Shown piece after piece: positions 1 through 64,000 of a DNA stretch of 64,000 nt. The first letter of the stretch is position 1; the number at the start of each line of letters is the position of its first letter. The notes under the pieces were generated by a model. It saw nothing but the letters and a program-made list of their open reading frames with translations. It did no database searches and was not told where the DNA came from. The stretch comes from Prosopocoilus inquinatus (taxonomy: Eukaryota > Arthropoda > Insecta > Coleoptera > Lucanidae), in the NCBI GenBank assembly GCA_036172665.1, contig CM069872.1, forward strand, positions 25,300,001 to 25,364,000. The letters are read 5' to 3'. The translations under genes and the position numbers were made by a program.

Positions 1-240
1 CCTCTCAGGCCTCTTGGTCCGCAAAGCAGAGCGCTTGGGCAGGGTATGCTGTCCAGGGGAAAGCGAGTCCGATAACCAGACTGGCGATTTAGGTCTACGC
101 ATCGCATTCTTATTTCCTAAGGTCGGTGGTCATTGATGTTCATCGGGGTGGGACGGTAAGTCACCCTTGCGCGTGGGGTGAGTGCGGGTGGCGCCTGCGG
201 AAAGGGTAGGCCGGAGCGCCTTCGAACTAACCGCCCGTTA
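1..240. other. GC-rich block, unidentified
   Basis: This stretch is clearly richer in G and C than the AT-rich DNA that follows. No reading frame stays open across it on either strand and I recognise no motif. It may be the end of a repeat or an exon continuing outside the window. Confidence 0.3.
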
Positions 241-261
241 CAGTAATTAAATTTTGTGAAT

Positions 262-390
262 ATGGCGATGCCTTTACGAACATTGGTTTCTAATTTGGAA
301 AAAAGTATAAGAATTTCTAACGCTACAGCACCTATTAGTAAGCGTGGTATTCAAACTACACGAGGGTATTTCTCTGTCCGAAAATTTTGA
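262..390 (+). CDS. Small ORF with mitochondrial-presequence-like composition
   Basis: A 42-codon frame starts at an ATG and ends at TGA. The product has many Arg, Lys and Ser, few acidic residues, and an RGIQTTRGY-type stretch, which resembles an imported mitochondrial protein N-terminus. I do not recognise the protein. It could be a first exon, a processed fragment or chance. A possible splice donor (AGGTAAAG) lies just after the stop, out of use in this frame. Confidence is low because the ORF is short and isolated. Confidence 0.2.
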   Translation: MAMPLRTLVSNLEKSIRISNATAPISKRGIQTTRGYFSVRKF

Positions 391-1099
391 AAATTAGGTA
401 AAGCTTGATTGATTGGTACGCTGGTACCATCGCGACGCTCTAATTTAACAAAACAAGGAGCATCGGGCCTATTTAAGAAAGACAATGAATTAGAAATTCT
501 ATTCTCATATAATTACTCAGTATCTTTACCTTAACTTAATTTTCAAGAGGCGTAAAGTCTTGGCTCAGAAACTGTACAAGTATTAACCCCAGAATAGTTA
601 GCAAAATAAATCTAACCAACAAGAAATAAAAATTCCAAAAAGGAATATATTAAATACTGAAGTTACAGACAGAAAATAACAAATGAAAAATTAAAATAGA
701 AAAATAAAATCACCTGGGATTACATGAGAAATTTCCTCGATTAACATTGACAATTGAACATAAGAAAATTATCTCCCTACCTGATATAGGGTGGAATTCT
801 GCAGGCAATCTCTGCTGCTCTTCTGTAGAATGCAAAAAAGGGGGGGAGGCAACTAGGTAGGGGAAAGAAACCCGGTATCCTTCAAGGATTCAATCAAACG
901 AACACTTGGTTTACAGAACGCACAAACTATGAGACCGAATCTACATGACTGATCTTCATTGGGTCCCGAAAACAACTTCTTAATCACTTCCCGACTTTTT
1001 ACCTTTCTTCTTAATTTGCAATGGGAGGTTTTGTTTAAAAATCCCCCCAAGCTTCAAAATCTGCCCAGGAGCTGAAGCCACCTAACAAATCCCCTCAAA
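391..1099. other. No recognised feature
   Basis: AT-rich DNA with short unsupported frames only. It contains no repeat seen elsewhere in the window and no motif I can name. Confidence 0.4.
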
Positions 1100-1753
1100 A
1101 CTATCAATTTTTGAGTGGGCGAAATACCGTTTTCGCACGGTTATTCCTCACGCCTCAGCAAAACAAACACGTTATCAAACAGGATGTTTAGGGACGATCC
1201 GGATGGGCGATTGTGTGGCACCACGGCGTGGCGAGGAGACGCTTTCCCATTAAAACCCTGCATTTCTAGAGTAATCTATTCAGACGAGCGAGAGTGGCAC
1301 GCGTCTGTCGCCGAGAGACGCTCGTCCTCCTCTGCAAGTAGCGGCGATTGCGTGGCGTGAATCCTTCCACTCGTGCGACACACCGATCGCCGTCAGTGGA
1401 AAATCGATTTTGTGTTACAATTTACAGATGTTAACCATTTTTGAGATATTTGATTTTAGCTTTGAACGCAACGTGATTTCTATAATAGTGTTTATTGAAT
1501 TTTGACAGAGGAATTTCTTGAGTCACTTTATATTATCGTTTTTGTTTTTTTCCGATTGTATTATCGTTTTCAAGTTATTGGATGCATTCAAAATAATCGT
1601 TGTTCATGGCCCCTACGAAGCTCCAGGAGCTGTTGCTAGATGTAGCAATTCTTCTTCCACACGAGCCACGACGTGGCACCACTCAGTAGCTCCACAGCGT
1701 TGCTGATACAAGCGACGCTGTGGCGCCACATAGACGCCCGTCTGGACCGGCCC
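1100..1753. mobile_element. GC-rich segment with a PIF/Harbinger-like right end
   Basis: The right edge reads ACCGGCCC followed by TTA, so inward from the right it is GGGCCGGT with a TTA flank. That style of end is common in PIF/Harbinger elements, and the same GGGCCGGT end with TTA recurs near 50280. A short inverted repeat (CCACAGCG facing CGCTGTGG) lies at about 1690-1722. No left end was found and no transposase is readable, so this is a weak call. Confidence 0.25.
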
Positions 1754-1756
1754 TTA

Positions 1757-2205
1757 GTCCTTAAGCTCGCTTAGAGTTCGACAATACTTTTGAATTCGTG
1801 GCTCGAATTTCTCTATGCGAATTTAAAAAGAGATATGCAGGATCATTTAATAATTTGTTAGAAATTTCGGCTGTTCACAATTTTAATTAAAAAAGAAAAC
1901 AACTGTCGCGGAGTGTAGACTTTTATTCTAAAAACAGTAACCATTTTTTGTGGAATGCTACTACACAATCTAGCAATGTTTTGTTGGAACAAGAATTATC
2001 TACTGGCCAAGAAGTATTAAAGTAGATTCTTGAAGCAATTGGTCGCTCACTCGCTGAGTAAGCGGAACTATTTAAAGCAGAGTATTATGTTAAATCAAAA
2101 TGTCATATACGTTTACATGTACTTAAATACCATTGGCACTACAATATCATATATATATATAAAAAAAAAAACATTCTTTAATAACTCGTATAATAATACT
2201 TGTTA
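1757..2205. other. No recognised feature
   Basis: AT-rich spacer with a short TA run and an A-rich tract near 2147-2170. Nothing identifiable. Confidence 0.4.
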
Positions 2206-2207
2206 TA

Positions 2208-4006
2208 CAGGGAGATTCAGGCAACCCTTTCATTAAAAGTTTACGGACTTCTCCTTTGAATTTCTGTTTCATATTTTGTAGTTATAAGTTAACGATGATG
2301 ATCTATCAAAGTACAATATTTTCAATTTTCGGACACTTCCGCTTATACCGGAAGTTGCTGACAACTTTCTTATTTTAAATGGAACACCCCATTTTTCAAT
2401 GTATTTTTGAAATCTTCATAAAATTCTAAAAATATTTTGTGTAACATGTGACGCAACGAAAATTAACCGTTTCCGATTATATTATTATTTTAGATTTTTT
2501 TAAAATAACTCAAACTTGCACAACCTTGGTTATGATACTCCCATCTTTGTGCAACAAAAACCATGATGCCCATTTTTGGCTTCTAGTAGGCTACAGTAAC
2601 ATTATTGCCTGTAAGCAATCAATGTTTTGCACTTGATTGCTTACAGGCTGGTTAAAAAGTAACTTCTATTCGAACTAATTTCAACTGTCGAAAAGTCATG
2701 TTTTTTAAATGGAATGCCTAGTATTATATCTTTATACCATGTTACTCAGGATTAAATGTTCTTTCGTTCTGTATTAGCATTCCCTATACCTAACTCTTAG
2801 AGTTCACTCGTTATCGATAATTTCTTTTTAATACCTATTTTTTTTCCATTTTTCGGCGTCGTTTTTAAATAGTGGGCTATGAAAACTAGAGAAATTATAA
2901 TTTTTGAAATCCTCCGTCTCGTAGGAATTAAAAAAACACAGTTAATCGCTACGAAGAACCAAAAAATAAATATTCAAACACAGAAACACATATTAAACGT
3001 TTTTGACGATAAAAAATAACCGACCATTCAAGAAGTTAATAAAAATAAAAAAAATTGTTATATCGAGGAAAATATGTTATTACCGAGGCACAATAGAAAG
3101 ATATTACTAATAAATAATAGGTGAAAACCACTTACAGCCAATATTATAACCAACAATTTGTGTATTATTTTCAATATTTTGGATTTATTTATTAGTTTTC
3201 ATAAAATTTTGTTTTCTAAGTGTAAATTTCTCTTTGTAAATGTGTAAAAAGTCATTCCAAGAATTCTAATACATACGGCATATGTAAATAAAAAATTCTG
3301 ATGATAAATACATATGTAAATATTATTTTTCGGTTTTTAAAATGTAATTGAAATTACAGTCGGAAATTGTTTATAGTACACTATTTAGGAATAACACTAA
3401 AAAGTGAAAAAATTGATGTGTCAAAGAGAAAATCATGAATAAGAAGAGAAAGGTAAGAGATGGATATAGGAAATGCTAATAATAAGTATAAAAATGTACT
3501 GGGTGTACTATTTAAAAAACTTGACTTTTCGACAGTTGAACTAAGTTTGAATAGAAGTTACTTTTTTACCAGCCCGTAAATAATTTTGTGTAAAATTAGG
3601 TATCACCTGAAAGCCTATGATTATAGCCTACTACAGGGAAAAAATTGAAATTGTGGCTTTTGTTGCACAAAGATGGCAGCATCATAAACAAGGTACTGCA
3701 ACGTTGAACTTTTTTTTAAAAAATGGAAGTACCTCTAAAACGGCTAATTTTTCTTGTATCACATGTTACACAAAATATTTTTAGAATTTCATTTCATTTC
3801 ATTTCGAAAATGCAATAAAAAATGGCATATTCTATTTAAAATAAGAAAGTTGACAACAAGTTCCGGTACAAGCGGAAGTGCTCGAAAATTGGAAATATTA
3901 TATTTTAATATATCATTATCGCTAACTTATAACCGAAAAATATGAAATAGAAATTCAAAGAGGAAGTCCATAAACTTTTAATGAATGAGTTGCTTGAATC
4001 TCCCTG
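2208..4006. mobile_element. Long-armed foldback element, copy A (TA-flanked)
   Basis: The ends are perfect opposites: CAGGGAGATTCA at the left and its complement at the right, each bordered by TA (2206-2207 and 4007-4008). The two arms match for several hundred bases each, so most of the 1.8 kb can fold into one hairpin. TA duplication fits the Tc1/mariner superfamily. No transposase frame is present, so it is non-autonomous. Related copies lie at 7508-9352, 39820-41553 and 46585-49143. Each arm carries an internal block with TTTAAATGGAA, a motif shared by many repeats here. Confidence 0.75.
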
Positions 4007-4143
4007 TATAGTCGCGATTATCCTAATTGAGACCGTTGCAAGCTTACTGAATCTGGTAGCAAGTACTGTCAATCAATCTCGATTAGCTTGATCGCGGCTT
4101 CATGGTATATAAAAAACAGAAATCCTCCAATTAAGACAATTTA

Positions 4144-4404
4144 TTATAGAGTTTTCTGTAAACTTAAAGTATCGCGGAGCAATTGATTACGAAGAGCCCA
4201 GAGTGCATTCAGAACATTATCTGGTTGATTGGCTTTGCTACCGAGCCAAGCTGCTACGGTGTTCAGTTTTTCCATGTCAGGAGCTGGTACAGTTTCTTGG
4301 GTCGCATTCAAAGTCTTTTCCCATGGTGTTACGAATTTGTTTTCCATATGCAGCCCTTCAATGTACCTGGCGAAGTCAAATTCAAATGAAAAATACGTTC
4401 TAAT
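4144..4404 (-). CDS. C-terminal part of an unidentified protein (terminal exon or retropseudogene)
   Basis: The minus strand is open for about 87 codons and ends at TAA (4144-4146). The product looks like real protein: mixed composition, amphipathic helices rich in Leu, Asn, Trp and Gln, including AAWLGSKANQPDNVLNALWA. An AATAAA-type polyadenylation hexamer overlaps the stop codon, so the 3' UTR would be very short. I do not recognise the family. A splice acceptor may lie upstream (CGCCAG at about 4371-4376) but I could not fix it. It could be the last exon of a minus-strand gene whose upstream exons include those at 35.4-35.8 kb, but nothing links them directly. Confidence 0.4.
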   Translation of the reverse strand: MRTYFSFEFDFARYIEGLHMENKFVTPWEKTLNATQETVPAPDMEKLNTVAAWLGSKANQPDNVLNALWALRNQLLRDTLSLQKTL

Positions 4405-4704
4405 CGTTCATTCTCAAATCTTACTTGATATAAGCTTCAGAATGAAGTGCACGCTGTGGCCTAGGCGGCACAGAAATAAACAATTGCTCTTGCTGTCTCT
4501 GTGCTGTAGTCTGCACTGATGAAGTTGCTGTAAGTGTATCAATTCAAAAATCAGAAGAAAGCAGAACTAATTTATTAGGAAGAAAAAAATAGAAAGTCAT
4601 TATTTAAGTTTTAATTCATAAGTGTACATATACCAGGTGTTTGTGAAATAAGTGCAGAAATTTAAACCTGTAAAAGATCACCATAAAAGAGAACGACTGA
4701 ACTT

Positions 4705-5010
4705 ACATGTCCTCCTAACCACCAAAAGTTTGTTTAAAAACTAGATACGTATTTCGGCACCTGCGCTGCCATCTTCTTGATCACCACTTCTCTTGTGATC
4801 AAGAAGAAGGCATCTACCGAAGATGGCAGCATATCTACTTCTCTTGTGATCAAGAAGGCATCTACGGAAGATGGCAGCATAGCTGCCGAAATACATTATT
4901 ATTATTATTATTATTATACATATACGTATCTAGTTTTTAAACAAACTTTTTGTGGTTAGGAGGTTAAATCCAATTTCTTTATACTACAAACCACAGTCTC
5001 CAATACATTT
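4705..5010. mobile_element. Penelope-like 3' end in inverted arrangement, with hammerhead-like motifs
   Basis: The plus strand at 4866-4975 carries GAAGATGGCAGCATAGCTGC followed by GAAA, and after a TTA microsatellite the block TACGTATCTAG. The same block lies in reverse at 4716-4776, making a palindrome around short GTGATCAAGAAG repeats. It ends with AAACCACAGTCTCC (about 4989-5002), as does the Penelope-like element at about 22066-22080. GGCAGC/GCTGCC and ATA/TAT flanking CG match hammerhead stems II and III, but the core is damaged in both arms. Confidence 0.5.
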
Positions 5011-6621
5011 TAATATTACATGTCTTTAACAAAAGTTTTACACATTTCGAGAAAATCGCAGTTGAAAATCGCGCAATAAAAAATCGTACGTCTGTGTTTT
5101 TGAGGAAGGTCCAAAAAGGAAATCTTATTAGAACAAAAGAAAAACAGAAATGCAATCGAGCAGTGACCTTTGCCGAAGTCGAGAGGCCAATAAAGCGTTG
5201 TTCTTAACGTCGCAATAAGTTGTATTAAAGCTGAGCGAAAGAATTTGCTTCATTTTTTTATTATTATGACATATAATTTATTGCTCCGTATTCGTTGGGT
5301 ATTTAATTTAATTTGTGAAAAGTGATGGAACGAGTTAAAGATAAATATCTAGATAGTATTATTACTTATTAAAATGCCACAATTCACGAACGGCGAGAGA
5401 ACAGCATTTCAGAGGAATGTATGTATTAATAATACCGTCGGTAGTATTTGCGCTAATCCTAATATGCACACGAACACAAGAATCACTTTTTCGTCGAGTT
5501 CGTTTGTGTGTTGCTAATGATGGACGTCACGTCGAACAATTGTTATAAACATTTCTAAATGTCTAACAGTGAACGTTTGCTTGAACGTGATCCTCCACAC
5601 AGATGATACTCGATGAGTGTGTCTTGTTTATTAGTCTTTCCCGCGATTATTACTGTCTATGATTTGAGAAGCAAGTTCTGTAAGTTTTTTTTTTTTTGTT
5701 ATTTCACGAGGAATTTTCTTTTTGTTATACAAATTTTTTTCGTGTTGTTTGTGCTGCCGGCGTACTGTGGTTAAAAATTTTGCACTTAGTTAGCAAACAT
5801 CCGGTATACTTATTAAGTCATCTCATTCAAATACATACTCAAAAACATGCGCTTTTGATACGTTAAAACGCATACTTGAATTTTGTGACCTATTGTAATA
5901 CTATATGACTGGGAGTGGTTATTGTAAACGGAGATGAAAGTACACACAACAAAAATGTTTCAGGAACAGATAGTTTGTATTTGTAGATTTACGGCCTCTA
6001 GAATAAAATTAAAATAAAGTTTGGAATATACAGATCATAGTTGCTCTTAGTTAACAATAAGTTATGTTTCCGTAGAATAATGTTTACTCCAGTCGTTTAA
6101 ATTGAAACTCTATATACCGTATACCATTTATATCGGTATTTTGAAGATTGACAATTTCGTATCTTTTACATAATTTGTACCTACACAGTATATTAGTGAT
6201 AGACAGTGTTTAACAAATATATCACTTCAGCCGTGATGAAATGTTTGCGCAATTGGAAGAATCATTAAGGTGGTGGAAGTCAAGCAAATGCAGCAAGGGC
6301 TCTGGAAACATCAAGAGGAATAATGTTACGTTTTATTTATTTCGGATTGCTGGTTTGGAAGCGTGTAGACATCTTTTCACGCCACCTTTGTTTTGAGTTC
6401 GGCTGGATGTCGCTAGGTGACGTATTGGTCCGCGCAAGGGGTCAGAATTAAGGATGCCGATTATTTTATTTATAATCATAAATTTAGGGAAAAAAAATTT
6501 TGGTCCAAATTATTTATTTAAAGAAATAGAAGACTTAAATGTTTTAAGAGTTTTTCACCGAACAAAGAAGTTCAGACTCATTTATTTGTTCTTTTACACC
6601 TTTACAGTATAGACTATTAAA
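5011..6621. other. Mostly unrecognised
   Basis: No supported gene. Near 6290-6330 a short frame (ANAARALETSRG) looks faintly like a transposase helix-turn-helix, but it is too short to call. T-rich and A-rich runs occur at about 5690 and 6490. Confidence 0.35.
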
Positions 6622-6909
6622 AAGATAAACATAAATACCGGGTGATCAATGGAATTCATAATTAGAGGAGGCTGTGATTGGTGCTATTTTATGCTGTGTC
6701 GCTGGATACACCGAGAAATAAATAATAAATTGACAGTTGTCATATTTGAGATTACGCTCCTGCTTTGTACAATATTTATATCCTTTTTTTTAGAATATTA
6801 GGGGAGGTTCCACAAGACAAATCCATTTATCAATCATTAAAAAAAAATAGTGTCAGAATTCTGATATTTCAAATTCTTAATTTCAAACTTCAAGCCTGTG
6901 TGCCAACTT
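6622..6909. repeat. Exact 288-bp direct repeat, first copy
   Basis: Identical by eye and equal in length to 7156-7443. The pair flanks the 249-bp insert at 6908-7156. It does not begin with TG or end with CA, and no primer-binding site follows, so it is not an LTR. Confidence 0.85.
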
Positions 6910-7156
6910 CGACTGAAACTGATCGTGACCGATGTCCTCTCCTCTCCGACGTGGCTCTAACAAAAACAATGGAAATCGAGCGAAGTCTAGGAAACCATCC
7001 TTACTTAATTTCACGGTCACTTTCAACCCTACTGACTCTAGTAGGAAACCACAGCTTAAACGATTGAAGCAATTTCCCCTTGCTCTTCTCCGTTAAGAAC
7101 CAAACAACTAGGAGTGTAAGTTTTCGCCGTCCTAATTGGTTTGCATTGCAGCCCCA
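6908..7156 (+). repeat. 249-bp segment copied at 10664-10912
   Basis: This segment is identical by eye to 10664-10912 and in the same orientation. A TT is shared at the left junction and an A at the right, which is junction microhomology. It separates the two copies of the 288-bp repeat. Confidence 0.85.
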
Positions 7157-7443
7157 AGATAAACATAAATACCGGGTGATCAATGGAATTCATAATTAGA
7201 GGAGGCTGTGATTGGTGCTATTTTATGCTGTGTCGCTGGATACACCGAGAAATAAATAATAAATTGACAGTTGTCATATTTGAGATTACGCTCCTGCTTT
7301 GTACAATATTTATATCCTTTTTTTTAGAATATTAGGGGAGGTTCCACAAGACAAATCCATTTATCAATCATTAAAAAAAAATAGTGTCAGAATTCTGATA
7401 TTTCAAATTCTTAATTTCAAACTTCAAGCCTGTGTGCCAACTT
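7156..7443. repeat. Exact 288-bp direct repeat, second copy
   Basis: Second member of the pair described for 6622-6909. It is followed directly by DNA unlike that after the first copy. Confidence 0.85.
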
Positions 7444-7507
7444 TTTGGAACATATCATAGCCTGCTCTAATTCTAAATTCCGTTGGTTGGTTCCGTATGG
7501 TACAATA

Positions 7508-9352
7508 TGATTCACGGAGCCCGTTCGTTAAGAGTATACGGACTTCCCTTTTGAATCTATTTCCTATTTTGCAGTTATAAGTTAGCGATAAAGATCTATT
7601 AAAATATAATATTTCCAACTTTCGGACACTTCCGCTTGTACCGGAAGTTGTAGTCAACTTTGTTATTTTAAATGAAATACGTTATTTTTTATTGCATTTT
7701 TGACTTCCTCGTAAAATTCTAAAATAATTTTATTCAACATATGATGACAAGAAAAATTAGCCATTTCAGAGATATTTTCATTTTTTTCATTTTTTTTTCA
7801 AACTTGCAGTACCTTGCTTATGACACTGCCATCTTTGTGCAATAAAAGTCATGATGTTAATTTTTGGCCTGTAATAGACTACAGTAAACGCTTTGAGATC
7901 ATGTCCAGTTTTAAACTTATGAGAACAGAATTAATTTTTCTTTCGTCCTGTATTAGTATTCCCTATACCTATCTCATATATCTCACTCGCTATCGATGAT
8001 TTTTCTTTTAGAACGTTTTTTCCATTGTTTGATATTATTTTTAAATAATGGGCTGTGAAAACTAAAGAAATTGTAATTTTTTAAATCATTCGTCCAGTAT
8101 GATAATTAAATATTGTAACGAGATTGGATGAAAACATTTAAATTTCCCGCCTAATAGTTGAGGTGGCAACACTGATTTAGATTACCCATAACCAATTCAT
8201 TCGTTTTATTTCGTATGTAGAAGTGTAACGTTTCTTTTGTAAAAATATAAAATAATTAAATTCAAACGCAGGTATATTAAATGGCAACTAAAGAAGTTAA
8301 CAATTTAATTTGTTGTGTCTAGGTAAATAAGTTATTACTTAGACACAACAAAAAGTTGCTCTAAGTGTCCTTCATTATTTAATAACTTATTATTATATAA
8401 AAAATTATAACTAACAATTTGTGCATTAGTTCTAATGTCGATTTATTGATGATTGATTTATTACTTTTCAAAAACTTATTAGACATTTGATTATATTTTC
8501 GAAAATTTTGTTTTATAAGAGTGAATTTCTTTTTGTAAATGCGTAAAAGTTCATACTAAGAATTCACATACATACGGCATATGTAAATAACAAATACAGC
8601 AGATAGACATGTTTTTAAATATTGTTTTTCTGTTTTTAAAGAGAAATTGAATTTAGAATCGCAAATTAATTAAAAAAAAACTTTTCTTGTTAAATTTTCA
8701 TAATATTATTCAGGAATAAAACAAAAAGTGAAAAAAATACGAGTCACAGACAAAATCATGAATAGAAAGACAAAGGTAAAGGATAAGTATAGGGAATGCT
8801 AATAAGTTCGAAAGAATATTAATTCTAAATCTCATGGTATAAAAATATACTGGGTGTTCCATTTAAAAAACTTGTCTTTTCGACGATAATCAGTTTGAAT
8901 AGAAGTTACTTTTTAACCACCCAGTAGACAATTAAGTTTAAAACTGGACATGATTTCAAAGCATGATACTGTTGTCTATTACAGGCCAAAAATTAACATC
9001 ATGGCTTTTATTGCACAAAGATGGCAGTGTCATAAACAAGGTACTGCAAGTTTGAAAAAAAAAATGAAAAAATTGGAAATATCTCTGATACGGCTAATTC
9101 TTCTTGCATCATATGCTGAATAAAATAATTTTTGAATTTTACGAGGAATTCAAAAATGCAATAAAAAATGGGGTATTCCATTTAAAATAAGAAAGTTGAC
9201 AGCAACTTTCGGTACAAGCGGAAGTGTCCGAAAGTGGGAAACATTATACTTTAACAGACCATTATCGCTAACTTATAACTTCTAAATATGAAATAGAAAT
9301 TCAAAGAGTAAGTCCGTAAACTTTTAACAAACTGGTTCCGTGAATCACCCTG
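7508..9352. mobile_element. Foldback element, copy C of the family
   Basis: The right end reads TGAATCACCCTG then TA. The left end is homologous (GATTCACGGAGCC) but has lost its terminal bases. The arms match copy A and contain the same GGAAGT and TTTAAATGGAA blocks. The centre (8090-8290) preserves an uninterrupted sequence that corresponds to the insertion site of the hAT-like element in copy D. Confidence 0.7.
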
Positions 9353-10290
9353 TAGAGTGATGTTATATTCTACGCATTTCACCTTTTTTTGTCTTCTACT
9401 TCTCCTTAGTTTCTATTATTTTTTTTTGTCGAGTATCAAAATCAATCAAAATTAAGCCAATCAAGTCAATCCAAACAAGAAAAACTGAAAATTGGACATT
9501 TTTAATAGATCAACGAAAATTAGGACCAATCCATGAACAATCAACGTTAAATTTATTAAGATTAACGTTAAATTTATTAAAATTAAGCCCCCAAATCGTC
9601 GATATTCTTCTGTTTCTTGTTCGTTACGTCCTGCGTATTTCGATAATTTTGGCTTCAGTTCTCTAGTTTTTTCCGTTAATTTTTTTTATCAAATATTAAG
9701 CCCAATTTATTTCGCGATTAACACAGTCTAACCCAAAAAAATTAAAAAAATCAACAAAAATTAGCTCAACCTCCGCGGAAACAAAATGTTAAAACCAAGG
9801 AACATTTTTAAAAAATACAAAATATTAGGATTAAGCCCCCTCATTATATTCTTTTTTTGTTTCAGTCCTTTTGTTTTCCGTGTGCTTCATTTGGTTGATT
9901 TCTAATTTTAGTAACAGCATTCTGTTTTAAAAAATCAAACAAATGAATTCTTTTTCTTAAAATTATGTGGGCTTTCATACGGTAGAATTGGTCCGTGAGC
10001 TAATAAACCGCTCAGTACTTTTTCAAAACTTAAACACAAAATCGAATTTAATTTTTTTTTTACTAAAATTACTCCTAACAAAAATAAACGATTTTAAAAA
10101 TTAAAAATGTTATAAAAAACGAAATCTATTTTTCAAAGTCTATCAACAACTATTTAAATGCAAAAGAACGTAAATACGAGTAACCTTCCCTGAAAATTAA
10201 AAATTTATGTCTTTCATACGATAGTCTATTTCTATTTTTCGTATCCCCCACAAAAAAAAAAAAAAAAACTTGAACATTATTTTGGATTCT
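9353..10290. other. AT-rich stretch with short repeated AATTAAGCC motifs
   Basis: Several diverged repeats of TTAAGCC followed by C or A runs occur between 9450 and 9840. No gene or element end was recognised. Confidence 0.4.
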
Positions 10291-10663
10291 ATCGATTTTG
10301 GATCGAAAAAGTAATTGATTTTTAATCGGCATCACTAGTGAAAATGCCAGCGTCCGGCGCACGAGTGAGGTGTTTGGGCAATCTTCGCTCAATGATGAAG
10401 TGTGTTGGCCACGTTTCTGAATACTTGGTGAGCTTGGATCGGCTTTTCGCAGTGTGCGTTTTTCTGCCACTTCGGCAGAAATTACCTCGTTGTTGAGGGT
10501 TCGTTGTAACTCAGATTAAGAGCGAATGTGGGAGTTTTGTTATGTTTGCTCTTAATAGAGTAAGCAACTGGTAGGAGGTAATAATTTCGCCGATTTTTTG
10601 ACTTTGAGGGTTTTTTCCAACCTAAGCAGTCCAGGCACGTATAAAGTTACGGTTCCTAAGTCG

Positions 10664-10912
10664 TTCGACTGAAACTGATCGTGACCGATGTCCTCTCCTC
10701 TCCGACGTGGCTCTAACAAAAACAATGGAAATCGAGCGAAGTCTAGGAAACCATCCTTACTTAATTTCACGGTCACTTTCAACCCTACTGACTCTAGTAG
10801 GAAACCACAGCTTAAACGATTGAAGCAATTTCCCCTTGCTCTTCTCCGTTAAGAACCAAACAACTAGGAGTGTAAGTTTTCGCCGTCCTAATTGGTTTGC
10901 ATTGCAGCCCCA
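10664..10912 (+). repeat. 249-bp segment, second copy
   Basis: Same sequence as 6908-7156. Here it continues smoothly into neighbouring GC-richer DNA, so this is likely the source copy. Confidence 0.8.
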
Positions 10913-11329
10913 CACTTTCTTTCAGACCCGGGGAGTTTTCAAGTAAGAAAGTTCTTTCACAGCCCTGCACGTTCTTTCTTAATTTTTTTTGTGGACCACC
11001 AGGGGTGCGATGTGTAATGTTAGAGTCGCCAGAAAGGTTGTCTTTATTTGGGCTGCGAAAGTGCTGTCGGCGGGTTCTACAGTGAGGGAAGGCGTCGCTT
11101 GGTTAGACAACGTGTCTAGGGAAGGACGGAACTTATTTTGTCCCTATTACTGTTACGTAATATTCCCCGAGATTTTTTTTATGTGTCATTGCCTTTTTAC
11201 ATGTATATAGATATATTTTTTAATTTACATTCATTGGGTGTTTGATGTTTTGACTGTTGGTTTCTTCAAAGTATAAATTTATTACTTTGTTTCAACTTTG
11301 GTTAATGCGCTTCACATTCAACGGTAGAG

Positions 11330-11890
11330 TTGTTACTTTCATTTTCTTGCTTTTTGCCCTTGTCTTCGGCTCTGATTCATTGATTTTATCGAACATATTT
11401 ACGGCCGACCACCCATTCAGGGGGTTAGCACTAATACCATTTGTGTGGTGGCATTTGACTCAATGGAGTTTGAGTTCAGGCCGAACCAAAGTTTATTTAG
11501 GGAATAACGTGAATGTTTGAGTCACCTATTCCTCTTGGGCGTAAGAGTTCCAGAGAAATTATTTGTCAATTAATTATTAATTGTACTAATGGGTTCCCTT
11601 CACTCACAGCTTTATAAAAAATTGTTCGTTTTTGTAAGCCGACACAAGAGTACTCCCGTAGAAGCGCTTTTTGCCCTCGTCTTGGGCTGTGTTTCATTGA
11701 TTTTATTGAACATATTTACAGCCGACTACCCTTTTAAGGGGTTACGGCTAACACCAAGTTGTGTGGTAGCGTTTGCCTCAATAAAGAGTTTGATTTTGGG
11801 CCGAACCAGAGTTTATTTAGGGAATAGCGGGTCACAGACACCTCTTGGGAGAAAAAGTTTAAGAGATATTTTTTTCCTAATGGGTTCCCC
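11330..11890 (+). repeat. Diverged tandem repeat with similar coding potential
   Basis: Two units of roughly 320 bases (starting near 11348 and 11668) share TTTGCCCT, ATATTTACAGCCGAC and GGCCGAACCA blocks. Both encode a similar peptide containing NIFTADYPF and GRTRVYLGN. A weaker third trace lies near 13345-13385. The frame matches between units, but the peptide resembles no family I know. It may be a transposon subterminal repeat. Confidence 0.45.
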
Positions 11891-12260
11891 TTATTCACAG
11901 TTTCCCTTACGTACGATATTAGGGGGTATAACGGTGAAGAAACGGGTCCTAAGGCGTTGGGCTTTTCGAGAACGGACCAAGATATATTTTCCCTTCGATA
12001 CTATTAAGTTGCGCCCTTTCCTGTAACATCTTTCGGTCTTCAAGGGAAGGACTGACCTGGCTTCTATGATACGGTATACGGATTCGCGCAGGCCCTTCCT
12101 TGTTTTCTGGTTAGGGTCGAAACGCGCTAAGTGCTTCTTTTGTTACACCACGTGACAGTAATTCACCGATTGTTGCGACGGTATCAAGAGTTTGGCAACA
12201 CAAAAAACTAGCATCCAGGAAAGTCACGAATTACAACTCAGTATAAGCTTTTGAGACATG

Positions 12261-12370
12261 CCCGATTTCTTCACCTCCTGATAAATTTATCTGTCACATA
12301 TTATCCTTGGAAACCATTGTATCGATAATAGTTTCCGAGGATATTACCTGGCAGATAAACTTATCAAGAC
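12261..12370. repeat. Terminal sequence shared with the MITE at 57866-57975
   Basis: Starts CCCGATTTCTTCACCTCCTG and matches the left half of the small MITE at 57.9 kb, including the TTATCCTTGGAAAC block. Here it is joined to a longer coding-like block, so it may be the end of the parent element. Confidence 0.55.
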
Positions 12371-13060
12371 TTGTTACGATTTTTTCTTGTGCTGGTGAAG
12401 TGTGATTACAATCTTCGGTATGACTCCGGTTTTCGGCCGTTAGATTGCGTGTGACTTTCCGTTTTGAGGCAAGTTTGCGACACGCTTGGGTGTACGCGGC
12501 GTACGTTGCTTGGCGTCTCTTGGTATTATACGCTGACACAAGGTGGACGGTTGATTTTGTTTGTTGTGATAAAAGCTTGTGTGTACCCTCCTTTTTCGGG
12601 TTCTATCACCTCGAGGGAGTTTTCCCCGTTTGTTCTTAAGGTCACTGTTGCGGATCTGTCGACGTCTGATTCCTTGGGGCTCGTTGGTTCGCAGGCGAGG
12701 TGAGTCGTTTTTTGTCCTTTCCCATCTCTGCTGTACGTACGCCATTTGTTGACCACGTGTCGTTGTATTAATTTGATGTTGTTTCCCTTTTCTAAAGCAA
12801 CTTGGTACGAGGCCTATTTCCTGCCCCTCTGATTGTGAGGTAGCCGCTTTGAAACAAGCTTGTGAATCCGGCGCCACATTCCATCTCCGTTCTTTTGTGT
12901 CGTTGACGTTTCGAGAACACGTCAACGCCCGAAAACATTGTAGCCGGGATAAGCTGTGGCGAGCGGAATTTTCTCACCACAACTTTGGCGTTGCGTCGAA
13001 CGTCGCGTTGGCACGTGGTTGTTGTGTCCTCGCACCGGCTTTTGAATTCTTGCGGCGGTG
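12294..13060 (-). pseudogene. Coding-like minus-strand block, unidentified
   Basis: Overlapping minus-strand frames can be stitched with a frameshift near 12535 into one Lys/Arg/Thr-rich product that stops about 33 bases inside the element end at 12261. The position next to a terminal sequence suggests a transposon-encoded protein. I see no catalytic motif and cannot name it. Confidence 0.3.
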
Positions 13061-13500
13061 ACCTTACTTTGATTTTGCCCCTTCCCCCAGTTTGTTCAAA
13101 TTTTTGGGGTTTTCCGTATAATTCTTCACTTGATTGTTTGCCTTGTTCAGTTTTCTTGTTTTAATGTACGAGTTTCTCAGAGCTAAAGTTCCTTCAAAGC
13201 AGAAGTTTTATTTGTTAATAATTTTTTTAAACGTTTTCCGCGTCACGCGTATTTTGTTTATGTTGCGCTTTTGTGGATGTTAAAATCTCCTACAAGTTAA
13301 TAAATGTAATAGCATAACATTTAATAACTTGCGCGCAGACGTCAAAGTACTCTCGCAGAGGCAACAATTGCCTTGTTTTGGGCGTTGTTCTATTTATTTT
13401 TTCAAATAAGAAAACGGCAAAGCACCTCTTCTGTGCGTCTGTTTTGTTTTGTAAATCTTTTTGGCGATCGCCTGAGTGAATAAACTGATTTTTGGCCGTA

Positions 13501-15947
13501 ACGAACTTTGTTCATTTTTGGGGTACCATTTTAAGAATTTTGGGTTTGTCTATACTTCGCCTTTTGGGGAACGCTGTTGAGGAAGCAGGTCCAAGGGGGT
13601 TGCCCTTGACGAGAACGTCTAAGAACACACCTTCCTGTCCGTGTGTTCAGGATACACTGGGGTCAAACGCGTTGAACTCTCGTTACGAGTTGACAAACGA
13701 GAGAGAGGAGACAGTGCATCAGAAATTAAATTTATTACATATAAAATTGTTAATTCGATTTTTTTTTTCAGTAAAGAAATATTTGGATTTTAAAGTAAAA
13801 TAAGTCAAATTATATTTTTTGAACTGCCTTAGTCACATTCAATAAAATATAGTTCAGTATTAGTTTTTATGTTGTCTTTTGCAACAGAAAACCTTGTGTT
13901 CCTTACGACAATTTTGATGTGTGTAGTTGCGTGCAAAAGTGGGACCTTAACCTGAAAAATATTAGTATCACATGATCTTCCGACAAAGTAATTGAAACTA
14001 ATCATACACGCTTCGAGAGTACTTGAAATTTTTAATAATTGAAGTGTTTTCTGGAAGCGAATTGTCAATTTAGAATGCATTTTATTACTTATAAATTATT
14101 ATTCAAACAAAAATAATCACAATATAAGAGATCCAAAAGAAAAATTCTTACGATTTACTGTGATTAGAGTTGGGAAAACTATAAGTGAAAAATACTTTCT
14201 ACTGTATATTACGTCTCGGGCGTCATTCCTACGTAATTAAACACAGATTCAAGTAATAAAAAGATATTTCTCCCATAAAATATAAATGGATGGCGCTACT
14301 TTTATTTGAAACTTCCTACATTCTAGCCGTTGCTGCTCAAGCTGTTCAACTTTATTTATTTCTTCATACAGGTTTCTGTTCAACTTTATTTAATTCAAAA
14401 TTGAATTTTTTTCGTAATGTTATTTCTTAAATTTTTCTTAGCGTTTTCCAATTGCTTTCCCACAAATAAAGAGAACGAAGTTACGATCCAGGGTAACAGG
14501 TGGCACCACAAATGATAACGCCTTCCTTGTGTTCTTTTTCAGTTTTTAGCTTTGAATCTTAATTTGAATCCTCCCAGTTTTAATTTGAAGACGATTTAGT
14601 AAATTTCTTCTTTTTTCTTTCCTTTCTTACTTATTTCAGACGTATGTAGATATAGTCTGTATTCAAAAATATAGTAAATATACGCTCATAAAATATCTCT
14701 GAAGTCTGTCTATGAGAAATAAGTTTTTCACTTTCCTGCGTCTGTGAATTTCTTTTTAGAAATCAAGAAAATGTAAAACTGTAAATATGCTTGCAAATAA
14801 CAATTTTGATTTCTTACTTTGAGTGATCGGTATAGGGTTCACTTTTTAAGGTGCCTACACATCCCTTAAGGTCTGTATACACCGTTGTTCTGAAGATATT
14901 TTTAAGACATTAAATTGCAGCTTAAATTGAATCATTTTCTTTAGTCCTTTCCTCATCTCCGATTAAATGACGCTCATTTATTTTTGTGTTTAAGTAAGAC
15001 CCACACCCGCACCACTTTAGCTGCTGGGTGTGCAAATCTTGTTTCTACTTAGGTAGGTAGTACATAATATATGGTATTTGTTTATTTTATGTGGCTGTCA
15101 GTATTTCTCCTGTTGTTCGGTGCCTCTTACTTTCTGATTTCCTTAAATATTTGCCAGGTTGCTCGCCGGTGGTCGCGAAATTATATCTCATAACCATATC
15201 TTGACATCAGCGTGCTATAAAACATTTCCCCAGTTTCCCCATAAAATATTAATTCAATCACTCAATGCATTTAATGTGTAACAGAACAGATACAGCGATC
15301 TCACATATTTTTTTTGTGGCCTTCCAATTTATGAGGAAGACTTCACAATTTTTAATAGAATTTATTACTGATTTGATTACTTTTGGAGCACTGACATGCA
15401 TTGTACAAGGTGTATTTATTTTTTATTAGTTTTTTGCTGTTAGATTAATTGCTACAGAATAATTCCACCTATTAATTACCCTTACAGAAATTGAATCTCT
15501 GTATTTATAGCAAGTTAGCCAATAAAACTATGTGTTGTTTATGGGAGACAATACGCAGCATTGATTTCTTCACTTTGCATTCCCATTTGTGTCTAATCTC
15601 TCCTACGCGGAAGACTGTTCGGTTATTGAAAATACATGATAAATGTATGTTGTGGATCTCCAATTAGACTACATAAGGCAAAATTAAAAACCATTCGACT
15701 TTGTAAACTCATTAAAGTTAAAAACACTTCAATTATTATTTATTACATATACCCGGAGAAAAATACATGTAATGAAATTTTCATGGGACTACGAATTTAT
15801 TTGTTTCAACCAAATATACAACATTCTTTTGTTTCAAAACAGATTTATTTGATTCGACAAATATTTATTTAAATTAAAAAAAATATATATACAGTATCGC
15901 CCAAATCACTAACCACTAACTTGTTATACCGCCTGAATGGTCGCTAA
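13501..15947. other. No recognised feature
   Basis: AT-rich DNA with a few frames under 105 codons and no domain. The frame at 13829-14080 on the minus strand is too short and isolated to support. Confidence 0.4.
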
Positions 15948-16433
15948 TCGGAAAATACTAATCTTTAAGGCAAAATTGAAAAATGTATCGTCCAATTTGC
16001 AAATTTTTGCACTGGATATTTGATAAGGAGAAGATTCTCCGAGATAAAACGCTCTTTCCTAAAGCGCTCTTAACTTATGGTGTGGGTGTGATTTGCTCTC
16101 ATCTGTAGGTTGTTTTTTGACGGTTTATACATTATATATATATATATATATCCTGAAAAATCCTGAAAAATAAAATAAGAGATATATATATATATATATC
16201 TCTCTTATTTTATTTTTCAGGATTTTTCAGGATATATATATATATATAATGTATAAAGGAGAAGATTCTCCGAGATAAAACGCTCTTTCCTAATCTTTAA
16301 GGCAAAATTGAAAAATGTATCGTCCAATTTGCAAATTTTTGCACTGGATATTTGATAAGGAGAAGATTCTCCGAGATAAAACGCTCTTTCCTAAAGCGCT
16401 CTTAACTTATGGTGTGGGTGTGATTTGCTCTCA

Positions 16434-16469
<36 letters not shown>

Positions 16470-16697
16470 TATTTTATTTTTCAGGATTTTTCAGGATATA
16501 TATATATATATAATGTATAAACCGTCAAAAAACAACCTACAGATGAGAGCAAATCACACCCACACCATAAGTTAAGAGCGCTTTAGGAAAGAGCGTTTTA
16601 TCTCGGAGAATCTTCTCCTTATCAAATATCCAGTGCAAAAATTTGCAAATTGGACGATACATTTTTCAATTTTGCCTTAAAGATTAGTATTTTCCGA
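15948..16697. repeat. Three-armed palindrome
   Basis: A segment of about 185 bases beginning TCGGAAAATACTAATC appears three times: direct at 15948-16134, direct without its first few bases at 16287-16437, and inverted at 16513-16697. TA runs and CAGGATTTTTCAGG blocks lie between. The outer two arms form a near-perfect hairpin. Both arms carry GGAGAAGATTCTCC, itself a palindrome. No protein is encoded. Confidence 0.75.
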
Positions 16698-16704
16698 TAA
16701 AATA

Positions 16705-16740
<36 letters not shown>

Positions 16741-16744
16741 TATT

Positions 16745-16930
16745 TTATTTTTCAGGATTTTTAGGTATCAAATAACAGAGAATTATATACTTATTTATTC
16801 GTCAGAATAAGAACTTTTTTCGGGTCTTTGGACTATTTATTTCTGTATTTCCGTGTTGTTTGGTTAACTCTTATTTGTAAAGTTTTTCTGACGGTTAATT
16901 TTAAGTGTTTACATATTAATTTATATTTGG
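16745..16930 (+). repeat. Dispersed repeat, left of the DD41D element
   Basis: Starts AGGATTTTTAGGTATC and runs through CGGGTCTTTGGACTATTTAT. A close direct copy lies at 20690-20877 and a partial one at 41556-41640. The first two flank the DD41D element. Confidence 0.7.
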
Positions 16931-18355
16931 TTGTTTTTTGACGATTTATACATAATATACAGTGACCGCCAGAAAATTCGCACCATATGGGAATTTTCTT
17001 TATTATTGATTTTTTTTTTTAACTTTTTGCGCCATCAGTTTGTGCATATTCGATAACCAAATATAAGTCGCACAGATCCAGAGAGCAATTTATAGTCTGG
17101 ATAAAAACGGTAGTTATTTAAAATGCGAAAATTAAAAAAGTGTTATAGTTTGGGATTTTTGGACATATTAGGCAAAATTTTAGGAAGATGCAATAAGTCT
17201 TCATAAAATGTGTCGTTTGGTGCTGAGACAAAACTTTCTGCGGCGTAATATTTCAAGAAAAAGAACATTTTTAATTTTCTTAGTATTGTTCAAGATGTGA
17301 AGCAGTAAAGGACACGGACACATGGTACTTAACTCTTGTGAGTGGATAGCTTACTTATTTATATCCATAAAAAATACCGAAAAGAGTAAAATTTGCTATT
17401 GAGTTTTAATTGTTGCACGAATAAGAAAATTTGAAACGATTTTTCGCGTTTCTGGTGCAAGGCCTTTTCTACATAAAATTTTATCTTATCGTTTTAATTT
17501 CTCAATAATACAATTCTAATAACCCGAATTTACCCTAAACAGACCAATAATTGCGAAAATTTCCTTTACTTTTTATTTTGGAGCCGTTTAATATCCGTAC
17601 ATAAAAAATCGACACTTTTCATAGAAGCCATGAGGTACTTACTGTAAAAAACAAAATATACTGGAAGAGTAGATAATTTAGCGGTATTGTGTACGTCTTG
17701 CATCGAAAATTTTGGTGCACATTAAGCAAACACATTAATAAATTGGAATTATTTTAATTGTGGTTACGTATCACGTATGTACACTTGCTTGCAATAAAAT
17801 CGCGTACACCTTCAAAATCAAGTAGCCGAATTTTTACCTATTTTCTGCTTTGTAAATGGGTATTTTGAGAATTTTGTCATGTTTCCAAACGTACAGGTTA
17901 AGAACGGAGATTGAAATGATAACTATTTTACCTGGTATGAGTCAGACAGTATGATGTGTTCAATAAATATTACGCCATTCCAAATATTTAACGGCCCATA
18001 AATGTAATTTAATCGAAGTAGAATTGTCGACTGCTTATGTTCTGCTATTAGTATATTTTTTTTAACACTTGACAAGAGTTTTCAAAGTTGAATTTGTAAT
18101 TTTCGGCGTGTTGGTGACAAGAGTATTGGAAAAGTTGTTAAAACATGGAATCCCTTGAGGTTTATATTGGATTTTCTCTTAATTCGGAAGGACATTATCC
18201 GAATCATGAGTCCATACTTTTGGACATCTATCTCCAACCATCTGTTGTATTTGCAAATTTTTCTGCTTCCCACTATTATTTGTGCATCATAGTGTTTTTA
18301 TTTAAGTTATAATAATTTGCTACTACTGAGAATCACTATTCGTCTTCTAATGCTT

Positions 18356-18652
18356 GTTTATACAGTCGCTAAAACTAAAAATTAATTAAAACTATGCAAA
18401 AGTTTCCGTTTATATAAGCAAAAATTACGCATGCTCGTTGCACACCTAGCTGTGAAAATTCCGTGGAGGAAGTATTAACTGGTACAGTCAAATTTACGGT
18501 CATCCCGCCTTTTCCACTAAGAATTGAAATAAACGAATTCTTAATTTTTAGTGAAGTTGTATAAACCGCTTCGTATCAGTACAGCCTTTTAATTTCTTAG
18601 TTGATAGTTAATAATGTTTAGTTATTAGTTTTAATGACTGTATAAACAACAC
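18356..18652. mobile_element. MITE with GTTTATACAGT ends
   Basis: The ends are GTTTATACAGTCGCTAAAAC and the complement of GTTTATACAGTCATTAAAAC. The interior includes TACGCATGCTCGTTGCACAC. A second copy lies at 57503-57817. It carries no coding capacity. I could not fix the target duplication. Confidence 0.75.
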
Positions 18653-18946
18653 AACTTATTCGTTTCCTGTCAGTCTGAATTTTAATTATTTGACACTGAC
18701 AAATTAAATCTCAAGACCAACTTAATACAACGAAAAGCAGGTGTACGCGATTTTTTTGCAAGCCGCAGTAGGTACATGGAGAAGTAGCTATATCAGCGAC
18801 ATATTGACAAACATATTTCTCACACTACAAATGAAAGCATTTTAGCAAAGCTTAAAATAATACAAATAACGAGTCTTTCTAATAAATAAACTTAATTCTA
18901 ATTAATAAACTTAACTATCATAACTTATAAAAAAAAACAGAAGACA

Positions 18947-19970
18947 TCACATTTCAACAAAACCTCCTTCACGCTCTATGCACAATACAGTTCGATCATG
19001 TAATTCCCTTGCTACGTTTCTTAAAAACTCAGGTGGAATTTGCCTCACATATGTTCTTATGACTTCTTCAAGATGATTAATATTTCTAAGAGGCCGACGC
19101 TTGTAAACTTCGTTTTTTAAGTAGCCCCAAAGGAAAAAGTCACATGGTGTCAAATCTGGTGAACGTGGTGCTCATGTAATTTCTGAAAATCTTCCTATCC
19201 ATCTTCCAGGAAATAGATTATCCAAGACGTTACGAATTTCAATTGTGCTATGAGCATGGGCACCATCTAATTGAAAGAACATATTCCTTCGTAATTCTAA
19301 TGGTAAACTTTGAAGTTCGTCAAAAAATTCGTTTTCCAAAAAATTTAATTATCTTTCAGAGTTGAGATTTTCTCTAAAAAAATACGGTCAAATAATTTCG
19401 TTGTTAAAAATTCCGTACCAGACGTTTGTTTTAGAATAATACTGGTCTCGTCCTTGAATTGTAAAATGTGGATTTTCGTCTGCCCAGCACCTACAATTTT
19501 GCGAACTTACAACACTATCAGAAGAAAAAGTGGACTCGTCACTGAAAAGTGGATATTTAGCAAACGATCTTTGTTCTTCCAATTGACCTTGAAACCAAAA
19601 ACTAAGAAAGGCGTTTTTCGAAGTCTCTATCTGAATTTTTTTTTTAATTCTTCGTACGGATGTAATCGACGTGTTATTATTACGGACTACGTCCGACACA
19701 AAAGTCCTAGGAGCTTCAACAACAGTTTGAATTATATTTAATTGTGTGCCTTCGTTGGTAATTCAATTAACGTGAGATTTTTTAAAACAATTTTGAACAG
19801 GCCCTGAACTTTTAAACTTTGCTAAAATTCTTCCAACTGTGGCATTGGGAAATATTTTTGTCAGAATGTTTCTGATTAAAAATTTCTGCTGCTTCCCTGT
19901 GTGTTCTGTAATTATCGCCAACTATGAAAATAATTTCAATTTTTTCTTGAGTTGTTAGAGAAACAGGCAT
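18947..19970 (-). pseudogene. Broken DD41D Tc1/mariner transposase
   Basis: The remnant runs about 341 codons from an ATG at 19970, near the usual family length. The N-terminus (LTTQEKIEIIF, then NYRTHREAAEIFN and ATVGRILAKF) is the helix-turn-helix region. Three acidic residues can be found in fragments: LFSDESTF, FQLDGAHAH and TPCDFFLWGY. Between the second and third Asp there are 41 residues, which places it in the DD41D group. It is dead: there is a frameshift after FNQKHSD, more in the middle, and a stop just before the third Asp. Confidence 0.8.
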
Positions 19971-20689
19971 ATTTGTACTTCGGAGTTTTGAAGATGCACG
20001 TAAACAATACTGCTAAGTATCTAATCTTGCAGTTTTTTATTTTTTTGGCAGTAAGTACCTCATGGCTACTATGAAAAATGTCGAGTTTTATGTACGGATG
20101 TTATACGGCTCCAAAATAAAAAGTAAAGGAAATTCTCGCAATTATTGGTCTGTTTAGGGTAAATTGGGGTTATCAGAAACGCGAAAAATAGTTTCAAATT
20201 TTCTTATGCGTTACTGTTAAGAACTCAACAGCAAATTTCACTCTTTTAGGTATTTTTTTATGGATATAAATGAGTAAGCTATCCACTCACAAGTGTTAAG
20301 TACCATGTGTCCATTTACTGCTTCACATCTTGAACAATACTAAGAAAATTAAAAATGTTCTTTTTCTTGAAATATTATGCCGCAGAAAGTTTTGTCTCAG
20401 CACCAAACGACACATTTTATGAAGACTTATTGCATCCTCCTAAAATTTTGCCAAATATGTCCAAAAATCCCAAACTATAACACTTTTTTAATTTTCGCAT
20501 TTTAAATAACTACCGTTTTTATCCAGACTATAAATTGCTCTCTGGATCTGTGCAACTTATATTTGGTTATCGAATAAGCACAAACTGATGGCGCAAAAAT
20601 GTTTTTAAAAAAATCAATAAAAAATTTTCGCAAATGGTGCGAACTTTTTGGCGATCACTGTATATATTTTATTTTATTTTCAGGATTTT

Positions 20690-20877
20690 TAGGTATCATT
20701 TTCAGGATTTTTAGGTATTAAATAACAGTGAATTCATACTTATTTATTCGTTAGAATGAGAACTTTTTTCGGGTCTTTGGACTATTTATTTCCGTATTTC
20801 CGTGTTGTTTGGTTAGCTCTTATTTGTAAGCTTTTTCTGACGGTTAATTTTAGATGTTTACATATTAATTTATATTT
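20690..20877 (+). repeat. Dispersed repeat, right of the DD41D element
   Basis: Direct copy of 16745-16930 with a few substitutions. It is preceded by an extra CAGGATTTTTAGGTAT unit. Confidence 0.7.
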
Positions 20878-21211
20878 ACTTACATTTAGATACATACACC
20901 GTGTTGAATCGCTTTTCAGACATAGCAACATAGCATGTAAAACTAAATATTTGCAATTATTTGCGCTCTTGTAACTTTTAGAGCAAAATGGCAAACGAAA
21001 ATATTGTTTGGAATATTAAAATGCACTTAATATCAAATTTACAACTTTAAATTTCGCAACCATTTTCTTTTAAAATGGTAAAATCTTCTGAAAAATGCAC
21101 TTAATCTTCTAACAAGTTAGCTATGTTTAACTAGAAGGTTTCCGCGGTCGTCGTCTATCGTTGAATTCCTGGCTTTGGGTTGGAACCGCGTCTCCTGGGA
21201 TTTCTTCTACT

Positions 21212-21253
21212 GCCGACGTTTCGTTCTCCATTGCAGAAGAACTTCATCAGGGC
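21212..21253 (-). ncRNA. Hammerhead ribozyme motif (Penelope type)
   Basis: Reading the minus strand: GCC, then the core CTGATGA, an extra A, a stem II of GTTCT with AGAAC, then GAAA, a minimal stem III (AC with GT) and the cleavage base C, then GGC pairing with the first GCC. All conserved core bases are present. The extra base before stem II and the very short stems I and III suggest weak or dimer-dependent activity. Hammerheads of this kind are known from Penelope-like elements. Confidence 0.6.
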
Positions 21254-21332
21254 GGCTGCTGCTGCTGCTGGTGGTCTCGCTGCTGCTTCTCGTTGCTGAG
21301 ACTGAGATACACTGCCAGTCGCTACAGCTTAC

Positions 21333-21746
21333 CTACTTCATATCCACATCAAATCCAATTACTTATCTGTAACAAAACTTTCAAACTACCTACCCTCCAC
21401 AAAAGACCGTATTTCCTTACAATCCGAAGGCGTGTATCGAATTCCATGTTCCTGTGGACGTGTATACATCGGTGAGACGAAACAATCGGTCAGCACTCGT
21501 GTTTCTGAACATGAACGCTGTACCAGACTACCACAAACGACTGGCTCCGCCCTAGCTGAACGCAAACTAGAAACCGGTCACCAAATCCAATTTTCCGACA
21601 CAAAACTCCTAGCCCGCTCATCTCATTTCTTTAATCGTAAAATCCGTGAATCTATAGAAATTTTCAAACACCCCAATAACTCAAACCGTGATAATGACTT
21701 CTACCTTCACAATACCTTTTGTCATTTTAAAAGAAACTGGCTGTGA
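21333..21746 (+). pseudogene. Penelope-like GIY-YIG endonuclease domain (C-terminal fragment)
   Basis: The frame is open from at least 21333 to the stop at 21746. After SEGVYRIPCSCG comes RVYIGET, the GIY-YIG core, followed by VSTRVSEHERC with the conserved Arg and by LAERKLETGHQ. The CSC pair just before the core matches the zinc-finger-like CCHH motif of Penelope-like endonucleases. This domain nicks DNA at the target site so that reverse transcription can begin. The upstream reverse transcriptase is absent, so the copy is 5'-truncated and inactive, although this domain shows no stop. Confidence 0.85.
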
Positions 21747-22109
21747 AATTTAAGGTTTTAAATATTATATTAGGTGCACTTTAATGTTTTGAACAATATT
21801 TTCCTCTGCCGTTTTACCGTTTTACTTAGTTTTACATGCTATTTTGATATGTCTGAAGAACGATTCAACACATTGTATATCTTTTAGGATGATTAGATTG
21901 TTAATTTTTACATTTTTATGATTTTATTACGATGATTAGGTTGTCTTTAGATCTGTTCAAGTGCTTTTAAGTTGGTAGCGTACTGAAGATGGCAACTTAG
22001 CTGCCGAAATACGTACCTACGAATATAAAATTATTGTGGGGGAGATTAATTTAAATTATTTCTTAAACCACAGTCTCCTTTACTATTTTAGTAAAAATAA
22101 TTAAGAAAA

Positions 22110-22260
22110 AGTACTGGAAGACGTGATTATGCAACACCAAATTTTGACGTTACATTTGACAGCTTCGGAGTTGAACTTAGAAGTGACATGCATGCGACGA
22201 ACAAATTCTCGATCATAGCCTACTTAACTAGATTTTTATTTAGACACTCGCTATTTGAGA
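22110..22260 (+). repeat. Dispersed repeat (three copies in window)
   Basis: Contains GACGTTACATTTGACAGC and AACAAATTCTCGA. It recurs inverted at 56940-57060 and direct at 57976-58075. No function recognised. Confidence 0.6.
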
Positions 22261-22374
22261 TTTTTTAAATCAAAAATTTTCATTTTCTTTTGAAGATATT
22301 TCAGAAACAAATAAAGGAATTTTTTTTGACACTATCAGAGATCCCAAAATAGCGCAACTTTTTTTGTATTTATT

Positions 22375-22475
22375 ATAATGAATAGATAAAACAGCGACCT
22401 CCTACGATCGTCTTTTGACCAAACATTGCAGTAGGATAAGCATTTATTATAGTTTATGAGATCCCCATGGTGAGT
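22375..22475 (-). repeat. Old fragment of the hammerhead satellite
   Basis: GATAAAACAGCGACCTCC and AACATTGCAGTAGGATAAGC match the antisense monomer of the 309-bp repeat with many changes. It lacks the ribozyme part. It shows that the family has older members outside the arrays. Confidence 0.6.
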
Positions 22476-22892
22476 CCTGAATTAGTTGTAACCAGGGTTG
22501 GGATTTGCGGTTTTCAACGTTTTTTTACATTTTACGTGTAAGAATTGTAAAATACGTAAAAACGACTGCAAAGTCAGGTTATGGTCATACAGTGTTGGCG
22601 TGTTATAACTGTTTACGTAGTGTAGCAGTGCAGTTGTGTTCAGTTGCTTTCAATTTCAGTGAGGTTATGCTCATAAAGTGTTAATGTGTTAGTACAGCAC
22701 TGCGTAACGTGGAAGTGCAGTTGTGTTTAGATGCTTTCAGTTTTCATTTATTACTTTTAAACATGCCTAAAGCAATAAAAAAAACCAGTACGGGTGGAAG
22801 GCCTCATGGTCTAGAATATTCTAAATTAGGTTTTGAATACATCCATCCAGCATGGAAAAATATACAATGCCAAACGCAAATACTGCAATATA
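22476..22892 (+). other. Diverged tandem pair followed by a short ORF
   Basis: Two related units of about 85 bases (22575-22662 and 22663-22745) share GGTTATG, CATA.AGTGTT and AGTGCAGTTGTGTT. A frame starting at the ATG at 22763 gives MPKAIKKTSTGGRPHG, like the basic start of some transposases, but is cut off by the element at 22893. Unidentified. Confidence 0.35.
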
Positions 22893-24111
22893 CAGGGTGT
22901 TCTTTTACTGTGTGAAAATAAGAAAACCTAGTATAAGTATGTGAAACGCTACCTTCTGCGCGTATTTTCAGGTGACTACCGATTTATAGTCAAAAAAATT
23001 AGGAGGTTCTACTTGTTTGAAACTGCTGAAATGTGAGAGAGAAACATTAAGCAAGGTCATTGATGCCTTCCTCTGTAGTCAGTGGCCCACACACAGCGCC
23101 GATCATAAAAAGAGTCCCGCATTTAAACTCATTCTCCAGCGTTTCGTAATAAAAATCATTGATATCGTTTATCACAAGGCGCGGGCTCTATGTGCGTTTC
23201 CACAGACTTGTCCATACATATCTCTTTTTTCATGATTTGTAAATTCCATTACGATCTTAATATGCGTTTTTACGAATCAAAAGTTTATGTTCGTTTGTCA
23301 AATTTTTCGTAACTGCAGAACGCTAATGTAATAGTGCCCCACCTTAAACGCGTTACAGCGGCCTCCGTTGTAAAAACATAAAAAATTGCCGTAATAAAAA
23401 GCATCAAAAGAAATGCGAAACTGCGACTTTACCGAATGCATACAAAAATATTTTAAGATACTAATCAATTTGTAAATTTTGGAATTTGCAATGCAAGCGC
23501 GTTAAAAATGCTTTACTTGGCCGAACTTCATAACTGAATTAATAGAAATTGTAAACTTAATGTCAGTCATATTGGTAGTGAGCACATATCAGTTTTAACA
23601 GCTATTTTATTCTCCCCAGTGTGATTACATAAAGCGGCCGATTTTAAACTGTACAAACAGTAGATAAATTACTACTTTATCTTAAAGTTTCTTTATTAAA
23701 CTAAAGAAATCTTAATCTATTTAATTAGAAATGGAAAGGCAATTTATTACTTGTGAGGGTAAAATATCTGAAAATAAACGATGAATGACGGTGATGTCAT
23801 TATTTAACTCATCCGCATTTTTTGCAGTAATTATAATCGCCGGTTTATAATTTGAAAATACCTCAAATTGTAATTACTTGGAGCGAAGTGGCACTTGTTT
23901 TAATTAACCCAGGCGCTTTGTGAGCCCGTTTAAAATGTACCATCTAGTCGTTAGCTATGCCAGCAGTTCCCAAACGGTTTGGTGAAAATTTTCCAATGCA
24001 TTTTTCTCGAAAACTATTAACTTAGTGTTAAGGGCATATAAGTTTAATCGTTGCTATTTATGGTGATGTATTACAGGTTTAAATATTTGCGCACAGTAAA
24101 AGAACACCCTG
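22893..24111. mobile_element. TA-flanked non-autonomous element, 1.2 kb
   Basis: The left end is CAGGGTGTTCTTTTACTGTG and the right end its exact complement, with TA on both sides (22891-22892, 24112-24113). The inverted repeats are about 21-25 bases. The interior has no domain I recognise. Confidence 0.7.
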
Positions 24112-24169
24112 TACATAACCCAATCCGAAATAGACTCACCTTATAAAATCTAAAGAACTCGTGAATATA

Positions 24170-24580
24170 CAGGATGCTGCATTTTGAAACGCAACATAGG
24201 AAATCCCATGTTAAGTTCAAGGTGCTCGAATATTGGCTTCCCTAATTATTTTGCAGCAAAAGTCGATTTAGTTCTTTTAAAGTACTCTTCAAGATGAATT
24301 TGTCTGCAAAGTTTGAAAATTTTTCAATCGCTAAGTTCCAAAGGTTTAAAAAAGATTCTTTAACTAAATTCAATTTATACCAAACTGTCAGCACAACCTT
24401 GATCATTGATAGTGAAAACCGGACAGTGAATAAAAAGTTCTCAAACTTCACAGACAGATTCATCTTGAATAGTACTTTAAAAAAACCTCAATGGAATTTT
24501 ACTGTGAAGTAATTAGGAAAGCCAATATCCGAGCACCTTTAATGTGGGATTTATGTTGCGTTTCAAAAGGCAGCACCCTG
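24170..24580. mobile_element. TA-flanked foldback MITE, 411 bp
   Basis: The left end CAGGATGCTGCATTTTGAAA faces the complement of CAGGGTGCTGCCTTTTGAAA, with TA at 24168-24169 and 24581-24582. Most of the element pairs with itself, so the two frames read from it on opposite strands are mirror images and not genes. Confidence 0.75.
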
Positions 24581-24582
24581 TA

Positions 24583-25068
24583 TATTATTTTCTAAGAATG
24601 AACGACAATTACATTTTATATAAAGACCAAAGCGCGGACGAAAATTTATCTTGGGCATCGTTCACGCTGCGAGCCGTTGACTATTGAATCCGTGGACTTG
24701 ATGAGGTTCTGACAATGTCAAATCGCGAGATTTTAGTGGCAAGTGGCAAGATGTTCGATGTATTGTAATTAAATAGCAATGATATGTAATAGCGCATTGA
24801 TGATGACAGTGATTTTTACAAATGAATTTATTATCATTAATACCCAATAAAAATGTTAAAAATTCAAGTTTGTGTTTTTTACATATTTTACTTGTCATGA
24901 CCAAAATGGGTTATGTAAAATACATAGTTTTTTTTTTACATGTAGAAAACATGTAAATTACATTATGTGTATACGTACCTAACCCTGGTTGTAACCCTGA
25001 ATAATTTCTTTATTTGAAATTCAGTTTATTATTTTATAAATTATTTAGTAAATGACGTTAGACGAATA
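24583..25068. other. No recognised feature
   Basis: AT-rich spacer between two TA-flanked elements. A minus-strand frame of 80 codons has no support. Confidence 0.4.
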
Positions 25069-25156
25069 CAGAGTGAGTCAATAGTGCGTAGATAGCGCCT
25101 ATATTAATGTAGATTTTTAAAATCTGTTTTCTCTATTACTTACCTATGGTATAGGT

Positions 25157-25544
25157 CAGGCCTGGGCCTGAGAAGAAGGGAAGAGCCACGTTGTAGTATC
25201 TCCCACTATTCGATAGTCGTCAATGAAACGTCGATAAGAATGAGCCAGCCTGCCAGCCGATCGTGTAACAATAGAAGTTATAAAACGTGTGGCTCTCGTG
25301 AAATACAAACATGAACCAAAATTATTAATTTACCTGTGTTTTATAAATAGTACAGGTAATGCAGAATGTATTATTTGTGGTAAACTGTTGAGCGTAAAAC
25401 GATATAATATTGCTCGTTACTACAACATTTTCCATAAAGAATATTATCTACATAAGTTTTGTATATCGTTGGGCGTTGAAATTGAAGCGACTGAGCGTCA
25501 AGCGGGATGTACCTCGACATATTCCCCTCGCATGATTAGGCCTA
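25157..25544 (+). mobile_element. Internally deleted hAT element inserted in the palindromic element
   Basis: It begins CAGGCCTGGGCCTG and ends TTAGGCCTA. The 8-bp flanks GTATAGGT and GTGTAGAT are a decayed target duplication. The other palindromic element (59460-59475) shows the site without insertion: GTGTATAT followed directly by GCATGATTT. It carries a BED-type finger fragment. Confidence 0.65.
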
Positions 25545-25558
25545 GTGTAGATGCATGA
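25289..25558 (+). pseudogene. hAT transposase N-terminal zinc-finger fragment
   Basis: The frame gives NAECIICGKLLSVKRYNIAR then YYNIFHK. The spacing CxxC, then KRYNIARxY and a final His, is that of the BED-like finger in hAT transposases of the ZBED/GTF2IRD2 type. The first of the two histidines has become Tyr. Nothing of the catalytic domain follows. The last few codons run past the element's right edge into the host repeat. Confidence 0.65.
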
Positions 25559-26339
25559 TTTAAAATTACTTATAATTATACAGTGTTTCGTGTGGCTGTG
25601 CCAAACGAAAATTGTGTTTTTTTAAATAGAACAACTGTATATTATGGCTAATTTCGATTTATCTTTAAGAATAGATAAATTTATTATAAGGATGTTATGT
25701 GCCTAAACTAAATGGTTTTTGAGATATTGACATTTAGATGTTTATTAAAATTTGGCATTTAAATTTTACGGTAACGTTACATAACCTCTATGGAACAAAA
25801 AACAATTTCTATCTCAAATATATTCCTATTATTTTACACGGGGTGATTCATAACTCCGATGTTTATTTTACTCGGTTAGTTTAAATGGAACACCCTATAT
25901 TTTATTACTAAAGTCTTTGATTAAGCCTTACAGAGTAATATAGGGTCCAATATGTGTTACACAACAAACTTACACACAGTAAGACGTCAGATTCGTAGAT
26001 TCATAAATCATCATTTGTTCCATCTTCCAATGGAATATTTTGTCTATAATTTTGTTGATTTTAATTAAAAAAATCTGTATTGAGACTGTTTGTGCTTCTT
26101 AGTCTGTTAAAAATTTGCATTTATTTGATCTGTAACATAAAAAACCGTATGTACACTTTTATTTAATACCACCCTTAGCTCCAAGCTTTCTGGTTTGTCG
26201 CAGAGTTGTAATGGCTGGTAATTATGATCATTAACTATGACTGCGACTGACTTACTACATGTTTACCTTCTTTGCCTTACAAACCAGGGAAATGCAGAAA
26301 TACCAGTTCGAAGCAAATTTCACCAAATAATAACCTACA

Positions 26340-26440
26340 GATGAAAATTCCATCTCTCTCATGTACTGGTACTGGGGATCGAATCCATTGCTCCCCCTCC
26401 AAGTGTCAGTTCCGATGCCTGCGAAACTAATGCTTAACTC
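26340..26440 (-). repeat. tRNA-like (SINE-type) promoter remnant
   Basis: On the minus strand GCATTAGTTTCGCAGGC resembles an RNA polymerase III A box and GGATTCGATCCCC a B box. The cloverleaf is not recoverable. The homologous unit lies at 60465-60545 on the plus strand. Confidence 0.4.
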
Positions 26441-27659
26441 CTAAAATTTTAATTTTAATTTTATCAACACTATCTGATTAGTTTAAATAAGACAACACCT
26501 AACAACAATAACAATATAAAGATACCAATAAAAATAACAGTAATAATACAAATAACTATAACAGTTGACTTAAATGTGAATCAATCTCCTTGTCATAGAA
26601 AACAATTATATGAAGACAACCACGGTTGTCATTTTGATAATTTTCTATTTTGTTATTAAAGTTAAATCAATTATTATTACTATTATGGTTATAGTTTTAC
26701 AGCTAATTTTTCATTGGTATTGGTATTATCATTTGTTGCCTTCCTTAACGTTACTTGTATGCATATCGCCCGTGATGTCATAAATCAAATGAGTGTTATT
26801 TTTAACAGACTGGAGACTAGAAACAGACTTAATACAGATTTTCTAAATAAAATCAACGATATTATAGACAAAATATTCCATTAGAAGATGGAATAATTCT
26901 GTTTCATGAATTTACAAATTTGACATCTTACTGTGTGAGGGTTTATTATGTAACACATACTGAACCCGATATCATTGGTAAAGCTTAATCAAAGACCTAT
27001 TACATTCAGTAATAAAATACAGGCTGGTCCATTTAAACTAAACGAGTAAAATAAACATCGAAGTTATGAATCACCCTGTGTAAAATAATATGAATATGTT
27101 CGAGATGGAATTGTTTTTCTGTTCGTTACGTAATATTTCCCTAAAATTTAAATGCGGAATTTTAATAAACATCTAATCTGTAAAACATCAAAAACTACTA
27201 GGTTTAGGTACATAACAGTCTTATAATAAATTTAGCTACTCTTAAAGACGAATCGAAATAAACTATAATATACAGTAGGTTCCATTAAAAAAAAAAAACT
27301 TTCGTCTGGCTCAGCCACACGGAACACTCTATATAATTGTAACTAATCAATTTTAAATCATGCCTCTATACCATAGGTAAGTAATAGCGAAAACAGATTT
27401 TAAAAATCTACATTAATATAGGCGCTATCGACCGAATACGCACTAATGGCCCAGCCTGTATATCATGTTTTTATATATTTGACAGATATTTAATATGGAC
27501 TAAATTAAAAACAAAATGATAAATCAAAACAGTTAAGACAATTTTGACAGTTTCAAAATAATATTTCTGTGTTATCCTGTCTCAACGTCATCATGTCATT
27601 GACGGAGACGCTATCGTACAACTATGCATTTCCCGTGAATATCAAGAATTATTTATTAC

Positions 27660-27930
27660 AATTAAAAGGAAAGCTATTGTTAATGTAATTAATAAATTAA
27701 TTAAGGAAAGAAACACTAACAGGAGAACAGAAAAATTCTGTCACACTCTGAATCGAACTCGGGACACTTCGGTTACATGCCGAATGCTCTTACCAACTAA
27801 GCTAATGCGATTCCAAAATTCGAAAGTTTAAATGAGGAACAGGTGGTGAATGCGATTACCGACCTGGAAAGTAGGAATCTCATAATTAAAGGGAAAGCTA
27901 TTGTTAGCGTAATTAATAAATGCATTATTA
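27660..27930. repeat. Direct repeats around a tRNA-like unit
   Basis: Two copies of a segment of about 44 bases containing GGAAAGCTATTGTTA (27668 and 27891) flank the tRNA-like sequence. That is too long for a normal SINE target duplication, so it may be a local duplication. Confidence 0.5.
27737..27815 (-). repeat. tRNA-like sequence, possibly tRNA-Thr derived
   Basis: The minus strand reads TAGCTTAGTTGGTAAGAGC (a perfect A box and D arm), then TTCGG, the loop CATGTAA and CCGAA (an anticodon arm with anticodon TGT), then GAGTTCGATTC (B box). Position 33 is A instead of the invariant U, and the T stem pairs badly. It is therefore a pseudogene or the head of a tRNA-derived SINE, not a working tRNA. 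Confidence 0.55.
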
Positions 27931-28859
27931 AATAATTTAGAAAATACTTGGCTTTGAGAGACAATATTGTTAAGAAATAACACAACTAATTAGACAACCT
28001 GTACGCGATGCTACGACTAAAAACATAATATTCGATTAGAAAAAATTTAAAACAAATGAAACTCTGGAAAACCACACAGTTTGCCACAAAATTTATCGGA
28101 AAAGGTCCTGAAACTTTCCTATTTTAAATTAAATCGTGAAGTTTAAAATAAAAATTTAGATATTGTGGACTTTTCCGTTAATTTCAGAATTATATTTACA
28201 AAATTATTTTAAAAATAGTCGGCTTTGGGAGATAATATTTTAGCGAAACAATTAATTTAACGATCCCTAAGTTGGCAACAATTGAAAATCTCGAAAACTT
28301 CTGATGCCAAAAATCGAGCACTTCTTGAAAATACAAATAAGAGAGCTAATTGTCGTTGCGGCTTTTTGTGAATACCCTGTGTATATGTTTACATGAAGTA
28401 TATTTTCTTAATTTTGTCCCGTAGAATATATTTTTGAAGTGGTGGTCTATATTTTTGTTACACCTTGCAAATTTCGTTCAAACAAATACATTTGTAGATC
28501 CCGTTTAACCATGAAAATTATCAATTCAATGAATTTATATTTCTCCTTGTACAGGATCATTCTGAAATATTTTTAAAGACATGCTAATGGAGTCAAATTA
28601 CACAAAATATGCTAAATTCGATTTCCATTCTTTACTTGATAACTAATTTCCGCTCAATATGTCGGTTTGAATTGAAGATTGTATTTTTGATAAAGTTTTC
28701 TTTAACGCAGAATTATTTATTTCTTGTTTAAAATTTTTACTTTTAATTTACTCAACATACATTTAATGGAAGAATATATAGAGCAGATAAAACTTGGAGC
28801 TTAACAGGTCTTCAAAATATTTTCCTTTCCTCCCGAAACACACTATATTCAGTTGTTCC
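27931..28859. other. No recognised feature
   Basis: AT-rich DNA without a supported gene or a repeat found elsewhere here. Confidence 0.4.
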
Positions 28860-29320
28860 AGAGCTCCGAAGAAGCAATTGTAAATTGTGCGTATTCTGCA
28901 CAATATAAATTATTTTCAACTATACAGGGTATATTTTTATTAAGTTACACATCAAACTTACGATTTTCTTAACAGAACCCTAATATCTTATCACATCTTT
29001 GGATAGCACTTGAAGAGCTGATGAAAGTGATATAATAACTTATTAATCTATTTTCAGTAGTTCTCGGGTTATTTTGTGTTTCTGAAACTATTCAAATTCA
29101 AACTGCTTGAAGATTATTTTAAATGATAGCAGGTTGAAATTTGGAACAAACATCTGTACTTTCAAGTCATTTACTAATTTCTGTAAGTTGATTAATTAAT
29201 TAATTAATTAATCAACTTACAGAAATTCGCTGTGTGACATTTTTATTCAATTCAGTACATTGTCCAAGAGATTCATAATTCACACTTGTTATTTTTTATC
29301 AAATTTCTAGACGTTACCAT
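28860..29320. repeat. Left arm of a 6-kb inverted repeat pair
   Basis: Matches 34440-35240 in reverse in two blocks. One includes ATTTTCAACTATACAGGGT and TTATTAATCTATTTTCAG; the other includes TAACAAGTGTGAATTAT on its complement. About 5.1 kb separate the arms. Confidence 0.6.
29176..29227. repeat. Perfect 52-bp palindrome
   Basis: AATTTCTGTAAGTTG, a run of ATTA units, then the exact complement. It lies within the left arm above. The matching place in the right arm (34558-34590) is not palindromic. Confidence 0.85.
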
Positions 29321-30542
29321 TCAAAATCAATAAAAATTGTAAAGAAGGTGTCACTGCAATATGGCTAAACTACCACAAGAGACATTCGCGTTGCACCGAT
29401 CGTAGTTTGTCCTAATCTTAATTAGTAAATCTGAATTAGTTAATTCGGCATTATAGTTTGATTAGAGTATTTAACACGAATTATACTATACATTTCTGAA
29501 GCGTACAGGAGCGTAAATCATGCATTCTTCTGAACTATTATAATCGAAAATGTATTAAAATAAATAAATTATTATTATGTTGGAACAAGTAGCGGTGGTT
29601 TGTTTAACACGAATAAATTAGTAGTTGAACTAACATAATTTGAAAACAATACACATTCTCTTTAAAAATTAAAATAACTTAAATTCATAAAATATACAGG
29701 GTGTTAATAAAAAAAAAACTTGGACAAAGTTTGGCAGGTGATAGTACAGTTCAAAACAAGAAAAAAATTCTAATAAACTCATGTACAATACACAATGCAG
29801 AGTGTGCATGCTACACGTTCACCCTTCTAGAAGTTTAATTTTTTACATAAAATTTGGGACAAATAAATTAAATAAAAATTTTCTTTCGCCACCTTACATG
29901 AACTTTCTTAATTTAATTGGAACAGCTTGTATACTTTTACATACTTGGAATCTACAGGTCATTGTGAATCCGAATACGTGTTTTAATTAAGTCGGAATTA
30001 ACATTTTTTTTTAATTCTAAACATTGACAGTATATTTTTTTATTTATTTAAGCACCCTCTTACTTACATTAGCTAATTATATTAATACTAATAATAAAAA
30101 ATATTATAATTCATCGAACAAGAGTTAACTGCTATTATGAATTTCATTTCAATTAACGAAGTTGGTTTAACGTTCCTTTTTTAAAAGAGAAGCCGCAAGT
30201 GAGTTGCACATAAATTGACTATCGGACACAAACGGACTGGATAATGACAAACCATAACAGTAATGATGTCGCTATTTTATATGTTCATCATAACAGTAAC
30301 GTCATACTTACTCGTGACACGTCATCTATACTAATGACGTTTCATTTTAATCGGAAATCAACTAATTCGAGTTAAAAATACGTTGGTGCAACAGCGTTTG
30401 TTTTAACATGAATTATATTTTAATCACGGATTAACTAATACAAATTAATGCATAAATTTCAGCTGTCAGTCATCATATATCAGTCACAAACTCAGCCAAA
30501 AGCGTTTATTAACGTATTGGGATGTACTGGAACATACAAATT
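29321..30542. other. AT-rich stretch with fragments of small repeats
   Basis: ACAGGGTGTTAATAAAAAAA at 29695 looks like a TA-flanked element end. A block at 30350-30470 (TCAACTAATTCGAGTTAAAA, TTTTAATCACGGATTAACTA) recurs at 32213-32300. No gene supported. Confidence 0.4.
30262..30300 (+). repeat. Short fragment of the hammerhead satellite
   Basis: ATGTCGCTATTTTATATGTT followed by CATCAT matches the monomer around the array end called B in the findings. The match is about 30 bases and then stops. Confidence 0.5.
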
Positions 30543-31200
30543 ATGTCTTCTTCTGAAGAAAGAGATTCCTACGGTTAATCATCGGAAAGGACTAACTCAT
30601 TATTGATTTACGCTGATGTAGATTTTAAGATGCGTTAAAGATTTTCAAAAGAAGTGGTGTAAGAAGTGCTGCATATTTTTGAAAACAATAAGTTAGAGCA
30701 GTGTTTCTCAACCTTTTGTAGAGCGAGGAACCCTAGAGTGCTTATATTTTTTTCTTAGGGACCACCTCCTTAGCACTAAAATATGAGATATATAATGTTT
30801 CATCAAAATATCGATATTATGCTACTTTTACACGACAAATTTTTTTGTAGTGTGAATTCTGTTTTCATTTGTGGAGGAATCCAAACATCCCTTTGCTGAA
30901 CCTAGGTTAAGAAATACTACATTAGAGCTTACAACAAATAGAAATTTTCCAATATCAGCAAGTTTTAGCGGAGCGATATTAATAGCACAGATTAAGACAC
31001 ATGCGAAGGTTGCGGGCCTTCAGCTCAGTAGAATATTGCAAAGAAAATTAATGCAAACTCCAGAGAATTTATATAGTTATATGGCCCACACATCAATGGA
31101 AATTAACAAAATTATTGGTGCATTTCATCAAATACGATGATTTCGCAGAGTGATTGGCGCCAGCATCTGTACGCATGTGAAAATAATATCCGTAATATTA
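30543..31200 (+). pseudogene. PIF/Harbinger transposase, N-terminal half, broken
   Basis: The frame begins MSSSEERDSYG and, through stops and frameshifts, gives RFSKEVV, then LTTNRNFPIS after a 221-bp insertion, then NKIIGAFHQIRRFRRVIGA and CTHVKI. These match the order in Harbinger nucleases: helix-turn-helix segment, the LExPTNRNxPIS block, then RVIGAIDCTH, which carries the first catalytic Asp. Here that Asp is gone (SICTH). The rest of the DDE domain is absent. Confidence 0.7.
30699..30919. mobile_element. hAT-type MITE inside the Harbinger remnant
   Basis: It begins CAGTGTTTCTCAACC and ends with the complement of TAGTATTTCTTAACC. The 8-bp flanks are AGTTAGAG and CATTAGAG, consistent with a hAT target duplication. 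Removing it rejoins the LE and LTTNRN parts of the Harbinger frame. Confidence 0.75.
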
Positions 31201-31229
31201 GATCTGCTCTTTTCAATTTTTATCTGAAT

Positions 31230-32150
31230 ACAAACGGACATTATTTCCAGCTGTAATTCAGAAAATATCAACTATATTTCGGAAATTTTCAAATGTAATC
31301 CAGAATTGTTAATTAAATTTCAGAATGTTATTTAAAATTCAGATTAATCAAATCAGTTTCAGATTGCATCACTTGTGATTCAGATTTATCAATTTAATTT
31401 CAGAATTCGTTAGTTGTAATTCAGATTAATCAGTTTAATTTCAGAAAATATTAAATGTAATTCAGAAAACATGAATTTTAGACTATGCGTTTTTTATTTA
31501 CTTTAATCATAAATCAGAATTATACAATTCTTTGGGTTAAAGAATGGGAATATTTTTCTTTATTTCTTATTGTCAGTTGTTTCTGAAATAAACAAACATA
31601 TACAATACTTAAGCTCCACTTGTATCATGACGAGAATTTCTGCAGTGAAGAAACCTCTTTCATCTTATTGGAGATCGACTGGCCCGGGCGTTTTTACATA
31701 GTATTCTCTTGGTTAGTTCTTGTAGGAATGGATAAACTGAAGGGCTACATAGTATTTACTTCAAGCTTGTTATGGTGTTTTCTGTTTGTTTTTGTATAAC
31801 ATCTATGATAAAAAAATATTGAAGTTATCGCAGAAAGTTTGATTGGAGATGATCTAAGGATATTTACTTATGTTTGACGGAATTTAAAATCGTTCATATT
31901 TCAGTTTTACTTTATTTTATTTCAAAGTTACGGGTTCTTAATTACAATTGATGTAATCTCAAATTCATTTAGTATATTCTGAAATTAAATTGATTAATCT
32001 GAATAATATTTGACAAATCCTGAAACTAAATTGGTAAATCTGAATTACAAATGATATATTCTGAAAATAAATTGATAAGTCTGAATTATATGTGAAATAA
32101 AATTAACAAATCTGAATAGCAATTGACGAATTCTTAATAACAGTTGGAAA
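31230..32150. repeat. Foldback element with 41-bp tandem repeats in both arms
   Basis: The left arm (about 31250-31480) repeats a unit starting TTCAGATTAATCA with TTTCAG in its middle, every 41 bases. The right arm (about 31960-32150) carries the same unit reversed (TGAAATTAAATTGATTAATC). The arms flank about 480 bases of unrelated DNA. Confidence 0.65.
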
Positions 32151-34104
32151 AGGTGTAGATAAATGGCCAATCATAATGCTAAACGTCACAGTTTTGATAC
32201 TGTACCGTTGCAAATCAACTAATTTGAATTAAAAATGCGTCGGTGATGTTTTAACAAGAATTAAATTTTAATCACAGATTAACTAACATGGATTAAGTAA
32301 TTTAATTTCAGATGTCGGTGCAACTCAGCCTTAATCATCTATTCTCTGTAATCTATACAAACTCTCCAAATTTAGGAAAACATCTTTTAACTTGAAAAAT
32401 TTAGAGAGTTCTTACGTCTTCAGTAAAATAATGCTAAACTGACTTACGAGTAGGTAATAAGAATCCGGGACACTTGCAATAATCATATGTATCAATTGTG
32501 TGGCACTTTGCTGTGATATCATTTACTGATTGTTATTATTACGCTCCCAAGTTTTGTCCTCACTTTTTATCCATACACAAGCTTACTTTTTGAATTATTT
32601 ATATGTATTAGGTAACTATTTTAAACTTTATAATTTTAAACTCGAGACTACTCTTCTGGTTTAATTATAATTGTTACCCTTTCTATGTATTCTTCTGTTG
32701 ATTGCACTTTTGTTCCCTGTAATTATATTATATTTAGTTTTATTTTTACTTCTATTTTGGTGAAATAATAGTTATTTAATAAACTAGTGTGTTAATGAAG
32801 TAATCGCCTTCATTAACAAACGAAACTGTTACCTTTATATTTGATCGACCTTTTTACATTTTCATTAATATCTCAAGAAGAAATAATAAAAAAATTATTC
32901 TGTTAATGATTTCGAGTTAGGCATTGATTCATGCAACTTTTCTTCCACTTAACCAAATTTGTATCTCTTACGGTTTTCCTTCAATGCACACCCAATTTGA
33001 AATAGCCGGTGTACGTTTCTGAGGTACAACCTCTAAAAGCAACTTGAAAAGCATACTTTGAGAAAAAGAACCATGCAATAGTTATGTATTGTACATTGAC
33101 ATGTAAAATAAGTAGATAAAATTTCGGTAATTTTTCGAGGCAAGTTAGACCTTTACGAAATTTCGAGTTTTTGCAGCAATAAAATCTTTCGTCCTAATTA
33201 TCTCGAAAACGGTTAATCTGACGAAAATGGAAGTTCATTTTTGGTACAATTTTATTTGAACTTTTCAATTTTTGTTTCAGTTTTCTTTACCTCTTTAAGA
33301 GGTTTTACCTCAGAAACGAAAGCCTTTTGTATATAGATAAATTATGTTAAATTGTAATATTTTGATGTCGCCTATACGTGGTATAATTATTGCCATCTTA
33401 TTCGATAACATCCTGTATATATTTTTAATTTGGTTTCAAAAGTATTGGCTTTCTTATTTATTATATTCAGTGGAAAAAATATAGTTTATTTGTAGTCTGA
33501 ATAATAAATGCAATTTTATTAATATTATTATTTATTTTCAATCCCGGAATGACTTATAGAAAATCCTGAAATCCCGGGATCGAAAATATAGTTCGGGATT
33601 GTTTCCCTACTTATGAGGTTTTGCACTTTAACCAGCGATTTATAAATAAAATATCAACATAAAGACATAGACATAGGTCTTTGCGGTGTATAAAACTGTC
33701 AAATAAATCTGAAAGAAAAAACAAAAAACTGAAAAACCCTTACATAGTAAAATATAAGAAAATTTAACAGAGTAATCTGAGTAATGCAAATTCTAGCAGA
33801 TATAATAATTTTTATTATTAAACAAAAAGGCAATCATCAAAACATTCCAACTTAATGGGATTTTACTTTTCTAGTTGCATTTTTTTAAAATAATTTAATT
33901 CAATCCACCTTAATTTAATTCGTTATTCCGGTCACTTCTAATTCCAAATAGATATCACTTGCGCTAAATTATCAACATCAAAACATAACATTAAGAGTTT
34001 CTCTGTTGTTTTTGCTAAAATTTATTTTTTATTGTTATTGAACAAAGTCGTCCACACAATTTTTTTGTTACTATCGGGTTTTGTATATTGTATTAAATCG
34101 ATTA
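32151..34104. other. No gene; small palindromic motifs
   Basis: Around 33534-33603 ATCCCGGAATG, ATCCCGGGATCG and TTCGGGATTG form a small foldback. 32213-32345 is a copy of the block at 30350-30480. The rest is unrecognised. Confidence 0.4.
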
Positions 34105-34234
34105 ATAGCTTCGTCAGGAGTGAAAAACTCGTATTTTAGTTTAAAAGCAGGTTACTTTTTTGTTTCCCTTGACAACTTGTTTATTTATTTTTTTTTCACT
34201 CATCAGTGATCAATCAATAGTGAAACGTTGAGTG
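34105..34234. repeat. Degenerate hammerhead-like repeat, inverted pair
   Basis: On the plus strand (34197-34234) CACTC and GAGTG can still pair around a GAAAC but the CTGANGA core is lost. On the minus strand (34105-34123) CACTC is followed by an intact CTGACGA, but the GAAA side is missing. The region is homologous to 53110-53290. Confidence 0.4.
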
Positions 34235-34439
34235 TTTTTCCAATTATAATTCTGCCCGGTTAGAATTTAAAAACCATTTACTCTTGATTCTAACGTCATT
34301 AAATTTTTTAAATTATTTCTGAATTTTCTATCGATCTTGAATTTTCAATTTTATTTTTCAATTCTCTATTAAAATTGATTTTTTTTTTATTATTGAATAA
34401 AGTCCTAGGCCTGCTTACGAGTAGTTTTCATTGGTTCTG

Positions 34440-35240
34440 ACTAGATGTTTCAAGAAATTTTATAAAAAGTAACAAGTGTGAATTATAAATGTCAGTTAAT
34501 ACCACAAAACCGTCTTGCGTAACATATTCCTGAATCGAGTGAGAATGTCGTACAGCGAATTTCTGTAAGTTTATTAACTAATTAACAATAATTCAGACGT
34601 TTTTGAATTTAAATGCATTGAGTGTGGCATCGTCGGAAAATCAGTAAAAAGGACTATTCAGTCATCTAATAATACACAGGCTGTTCCATTTAAAATAATC
34701 GGGTAATTTTACAATTCTTGAAACGAGCTCTATTTTTGTTAACGGTGATCCGACATTCAGGGCCAGTTGTATTAAACCGACGTTCAACTGAACCAGGCTC
34801 AAAATAAACAAATTCGCATAGAATCTTAAGGAAATGCAATTAATGCATTCATAAATAAAATTTGATGCGATTTTGTTCACTTTGAACCTGGTTCAGTTGA
34901 ACGTTGGTTTAAACCCACTTGGTACAACTGGTCCTCAAAATTTGTAAATGACATGAAAGTACAGATGTCTCAAAGTGTTTGCTCCAAATTTCAGACGTTC
35001 GTATTTTTAATACTTACAGAAAACACACAAGAATGACTGAAAATAGATTAATAAGTTATTACATTACTGTCATTAGCTCTTCAATTGCTATTCAAATATG
35101 TAATAAAATATGTAGGATTCCATTTAAAAAATCATAAGTTTGACGTGTAACTTAATAAAGAAACACCCTGTACAGTTGAAAATAATTTTAGGTGCAGAAT
35201 ACGGGCCTGCGTAACTTTTGTAGCAACATTTTTTCTTAAA
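34440..35240. repeat. Right arm of the 6-kb inverted repeat pair
   Basis: Counterpart of 28860-29320. The homology runs through both sides of the CAGGGTG end at about 35174, so that motif does not mark the outer border. It is interrupted by the MITE at 34758-34936. Confidence 0.6.
34758..34936. mobile_element. Foldback MITE with GGGCCAGTTG-type ends
   Basis: The left end GGGCCAGTTGTATTAAACCG faces the right end ACCCACTTGGTACAACTGGTCC. Inner arms (ACGTTCAACTGAACCAGG) also pair. TCA lies on both sides. It has no coding capacity and resembles the GTCCAGTTTTAC palindrome at 49232-49495. Confidence 0.6.
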
Positions 35241-35456
35241 ATATACATAAAACGTCATTTTTGTACTTCCTCGGCGCTGGTACACCTGTATAAAAGAAAA
35301 CCTACTGTGTTCCTAGTGAAGAAGTACATAAAATCATTTTTTACCATCTAAGTCTACCTTCAAAATAACAACAGCAATCAACTAGTTCGTACAACAATTC
35401 TACAGAACAGAACAATTCAATAGAAACTAATTTCAGGCGCGAAATAATATTATTAC

Positions 35457-35513
35457 CTGAACTAGTTGATGTTGTGAAGTTGCCAGCAGTTGAATTAAAT
35501 GAGCTACTAGCAG
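35457..35513 (-). CDS. Putative internal exon, Ser/Thr-rich
   Basis: On the minus strand a good acceptor (GTTCCAAATACAG) precedes 57 bases, then a donor (TTCAG then GTAATA). Read in the phase set by the next exon upstream, it gives ASSSFNSTAGNFTTSTSS with no stop. The low-complexity product does not identify the protein. The phase agreement with 35759-35826 is the main evidence. Confidence 0.45.
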
Positions 35514-35758
35514 CTGTATTTGGAACAAACAGATCAGTTACATTATTTAAAAGAAATTGACATGATAAGTTCTTATCAGCACATCATTGATTTTAGCATT
35601 GGAAACGAACACACTACAACACAAATATGAATGGATTTTCTTAGCACACGATAAAGCAAAATTAACAGAAGCATTCGTTTTTTGTCATAAAACGCAAACG
35701 TTTCCTTAAATTAATAAATGAAAATCAAGCAAAACTACGAAATAAAAAAAAAACTCAC

Positions 35759-35826
35759 GAGGGGTAGGGGTGGCAGTAGGAGTTGGTCGAGCAACTGATG
35801 CAGTTTTACTGGAGCTCTTGAAGTTC
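35759..35826 (-). CDS. Putative internal exon, Ser/Thr/Pro-rich
   Basis: Minus strand: acceptor AATGTGCTAG, 68 bases, then the donor GTGAGT. The reading gives NFKSSSKTASVARPTPTATP and joins through a split Pro codon to the exon at 35457-35513. Exon lengths of 1+66+1 and 2+54+1 fit one frame. This would be part of a minus-strand gene with a disordered linker. Flanking exons were not found. Confidence 0.45.
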
Positions 35827-36585
35827 CTAGCACATTAAAATCAAAAATGCAAACGTCTACCACTACATAAAAATATAAAAGTACATGTAATAAAGAGTTC
35901 GTATGCTGAATAACAGTTTCGTTAAGTAACGAATCTTTACTCAGTGTACTTTACTCTTGTAGACTCCATTCAATTAATTGAAAGTAACACAAGAATTGAA
36001 ACCTACAAAACGGAGTGCAAAAATTCTGGATCCTGCCAAATACTGAAACGGAAAAATGATAAAATCGAAGCACATGCAAAAATGCGTTGTAGAAAGAAAC
36101 AAACCAGCAATTATTTCTGCTGTTGTCGATACGCAAGGCTGCAAAACTGGCATCCGGTTTCCGATGAAATTTCTGTTAATACAGTGGACTTTTAAAATGT
36201 AATAAGTAACCAAGAAAATTTGTGGATATTAACTTTTAAAACATGATAAATTTATATTATAGAAAAAAAAAACATGTGATCAACGAAACAGAAATATTTT
36301 ATTCTTAAAGGTGTAAAATTTAATTTTTTAATGCAAGTATAATTGTTTTTGCAATTCTTTGTTTTGACTAATTTAGTATAACACTGTATTTAATGAAAAC
36401 CTTGTTTAACATTCCTGTTCTTGATACGAGGTTTTAATACAGAGTGATTTTTAGTGTCTGAGAAGAGAGAAGTTTAACGTATGGTGTCGTTAGACATCTT
36501 TCTCAAAATAGCAGCAACTGTGAATTTAACACTCAATCAATCATGTGAATTCTGTAAGCACCAACTCATTTCAGTGATATCTAAC
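35827..36585. other. No supported feature
   Basis: Frames of 60-83 codons overlap on both strands around 35944-36213, but none shows splice or domain support. Confidence 0.4.
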
Positions 36586-36650
36586 AATAATTGAAGATTT
36601 TAGAAAAATTTTGTGCAAATCGTTTTTGATTGCAGCGAGAACCTCGAGCA

Positions 36651-36699
36651 GCCTCTGGACAGCTGTTTCAGCCCTGCTTGGGGCTTCTTCAGCAGAGAC
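36651..36699 (-). ncRNA. Hammerhead ribozyme, array 1
   Basis: All core bases are present on the minus strand. Stem I is GUCUCUG with CAGAGGC (one U-G pair). Stem II and stem III are as described for 51733-51781. Confidence 0.9.
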
Positions 36700-36961
36700 G
36701 TAGCTCGACATTCCCGCTGCAAACAAAAACAACTTGCTCAATTTATTCGCATTTGCGATGTAAGAGTGATGAACAGATAAAATAGCGACATCTTACTATC
36801 GCTTTTTGACCTGACATTGCAGTAGGGTAGACAAATTGAAGCGGGATTTGCTCCTAATAAGTTCCCCATGCAAGGCGGCCATGCTTGCTGTCAAAGCATA
36901 ATGAAAGATTTTAGAAAAATTTTGTGCAAATCGTTTTTGATTGCAGCGAGAACCTCGAGCA

Positions 36962-37010
36962 GCCTCTGGACAGCTGTTTCAGCCCTGCTTGGGGCTTCTT
37001 CAGCAGAGAC
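36962..37010 (-). ncRNA. Hammerhead ribozyme, array 1
   Basis: Same as the copy at 36651-36699, one monomer (311 bases) further on. Confidence 0.9.
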
Positions 37011-37468
37011 GTAGCTCGACATTCCCGCTGCAAACAAAAACAACTTGCCCAATTTATTCGCATTTGCGATGTAAGAGTGATGAACAGATAAAATAGCGAC
37101 ATCTTACAATCGCTTTTTGACCTGACATTGCAGTAGGGTAGACAAATTGAAGCGGGATTTGCTCCTAATAAGTTCCCCATGCAAGGCGGCCATGCTGTCC
37201 AGAGGCTGCTCGAGGTTCTCGCTGCAATCAAAAACGATTTGCACAAAATTTTTCTAAAATCTTTCATTATGCTTTGACAGCAAGCATGGCCGCCTTGCAT
37301 GGGGAACTTATTAGGAGCAAATCCCGCTTCAATTTGTCTACCCTACTGCAATGTCAGGTCAAAAAGCGATAGTAAGATGTCGCTATTTTATCTGTTCATC
37401 ACTCTTACATCGCAAATGCGAATAAATTGGGCAAGTTGTTTTTGTTTGCAGCGGGAATGTCGAGCTAC

Positions 37469-37517
37469 GTCTCTGCTGAAGAAGCCCCAAGCAGGGCTGA
37501 AACAGCTGTCCAGAGGC
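37469..37517 (+). ncRNA. Hammerhead ribozyme, array 1, sense arm
   Basis: Complete motif on the plus strand with the same U-G pair in stem I. A 3' half-motif (TGTCCAGAGG) also lies at 37196, right at the inversion point. Confidence 0.9.
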
Positions 37518-37718
37518 TGCTCGAGGTTCTCGCTGCAATCAAAAACGATTTGCACAAAATTTTTCTAAAATCTTTCATTATGCTTTGACAGCAAGCATGG
37601 CCGCCTTGCATGGGGAACTTATTAGGAGCAAATCCCGCTTCAATTTGTCTACCCTACTGCAATGTCAGGTCAAAAAGCGATAGTAAGATGTCGCTATTTT
37701 ATCTGTTAATAATTGAAG

Positions 37719-38314
37719 AGAAATATAAAACAGTGGCAACCACAGAAACCTTCCAATCAGACTTCAATGTGCTTGTTAATGCATAACAATCGTAACCAGC
37801 ATAACGGTCGTTATGAAGTGCTTTCAGAATAGATCTAAATATTTCATCTCCTGAGAATTATAGTGTTCTATCTACATTTTTATATTACGTGGAAATCGCG
37901 AATATAAATGCAGATAAATGTGTCGGGATGATTAGTTAGATTATTCTAACATTGGCCTTGTTACCTACAATAAATATACTCTGTTCACGTTAAGAATATA
38001 GAGTTGGATTTCCGGATTTTCGGGCTTGTGATTGGTTGAAATTTGAGACGAGTTTACAATTAGTGTTTTTGTTCCGGGGCAGAAATTTACGTTTTTTCGC
38101 CGTTCTCGATCCCGGGAAAAAACGGTCGGGATTTCCCGACTTGACGGGAATAAAAGCTTGGAGTGTAGTTTACTGGGCCTGGCGCGTTAAGATGAGATGT
38201 ATCTTTACTCAGGTATTAAAAACATGGCTCCTCCATGAAGTGTGACAGAGTCCGGCTCAGTCAATGCATTAAGGTGGCTAGCGTGCGCTAGCGGCGTCGC
38301 TGAAACAGCGTTTA
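37719..38314. other. No gene; short palindromic GGGAA motifs
   Basis: GATCCCGGGAAAAAACGGTC, GGGATTTCCCGACTTGACGG and similar motifs lie at 38105-38150, recalling those at 33540-33600. Otherwise unrecognised. Confidence 0.4.
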
Positions 38315-39606
38315 TGTGGGCTGCTGGAAAATTTTCTGGAATCTAGTAGGTCTAGAATTGTTAGCGTTTATCAACTGTCATATTTGAAAAATTTGACGTT
38401 TTTCGCCTATAATTCTATTGACAGTTCCTATTCAAGTAAACTAGTTTTGTTTGTACAGCATTTGAGAAAAAGTAATTTTGTGTAATCATGGAAATCTCGC
38501 GTGAAAATTTTTTGTGCCATGATTTTTTACGATTTCTAATGTGATCTAACGCCGAAACAATGTCTCGATCGGCTTGATTTGCCTTTTGGAGATGAAGCAC
38601 CATCAAAGAGCAGTGTCTATAGTTGGCTTACCGAATTCCAGCGTGGACGTACCTCTCTCAGTGACGAATTTCGTGAAGGTCGTCCATCAACATCTGTTGT
38701 TGCCACTAATGTAGATGTTGTGCGTGAAATGCTTGAGCGAGATCGACATGTGACATACCGTGAGATTCAAGCATCCTTACGAATTGGCATGAAAGCAATA
38801 CAACAGATTTTGCATGATCATTTGAACGTACGAAAGCTTTGCAGTCGTTGGATCCCACACAATTTAACAGAAGCGCAAAAGCAGGGTCGTGTCAAATGGT
38901 GCGAAGAAATGCTCGAGAAATTCAACTGAGGTCGTTCAAATTTAGTTTATAACATCGTTACTGGTGACGAAACGTGGATCTATTCGTACGAGCCAGAAAG
39001 TACAAACAATCTACCGTTTGGGTATTTCAAAATGAACCAAAACCAACAAAAGTTGTCCGTTCACGCAGTGCTGCGAAGCAAATGATTGCTTGTTTCTTTG
39101 GTTTAACTGGACATGTAGCAACCGTGGCTTTAGAGGATCGAAAAACCGTGAATGCTGATTGGTATACTACAATTTGTTTGCCGGAAGTCATCGATCAAAT
39201 AAGAAGAAACAATCGAAATCGACGAATTATTCTCCATCATGACAACGCCAGTTGTCACTCAGCCCGTCAAACAGTTGATTTGTTGTCCAACAAAGATGTT
39301 GAATTAATGACTCATTGTCCATATTCACGTGATTTATCACCTAATGATTTCTTTTTGTTCCCAAATATCAAAAATAAAATGCGTGGTGAGCGATTTTCGT
39401 CGGCTGAAGCAGCGGTTGAAACATTCAGGACACTGGTTTCTGAGGTACCATCTTTAGAATAGAAAACGTGCTTTAGAAATTGGTTCGAGCGTATGCAAAA
39501 GTGTATTGACGTCAAAGGCGAATACTTCGAAAAACAATGATATCGTTTACCAAATTTCATATGCGTTTTATAATACCGTTTCCAGAAACTTTTCCAGCAA
39601 CCCACG
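38315..39606 (+). mobile_element. Full-length mariner element (D,D34D)
   Basis: The left end TGTGGGCTGCTGGAAAATTT and the complement of the right end CGTGGGTTGCTGGAAAAGTT match, with TA on both sides (38313-38314, 39607-39608). At 1292 bp it has the normal mariner size and holds one transposase remnant. Confidence 0.92.
38488..39540 (+). pseudogene. Mariner transposase, inactivated
   Basis: From ATG at 38488 to TGA at 39540 is 351 codons, the usual mariner length. It starts MEISRENF, then after a frameshift reads FGDEAPSKSSVYSWLTEF (helix-turn-helix), HVTYREIQASL and CSRWIPHNL. The catalytic triad is visible in pieces: TGDETW, HHDNASCHSA and SPNDFFLFP, with 34 residues between the second and third Asp. 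The damage is an early frameshift, a stop at 38927, a one-base deletion near 39005 and a stop replacing Trp at 39460. The coding end FEKQ is intact. This makes it a fairly young dead copy. Confidence 0.9.
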
Positions 39607-39819
39607 TATCGTACCGTTTTCATTGTGCTTGATATTAATGATATCAATCCACCGTCTTGGTATGTGCTGCGAATAAAATAGTGTAGTCAGTGTATTATGG
39701 CGGAGCAAGTTAACACTCACTTGAATTTCTTTTTTATGACATACGGTCGAAAGTAAAAAATAGTAGACAATTAGTAATCTGTAATTTTTGTTTCTTCAAA
39801 AAGGTACTCTCTAAGTATA

Positions 39820-41553
39820 CAGAGAGATTCAGGCAACACGTTCATTAAAAGTTTACGGACTTCCTCTTTGAATTTCTATTTCATATTTTGCGGTTATAAG
39901 TTAGCGATAATGATCTATTAAAATATAATATTTCCAACTTTCGGGCACTTCCACTTGTACCGGAAGTTGATGTCAACTTTCTTATTTTAAATGGAATACC
40001 TCATTTTTTATTGTATTTCTGAAATCTTCATGAAATTCTAAAAATATTTTGCGTAACATGTCATACAAGAAAAATTAGCCGTTTTAGAGATATATCCATT
40101 TTTTTAAAAAAGTTCAAAGTTGCAGTACCTTGTTTATGATGCTACCATCTTTGTGTAACAAAAGCCATAATTTCAATTTTTGGCCTGCAGTAAGCTATGC
40201 TCATAAGCGTTCAGGTCATACCTAATTTTACCCAAAATCGTTTACGGGCTGGTTGAAAAGTAACTTCTATTCGAACTGATTTCAACTGTCTAAGTCATGT
40301 TTTTTAAATGGAATACCCAGTATTTTTTTATACCATAAGAACTGTATTAGTATTCCCTATACCCATCTCTCACCTTTCTCTTTCTATTCATGATTTTCTC
40401 TTTGACACATCAATTTTTTTTACTTTATGTATTATTTCTGAATAGTGTGCTAAGAAAATTAATTTAATTTAATTAATTTCTGACTGTAATTTCAATTTCA
40501 TTTTAAAAACCGACAAATAATATTTAAATACACATCTATTATCTGAACTTTTTGTTTACATATGCCGCATGTATTAGAATTCTTGGTATGACTATTTACA
40601 CATTTACAAGGAGAAATTTACACTTACCATACAAAATTTTATGAAAACTAATAAATAAATCAGAAGTATTAAAAATATTACACGTTGGTTATAATATTGA
40701 CTCTAAGTTGCAATCGGCTATTATTTATTAGTAATAACTTTCTACTGTATCTAAGTAATAGCGCATTTTCCTCGATATAACAACTTTTTTTTATTAACTT
40801 CTTGAATTGTCGATTTTTTTATCATCAAATACATTTAATATGTCTGCGTTTGATTATTCATTTTTTGTTCTTTGTAGCGATTAAATTGTTTTTTTTTTTA
40901 ATTCCTACTAGACGGATGATTTCGAAAATTATAATTTCTCTAGTTTTCATAGCCCACTATTTAAAAATAATACCGAAAAATGGAAAAAAATTACGTGTTA
41001 AAAAGAAATCATCGATAACGAGTGAACTGTAAGATATCGGTATAGGGAATGCTAATACAGGACGAAAGAACATTTAATCCTGAGTCACGTGGTATAAAAA
41101 TATACTAGGCGTTCTATTTAGAAAACATGACTTTTCGACAGTTGAAATTAGTTCGAACAGAAGTTACTTTTCAACCAGCCTGTAAGCAATCAAGTGCAAA
41201 ACTGGACATGATCTGAAAGAATGTTACTGCAGCCTACTATAGGCCAAAAATGGGTATCATGGTTTTTGATACACAAAGATGGCAGTATCATAAACAAGGT
41301 TCTGCAAGCCTGAGGTTTTTCTAATAAATAGAAATGCCTCGGAAACGGTTAATTTTTCTTGTAACACATGTTGTACAAAATATTTTTAGAATTTCAAGAA
41401 GCTTTCAAAAATGCATTAAAAAATAGGGTATTTCATTTAAAATAAGAAAGTCGACAGCAACTTCCGGTATAAGCGGAAGTATTCGAAAATTGAAAATATT
41501 ATATTTTGATAGATCCTTATCGTTAACTGCAAAATATGAAACAGAAATTCAAA
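39820..41553. mobile_element. Foldback element, copy B
   Basis: The left end CAGAGAGATTCAGGCAAC follows TA. The arms match copy A closely. The right terminus is missing: homology stops at about 41553 and the dispersed GGATTTTTAGGTGTC repeat follows at once. Confidence 0.7.
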
Positions 41554-41555
41554 GG

Positions 41556-41640
41556 ATTTTATTTTAAGGATTTTTAGGTGTCAAATAACAGGGAATTTAT
41601 AATTATTTATTCGTTAGAGTAAGAAGTTTTGGTAATTATT
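41556..41640 (+). repeat. Partial copy of the dispersed repeat at 16745
   Basis: GGATTTTTAGGTGTCAAATA and TATTTATTCGTTAGAGTAAG match the start of the repeat. The rest is lost. Confidence 0.55.
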
Positions 41641-42376
41641 TACAAAAGCTACAAGTTAAGGCTGTATGCCCGCTTAGACCTGAACTCGATTTCAAATGGG
41701 CGTATCACTATTTTTCGCATATATTTAGAAGAAACATACGTTCAACAAGTGTTCCTGCATTTTTACACACAAACGAAAAGAACAGAGAACAGAATTACCA
41801 CCTAAACGTTTTCCTTGTAATTTATGACTCTGCTGTCACTGATCTTTATTTTTGATTGGTTTACATGTCAGTTTGACACACCCACAAGAGAACATTCCGA
41901 CAAGGTCTCCTTCTCATGGGCACCGCCGGCGGCCTTCTGCAAATTTTAAGGGCGACCGCACACTCAGATGAGTAAAATTTTTTATGTAAATTGATGTAAA
42001 TAAAAACGGCGACCTGATCTAACACAGAAACTATGTAAAACTGGGGAAATAAAACTACGTCTGTCGGAAAGTGAAAGTTTATCAGAATTGAAACAACGAT
42101 ACAAAAAAACGCATCACCTGTTCCTCTGTAAATCAATAACGTCATTTTGTTGTTTCATTATCGTTATTATTATCCCTATAAAATTGTTTTTTTTTTTTTA
42201 ATTTTACGTGGATTGCTTTTTTACCTAGACTACACTTCTGTGCACTAAAATTAGGCACAATGAAATATTCCGGTTTAAAGTGGACGTAAAAAAAATTACA
42301 TTATACTGAATAAAACACTAGAACAGTCAAATGAAAACATTAAAAGTGCCTTAAAAACTGAACCCTGATTTAAACG
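41641..42376. other. Unrecognised, with a GGGCGACCGCACAC motif
   Basis: GGGCGACCGCACAC at about 41951 resembles transposon termini but no partner end was found. No gene supported. Confidence 0.35.
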
Positions 42377-43873
42377 TTGGAACAAATATTAATGACTGTG
42401 CTTAAAGTTATTGGAATAGGAATTAATACTGCTCTAATGCACCGACGCAAGGTAGAAAAAAAGTTCACAGAGCAAGTTAATGCGTTAAAAAAGGACATTA
42501 TTAATTGCCCTAAGCACGTATTCGACGATCATTCTGATTGTGACGTTTATTTTTGCACCGGGTTCAAAGATAATGAAATTAATTCAGTTCCAGACTTAGT
42601 AGAATGTGGATTATTTCATGATATTATTGCTTGCTGTAATCATTTGACGCATAATGCACACAGTTTACTTTTAAATATGAACAATAGTGCAGCGGAGACG
42701 TACAATTCAATTGTTTCAAAATTTCTTGGTGGAAGGAGTTAACTTCTCTTTGAAAAATGGCTACGAAGTGAGATGCCACGCTGCCAGCGTTTCTTATAAT
42801 TTCAGTGAGCAATATCACCACCGCATTTATAAGAGAATGGTCGGGAAAAATCCAGGCAAATATACCAAAGTATACAGTGTGCCCGGATACGTAGGGACAG
42901 CATGGGTAACTTCCGTCTTTGAAGAGATAGAGAGATTATTAAAAAAGATGAGAACTTCTGTCTTTGAAGAGAGAGATGATTAAATTAGCAAAAAGGTGCA
43001 GGTTCGAGAGCTCATTAAGAATCCATTTTCAAATATTACTTGTAATGACCAACTTGGTTAAGATTTTACAAAAACCAAAATCTCCTAATTTCTTTTATTT
43101 GCCGTAACTTTTTTGTTACTTAAGAGATCGTGAAAGATGACAATCAATTTTTCTTTTTGGCCGCGGACGCATATTATTACTATGCTCTTTTTGGATCACT
43201 CCATCGTCACAAACCATCAGATCGCTCAATAATTTAAAACAGTTAACTATTCTGCACATGAGTAAGTACCTTTGTATGGTCTGCGATAGCTGTGTTTTCC
43301 ATTAATTTGGAATACAAATCTGTCCTGTGAAACATGTCGAATACATGTCAAATACATAAAAAATGTAATAGTAGTATGAGACAAATTTCAGATTCATTCT
43401 AGACTTGTCAAACAACATGTAGGATATATGTATAATACAAATATGTATGTAATGTAAACGCCCCTTTATTACCAACGTTAACAAGGGCGCGGTTAGCTTG
43501 CAACAGTCTCGATAACAAAGTTTTGTGATCATGGCACTAGCGATTTCTGTTCGTAAAAATAATAAGTTCAGTTTTCCAAAATTTTGAAGAAGTTTCCTTA
43601 CCATATGATATATCATTGCATTCAGAAAAAAAAAAATCTCTTAAAGGGGCCAAAAAATTAGGATATACCAATTTAAAATTTTAAACATATAAAATAGCGA
43701 CATCTTACTATCGCTTTTTGACCTAACATTGCAGTAGGATAGACAAATTGAAGCGGGATTTGCTCCTAATGAGTCCCCCATGCAAGGCGGCCATGCTTGC
43801 TGTCAAAGCATAATGAAAGATTTTAGAAAAATTTTGTGCAAATCGTTTTTGATTGCAGTGAGAACCTCGAGCA

Positions 43874-43922
43874 GCCTCTGGACAGCTGTTTCAGCCCTGC
43901 TTGGGGCTTCTTCAGCAGAAAC
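43874..43922 (-). ncRNA. Hammerhead ribozyme, array 2
   Basis: Complete core. Stem I is GUUUCUG with CAGAGGC: two U-G pairs keep all seven positions paired despite sequence change. Confidence 0.87.
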
Positions 43923-44185
43923 GTAGCTCGACATTCCCACTGCAGACCAAAAACGACTTGCCCAATTTATTCGCAAATGCGATGTAAGAATGATGAACAT
44001 ATAAAATAGCGACATCTTACTATCGCTTTTTGACCTAACATTGCAGTAGGTTAGACAAATTGAAGCGGGATTTGCTCCTAATGAGTCCCCCATGCAAGGC
44101 GGCCATGCTTGCTGTCAAAGCATAATGAAAGATTTTAGAAAAATTTTGTGCAAATCGTTTTTGATTGCAGTGAGAACCTCGAGCA

Positions 44186-44234
44186 GCCTCTGGACAGCTG
44201 TTTCAGCCCTGCTTGGGGCTTCTTCAGCAGAAAC
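44186..44234 (-). ncRNA. Hammerhead ribozyme, array 2
   Basis: Same motif, one monomer (312 bases) from the previous. Confidence 0.87.
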
Positions 44235-44530
44235 GTAGCTCGACATTCCCACTGCAGACCAAAAACGACTTGCCCAATTTATTCGCAATCAAAAACGATT
44301 TGCACAAAATTTTTCTAAAATCTTTCATTATGCTTTGACAGCAAGCATGGCCGCCTTGCATGGGGGACTCATTAGGAGCAAATCCCGCTTCAATTTGTCT
44401 ATCCTACTGCAATGTTAGGTCAAAAAGCGATAGTAAGATGTCGCTATTTTATATGTTCATCATTCTTACATCGCATTTGCGAATAAATTGGGCAAGTCGT
44501 TTTTGGTCTGCAGTGGGAATGTCGAGCTAC

Positions 44531-44579
44531 GTTTCTGCTGAAGAAGCCCCAAGCAGGGCTGAAACAGCTGTCCAGAGGC
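44531..44579 (+). ncRNA. Hammerhead ribozyme, array 2, sense arm
   Basis: Complete motif on the plus strand with the array-2 version of stem I. Confidence 0.87.
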
Positions 44580-45480
44580 TGCTCGAGGTTCTCACTGCAA
44601 TCAAAAACGATTTGCACAAAATTTTTTTAAAATTTTAAGGTTAGGTTAGATTATTGAAAATTTGTAAAAATGGGATTAGTTTTAGTAAGTGTCCATAAAA
44701 GTACTTAAATTATCGTGCAAATTAGTTCAAACCGCATCACAGTAACTTAAGTAACAAAAAAGTTACGGCAAATAAAAGAAATTAGGAGATTTTGGTTTTT
44801 GTAAAATTTTAACCAAGTTGGCCATGACAAGTAATATTTGAAAATGGATTCTTAATGAGCTCTCGAACCTGAACCTTTTTGCTAATTTAATCATCTTTCT
44901 ATTTCTTCAAATACAGAAGTTACTCATGCTGTCCCTACGAAATCCGGGACACTGTATACGTCAAAGTTGCGTAGGAGACGTTTCTACCGAAAATGCAGAG
45001 CACGACTATTTCCTGGGCAAGGCAGAAAAGAAAACAGGCAGCCGAAGCTGAGGGTGACTACGGACTAGTAGAAGAGGTAATCCCTCTTGAAAACTTAGAG
45101 GAAAAATTGGCGTAAAGATTAATTTCTTCTAATTTTTCGGGAAGTATAATTACAAATTGATGAAGAAATTGCGAGAAAACAATTTTCACAGGAATTTGGA
45201 CATAAAGTTGATAACTGCGGATTATTTATATCTAAAGAAATTCCGCATCTTGGAGCTAGTCCTGATGGACTAGTTGGTGAGGATTCTATAATTGAGATCA
45301 AGTGTCCCTATAAGTTAGCGAAGTTAAAAATAACTCCTCAGGAAGCAGCAAAGATGAAAGTTAAGCCCTATTTCTTTTTAGATGGCAATACTGTGACACT
45401 GAAGAAAACACATATTTACTACTATCAGATTGTTAAATGTCTTTTTTTGCTGACAGTTGCATATGCGCTGATTTGCTAAA

Positions 45481-46584
45481 ACTATACTCTATTTTTTATT
45501 AATAGGCGGAAGTTTACCGATTCATATAACGTGTTACATATAAATCGTTCACAATTGTTTTAAATTCGGACTATCCATGAAAATCTGACATTTTAGTTGG
45601 CAGTAACGTTAGTTGTTAAAATAAATTTATTTTAGGTTACAGTTGATGAGATCTAAATCCTCGTATTCATCAAATATTTATATTTTATTCAATTAGTTGT
45701 GCAGGAACAAAAATTATTTGAGCATTTTTTTTCACTGTTTAGGTGAATCTGACATTCAGAATGTTACATCACCGACCCGTTTTATTTATTGTTTATTCCT
45801 GTATATCACATGCATTTACAAAGATTTTTAATAATTTAGCGTAAAAAATTTACCAAAAAGCACGACTCTGAAAAGAGAAATATAGAATTGTAGGCACTTT
45901 ATTTTCTGGCGGCGCTCGGTAGCGTCCGTGTGTTTACGGTGCATGTATTATGTGTTTCACTCATATACGCACTGAAACGCATTCGCTCTCACTCATACTC
46001 TTCATTTGTCACTAAATCGGGAGAATGAATGTGCGAATTCCTCCCTCTTGCACTAGGCCCGAAGGCGGAGCTAGCGTGTATCACATACCACATTTGGTTT
46101 CAGCGATTTCATTCCGAAAAGTTCAAATTTGTTTCCCATTTCCTGACCTTATTTTTAAAAATAAAAAAAAAAAACTAAACGGTTTATTATTATTGAATAC
46201 TGCGAAATTTCGGCTAAAGGCTTACATTTTCGAATTTTTTTAATTTTAATTTTTTTTAAGGCCTTTTTGACAATTCTCGAAAAACGAGCCTTTAGCCGCC
46301 TAACAGAATCTATTTAACAATTTTTCGCGAAAGATTGGTACGGTTTTAATGAAAAATAAGTCCAGGAAATGGGAAAAACGATTTTGGGGCCGAGCAAACA
46401 GCCTTAACGTATGAAGATGAAATTTTGCACATGGCACCACTACATAATATGTTGTCTCGTAACACTATTTTTAACGAACCTGTAACTGCGTTGTTTCGGC
46501 ACTTTTCTGTTTATTGTTAATAAACACAACTGATACTATTACCGTGTTTCAGGCCACAAGTTGAGCGCCAGTTTTACAAAAGTT
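45481..46584. other. Unrecognised, with a small foldback
   Basis: At 46130-46380 TTTCCCATTTCCTGACCTTA faces AAGTCCAGGAAATGGGAAAA and GGCTAAAGGC faces GCCTTTAGCC, so a MITE of about 300 bases is likely. No coding support. Confidence 0.4.
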
Positions 46585-46661
46585 TTTTTTTTATTGTTTT
46601 TACAAAAGAAACGTTACACTTCTACATACGAAATAAAACGAAAGAATTGGTTATGGGTAAT

Positions 46662-48456
46662 CAGAGATAACCCGAGATGGTTAACTTGATTTTGTTTCGC
46701 TTTTCTCTTCATATATCTATACTTGCTCGTTGAAAGAAAACATATATCATCGTATCTTTGTCACACCAGCTATGAGTTGAAAGCAGATGGCACTGTTTTC
46801 ATTATCCATAAGTAGGAAACTGTGTTGAAAATCCTATTCTTTGTTTTGTTAAGAGAGGACTCTGCAATATTAGCATGTAATTCATATTGGTGATTCACGT
46901 GTAAGTTATGATGTTTATTTTATAAGTAAACATTACTAGGTATTTGCAATAGAAAATAATAAACAGTGAGAATTAATCTCGTGGTGTTTTGAGTACGTAA
47001 AATATATTATTTTTATATAATCGGTTTATAAAATAATTTAATTACAGGTTTAATCTTAGTGGAAGATGGCTTCAAGTTTGTTGTGTTTAGTGTGTGGAAA
47101 TTCGGACACTGATGTTGAGATAATATCGTGAAAGCGCGTGGTGTACGCTATGGCCAGCTATTCAAAATGCAAATTCGAGTAATAAAACCAGAGTAGCCGT
47201 GTGTTTCAGGAGCGCAGCAAACACTACAATATTGGTTGGGACACCAAAATAAACGCTACTTCAGAAATTTCTTAGAACACATGAAATAGGTGTCCAACAT
47301 GATGGATTTTGTGGAGCATGTGTTGAAGGTAAACAACAACGGATTAGTTTCGAACCATCAAGAATGTGCAACAGAACCTGGTGAAGTCATTCACGCTGAC
47401 TTATGTGGACCGATGGAATGTGTGTCACTTGATAGAGCGAAATACTTTTCACGTTTTACTTGTGACTACTCTAAATTTCGGATCATGTCGTAAATGTGTT
47501 ACAAACCGCTGGGGGTACCATATCAAGCACAGGGCTGATGGTAAAATTGATCGATACAAAGCACGACTGGTTGTTTGTGGATTCAGTCAAAAAAGAGGAA
47601 TCGATTACAAATAAACCTTCAGACCTATTGCTCGATTTGATTACTATACGAGCTATTCTCACTGTTCCAGCTAATGAAAATTTATAGTTATCCAATTTGA
47701 CGTCAAGTCAGCCTTCCTGAACGGTGTTCTTGAAGAAGAAACCTTTATGGATCAGCCTGCATTTGAAGATGGCTCTACTAGGGTTTGCAAACTGCAAAAG
47801 AGTCTATATGGACTCAAATAGTCACCGAGATGTTGGGATCAGCGCTTCAAAGATGTCCTAATAAACTTTGGTATCTCCAAAAGTACAGCAGAACCTTGTT
47901 TATTTTGCTAACCAAACGTGTTCCATTTCTAATAGATTTTATGCATTAATAACCAAAATTAAATTTTAATTTTAGAATTATTCTAGATGAAAACTTTTGA
48001 AAAATTGTTAAGAATTATCATTACTTCCAAAATTGTTTGCAAATTGCAACTAATTACCACGAATTTATATTTGTATTGTATTTGATTGTATTCTAGTAAT
48101 GCTAACAGTAATGTGATTAAAATATATCAATAAATAAATAACAATTCGTTTGATTATTTCAGTTTATATACGAAAACGTGCTAAGAAATCGACATATACC
48201 ACATTTTTGACTAATTTCTTCTATTTACTTGTTTTTCAAACATCTGTTTTTAAACAAAGTCAAATGTGTACTTTGTTGATTTCATTATATGTAAATTTAT
48301 TTTTAAAAAATTTAAGGAATGGTGTAACTGTTATACTCAAAAAAGCCGCGGTTTGCGATCTTTCTGCCCTCTACGCACGCTTCATATTACAATCGCTCAA
48401 ATAAGTTGTTGCGATACGATTTTTAACATTGAGTTGACCATCTCGGGTTATCTCTG
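46662..48456. mobile_element. hAT-like element with 20-bp inverted repeats, carrying copia fragments
   Basis: The left end CAGAGATAACCCGAGATGGT is the exact complement of the right end. GGGTAAT flanks it at 46655-46661 and 48457-48463. Copy C (8160-8215, reverse) shows the uninterrupted site, so the target duplication is at least 7 bp. The CAGAG start and 7-8 bp duplication favour hAT. A short frame near 47066 (ASSLLCLVCGNSDTDVEII) has a CxxC pair but is cut short. Copia polyprotein fragments occupy 47222-47913. Confidence 0.75.
47222..47913 (+). pseudogene. Ty1/copia polyprotein fragments (integrase joined to reverse transcriptase)
   Basis: In several frames: LGHQN and CGACVEGKQQRISF (GAG-pre-integrase zinc-binding region), GEVIHADLCGPM and AKYFSRFTCDYSKF (start of the integrase core), then abruptly [34 protein letters not shown] and [11 protein letters not shown] (reverse transcriptase). 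The jump at about 47492 removes the rest of integrase. The remnant ends before the catalytic YVDD region. No LTRs were found. Confidence 0.8.
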
Positions 48457-49231
48457 GGGTAATCTAAATCAGTGTTGCCACCTCAACTATTAAGCGGGAA
48501 ATTTAAATGTTTTCCTCCAATCTCGTTACAATATTTAATTATCACACTGGATGAATGATTTAAAAAATTACAATTTCTTTAGTTTTCATAGCCCACTATT
48601 TAAAAATAATATCAAACAATGGAAAAAACTGACGTTCTAAAAGAAAAATCATCGATAGCGAGTGAGATATATGAGAGGTATAGGGAATACTAATACAGGA
48701 CGAAAGAAAAATTAATTCCGTTCTCATAAGTTTAAAACTGGACATGATCTCAAAGCGTGTTACTGTAGTCTATTGCAGGCCAAAAATAGGCATCATGGTT
48801 TTTGTTGCACAAAGATGGCAGTATCATAACCAAGGTTCTGCAAGTCTGAGTTATTTTTAAAAAATGAAAATATCTCGGAAACTGTTAATTTTTCTTGGAT
48901 CGCATGTTGCACAAAATATTTTTAGAATTTTATGAAGATTTCAAAAATGCATTAAAAATTGGGGTATTCCATTTAAAATAAGAAAGTTGATAGCAACTTC
49001 CGGTATAAGCAGAAGTGTCCAAAATTTGAAAATATTATATTTTGTTAGATCCATATTGATAACTTATAACTGCAAAATATGAAACAGAAATTCAAAGGAG
49101 AAGTCCGTTAACTTTTAATGAAAGGGTTGCCTGAATCTTCCTGTATACAACTTTCGAGATTTTACAAAAGTCTCACGGTGGGTTTCACAAAAAAATTGTT
49201 AATCAACAGGGAAAAGAATTCAGGCCACCAA

Positions 49232-49495
49232 GACCCAGTTTTACAATGACGGTTTAACTTTGAGCTGAAGCTTAAATCCTTCACAACAATTGTTAAAATA
49301 ATTGTTGCTAAGGTCCAGTTTTACAATGATGGTTTAACTTTGAGCCGAAGCTTAAATCCTTGACAACAATTGTTGAAATAATCGTCGCTAAGGGTTTAAA
49401 CCTCAGCTCAAAATTGAGCTGCAATTGTAAAACTGGACCTAAGTGTTTAAACCTCAGCTCAAAGTTGAGCTGCAATTGTAAAACTGGACCTTAGG
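49232..49495. repeat. Palindrome made of two direct and two inverted units
   Basis: CCAGTTTTACAATGATGGTT with TTAACTTTGAGC occurs twice in direct order (about 49234 and 49314) and then twice inverted (ending at about 49438 and 49493). The ends resemble GGTCCAGTTTTAC-type MITEs. Confidence 0.7.
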
Positions 49496-49497
49496 TC

Positions 49498-50280
49498 GAG
49501 TATTATAAACATCAAATAAATTACCAAATAGTTACTTGCCAAGTACATTTACTTGGTAAGTTACTGAATAAATAACTTTATATTATTATTAATATAAAAA
49601 TAATCTACCAATAGTAATCCAACTATTAAATTATATTACCGACAGAGTAAGACAGAGTGCCTTTTATCTGGCATGTAGATCGCGTCCCCGTATTATTAAT
49701 TAAAATGATTAATTAATTTGACATTTAAAATTGAAATTGAATTAGCGCGGAAGTTCTCAATCAGATTTAACACGTATTCAGTAGATTCTTTCGATAATCT
49801 AAACCTGTTTTTTTTTAAATTCTTTTTCATTATAAAATTCAAAAGGGTTTTCTCGTGGCTTAAAAACTCTAGGACACCGGCGCCGACGCCTTTGGACCTT
49901 CTGGATAAGTCCTTCGTCTTCAGTTAATATCGAAGACAAGCTACTCATATCTGATTCAATGATTCAATATTGAAGACATAACTGGAATACTTTTACTAGA
50001 TGTTACAAGAATTTAAACCAAGTAATGTTTTTCCACATAAGTTACCTAAAATATAATTTTTATTTAATTTGAATTTGAAATGTGTCAATTAGCTTGCTAT
50101 CAGTTTAAACTAACAATTAAAATTTACTTGCTTAAAAATCGAGGGAGTAATTTATTCTGTAGATTTACTATGCCAGTAAAGTTACTTGATGTTTATAATA
50201 CGAAAATCTATCAAGTAAATTAATTTAGTTTCAGAATAACTTTTACTTGAAAAGTAAAAAGCTTTAAAATACCGGCCCTT
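49498..50280. mobile_element. MITE-like element with GTATTATAAACATCAA arms
   Basis: GTATTATAAACATCAAATAA at the left matches in reverse TTACTTGATGTTTATAATAC at 50183-50202. The right edge is ACCGGCCC then TTA, a Harbinger-like end. Between them, 49870-49935 contains a GC-rich block (GGCGCCGACG, TCTTCAGT) that looks like a decayed Penelope hammerhead on the minus strand. Confidence 0.45.
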
Positions 50281-50770
50281 AATGTTGAACACTTTTCTGT
50301 CGAATGTACTAGTTACTTCTGCCATTTTCCGCGGCTCTGATGCATCAAATTGTTATTGAATGGGAGGGGAAGTAATGCAATGCAAGCATTTTCATTTGGC
50401 AGAGATTATTGTAGGCAGGGCTGTAACAATCCGAGTACTAAATTTTCATACTTTCGGGGAACAAGTGGCCCGAATTCTTTTCCCTGTTAATCAGTGATTA
50501 ATTCAATTCTCTGATTAAGGAACGCCATTGGACAAAGTTAACAACAGATTTGAAACAACCAATTTTCATCCAACCACGGACTTTAATCACGCTGTTAAAT
50601 TAATCAGTGATTAAATAATTTTTGCGAAACTGACGGTTACACCTGTCAAAATAGAAAACTTTAAAAATTTTCTGCTGTCATCTGTGAAGTCGTTTTTAAA
50701 CTGTACAAATTTTCAGAAAGACAAATTACAGGAAATGGTAACTGCGTACTATACTTTGCTTTCGACTATA
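50281..50770. other. Part of an interrupted small repeat
   Basis: GTGGCCCGAATTCTTTTCCC (about 50466) matches in reverse GGGAAAAGAATTCAGGCCAC at 49209-49228, so one repeat appears split by the elements in between. No gene. Confidence 0.4.
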
Positions 50771-50996
50771 CAGGCTGGATTAATTTCGATGTCTCTTATG
50801 GGCATCTCCGTAACTATAAGAGACAGAAAAAAACTGGTTGCCAAGTCTCGATCTCTTTTTTGGAGATTAAGTCAATAACGTAAACAAAAATTGGCTATCT
50901 TCTTTTGTTTTCAAGTTATAGACAAAAATTGCCATTTTCGACTTTTCAGAAAAATTTTGTGCAAATCGTTTTTGATTGCAGCGAGAACCTCGAGCA

Positions 50997-51045
50997 GTCT
51001 CTGGACAGCTGTTTCAGCCCTGCTTGGGGCTTCTTCAGCAGAGAC
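50997..51045 (-). ncRNA. Hammerhead ribozyme, array 3, antisense arm
   Basis: Complete motif with the fully Watson-Crick stem I (GUCUCUG with CAGAGAC). Confidence 0.92.
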
Positions 51046-51424
51046 GTAGCTCGACATTCCCGCTGCAAACAAAAACGACTTGCCCAATTTATTCGCATTT
51101 GCGATGTAAGAGTGATGAACAGATAAAATAGCGACATCTTACAATCGCTTTTTGACCTGACATTGCAGTAGGGTAGACAAATTGAAGCGGGATTTGCTCC
51201 TAATAAGTTCCCCATGCAAGGCGGCCATGCTTGCTGTCAAGGATAATGAAAATTTTAGAAAAATTTTGTGCAAATCGTTTTTGATTGCAGCGAGAACCTC
51301 GAGCAGTCTCTGGACAACTGTTTCGAGCTAAGATGTCGCTATTTTATCTGTTCATCACTCTTACATCGCAAATGCGAATAAATTGGGCAAGTCGTTTTTG
51401 TTTGCAGCGGGAATGTCGAGCTAC

Positions 51425-51472
51425 GTCTCTGCTGAAGAAGCCCAAGCAGGGCTGAAACAGCTGTCCAGAGAC
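51425..51472 (+). ncRNA. Hammerhead ribozyme, array 3
   Basis: Complete motif. The stem II loop is one base shorter (AAGCA), which leaves all stems intact. Confidence 0.92.
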
Positions 51473-51732
51473 TGCTCGAGGTTCTCGCTGCAATCAAAAA
51501 CGATTTGCACAAAATTTTTCTAAAATTTTCATTATCCTTGACAGCAAGCATGGCCGCCTTGCATGGGGAACTTATTAGGAGCAAATCCCGCTTCAATTTG
51601 TCTACCCTACTGCAATGTCAGGTCAAAAAGCGATTGTAAGATGTCGCTATTTTATCTGTTCATCACTCTTACATCGCAAATGCGAATAAATTGGGCAAGT
51701 CGTTTTTGTTTGCAGCGGGAATGTCGAGCTAC

Positions 51733-51781
51733 GTCTCTGCTGAAGAAGCCCCAAGCAGGGCTGAAACAGCTGTCCAGAGAC
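51733..51781 (+). ncRNA. Hammerhead ribozyme, array 3 (reference copy)
   Basis: Bases 51733-51739 (GTCTCTG) pair with 51775-51781 (CAGAGAC) as stem I. 51740-51746 is the core CTGAAGA. 51747-51751 (AGCCC) pairs with 51758-51762 (GGGCT) as stem II, loop CAAGCA. 51763-51766 is GAAA. 51766-51768 (ACA) pairs with 51771-51773 (TGT) as stem III, loop GC. 51774 is the C after GU where cleavage occurs, before 51775. Position 7 of the core is A, which is allowed because it is the variable position. Confidence 0.94.
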
Positions 51782-52041
51782 TGCTCGAGGTTCTCGCTGC
51801 AATCAAAAACGATTTGCACAAAATTTTTCTAAAATTTTCATTATCCTTGACAGCAAGCATGGCCGCCTTGCATGGGGAACTTATTAGGAGCAAATCCCGC
51901 TTCAATTTGTCTACCCTACTGCAATGTCAGGTCAAAAAGCGATTGTAAGATGTCGCTATTTTATCTGTTCATCACTCTTACATCGCAAATGCGAATAAAT
52001 TGGGCAAGTCGTTTTTGTTTGCAGCGGGAATGTCGAGCTAC

Positions 52042-52090
52042 GTCTCTGCTGAAGAAGCCCCAAGCAGGGCTGAAACAGCTGTCCAGAGAC
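52042..52090 (+). ncRNA. Hammerhead ribozyme, array 3
   Basis: Same sequence as 51733-51781, 309 bases downstream. Confidence 0.93.
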
Positions 52091-52350
52091 TGCTCGAGGT
52101 TCTCGCTGCAATCAAAAACGATTTGCACAAAATTTTTCTAAAATTTTCATTATCCTTGACAGCAAGCATGGCCGCCTTGCATGGGGAACTTATTAGGAGC
52201 AAATCCCGCTTCAATTTGTCTACCCTACTGCAATGTCAGGTCAAAAAGCGATTGTAAGATGTCGCTATTTTATCTGTTCATCACTCTTACATCGCAAATG
52301 CGAATAAATTGGGCAAGTCGTTTTTGTTTGCAGCGGGAATGTCGAGCTAC

Positions 52351-52399
52351 GTCTCTGCTGAAGAAGCCCCAAGCAGGGCTGAAACAGCTGTCCAGAGAC
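52351..52399 (+). ncRNA. Hammerhead ribozyme, array 3
   Basis: Same sequence again, 309 bases downstream of the previous copy. It is the last complete one before the array end. Confidence 0.93.
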
Positions 52400-53213
52400 T
52401 GCTCGAGGTTCTCGCTGCAATCAAAAACGATTTGCACAAAATTTTTCTAAAATTTTCATTATCCTTGACAGCAAGCATGGTCGCCTTGCATGGGGAACTT
52501 ATTAGGAGCAAATCCCGCTTCAATTTGTCTACCCTACTGCAATGTCAGGTCAAAAAGCGATTGTAAGATGTCGCTATTTTATCTGTTTCGACTTTTCGTT
52601 TTTCGTCATATCTCGTTTATTTCAAGAGATATTAAAAAACTGCTTGAACATTATTGGAACACTTTTTGAATTACAATTCAATGGTGTAGTTGATTTTTTA
52701 ATATTTACTTAAATTTTGGAGATATAACATAAGTTATGTTTTTTAAATGAAAATCATAGAAGGCCTTATTAAATAGAGATTTTTTTTTTCTGTTTTCAAA
52801 AATATATACTTTGTTGGGTTTATTTCTTATCATTCATAGGAAAAACTGTTTTTATTAAATATTAACGAACTTACAAACGTTTTGACAGTTTTGCCCGCGT
52901 AAAGAATTTCATATTCACTTTATTTTACAAAATTCCGTTTGAGAAATGTAGCACCCATCGGGACCGATTTGCACACAAATCTAGTTTGATACTTGTTCGA
53001 TTTTGTTTATATTTTACTGTTTGTGTGTTTGTTTGTTTTTGTTTTTTGTGTTTTTAATAAAATATAACTCAAGAGAAACAAAAAAAAAAGAAACCTTAAT
53101 TTAGTTCTAATTTAGTTATTATTACCTTTATGTTTATCCGGACAACTCGTATTTTAGTTTAAAATCATGTTACCTTCTCGTTTCTCCTGATAACTTGTTT
53201 ATTTAGATTTTTT

Positions 53214-53470
53214 CACTCCTGACGACACTATAAAGCGATAGCGAAACGTAGAGTGTTCTTGCGATTTCACAGTGTTCCTTTTATGTTTAAAAACTATTTT
53301 CTCTCACATATTTCATCGGACAAGAGTCGACAATTATAATTTTTTTTTCAAGTCGTTTCTTGTCCGATGGAAATTGTATAAAAATTGTTTTCAACCTTTA
53401 AACCGACACTGAAAATTGCACGAACGTTTCTTCCTAACAAAGCTATCAACCGATACGGAGACGTCGAGTG
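53214..53470 (+). repeat. Tandem pair of degenerate hammerhead-like motifs
   Basis: At 53214-53255: CACTC, core CTGACGA, a partly paired stem II (CTAT with ATAG), GAAA, CGT, A, then GAGTG pairing with CACTC. About 215 bases on (53434-53470) a more damaged version keeps AGCTAT and GAGTG. Both are followed by similar sequence. The region is homologous to 34100-34260. Confidence 0.45.
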
Positions 53471-54247
53471 TTTGTGCAGTTTTGACCGTTTAAAGATTGA
53501 AAACGATTTTTCTAGAAATTTTCGGTCATAACACGTTTTAATAAACGTAGTATAAAACATTCTTGTTAAAATGTTCTGTGAAACTGATGAATGATAAATT
53601 CATTTTCAATAGAAAGTCAGATAGGAGCTCTTATCAGAACGGTCACTCAAAACGATAAAACGGAACTTTGTAAATTAACGCGAATAGGAAATTATTTACG
53701 CAGCCAAAATGTGAAAATATTTGAAAGCTCGTTAAAATTTAATAAAACAAAAAATCGGCAACGTAATGAACTCAGCCTACTGAGACTAGGGTACGCAAGA
53801 ATAATAACAAAAATGGCAGTTTTTTCTATGAATGATAAGAAATAAACCCAACAAAGTATATATTTTTGAAAACAGAAAAAAATTTTCTATTTAATGAGGG
53901 CACTACTATGATGTCCATTTTAAAAAACAACTTTGTGTTATATCTCGAAAATTTAAGTAAATGTTAAAAAGTCAACTACATCACTGAATTGTATTCCAAA
54001 AAGTGTCCTAATAATGTTCAAGCAGTTTTTTAATATCTCTAGAAATAAACGAGATATGACCGAAAAAGGAAAAGTCGAAAATGGCAATTTTTGCCTGTAA
54101 CTTGAAAACAAAAGATGATAGCCAATTATTGTTTACGGTTTTGACTTAATGTCCAAAAAGGAGATCGGGACTTGGCCATTAGTTTTTTCCTATCACTTAT
54201 AGTTACGGGGTTGCCCATAAGAGACATCGAAATTAATCCACCCTGTA

Positions 54248-54874
54248 CATTTAATTTATTGGGAGTATTATTTGCGTAAATCGTCTGTTTCTATTCCTGA
54301 TGCTGGAAGAGACGCTTATCGTTATGGCGGACTAATCACGAGCTTTGCTTGCCTTACATTGACCTTGACATTTCCATGCATCTCTGTGGTGATACCACTA
54401 TGCGGAGCAGCTGGATAATAGAATGAAAAGAAGGTACTAAGGCGCTCGACGTAAATGCGTAAGAGCGTGCTTCGCATGTAAGAGTATTATTTAAGTTGAG
54501 AATCGTAGTACATTAAGGCAAGTGCTGGTTCCGTTCACTCGATATGACGTTCTAAACTAAATTCACATTTTATGGAGGAGATATTTTTCTATTACCCGAC
54601 TGCACATATGACGGTCTATTCAAAAGAAACCGAAATAATGTTCTGGAGGAGGGGAGTTCTTATAGTACTGGTTTTTGCCGATAAGAGTATTACGTTAATT
54701 AATAGCGCTTTTGATTGGGATGAACTGTGTGCACTCAGTGTATCTCCATCTCATTTTATTCTATGAAGTTAAAACCAGATGAAGATGCACTCAGTACACA
54801 TAATATTTTGGTTTGTTTATTTAATGTTATTTCAACTTAAAAAAAAAAAACAGTTGTTTTTAGAGGTTTACAGT
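54248..54874. other. No supported feature
   Basis: A plus-strand frame at 54572-54766 has no domain. Otherwise unrecognised. Confidence 0.4.
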
Positions 54875-55082
54875 TGAAACGGTGAGTGTATAATCATGTT
54901 CAGTCCAAATATACTGTTTTGAGAAAACAACCAATAACTTTCTGTAGATTTTTATTTTAAGTAATTATTGGCTTCAGATATCCTTATCTAAAAGAATTTT
55001 AAGCCAATAATTAATTCACTTAAAATAAAAATCACAGTAAATTTGCACTGAACATTATTATGCACTCATTGATTCAGTTGCA
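54875..55082. mobile_element. Foldback MITE, about 208 bp
   Basis: GTGTATAATCATGTTCAGTC faces the complement of GTGCATAATAATGTTCAGTG, and the inner TTTTTATTTTAAGT and AATTATTGGCTT also pair. No coding capacity. Confidence 0.6.
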
Positions 55083-55861
55083 GTCGTAATTAACATGTAA
55101 ACATTTTATCAATAATGTTTATTTTTATGGTAAATCGTATTGATCAACATGTTGATACATTATAGTGGTTAATCAAGAAACACTCTAGGGAGACATATTC
55201 GAAGGGACCAAACAGTTATGGCATATAATGCATTTATTCAACACCACAATGACAATTCCAAGTAAACTTCAATAAAATTGGCTTAAAAATTGGTTGGTGT
55301 TGGAGAGGCTATCGTAAAAGAAAAGGAAACTACGGGAATTCTACGATCTCCTACAAAAAAGCGAAATCGCGACACTATTTTGAATAAACTGGATGAAGTT
55401 CATGAAAATTCCATTAGAAGACATGTGCATTCTTTCTAACTTAAGAATAAATTACCTACTTGCTCAAAAATTTTAACGGTAAATACATTTACATTTATTA
55501 CTGTTACTTTGAAATTAAGTAAATTTTTTATAGATTGTACGAACAGAAGATGCTTTACCTGAAATTCACCATATAACATTACGGAAAATTTTAATAAAAT
55601 TGAGATTTAAATGGGAGAAACAAAGCCTAAGTTGTATTTTGATTGAACGTCGAGATATTGTTTTGTGGTGACGTAATTATATAAACTCCATTAGAAAATT
55701 ACGAACAATGGGAAAGAAATTTTATTATTTGGATGAGACGTGGGTGAATACCGGTCATACAAAGCCACAGTGTGATAAGAGGTCTGTTCGTTTGTCAACA
55801 CTAGTCGTTTGCCTCAGTGCATATGGACTTATTGTGTTCGTTTGTCCGGTGCAACACGCTC

Positions 55862-56873
55862 CGATTAGTACTGGCAAAAACCGGACAAAATTGAAACCGA
55901 TTAATCGGTTTTATTAAAAACCGATTTCAGATAAAACCGGTTATCCAAATAATGGTGAAAAACCGACTATTCGGATATCCAAAAACAGATTATTCAGATA
56001 TTCGGATGTCCAAAAACCGATTATTCAAATATTTGAAGACCTGGCTAGTGTTACTAATGTTTCTGTTTTATTTTGTGCTTCTCTTATCCGTTTTAAATAG
56101 TTAACTACATTTCTAATTTATAAGGACTCACCCATCTAAAACGTGACTCAAACTCACTGAAATAGTTTTCATTTGTTTGTGAAATACTAGATAAATGCCA
56201 ATTATTCTTGTTCTATCTAACGAACAATGTTCAACAAATTATAAAAGTAATGCAAATATTTTATGCTGTAAAAATTCATTACGGTGCCGGACATCTGTAC
56301 TCTAATAAACTTTTCTTGAATTCTCAGAAAGTCGGTTGGGTACGGTCGAAAAGGTTACTCACAACAAAAACTAAAAATACTTTAATTCTTCTTCTTCCAC
56401 TTCTAATATGTGAATTAGAAGTACCACTTGACTACTTACATTTTTTTACGCAATGAACATAACATAAAATTTACCTTCAGTTTTCTTTTAATGCTTTTAA
56501 CATTAACTGCTTTTCAATTTTATTTGAGTTTTAAATTGCTGCTTCAAATTCCTAAGATTATCTTTAAATGGGTGAAAAAAATAAATACGTAATTGTGTGT
56601 ATAGTTATTTGAAATTCAAGTAGGCTCTTGGTATATTTCTCATCATTCGAATAACCGGTCATTCGAGTATGCAGTTATCCAAAAACCGATAACATTGGAA
56701 TATCCGATTATCCATATAATTGGATTTTCGAATAACCGATTATCCGGACAACCGGTTATTCGAATAACCGGTTTTCGGTTTTGTTTAAAACCTCGAACAA
56801 TCCAAAACCGGTTAACCGATTATCCAAAAAAAAAAACGATTTGGTTGCCACCACTACTCCGAATTGCACTTTG
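55862..56873. mobile_element. hAT-like element with CCGGTTATTCG subterminal repeats
   Basis: The left edge TAGTACTGGCAAAAACCGG resembles the complement of the right edge (TAGTGGTGGCAACC). CTCCGAT and CTCCGAA flank it. Inside both ends (55900-56040, 56640-56830) short units such as AACCGATTATTCGGATATCC and ACCGGTTATTCGAATAACCG repeat in both orientations, as transposase-binding arrays of hAT elements often do. No transposase is present. Confidence 0.5.
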
Positions 56874-56939
56874 TTGCTCGAAGTTTGAGGTACTAACAAG
56901 AAAATGCAGTTTACCCTAACCTCAAAAGCTAATTAAAAA

Positions 56940-57060
56940 TCAGGTCAAGTGGGTTGTAGTCTTGGTTGTAGTCGAGAATTTGTTTACTGCATGGATGTCA
57001 CTTCTAAGTTCAACTTCTAAGCTGTCAAATGTAACGTCAAAATTAATATTCCTTGTTAAG
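56940..57060 (-). repeat. Dispersed repeat, inverted copy
   Basis: Reverse of 22110-22260, including GTCAAATGTAACGTCAAAAT and TCGAGAATTTGTT. Confidence 0.6.
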
Positions 57061-57267
57061 TGATTTTGCATTAAAAAACTATTTTTACAATAGTTTTTAG
57101 TTTTTTTCAAAACTATATTTTCACAAACTACTGAATGCCTTTTTCGCAACAGTCACAAAATTGACAGTGTCTGGTCCTGTTCAATTCAAGATTGTTTGTA
57201 GAAATTCCGTGTCCAGTTTCCAGAAATTCTTATTGATTATAAATTTCTATAGTGTTTAAATGGAAAT

Positions 57268-57400
57268 GTGGCATTATTTCGACAAACTGGATCTTTAACT
57301 AAAAAAAGGGAAGTGGAAGGTCAAAGAAACGTACTCCGGAAGTTGTCAATCATGAGAATGTTATTAATGGAATTAAAAAAAAAGATTATTAAATGTTACC
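57268..57400 (+). pseudogene. Tc1/mariner transposase N-terminal fragment
   Basis: FRQTGSLTKKR, then after a frameshift RTPEVVNHENVING, matches the hinge between the two helix-turn-helix parts in DUF4817-type transposases. About 45 codons, with frameshift. It stops at a run of Lys codons. Confidence 0.5.
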
Positions 57401-57502
57401 AAGCCAAGAAGGGGGTGAGCATATTTAGCATATCTTGTAATAAACCTTTTTTAATATCGTGTGTCTTGCTGCAAAACCAATTTAACAAGGAAATAATGCT
57501 TG

Positions 57503-57817
57503 GTTTATACAGTTACTAAAACTAAAAATTAACCAAAACTAAAATTAAAACTATGCAAAAGATTCCGTTTATACAAGCAAAAATTACGCATGCTCGTTGC
57601 ACACCTAGCTGTGAAAATTCCGTGGAGGGAATATTAACTGGAGAGAAAGCACAGTCAAATTTACGGTCATCCCGCCTTTTCCACTAAGAATTGCAATAAA
57701 CGAATTCTTAATTTTTAGTGAAGTTGTATAAACCGCTTCGTATCAGTACGGCCTTTTAATTTCTTAGTTGATAGTTATTAATGTTTAGTTATTAGTTTTA
57801 GTGACTGTATAAACCAC
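57503..57817. mobile_element. MITE with GGTTTATACAG ends, second copy
   Basis: Same family as 18356-18652, with GGTTTATACAGTTACTAAAA at the left and its counterpart at the right. It has a small internal duplication (AACTAAAATTAAAACTA) and an extra GAGAGAAAGCA. Confidence 0.75.
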
Positions 57818-57865
57818 ACTTAATAGTTCAGCGTCAATTTTGACATTACCCCTGACCACACTTTG

Positions 57866-57975
57866 CCCGATTTCTTCACCTCCTGATAAATTTATCTGCC
57901 AGGTATTATCCTTGGAAACTATTGCACTGATAATATTTTCCGAAGATAAATTTATCAAGAGGTGAAGAAATCTGG
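57866..57975. mobile_element. 110-bp MITE
   Basis: CCCGATTTCTTCACCTCCTG faces the complement of CCAGATTTCTTCACCTCTTG. The core has TTATCCTTGGAAACTATT. It shares its left half with 12261-12370 and is inserted in the dispersed repeat that continues at 57976-58075. Confidence 0.7.
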
Positions 57976-58330
57976 CATTAGAAGTTGATCTTAGAAGTTA
58001 CAGGCATGCAGCGGACAAATTCTCGACCACAACCTACTTGACCAGATTTTTAATTAGATGCTCGTTATTATACCGTAAATACGACGGAAATTAGAATTAA
58101 AGTTAGTTTGTTTGTGGAAATGGTGGGAGGTAAACAAGCAATTCTTTTAGAGGATAAAAATGAGAATTTGCTGTTAAGTAGTTCAAGTTACATATTCTTT
58201 ATATTTTAAAAGTTGCGCTCGTTTATCTCCGAATTTTTTTCAGTACGAAACTACACATCACGTGATACTGTGCAAAATTACACCAATCAACACTCAGTGT
58301 AATTTCGTGCAGTACAAACGAACAAACCTA
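57976..58330. other. Dispersed repeat remnant and small palindrome
   Basis: 57976-58075 is a copy of the 22110-22260 repeat. At 58268-58312 CTGTGCAAAATTACAC faces GTGTAATTTCGTGCAG. The GTTCGTTTGT motif (minus strand) near 58320 recurs near 55783 and 55836, possibly marking the two ends of the insertion in the transposase gene. Confidence 0.4.
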
Positions 58331-58845
58331 AAGGTACGTGTCCATGTGAGAGAAACTTGCGAGAGTTACTCTCGATAGGTACTCTCAAGTGTTTGTCCAA
58401 CTTGAGAGTATTTGACTGTCGGAGAGCTCCATAAAACTGAGTTTTCCTCATAAACACTAATCAATTCTATTGTGTCATCCTTTGTCCATTCTTTTACAGG
58501 TGCCATTTCTGTAGGCACTCTCAGCCATACTTTCAAAAATTCGAAACGCTGGGGCCCTTCAGAAATAAAAGAGAGACCGCTCCAGGTAATATTCTTTCTC
58601 TTTCATGAAAATGCTTTTGTGCATTTTGCTTTCCATTTTATACGCTCAAAGTGCTCTCGCTACACAATTTCTGAACGCGACCCTGCGAGTTACTATCTAG
58701 ACAAGCAATTTATAGCATGCCCATTTGAGAGCGTGCTAACTCTCGATAGTTGACAGGCGCTCTCCGTAGTTACTCACAGATATGCATCCACTCGGGATAT
58801 TTGTATACTTTCGAGAGTATTCCTCTCACATGAACATGTACTTTA
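58331..58845. mobile_element. TA-flanked element with GTGAGAG arms
   Basis: AAGGTACGTGTCCATGTGAG faces the complement of AAAGTACATGTTCATGTGAG, and many CTCTCGATAG and GAGAGT units recur inside both arms. TA lies at both sides. No coding support. Confidence 0.55.
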
Positions 58846-59374
58846 AGATATAATGGTGATTACCACTCCACAAGCATTTGTAGCTGGATCGCCACTTGAT
58901 TTACACGATCGTTCTGGAAAAGAAAAATGTCTGATTGTGCTTCATATTGGTAGTGAAACTGGTTTTGGTGACAATGGACTGCTATTTTTTGAATTAAAAA
59001 AGACTGGTGACTATCACGAAGATATTCAAACAGTCAAATTTTTACTGAGCGGATGAAGAGAATGTTACCAAGCCTTGAACCTGGATATAATTGTAACCTC
59101 ACTCACGTTTTATTTCCCTAGGTGTCTAACAAGTTGACTAATACGACAAATAAAAGCCATATTATTATTAAATAACATGCGCTGTTTATTTCAGGTTGTC
59201 TTTAAAACTTAATAAAACTTGGAATAAAATTCAAAATCATAAGGTAAACTTATGCACAACAAATTAAAATTATTACAAAGATTAATTTAATTGTAAATTA
59301 AATTAATAGCTTCATTTGTGTATTCATGCAACAAATTAAATTCACCTTTACTTTGCTGTTTCTCTAAATATGTA

Positions 59375-61466
59375 CAGGGTGGGCCAATAGTGCGTATTCG
59401 GTGGATAGCGCCTACATTAATGCAGATTTTGAAAATATGTTTTCGCTATTACTTACCTGTGGTGTATATGCATGATTTAAGTGTAGCTGTGCCAGACCAA
59501 AGTTTTGTTTTTTTTAAATGGAACGTACTGTATATTATGATTTATTTCGATTCTTCTTTGAGAGTAGATAAATTTATTATAAGGATGTTATGTACCTAAA
59601 CCTAATAGTTTTGAGATATTGACATTTCAATATAAAAAAATGCTATTATTCGATGTTTTACAGATTAGGTATTTACTAAAATTCGGCATTTAAATTTTAC
59701 AGTAACGTTACATAACCTCTCTGGAACAGAAAACAATTTCCATCTCGAACATATTCCTATTATTTTACATAGGGTGATTCATAACTCCGATGTTTATTTT
59801 ACTCGGTTAGTTTAAATGGAACAGCCTGTATTTTATTACTGAATTTAATAGGTCTTTGATTAAGCTTTACAATGATATAGGGTTCAGTATGTGTTACATA
59901 ATAAACCTACGCCCAGTAAGATGTCAAATTTGTAAATTCATGAAACAGAATTATACCATCTTCTAATGGAATATTTTGTCTATAATATCGTTGATTTTAT
60001 TTAGAAAATCTGTATTGAGTCTGTTTCTAGTTTTTAGTGTGTTAAAAATGACACTTATTTGATTTATGACATCACAAACGAAATGCGTATATAATTTTTT
60101 TTTTAATTTTAATTTACCAACATTGCCTGATTACTTTAAGTAAGATTAAGTAACGCTAAGGAACGCAACAAACGACAATAACAATAGCATTGAAAATTTC
60201 TGTAAAATTATAACCATAATAATAATAACAATTGATTTAACATTAATAACAATACAGAAAATTTTCTAAATGATAACCATGGTCCTCTTCACATAATTGT
60301 TTTCTGTGACAAGGAAATTGATTCTCATTTAAATCACATGATATAATTATTTCTATTATTACTGTTATTTTTATTGGTATCTTTATTGATATTGTTGTTG
60401 GGTGTTGTCTTATTTAAAATAATCAGATAGTATTGATAAAATTAAAATATTAGGAGTCAAGCATTAGTTTCGCAGGCAACGGAACTGAGACTTGGAGGGG
60501 GGGCATCTTCAGGCGTGGATTCGATCCCCACTGCAAGTGCATGTTCTACGTGAGATAGAATTTTTGTCGGTTATTATTTGGTGGAATTTGCTTCGATCTG
60601 GTATTTCTGCATTTTCTTGGTTTGTAAGGCAAAGAAGGTAAATATGTAGTAAGTCGGTCGCAGTCACAGTTAATGATCATAAGTACCAACCATTACAACT
60701 TTGCGACAAACCAGAAAGCTTGGAGCTAAGGGTGGTATTAAATAAAATACAACACAGACTTTTTTAACAGACTAAAAAGTACAAACAGTCTCAATATAGA
60801 TTTTTTTAATTAAAATCAACTAAATTATAGACAAAATATTCCATTGGAAGACAAATGCTGATTTATGAATCTACGAATTTGACGTCTTACTGTGTGTAAG
60901 TTTGTTGTGTTGTGTTGTATGTTGTATATTGAATCCTATATTACTGTAAGGCTTAATCAAAGACCTATTAAATTCAGTAATAAAATATAGGGTGTTACAT
61001 TTAAACTAACCGAGTAAAATAAACATCGGAGTTATGACAACCTGTGTAAAATAATAGGAATAAGTTCGAGATGGAAATTATTTTCTGATCCAGAGAGGTT
61101 ATGTAAACGTTAATGTAAAATTTAAATGCCGAATTTTAATAAACATCTAATCTGTAAAACATCAAATAATACCACTCTTTTACATTGAAATGTCAATATC
61201 TCAAAACTATTAGGTTTAGGTACATAACATCCTTACAATAAATTTATTTACTCTTAAAGACGAATCGAAATAAACCATAATATACAGTACCTTCCATTAA
61301 AAAAACACAAGTTTGGTCTGGCACTGCCACACGGAACATTCTGTGTAATTGTAACTAATTTTAAATCATGCATCTGTATCACCGGTAAGTAATAGCGAAA
61401 ACAGATTTTAAAAATCTGCATTAATATAAGCGCTATCCACCGAATACGCACTATTGGCCCACCCTG
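59375..61466. mobile_element. Large palindromic TA-flanked element, copy 2
   Basis: CAGGGTGGGCCAATAGTGCG is the exact complement of the right end, with TA at 59373-59374 and 61467-61468. Inner arms (AGGGTGATTCATAACTCCG) pair too. The centre (60465-60545) has the tRNA-like sequence GGATTCGATCCCC. The whole centre is inverted relative to 25069-27458. Confidence 0.8.
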
Positions 61467-61576
61467 TAACATTTTGAATTTACCGCTCTTTGCTATTACT
61501 CCTGTGCGATAGGTACGCTGGCAGCAACGCCAACTACTATATTCTTAATGTGAATCGAATAATATCTGTTTTTTAT

Positions 61577-62249
61577 AGAGTTGTGTCGTTCACGAACGAA
61601 TCGTTCATATTATTAGTATGAACGACTCAAAAGATTTGTTCTTAAGGAAACGGAAGAACGAATCTTTGAGTTGTTGAACGATATGAACGAAATGAACGAT
61701 ACGAACGAAATGAATGGGATGAACGAAAGAACGGATCGGGTCGCCCGACGTACATGTTATATCGATTCCAGTCATACTCATTTCTTTCATACAATAGTTA
61801 CATTTTTATTTATTTATATTAAAAACGCTAAAATATTTCCAACCAACACTTCTTTTTCGTTCAGATATAATTTTCAAATAATCTGAATTGTTTAAAAATA
61901 TTCACTCACAGCCTACCTGAACATTGTAAATGTTATTAAAACCCGGATAGCTCACAAACTTTTTGATTAATATACTGTACTATGTTTTTGATAAATTATT
62001 TTATTCTTTCTTCAAACATGAAAAAATATACAGGATGATTTATAAAATATACTCTAATTACTAAAATACATGAAAACAAGTGGTGAAAAATGCACGAATA
62101 AAATTGGAAGCTGGGGTGCAGCGTGATTCGTTCATTTCGTTCATCTGAATCAAATCCTTCAAAAAGATTCGAACGAACGAAATGAACGAATCTTTACTCA
62201 AAAGATTCGTTCGAAACAACTCAATCGTTCGTGAACGACACAACTCCAG
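61577..62249. mobile_element. hAT-like non-autonomous element with AACGAA repeats
   Basis: AGAGTTGTGTCGTTCACGAA faces GTTCGTGAACGACACAACTC, with TTTTTTAT on both sides as an 8-bp duplication. Next to both ends are many AACGAAATGAACGA-type units, likely transposase-binding sites. No transposase. Confidence 0.7.
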
Positions 62250-64000
62250 TTTTTTTATTAATTTACCATCGAAGTATGTCGTGAAAATTTAGGGAGTAAG
62301 TGGCATCTATGCAAGTAACTAAACTTTGACAATGAAAGTCATTTTGATTCTGAGTTTAAGGTTACTGTGAATGAAGAATGTTCTGGCAATATTTTCTTTT
62401 CGTCACAAGGTGTATTTTTCATTTCTCCAATTATATTGCCAAATTAGTAGTTGCAAATCTTTTCTAAACATTTAATTTAAAAATTTGTCCATAGCAGTAC
62501 ATTTGTCAGAAGAAGAACTTTTCAATTCGTCTCGTTTTTTCGTCAATATCACCCTATATACTTTTGTGACACCTACAGTAGGTATTTCTAAATGAAAAGT
62601 ACGCTTACAAATTAAATATTGTATACTCGCTGCAAAAATCTCAATAATTTCCATTTTTCCCAAATCTGGCCTGTCCGTTTGGTACCTTACAAATGCTTTT
62701 TTGTATAGCAATTTTCATCTCGCGTCTTACAATTTTCACCATTTTGACATACAATACTTAAGTATTTACATAACAAATTGTCTTGTAGAATTAACACAGG
62801 TACTAGATAAAAACGGATATTTCTTAAAGTTGAGAGTTGACAACCCGGTTGATCTGATCTGATTTTAAGTCTCATATTTTGGCACATGCTATAATGACAT
62901 GAAATTAATTTTGCTTTAATAGTCAACCCGTGAGTCAACCTAATAAAATACAATCACGACCTACTTGATGGTAAATAAATAAAAAAACAAATATTAACTT
63001 TTACAGAGAAACGTCTATTTTTAAATGAGTCATCATATTCAAACTTTCTCCAATTGTTATTAAAAATCACACTGTATATTATTCTTTCACGACCTTTTTA
63101 TACTCTAGTAGGTCATGTTTACTTTTTGTTGGGTTATCTGCATGTAATTTAATATAAGTCAAAATTCGGCATGTTAAAAGTTTCCCATTTTGTAATAAAA
63201 GCTGTTAGTGATTTGAAAAAATACTTTTTTTCATGGTGGGTAATAGTAAATGAGAAGGTTAGAGAAAATTAAAAAAATCCATAACATTTACCGATTTACC
63301 TTCGATCTTCATGAAATTGTAAGCCAACTTTTTGACATCAACATCAACAGGGCCTACTCCGACGAGGAGAAATGGAAATGGAAAATACCGTGAGAATCTT
63401 TTTGCATGAACATAAACTCATATTATAAAACTGATATTTATAGCTCTTTTCCATTAAAAAAATCTCACCTCGAACTTATTATGTAAACTTAAGCTAAAAA
63501 AAATCAAATTCATGGTAAGATGGTAAGGTAAGCTTTGCTTTTAAATGAAATGCCAAAAAACAAATTACTTTTCGGAGATAGAGGGGGACGAAATTCTTGT
63601 ATGGAAATTAAAGCAAAGTATTGAAGTAAACAAAATATATAAAATTTGATAATTTGTTAATCCTAACTATCCAGAACTAAAACTTAACATATTTCATAAT
63701 TCAATATAAAATGCAAATTTGAACTTTTTTACTATAAACTAGCAAAAAGTATATTCTCTCCAGAAAGCGAGACATTTTTAAAATTTCGTGGGACGCGAGA
63801 AAAATTGTTAGAAACGGGAATTGTCCCGCTAAAAGCGACACGTATAAATCCGTATAACGTTACTGTTGTAAGTGAAATTTGTACGTTCCATGTAAAAAAA
63901 TTCTCATTGTATTTGCTTACAATATAACTTGAAAAGAAGGCAAACGTAAATAATACATACTTGCTTCTTTCATGAGGGGGCACAGTTCGTCCATTGCCTT
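62250..64000. other. No recognised feature
   Basis: AT-rich DNA with only short unsupported frames. I found no repeat shared with the rest of the window. Confidence 0.4.

Follow-up and report, generated by a model that had tools for sequence, protein, structure and literature searches.

The tandem arrays in the 64-kb stretch of DNA analyzed here (the window) are, with slightly better than even probability, copies of a non-autonomous, non-coding retrozyme of the metazoan non-LTR type, whose circular (or uncut multimeric) RNA would have been copied by reverse transcription at two internal sites, primed by each of the nicked target strands, in the fashion of Penelope-like elements (PLEs). Hammerheads, target-site duplications (TSDs), fixed ends, arms longer than the unit, and variants common to both arms can be read directly from the letters; the RNA circle, ribozyme cleavage, and a Penelope-like mover are what we infer.

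Insertions and repeat units

Five insertions of an element with a unit of 309–312 nt were found in the window; three were double-armed and two were truncated.

Insertion I51, 50948–52585, unstranded: 309-nt unit, two arms
50936–50947: left TSD, 12 bp
50948–51316, minus: inverted arm, 1.19 laps
50997–51045, minus: hammerhead in the inverted arm, found by descriptor; RF00163 27.4 bits
Through 51328: filler/junction
51329–52585, plus: forward arm, 4.07 laps
51425–51472, plus: hammerhead with loop II one base shorter, cut after 51465
51733–51781, plus: hammerhead, cut after 51774; RF00163 27.4 bits
52042–52090, plus: hammerhead, cut after 52083
52351–52399, plus: hammerhead, cut after 52392
52586–52597: right TSD, 12 bp
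Insertion I37, 36598–37707, unstranded: 311-nt unit, junction with 3-nt microhomology
36586–36597: left TSD, 12 bp
36598–37196, minus: inverted arm, 1.93 laps
36651–36699, minus: hammerhead
36962–37010, minus: hammerhead
37194–37707, plus: forward arm, 1.65 laps
37469–37517, plus: hammerhead
37708–37719: right TSD, 12 bp
Insertion I43, 43685–44625, reversed in the window: 312-nt unit, junction with 4-nt microhomology
43672–43684: left TSD, 13 bp
43685–44288, minus: A-arm, 1.94 laps
43874–43922, minus: hammerhead
44186–44234, minus: hammerhead
44285–44625, plus: B-arm, 1.09 laps
44531–44579, plus: hammerhead
44626–44638: right TSD, 13 bp
Insertion I30, 30264–30288, plus: 25-bp 5'-truncated copy ending at site A, without hammerhead
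30253–30263 and 30289–30299: TSD of I30, 11 bp
Insertion I22, 22378–22441, minus: 5'-truncated copy ending at site A, without hammerhead
22368–22377 and 22442–22451: TSD of I22, 10 bp

Tandem Repeats Finder reported periods of 311 at 36587–37196, 312 at 43684–44288, and 309 at 51329–52587. A first-pass annotation of this DNA had described a 309-bp tandem repeat; its unit length held (309–312 nt), but the arrays proved to be head-to-head double-arm insertions and not simple tandem repeats. Judged from its letters, each array is one head-to-head insertion within a TSD of 12–13 bp. The units had a GC content of 0.433–0.441 and were non-coding, with a longest stop-free run of 96–103 aa in trimers of the three units. 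A stop-to-stop frame of 143 aa spans the junction of I37. No LTR arrangement was seen in the insertions of the window. I22 is old, with 82% identity across 62 bases.

Ends, duplications, and target homology

The TSDs were exact and 10–13 bp long in 5/5 insertions, whereas random boundary pairs gave repeats of at least 12 in 1 of 600 and of at least 10 in 3 of 600. Together the five TSDs were 84% AT, against 67% for the window. The insertion ends lay at two internal sites of the unit, site A at RNA 193–200 and site B at RNA 53–60, counted from the cut. The A-ends were computed at RNA 193, 196, 197, and 200, with that of the diverged I22 placed by eye at 198 (5/5), and the B-ends were at RNA 53, 56, and 60 (3/3), all in coordinates of each insertion's own 309–312 nt unit. 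One arm of each array terminated at A and the other at B, about 140 nt away, and the ribozyme cut coincided with none of the eight insertion ends. An A-rich tail at site A was not seen.

When the target end was compared with the RNA just past the start, 17 of 24 bases matched at B (7.5 expected, p 0.00012) and 17 of 40 at A (11.0 expected, p 0.025), with boundaries set at the full TSD extent, which favors matches; with other boundaries the three insertions used gave 15/24 at B (p 0.0014) and 9/24 at A (p 0.13). The junctions between arms fell at differing positions of the unit, with 3–4 nt of microhomology or filler and without a palindrome. Fixed ends away from the cut and double arms bear on how the arrays were made, and the way in which the copies are joined suggests that a circular RNA was turned into DNA starting at each of the two cut ends in the target.

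Laps and shared variants

All six arms exceeded one unit (1.93, 1.65, 1.09, 1.94, 1.19, and 4.07 laps), and 13 cut-site strings in all were read through. Twenty diagnostic columns separated the insertions; in 16 of these all laps of both arms agreed within an insertion, and in the other 4 one lap deviated. Among piece pairs sharing at least 100 bases, substitutions per 100 nt numbered 0.08–0.51 within insertions (23 pairs) and 1.59–5.13 between them (52 pairs). Misplacement of four filler bases from the junction in lap I51_R_0 produced a string of gaps, as well as gaps in columns 154, 168, and 184, and these gaps were not counted. The aligned pieces also include bases from the target at the edge of I43 (columns 67 and 74) and junction bases (columns 227 and 228). 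Outside those, changes private to one lap were found in columns 103, 243, and 299 and, among the diagnostic columns, in 154 and 184.

Hammerhead motif

The cores were screened with a type I hammerhead descriptor (stem I of at least 5 bp, CUGANGA, stem II of at least 4 bp, GAA, stem III of at least 3 bp, UH). A plain scan of the 64-kb window for CTGANGA followed by GAAA gave 21 places, of which 11 belonged to the arrays and 10 lay outside them; the full descriptor retained all 11 array cores (6 on the plus strand, 5 on the minus) and none of the others, against a chance level of two matches in total in 200 Markov-1 sequences of 64 kb, both strands included. The conserved core CUGANGA/GAA/UH with three stems, open at stem I, was present in 11/11 array copies, so the first-pass annotation was right under a strict descriptor in assigning a hammerhead to each complete monomer, eleven in three arrays. 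Within 50948–52587, where it had placed complete hammerheads, there were five, four on the plus strand and one on the minus (50997–51045), and the letters at the predicted cut, GTC before 51774/51775 and CAGAGAC after it, were as it had given them. Hammerhead letters were constant over the 11 copies except for changes that keep a G-U pair and one loop base; stem I in the arrays at 36.6k and 43.7k was maintained through G-U pairs. Stem I also contains an internal loop, and a loop II of 6 nt is present.

A covariance check proposed in the same annotation came out in part. On a short stretch, RF00163 matched 51734–51780 at 27.4 bits (E 4.3e-5), spanning the whole model, but under the gathering score of 34, a library cut-off and not a structural feature, below which the array copies fall. 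It also gave 27.4 bits at 50998–51044, one of the five copies of that stretch. Covariance scans of I37 and I43 listed no RF00163 match for their 3 + 3 copies, HH9 matched one of these copies at 16.3 bits (E 0.8), and a covariance scan of the whole 64-kb window at E of at most 1 returned no hammerhead. The motif is far above chance by the descriptor, yet under the curated threshold of Rfam. No antisense core match occurred in the three units, and pattern scans of viral contigs and of bacterial and archaeal genomes gave no match to the element. Sub-threshold microRNA matches in the covariance scans reflect long hairpins.

Predicted folds

For the 49-nt core, the fold of lowest energy was a competing helix at −20.0 kcal/mol, versus −15.1 for the hammerhead, the latter computed without stem III because the folding program forbids a 2-nt loop. 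Since the competing helix is the minimum, a lone hammerhead may be weak. Two cores co-folded were predicted to form a double hammerhead through the palindrome ACAGCUGU (−43.9). The available text of PMC7229834 states that the hammerheads of most invertebrate retrozymes cleave efficiently, which counts against a need for pairs, whereas those of vertebrates depend on acting as dimers.

The unit is highly self-complementary, and its antisense circle was predicted to fold at −89 to −97 kcal/mol. In the minimum-energy circles, site B was paired in an AU hairpin in unit u51 and site A was partly paired in u37; the predicted openness of A and B is uneven across units. Of 97 predicted pairs compared between units, in a fold that holds the competing helix in place of stem III, 7 varied: 1 compensatory (G-C to A-U at RNA 22/251), 4 one-sided, and 2 broken.

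Relation to known retrozymes and Penelope-like elements

The element resembles the metazoan non-LTR retrozymes, as the available text of PMC7229834 describes them, in a unit of about 170–400 nt, a type I hammerhead per unit, tandem copies, GC below about 45%, TSDs longer than 4 bp, and a highly self-paired predicted circle. The retrozyme identity proposed by the first-pass annotation is partly supported, by the 309–312 nt unit, 43–44% GC, short stop-free runs, and TSDs above 4 bp, and the circular RNA that it postulated is still one that we infer. Metazoan retrozymes are expressed as linear and circular RNA, according to the same source, while the present element is known from DNA sequence. 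Its double arms, placed head-to-head, and its two fixed ends set it further apart; 'inverted', 'twin', and 'orientation' do not occur in the main text of PMC7229834. No earlier description of head-to-head retrozyme insertions was found in the accessible portions of the open-licence literature searched.

A type I hammerhead is also carried by pDo500, a satellite repeat of insects (Dolichopoda cave crickets), for which double-hammerhead cleavage was proposed and compensatory changes in stems were noted; in that report TSDs were not searched, and its main text lacks 'inverted' and 'retrotranspos' (PMC2837043, available text).

The available text of the paper that defined animal retrozymes does not settle their route back into DNA or the enzyme responsible, and names PLEs as strong candidate movers (PMC7229834). 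In the available parts of PMC11167929, a Penelope-like protein, once purified, cleaved both strands and extended them, favored AT-rich sites, and initiated within the RNA at a pair of adjacent sites; in those of PMC3846280, Penelope inserts head-to-head with an inverted pLTR and TSDs of 8–10 bp. Like the PLEs portrayed in these two sources, the present element has an inverted arm and is joined head-to-head, its TSDs are about 10 bp long and its targets rich in AT, its reverse-transcription starts are internal, and its hammerhead cut is not at the ends. The traits of a PLE mover, namely a head-to-head inverted arm, a TSD of about 10 bp, and an internal start, occurred in 3/3 long insertions. 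In contrast to PLEs described there, it has a 309-nt unit, a palindromic 3-bp stem III, and multi-lap arms; because the unit has no long ORF and encodes no telomerase-like reverse transcriptase with GIY-YIG, it is not classed as a PLE itself, though it was possibly moved by one. The starts of the Anolis PLE are alike on the two strands and without homology to the cut DNA (PMC11167929, available text), whereas the present start sites lie ~140 nt apart, one per arm, with homology to the target at B (17/24), an arrangement that suits L1-like twin priming better than the Anolis pattern.

Proposed mechanism

The mechanism that we favor is based on five insertions, three of them double-armed, from one 64-kb window. 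The array would be transcribed, and its type I hammerheads, perhaps paired through the palindromic stem III, would cut the transcript into units of 309–312 nt, one of which a host ligase would circularize. A Penelope-like endonuclease/reverse transcriptase would nick an AT-rich target on both strands, with a stagger of 10–13 nt, and each target 3' end would serve as the primer for copying the circle into cDNA, one from A and the other from B, both of them fixed internal sites. Each cDNA would cover one to four laps, passing through the closed cut site, and the two would be joined where they stop, by 3–4 nt of microhomology or by filler, into a head-to-head double-arm array within the TSD; should one arm be short or absent, what remains would be a 5'-truncated copy with its end at A.

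We extend this only tentatively, at somewhat less than an even chance, to animal retrozymes in general, which would be Penelope-moved circular RNAs: the PLE protein would cut both target strands and start cDNA at two fixed sites of one closed ribozyme circle, each strand running several laps, so that every array would preserve, head-to-head, the trace of rolling-circle reverse transcription, and no end would ever coincide with the cut. Through fixed ends off the cut, double arms, and cDNAs of several laps, retrozyme re-entry can be expressed in counts obtainable from any genome with such arrays, and a PLE mover can be tested directly in vitro by combining a ribozyme circle with purified Penelope-like protein.

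Alternative explanations

A LINE-type mover, with target-primed reverse transcription at A followed by top-strand twin priming at B via microhomology, would leave a product of the same appearance; it is the strongest competitor, although unlikely. Twin-priming inversions of L1 likewise have an inverted 5' part, a TSD, and microhomology at the internal priming site, but their template is a linear poly(A) RNA and inversion affects a minority of insertions. Twin priming predicts the TSDs of 10–13 bp (5/5) and the B-side target/RNA matches (17/24); it is a minority outcome for LINEs, whereas 3/3 long insertions here were double-armed with both ends fixed, A lacked a visible A-rich tail, and the same window contains a decayed, Penelope-like-looking fragment that has an inverted arm. 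Nematostella repeats with LINE-like TSDs of 15 bp (PMC4918200, available text) speak for the LINE route.

A somewhat less probable reading, compatible with the others, takes an uncut multimeric transcript, linear and not circular, as the template, with a hammerhead that works poorly or only later, as the competing helix of the single core would allow. Unit-to-unit differences would be expected in RNA transcribed from an old array, so the agreement of laps of both arms in 16/20 diagnostic columns, as from one circle, argues against it, as do the hammerhead letters, unchanged in 11 copies save for the G-U-keeping changes and one loop base. A linear cut monomer as template was ruled out, since 0/8 ends lay at the cut and 13 cut strings were read through.

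That the hammerhead is inactive and its shape preserved only through the youth of the insertions, again compatible with the other readings, seems to us improbable. In its favor are the Rfam score under gathering, the two of three arrays for which RF00163 is not listed, and the competing fold of the single core; the core bases were intact in all 11 copies, however, and 7 of the 97 predicted pairs (from the fold with the competing helix, not stem III) varied, 1 of them compensatory.

Self-priming or template switching of one cDNA, in place of a second start on the other target strand, is a very unlikely origin of the inverted arms. Such arms were present in 3/3 long insertions, the unit is highly self-complementary (antisense circle at −89 to −97 kcal/mol), and the accessible part of PMC3846280 ascribes Penelope head-to-head repeats to self-priming on an antisense template and not to priming on both target strands. 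A foldback, however, would fix the junction and not the outer end, whereas the outer end of the second arm was fixed at B and matched the adjoining target (17/24), and the junctions varied in position, with 3–4 nt microhomology or filler and no palindrome.

An ordinary satellite that expanded as DNA, through unequal crossing-over or a DNA rolling circle, with the hammerhead as a passenger, has next to no probability, for despite tandem units of high identity there were TSDs in 5/5, two fixed ends, an inverted arm in 3/3 arrays, and differing flanks, and a simple satellite array was ruled out by the TSDs, fixed ends, and inverted arms. Differing flanks and TSDs likewise ruled out duplication of one array.

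A decayed, possibly Penelope-like fragment

The decayed fragment mentioned above has the following parts.

20894–22040 (provisional outer ends), plus: decayed Penelope-like-looking fragment with inverted repeats
20894–20949/21823–21878 and 20985–21083/21717–21815: its inverted arms
21306–21746: ORF in the fragment

A GIY-YIG reading of the ORF had no support from Pfam, PDB, or a usable structure (predicted structure pLDDT 29.8), and the best candidate TSD of the fragment, a 9-bp repeat among very many boundary pairs, was not persuasive. Two hammerhead-like cores of the fragment, at 21250 (minus) and 21983 (plus), fitted neither the descriptor nor Rfam. The ORF contains what we take to be a GIY-YIG-like motif, and the fragment is possible kin of the mover.

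Hammerhead ribozymes in the tandem arrays

Three tandem arrays with a unit of about 309 bp were present in the window (periods of 311, 312, and 309 by TRF), and they are real hammerhead arrays. The full type I descriptor (stem I ≥5 bp, CUGANGA, stem II ≥4, GAA, stem III ≥3, UH) retained 11 of the 21 core matches in the window, all inside the three arrays (6 on the + strand, 5 on the −), in line with the eleven copies counted in the first-pass annotation; none of the 10 core matches outside the arrays was retained. The chance level was 2 hits, both strands counted, in 200 Markov-1 sequences of 64 kb. The letters likewise agreed with those first described: stem I was GTCTCTG/CAGAGAC, the core CTGAAGA and GAA, stem II AGCCC/GGGCT, and stem III ACA/TGT, with the predicted cut directly after GTC at 51774. 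Pairing of stem I was retained through G-U with CAGAGGC in the array at 36.6k, and through G-U pairs in that at 43.7k (GTTTCTG/CAGAGGC); in the hammerhead at 51425–51472, loop II was 5 nt long rather than 6. A hammerhead covariance model had been proposed as a check in the first-pass annotation. Rfam RF00163 aligned end to end in the array at 50948–52587, but its 27.4 bits fell short of the gathering score (34); it was neither found in the whole-window Rfam scan at E ≤ 1 nor listed when the remaining two arrays were scanned.

In the predicted circles, stem I was extended as a long rod (RNA 1–46 with 229–276, counted from the ribozyme cut), and 7 of 97 predicted pairs varied across the three units (1 compensatory, 4 one-sided, 2 broken). 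The best predicted fold of a single core was a competing helix (−20.0; the hammerhead without stem III, −15.1). Two cores co-folded were predicted to form a double hammerhead at −43.9 versus twice −20.0, with a stem III of 8 bp formed by the palindrome ACAGCUGU. PMC7229834 describes axolotl hammerheads that act as dimers and whose stem III is weak, and efficient cleavage in most hammerheads of invertebrate retrozymes. These models suggest that multimers would self-cut, while a single circle may remain closed.

Insertion boundaries and arm architecture

Each array was a single insertion bounded by an exact target-site duplication (TSD), and a unit-profile search (E ≤ 1) revealed only two further loci in the window.

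Insertions and their TSDs
36598–37707, head-to-head double-arm insertion (I37), exact TSD of 12 bp
43685–44625, head-to-head insertion, opposite way round in the window (I43), exact TSD of 13 bp
50948–52585, head-to-head double-arm insertion (I51), exact TSD of 12 bp
30264–30288, 5'-truncated copy (I30), TSD of 11 bp, from the unit-profile search
22378–22441, − strand, 5'-truncated, diverged copy (I22), TSD of 10 bp, from the unit-profile search

Random boundary pairs from the same window gave repeats of at least 12 bp in 1 of 600 and at least 10 bp in 3 of 600. A narrower test (3000 pairs) gave p = 0.0007–0.0017 for four of the insertions; for I43 the value was 0.007, the slack having been too small to reveal more than 8 of the 13 TSD bases. 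The AT content of the TSDs was 84%.

All three long insertions consisted of an inverted arm, a junction, and a forward arm, I43 being reversed in the window. The arms were 599 and 514 nt in I37 (1.93 and 1.65 laps), 604 and 341 nt in I43 (1.94 and 1.09), and 369 and 1257 nt in I51 (1.19 and 4.07). Thirteen cut-site strings were read through within the arms, and none of 8 insertion ends lay at the ribozyme cut. Counted from that cut, each within its own 309–312-nt unit, one fixed outer end (A) lay at RNA 193, 196, and 197 in the long insertions, 200 in I30, and 198, assigned by eye, in I22; the outer end of the other arm (B) lay at RNA 53, 56, and 60 in the three long insertions. The arm–arm junction fell at differing unit positions, with microhomology of 3 nt in I37 and 4 nt in I43, and short filler in I51. 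A small hairpin at RNA ~207–219 read CGCAAATGCG in I37 and I51 but CGCATTTGCG, its exact reverse complement, in I43 (43685–44625), a difference that a local flip through template switching would produce.

Among 20 insertion-distinguishing alignment columns, all laps of both arms were concordant within the insertion in 16, a count that omits gaps caused by misplaced filler in one lap. A single lap deviated at columns 74 (target-derived bases at the I43 edge), 154, 184, and 228 (the I43 junction). Substitutions per 100 nt, for pieces with at least 100 bases in common, were 0.08–0.51 within insertions (23 pairs) versus 1.59–5.13 between them (52 pairs). Such uniformity is expected if a single closed unit was copied in rolling fashion; a homogeneous uncut multimer may have been the template instead.

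The sequence features support well the first-pass reading of the arrays as a retrozyme. The mechanism that fits the insertions best, judged from three double-armed cases, is initiation from both ends at sites within a closed unit: cDNA would begin internally at both ends, giving one arm the outer end A and the other B.

Priming and candidate movers

On the B side, the 8 target bases that precede the inverted arm were compared with the RNA complement past the start in three insertions; 17 of 24 positions matched against an expectation of 7.5 (p = 0.00012). On the A side, with five insertions compared, 17 of 40 matched against 11.0 (p = 0.025). With other boundaries, B gave 15/24 (p = 0.0014) and A, in three insertions, 9/24 (p = 0.13). 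Boundaries placed at the full TSD extent bias towards matches, which makes the evidence at A weak. The predicted unit circles reached −112 to −115 kcal/mol with 62–64% paired (z = −7.6 to −9.5, 100 mononucleotide shuffles each), and the antisense circle was likewise stable in prediction (−89 to −97 kcal/mol). In predicted openness, the 12-nt window at A ranked 2/309, 41/311, and 11/312; unpaired fractions in the B windows were 0.47–0.60, 0.76–0.89, and 0.60–0.87 (unit means, 0.34–0.36). In the minimum-energy circles, an AU hairpin paired B in the I51 unit, and A was partly paired in the I37 unit.

A decayed fragment at 20894–22040 looked Penelope-like: two inverted arms, one of 99 nt (82%) and one of 56 nt (88%), flanked an ORF whose motif we take to be a Penelope-type GIY-YIG. 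Because this identity found no support from Pfam, PDB, or structure prediction, the link to Penelope-like elements (PLEs) rests on insertion shape. Two hammerhead-like cores in the fragment, at 21250 (−) and 21983 (+), matched neither the type I descriptor nor Rfam.

PLEs are named as strong candidate movers of animal retrozymes in PMC7229834. According to PMC3846280, Penelope inserts can carry a pLTR in inverted orientation, most often head-to-head among the inverted arrangements, and have TSDs of 8–10 bp. In PMC11167929, a purified Anolis Penelope-like protein cut and extended both target strands, preferred AT-rich sites, and in vitro used mostly unprocessed RNA, hammerhead cleavage not being required. 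That protein started internal to the RNA at two adjacent sites, with no homology to the cut DNA and with the strands behaving alike; here, in contrast, A and B were ~140 nt apart, each arm had its own start site, and target homology at B was marked. This also suits L1-like twin priming. Self-priming on an antisense template, to which PMC3846280 attributes Penelope inversions, does not explain a fixed outer end at B with varying junctions.

Other features of the window

A broken mariner-type transposase spanned two reading frames at 38540–39462 (HTH_32, HTH_Tnp_Tc3_2, Transposase_1, and DDE_3 matches, E < 0.001, all below Pfam cut-offs), and an ORF at 42374–42742 weakly matched a model of Mutator-like transposases (E = 0.0037), its 16.7 bits falling short of the 26.5 cut-off. 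Long AT-rich hairpins at 16150–16233 and 29171–29235, with microRNA precursor scores well under family thresholds, are perhaps small inverted-repeat transposons. Two adjoining tandem repeats (periods 80 and 51) at 49235–49495 overlapped sub-threshold hairpin matches.
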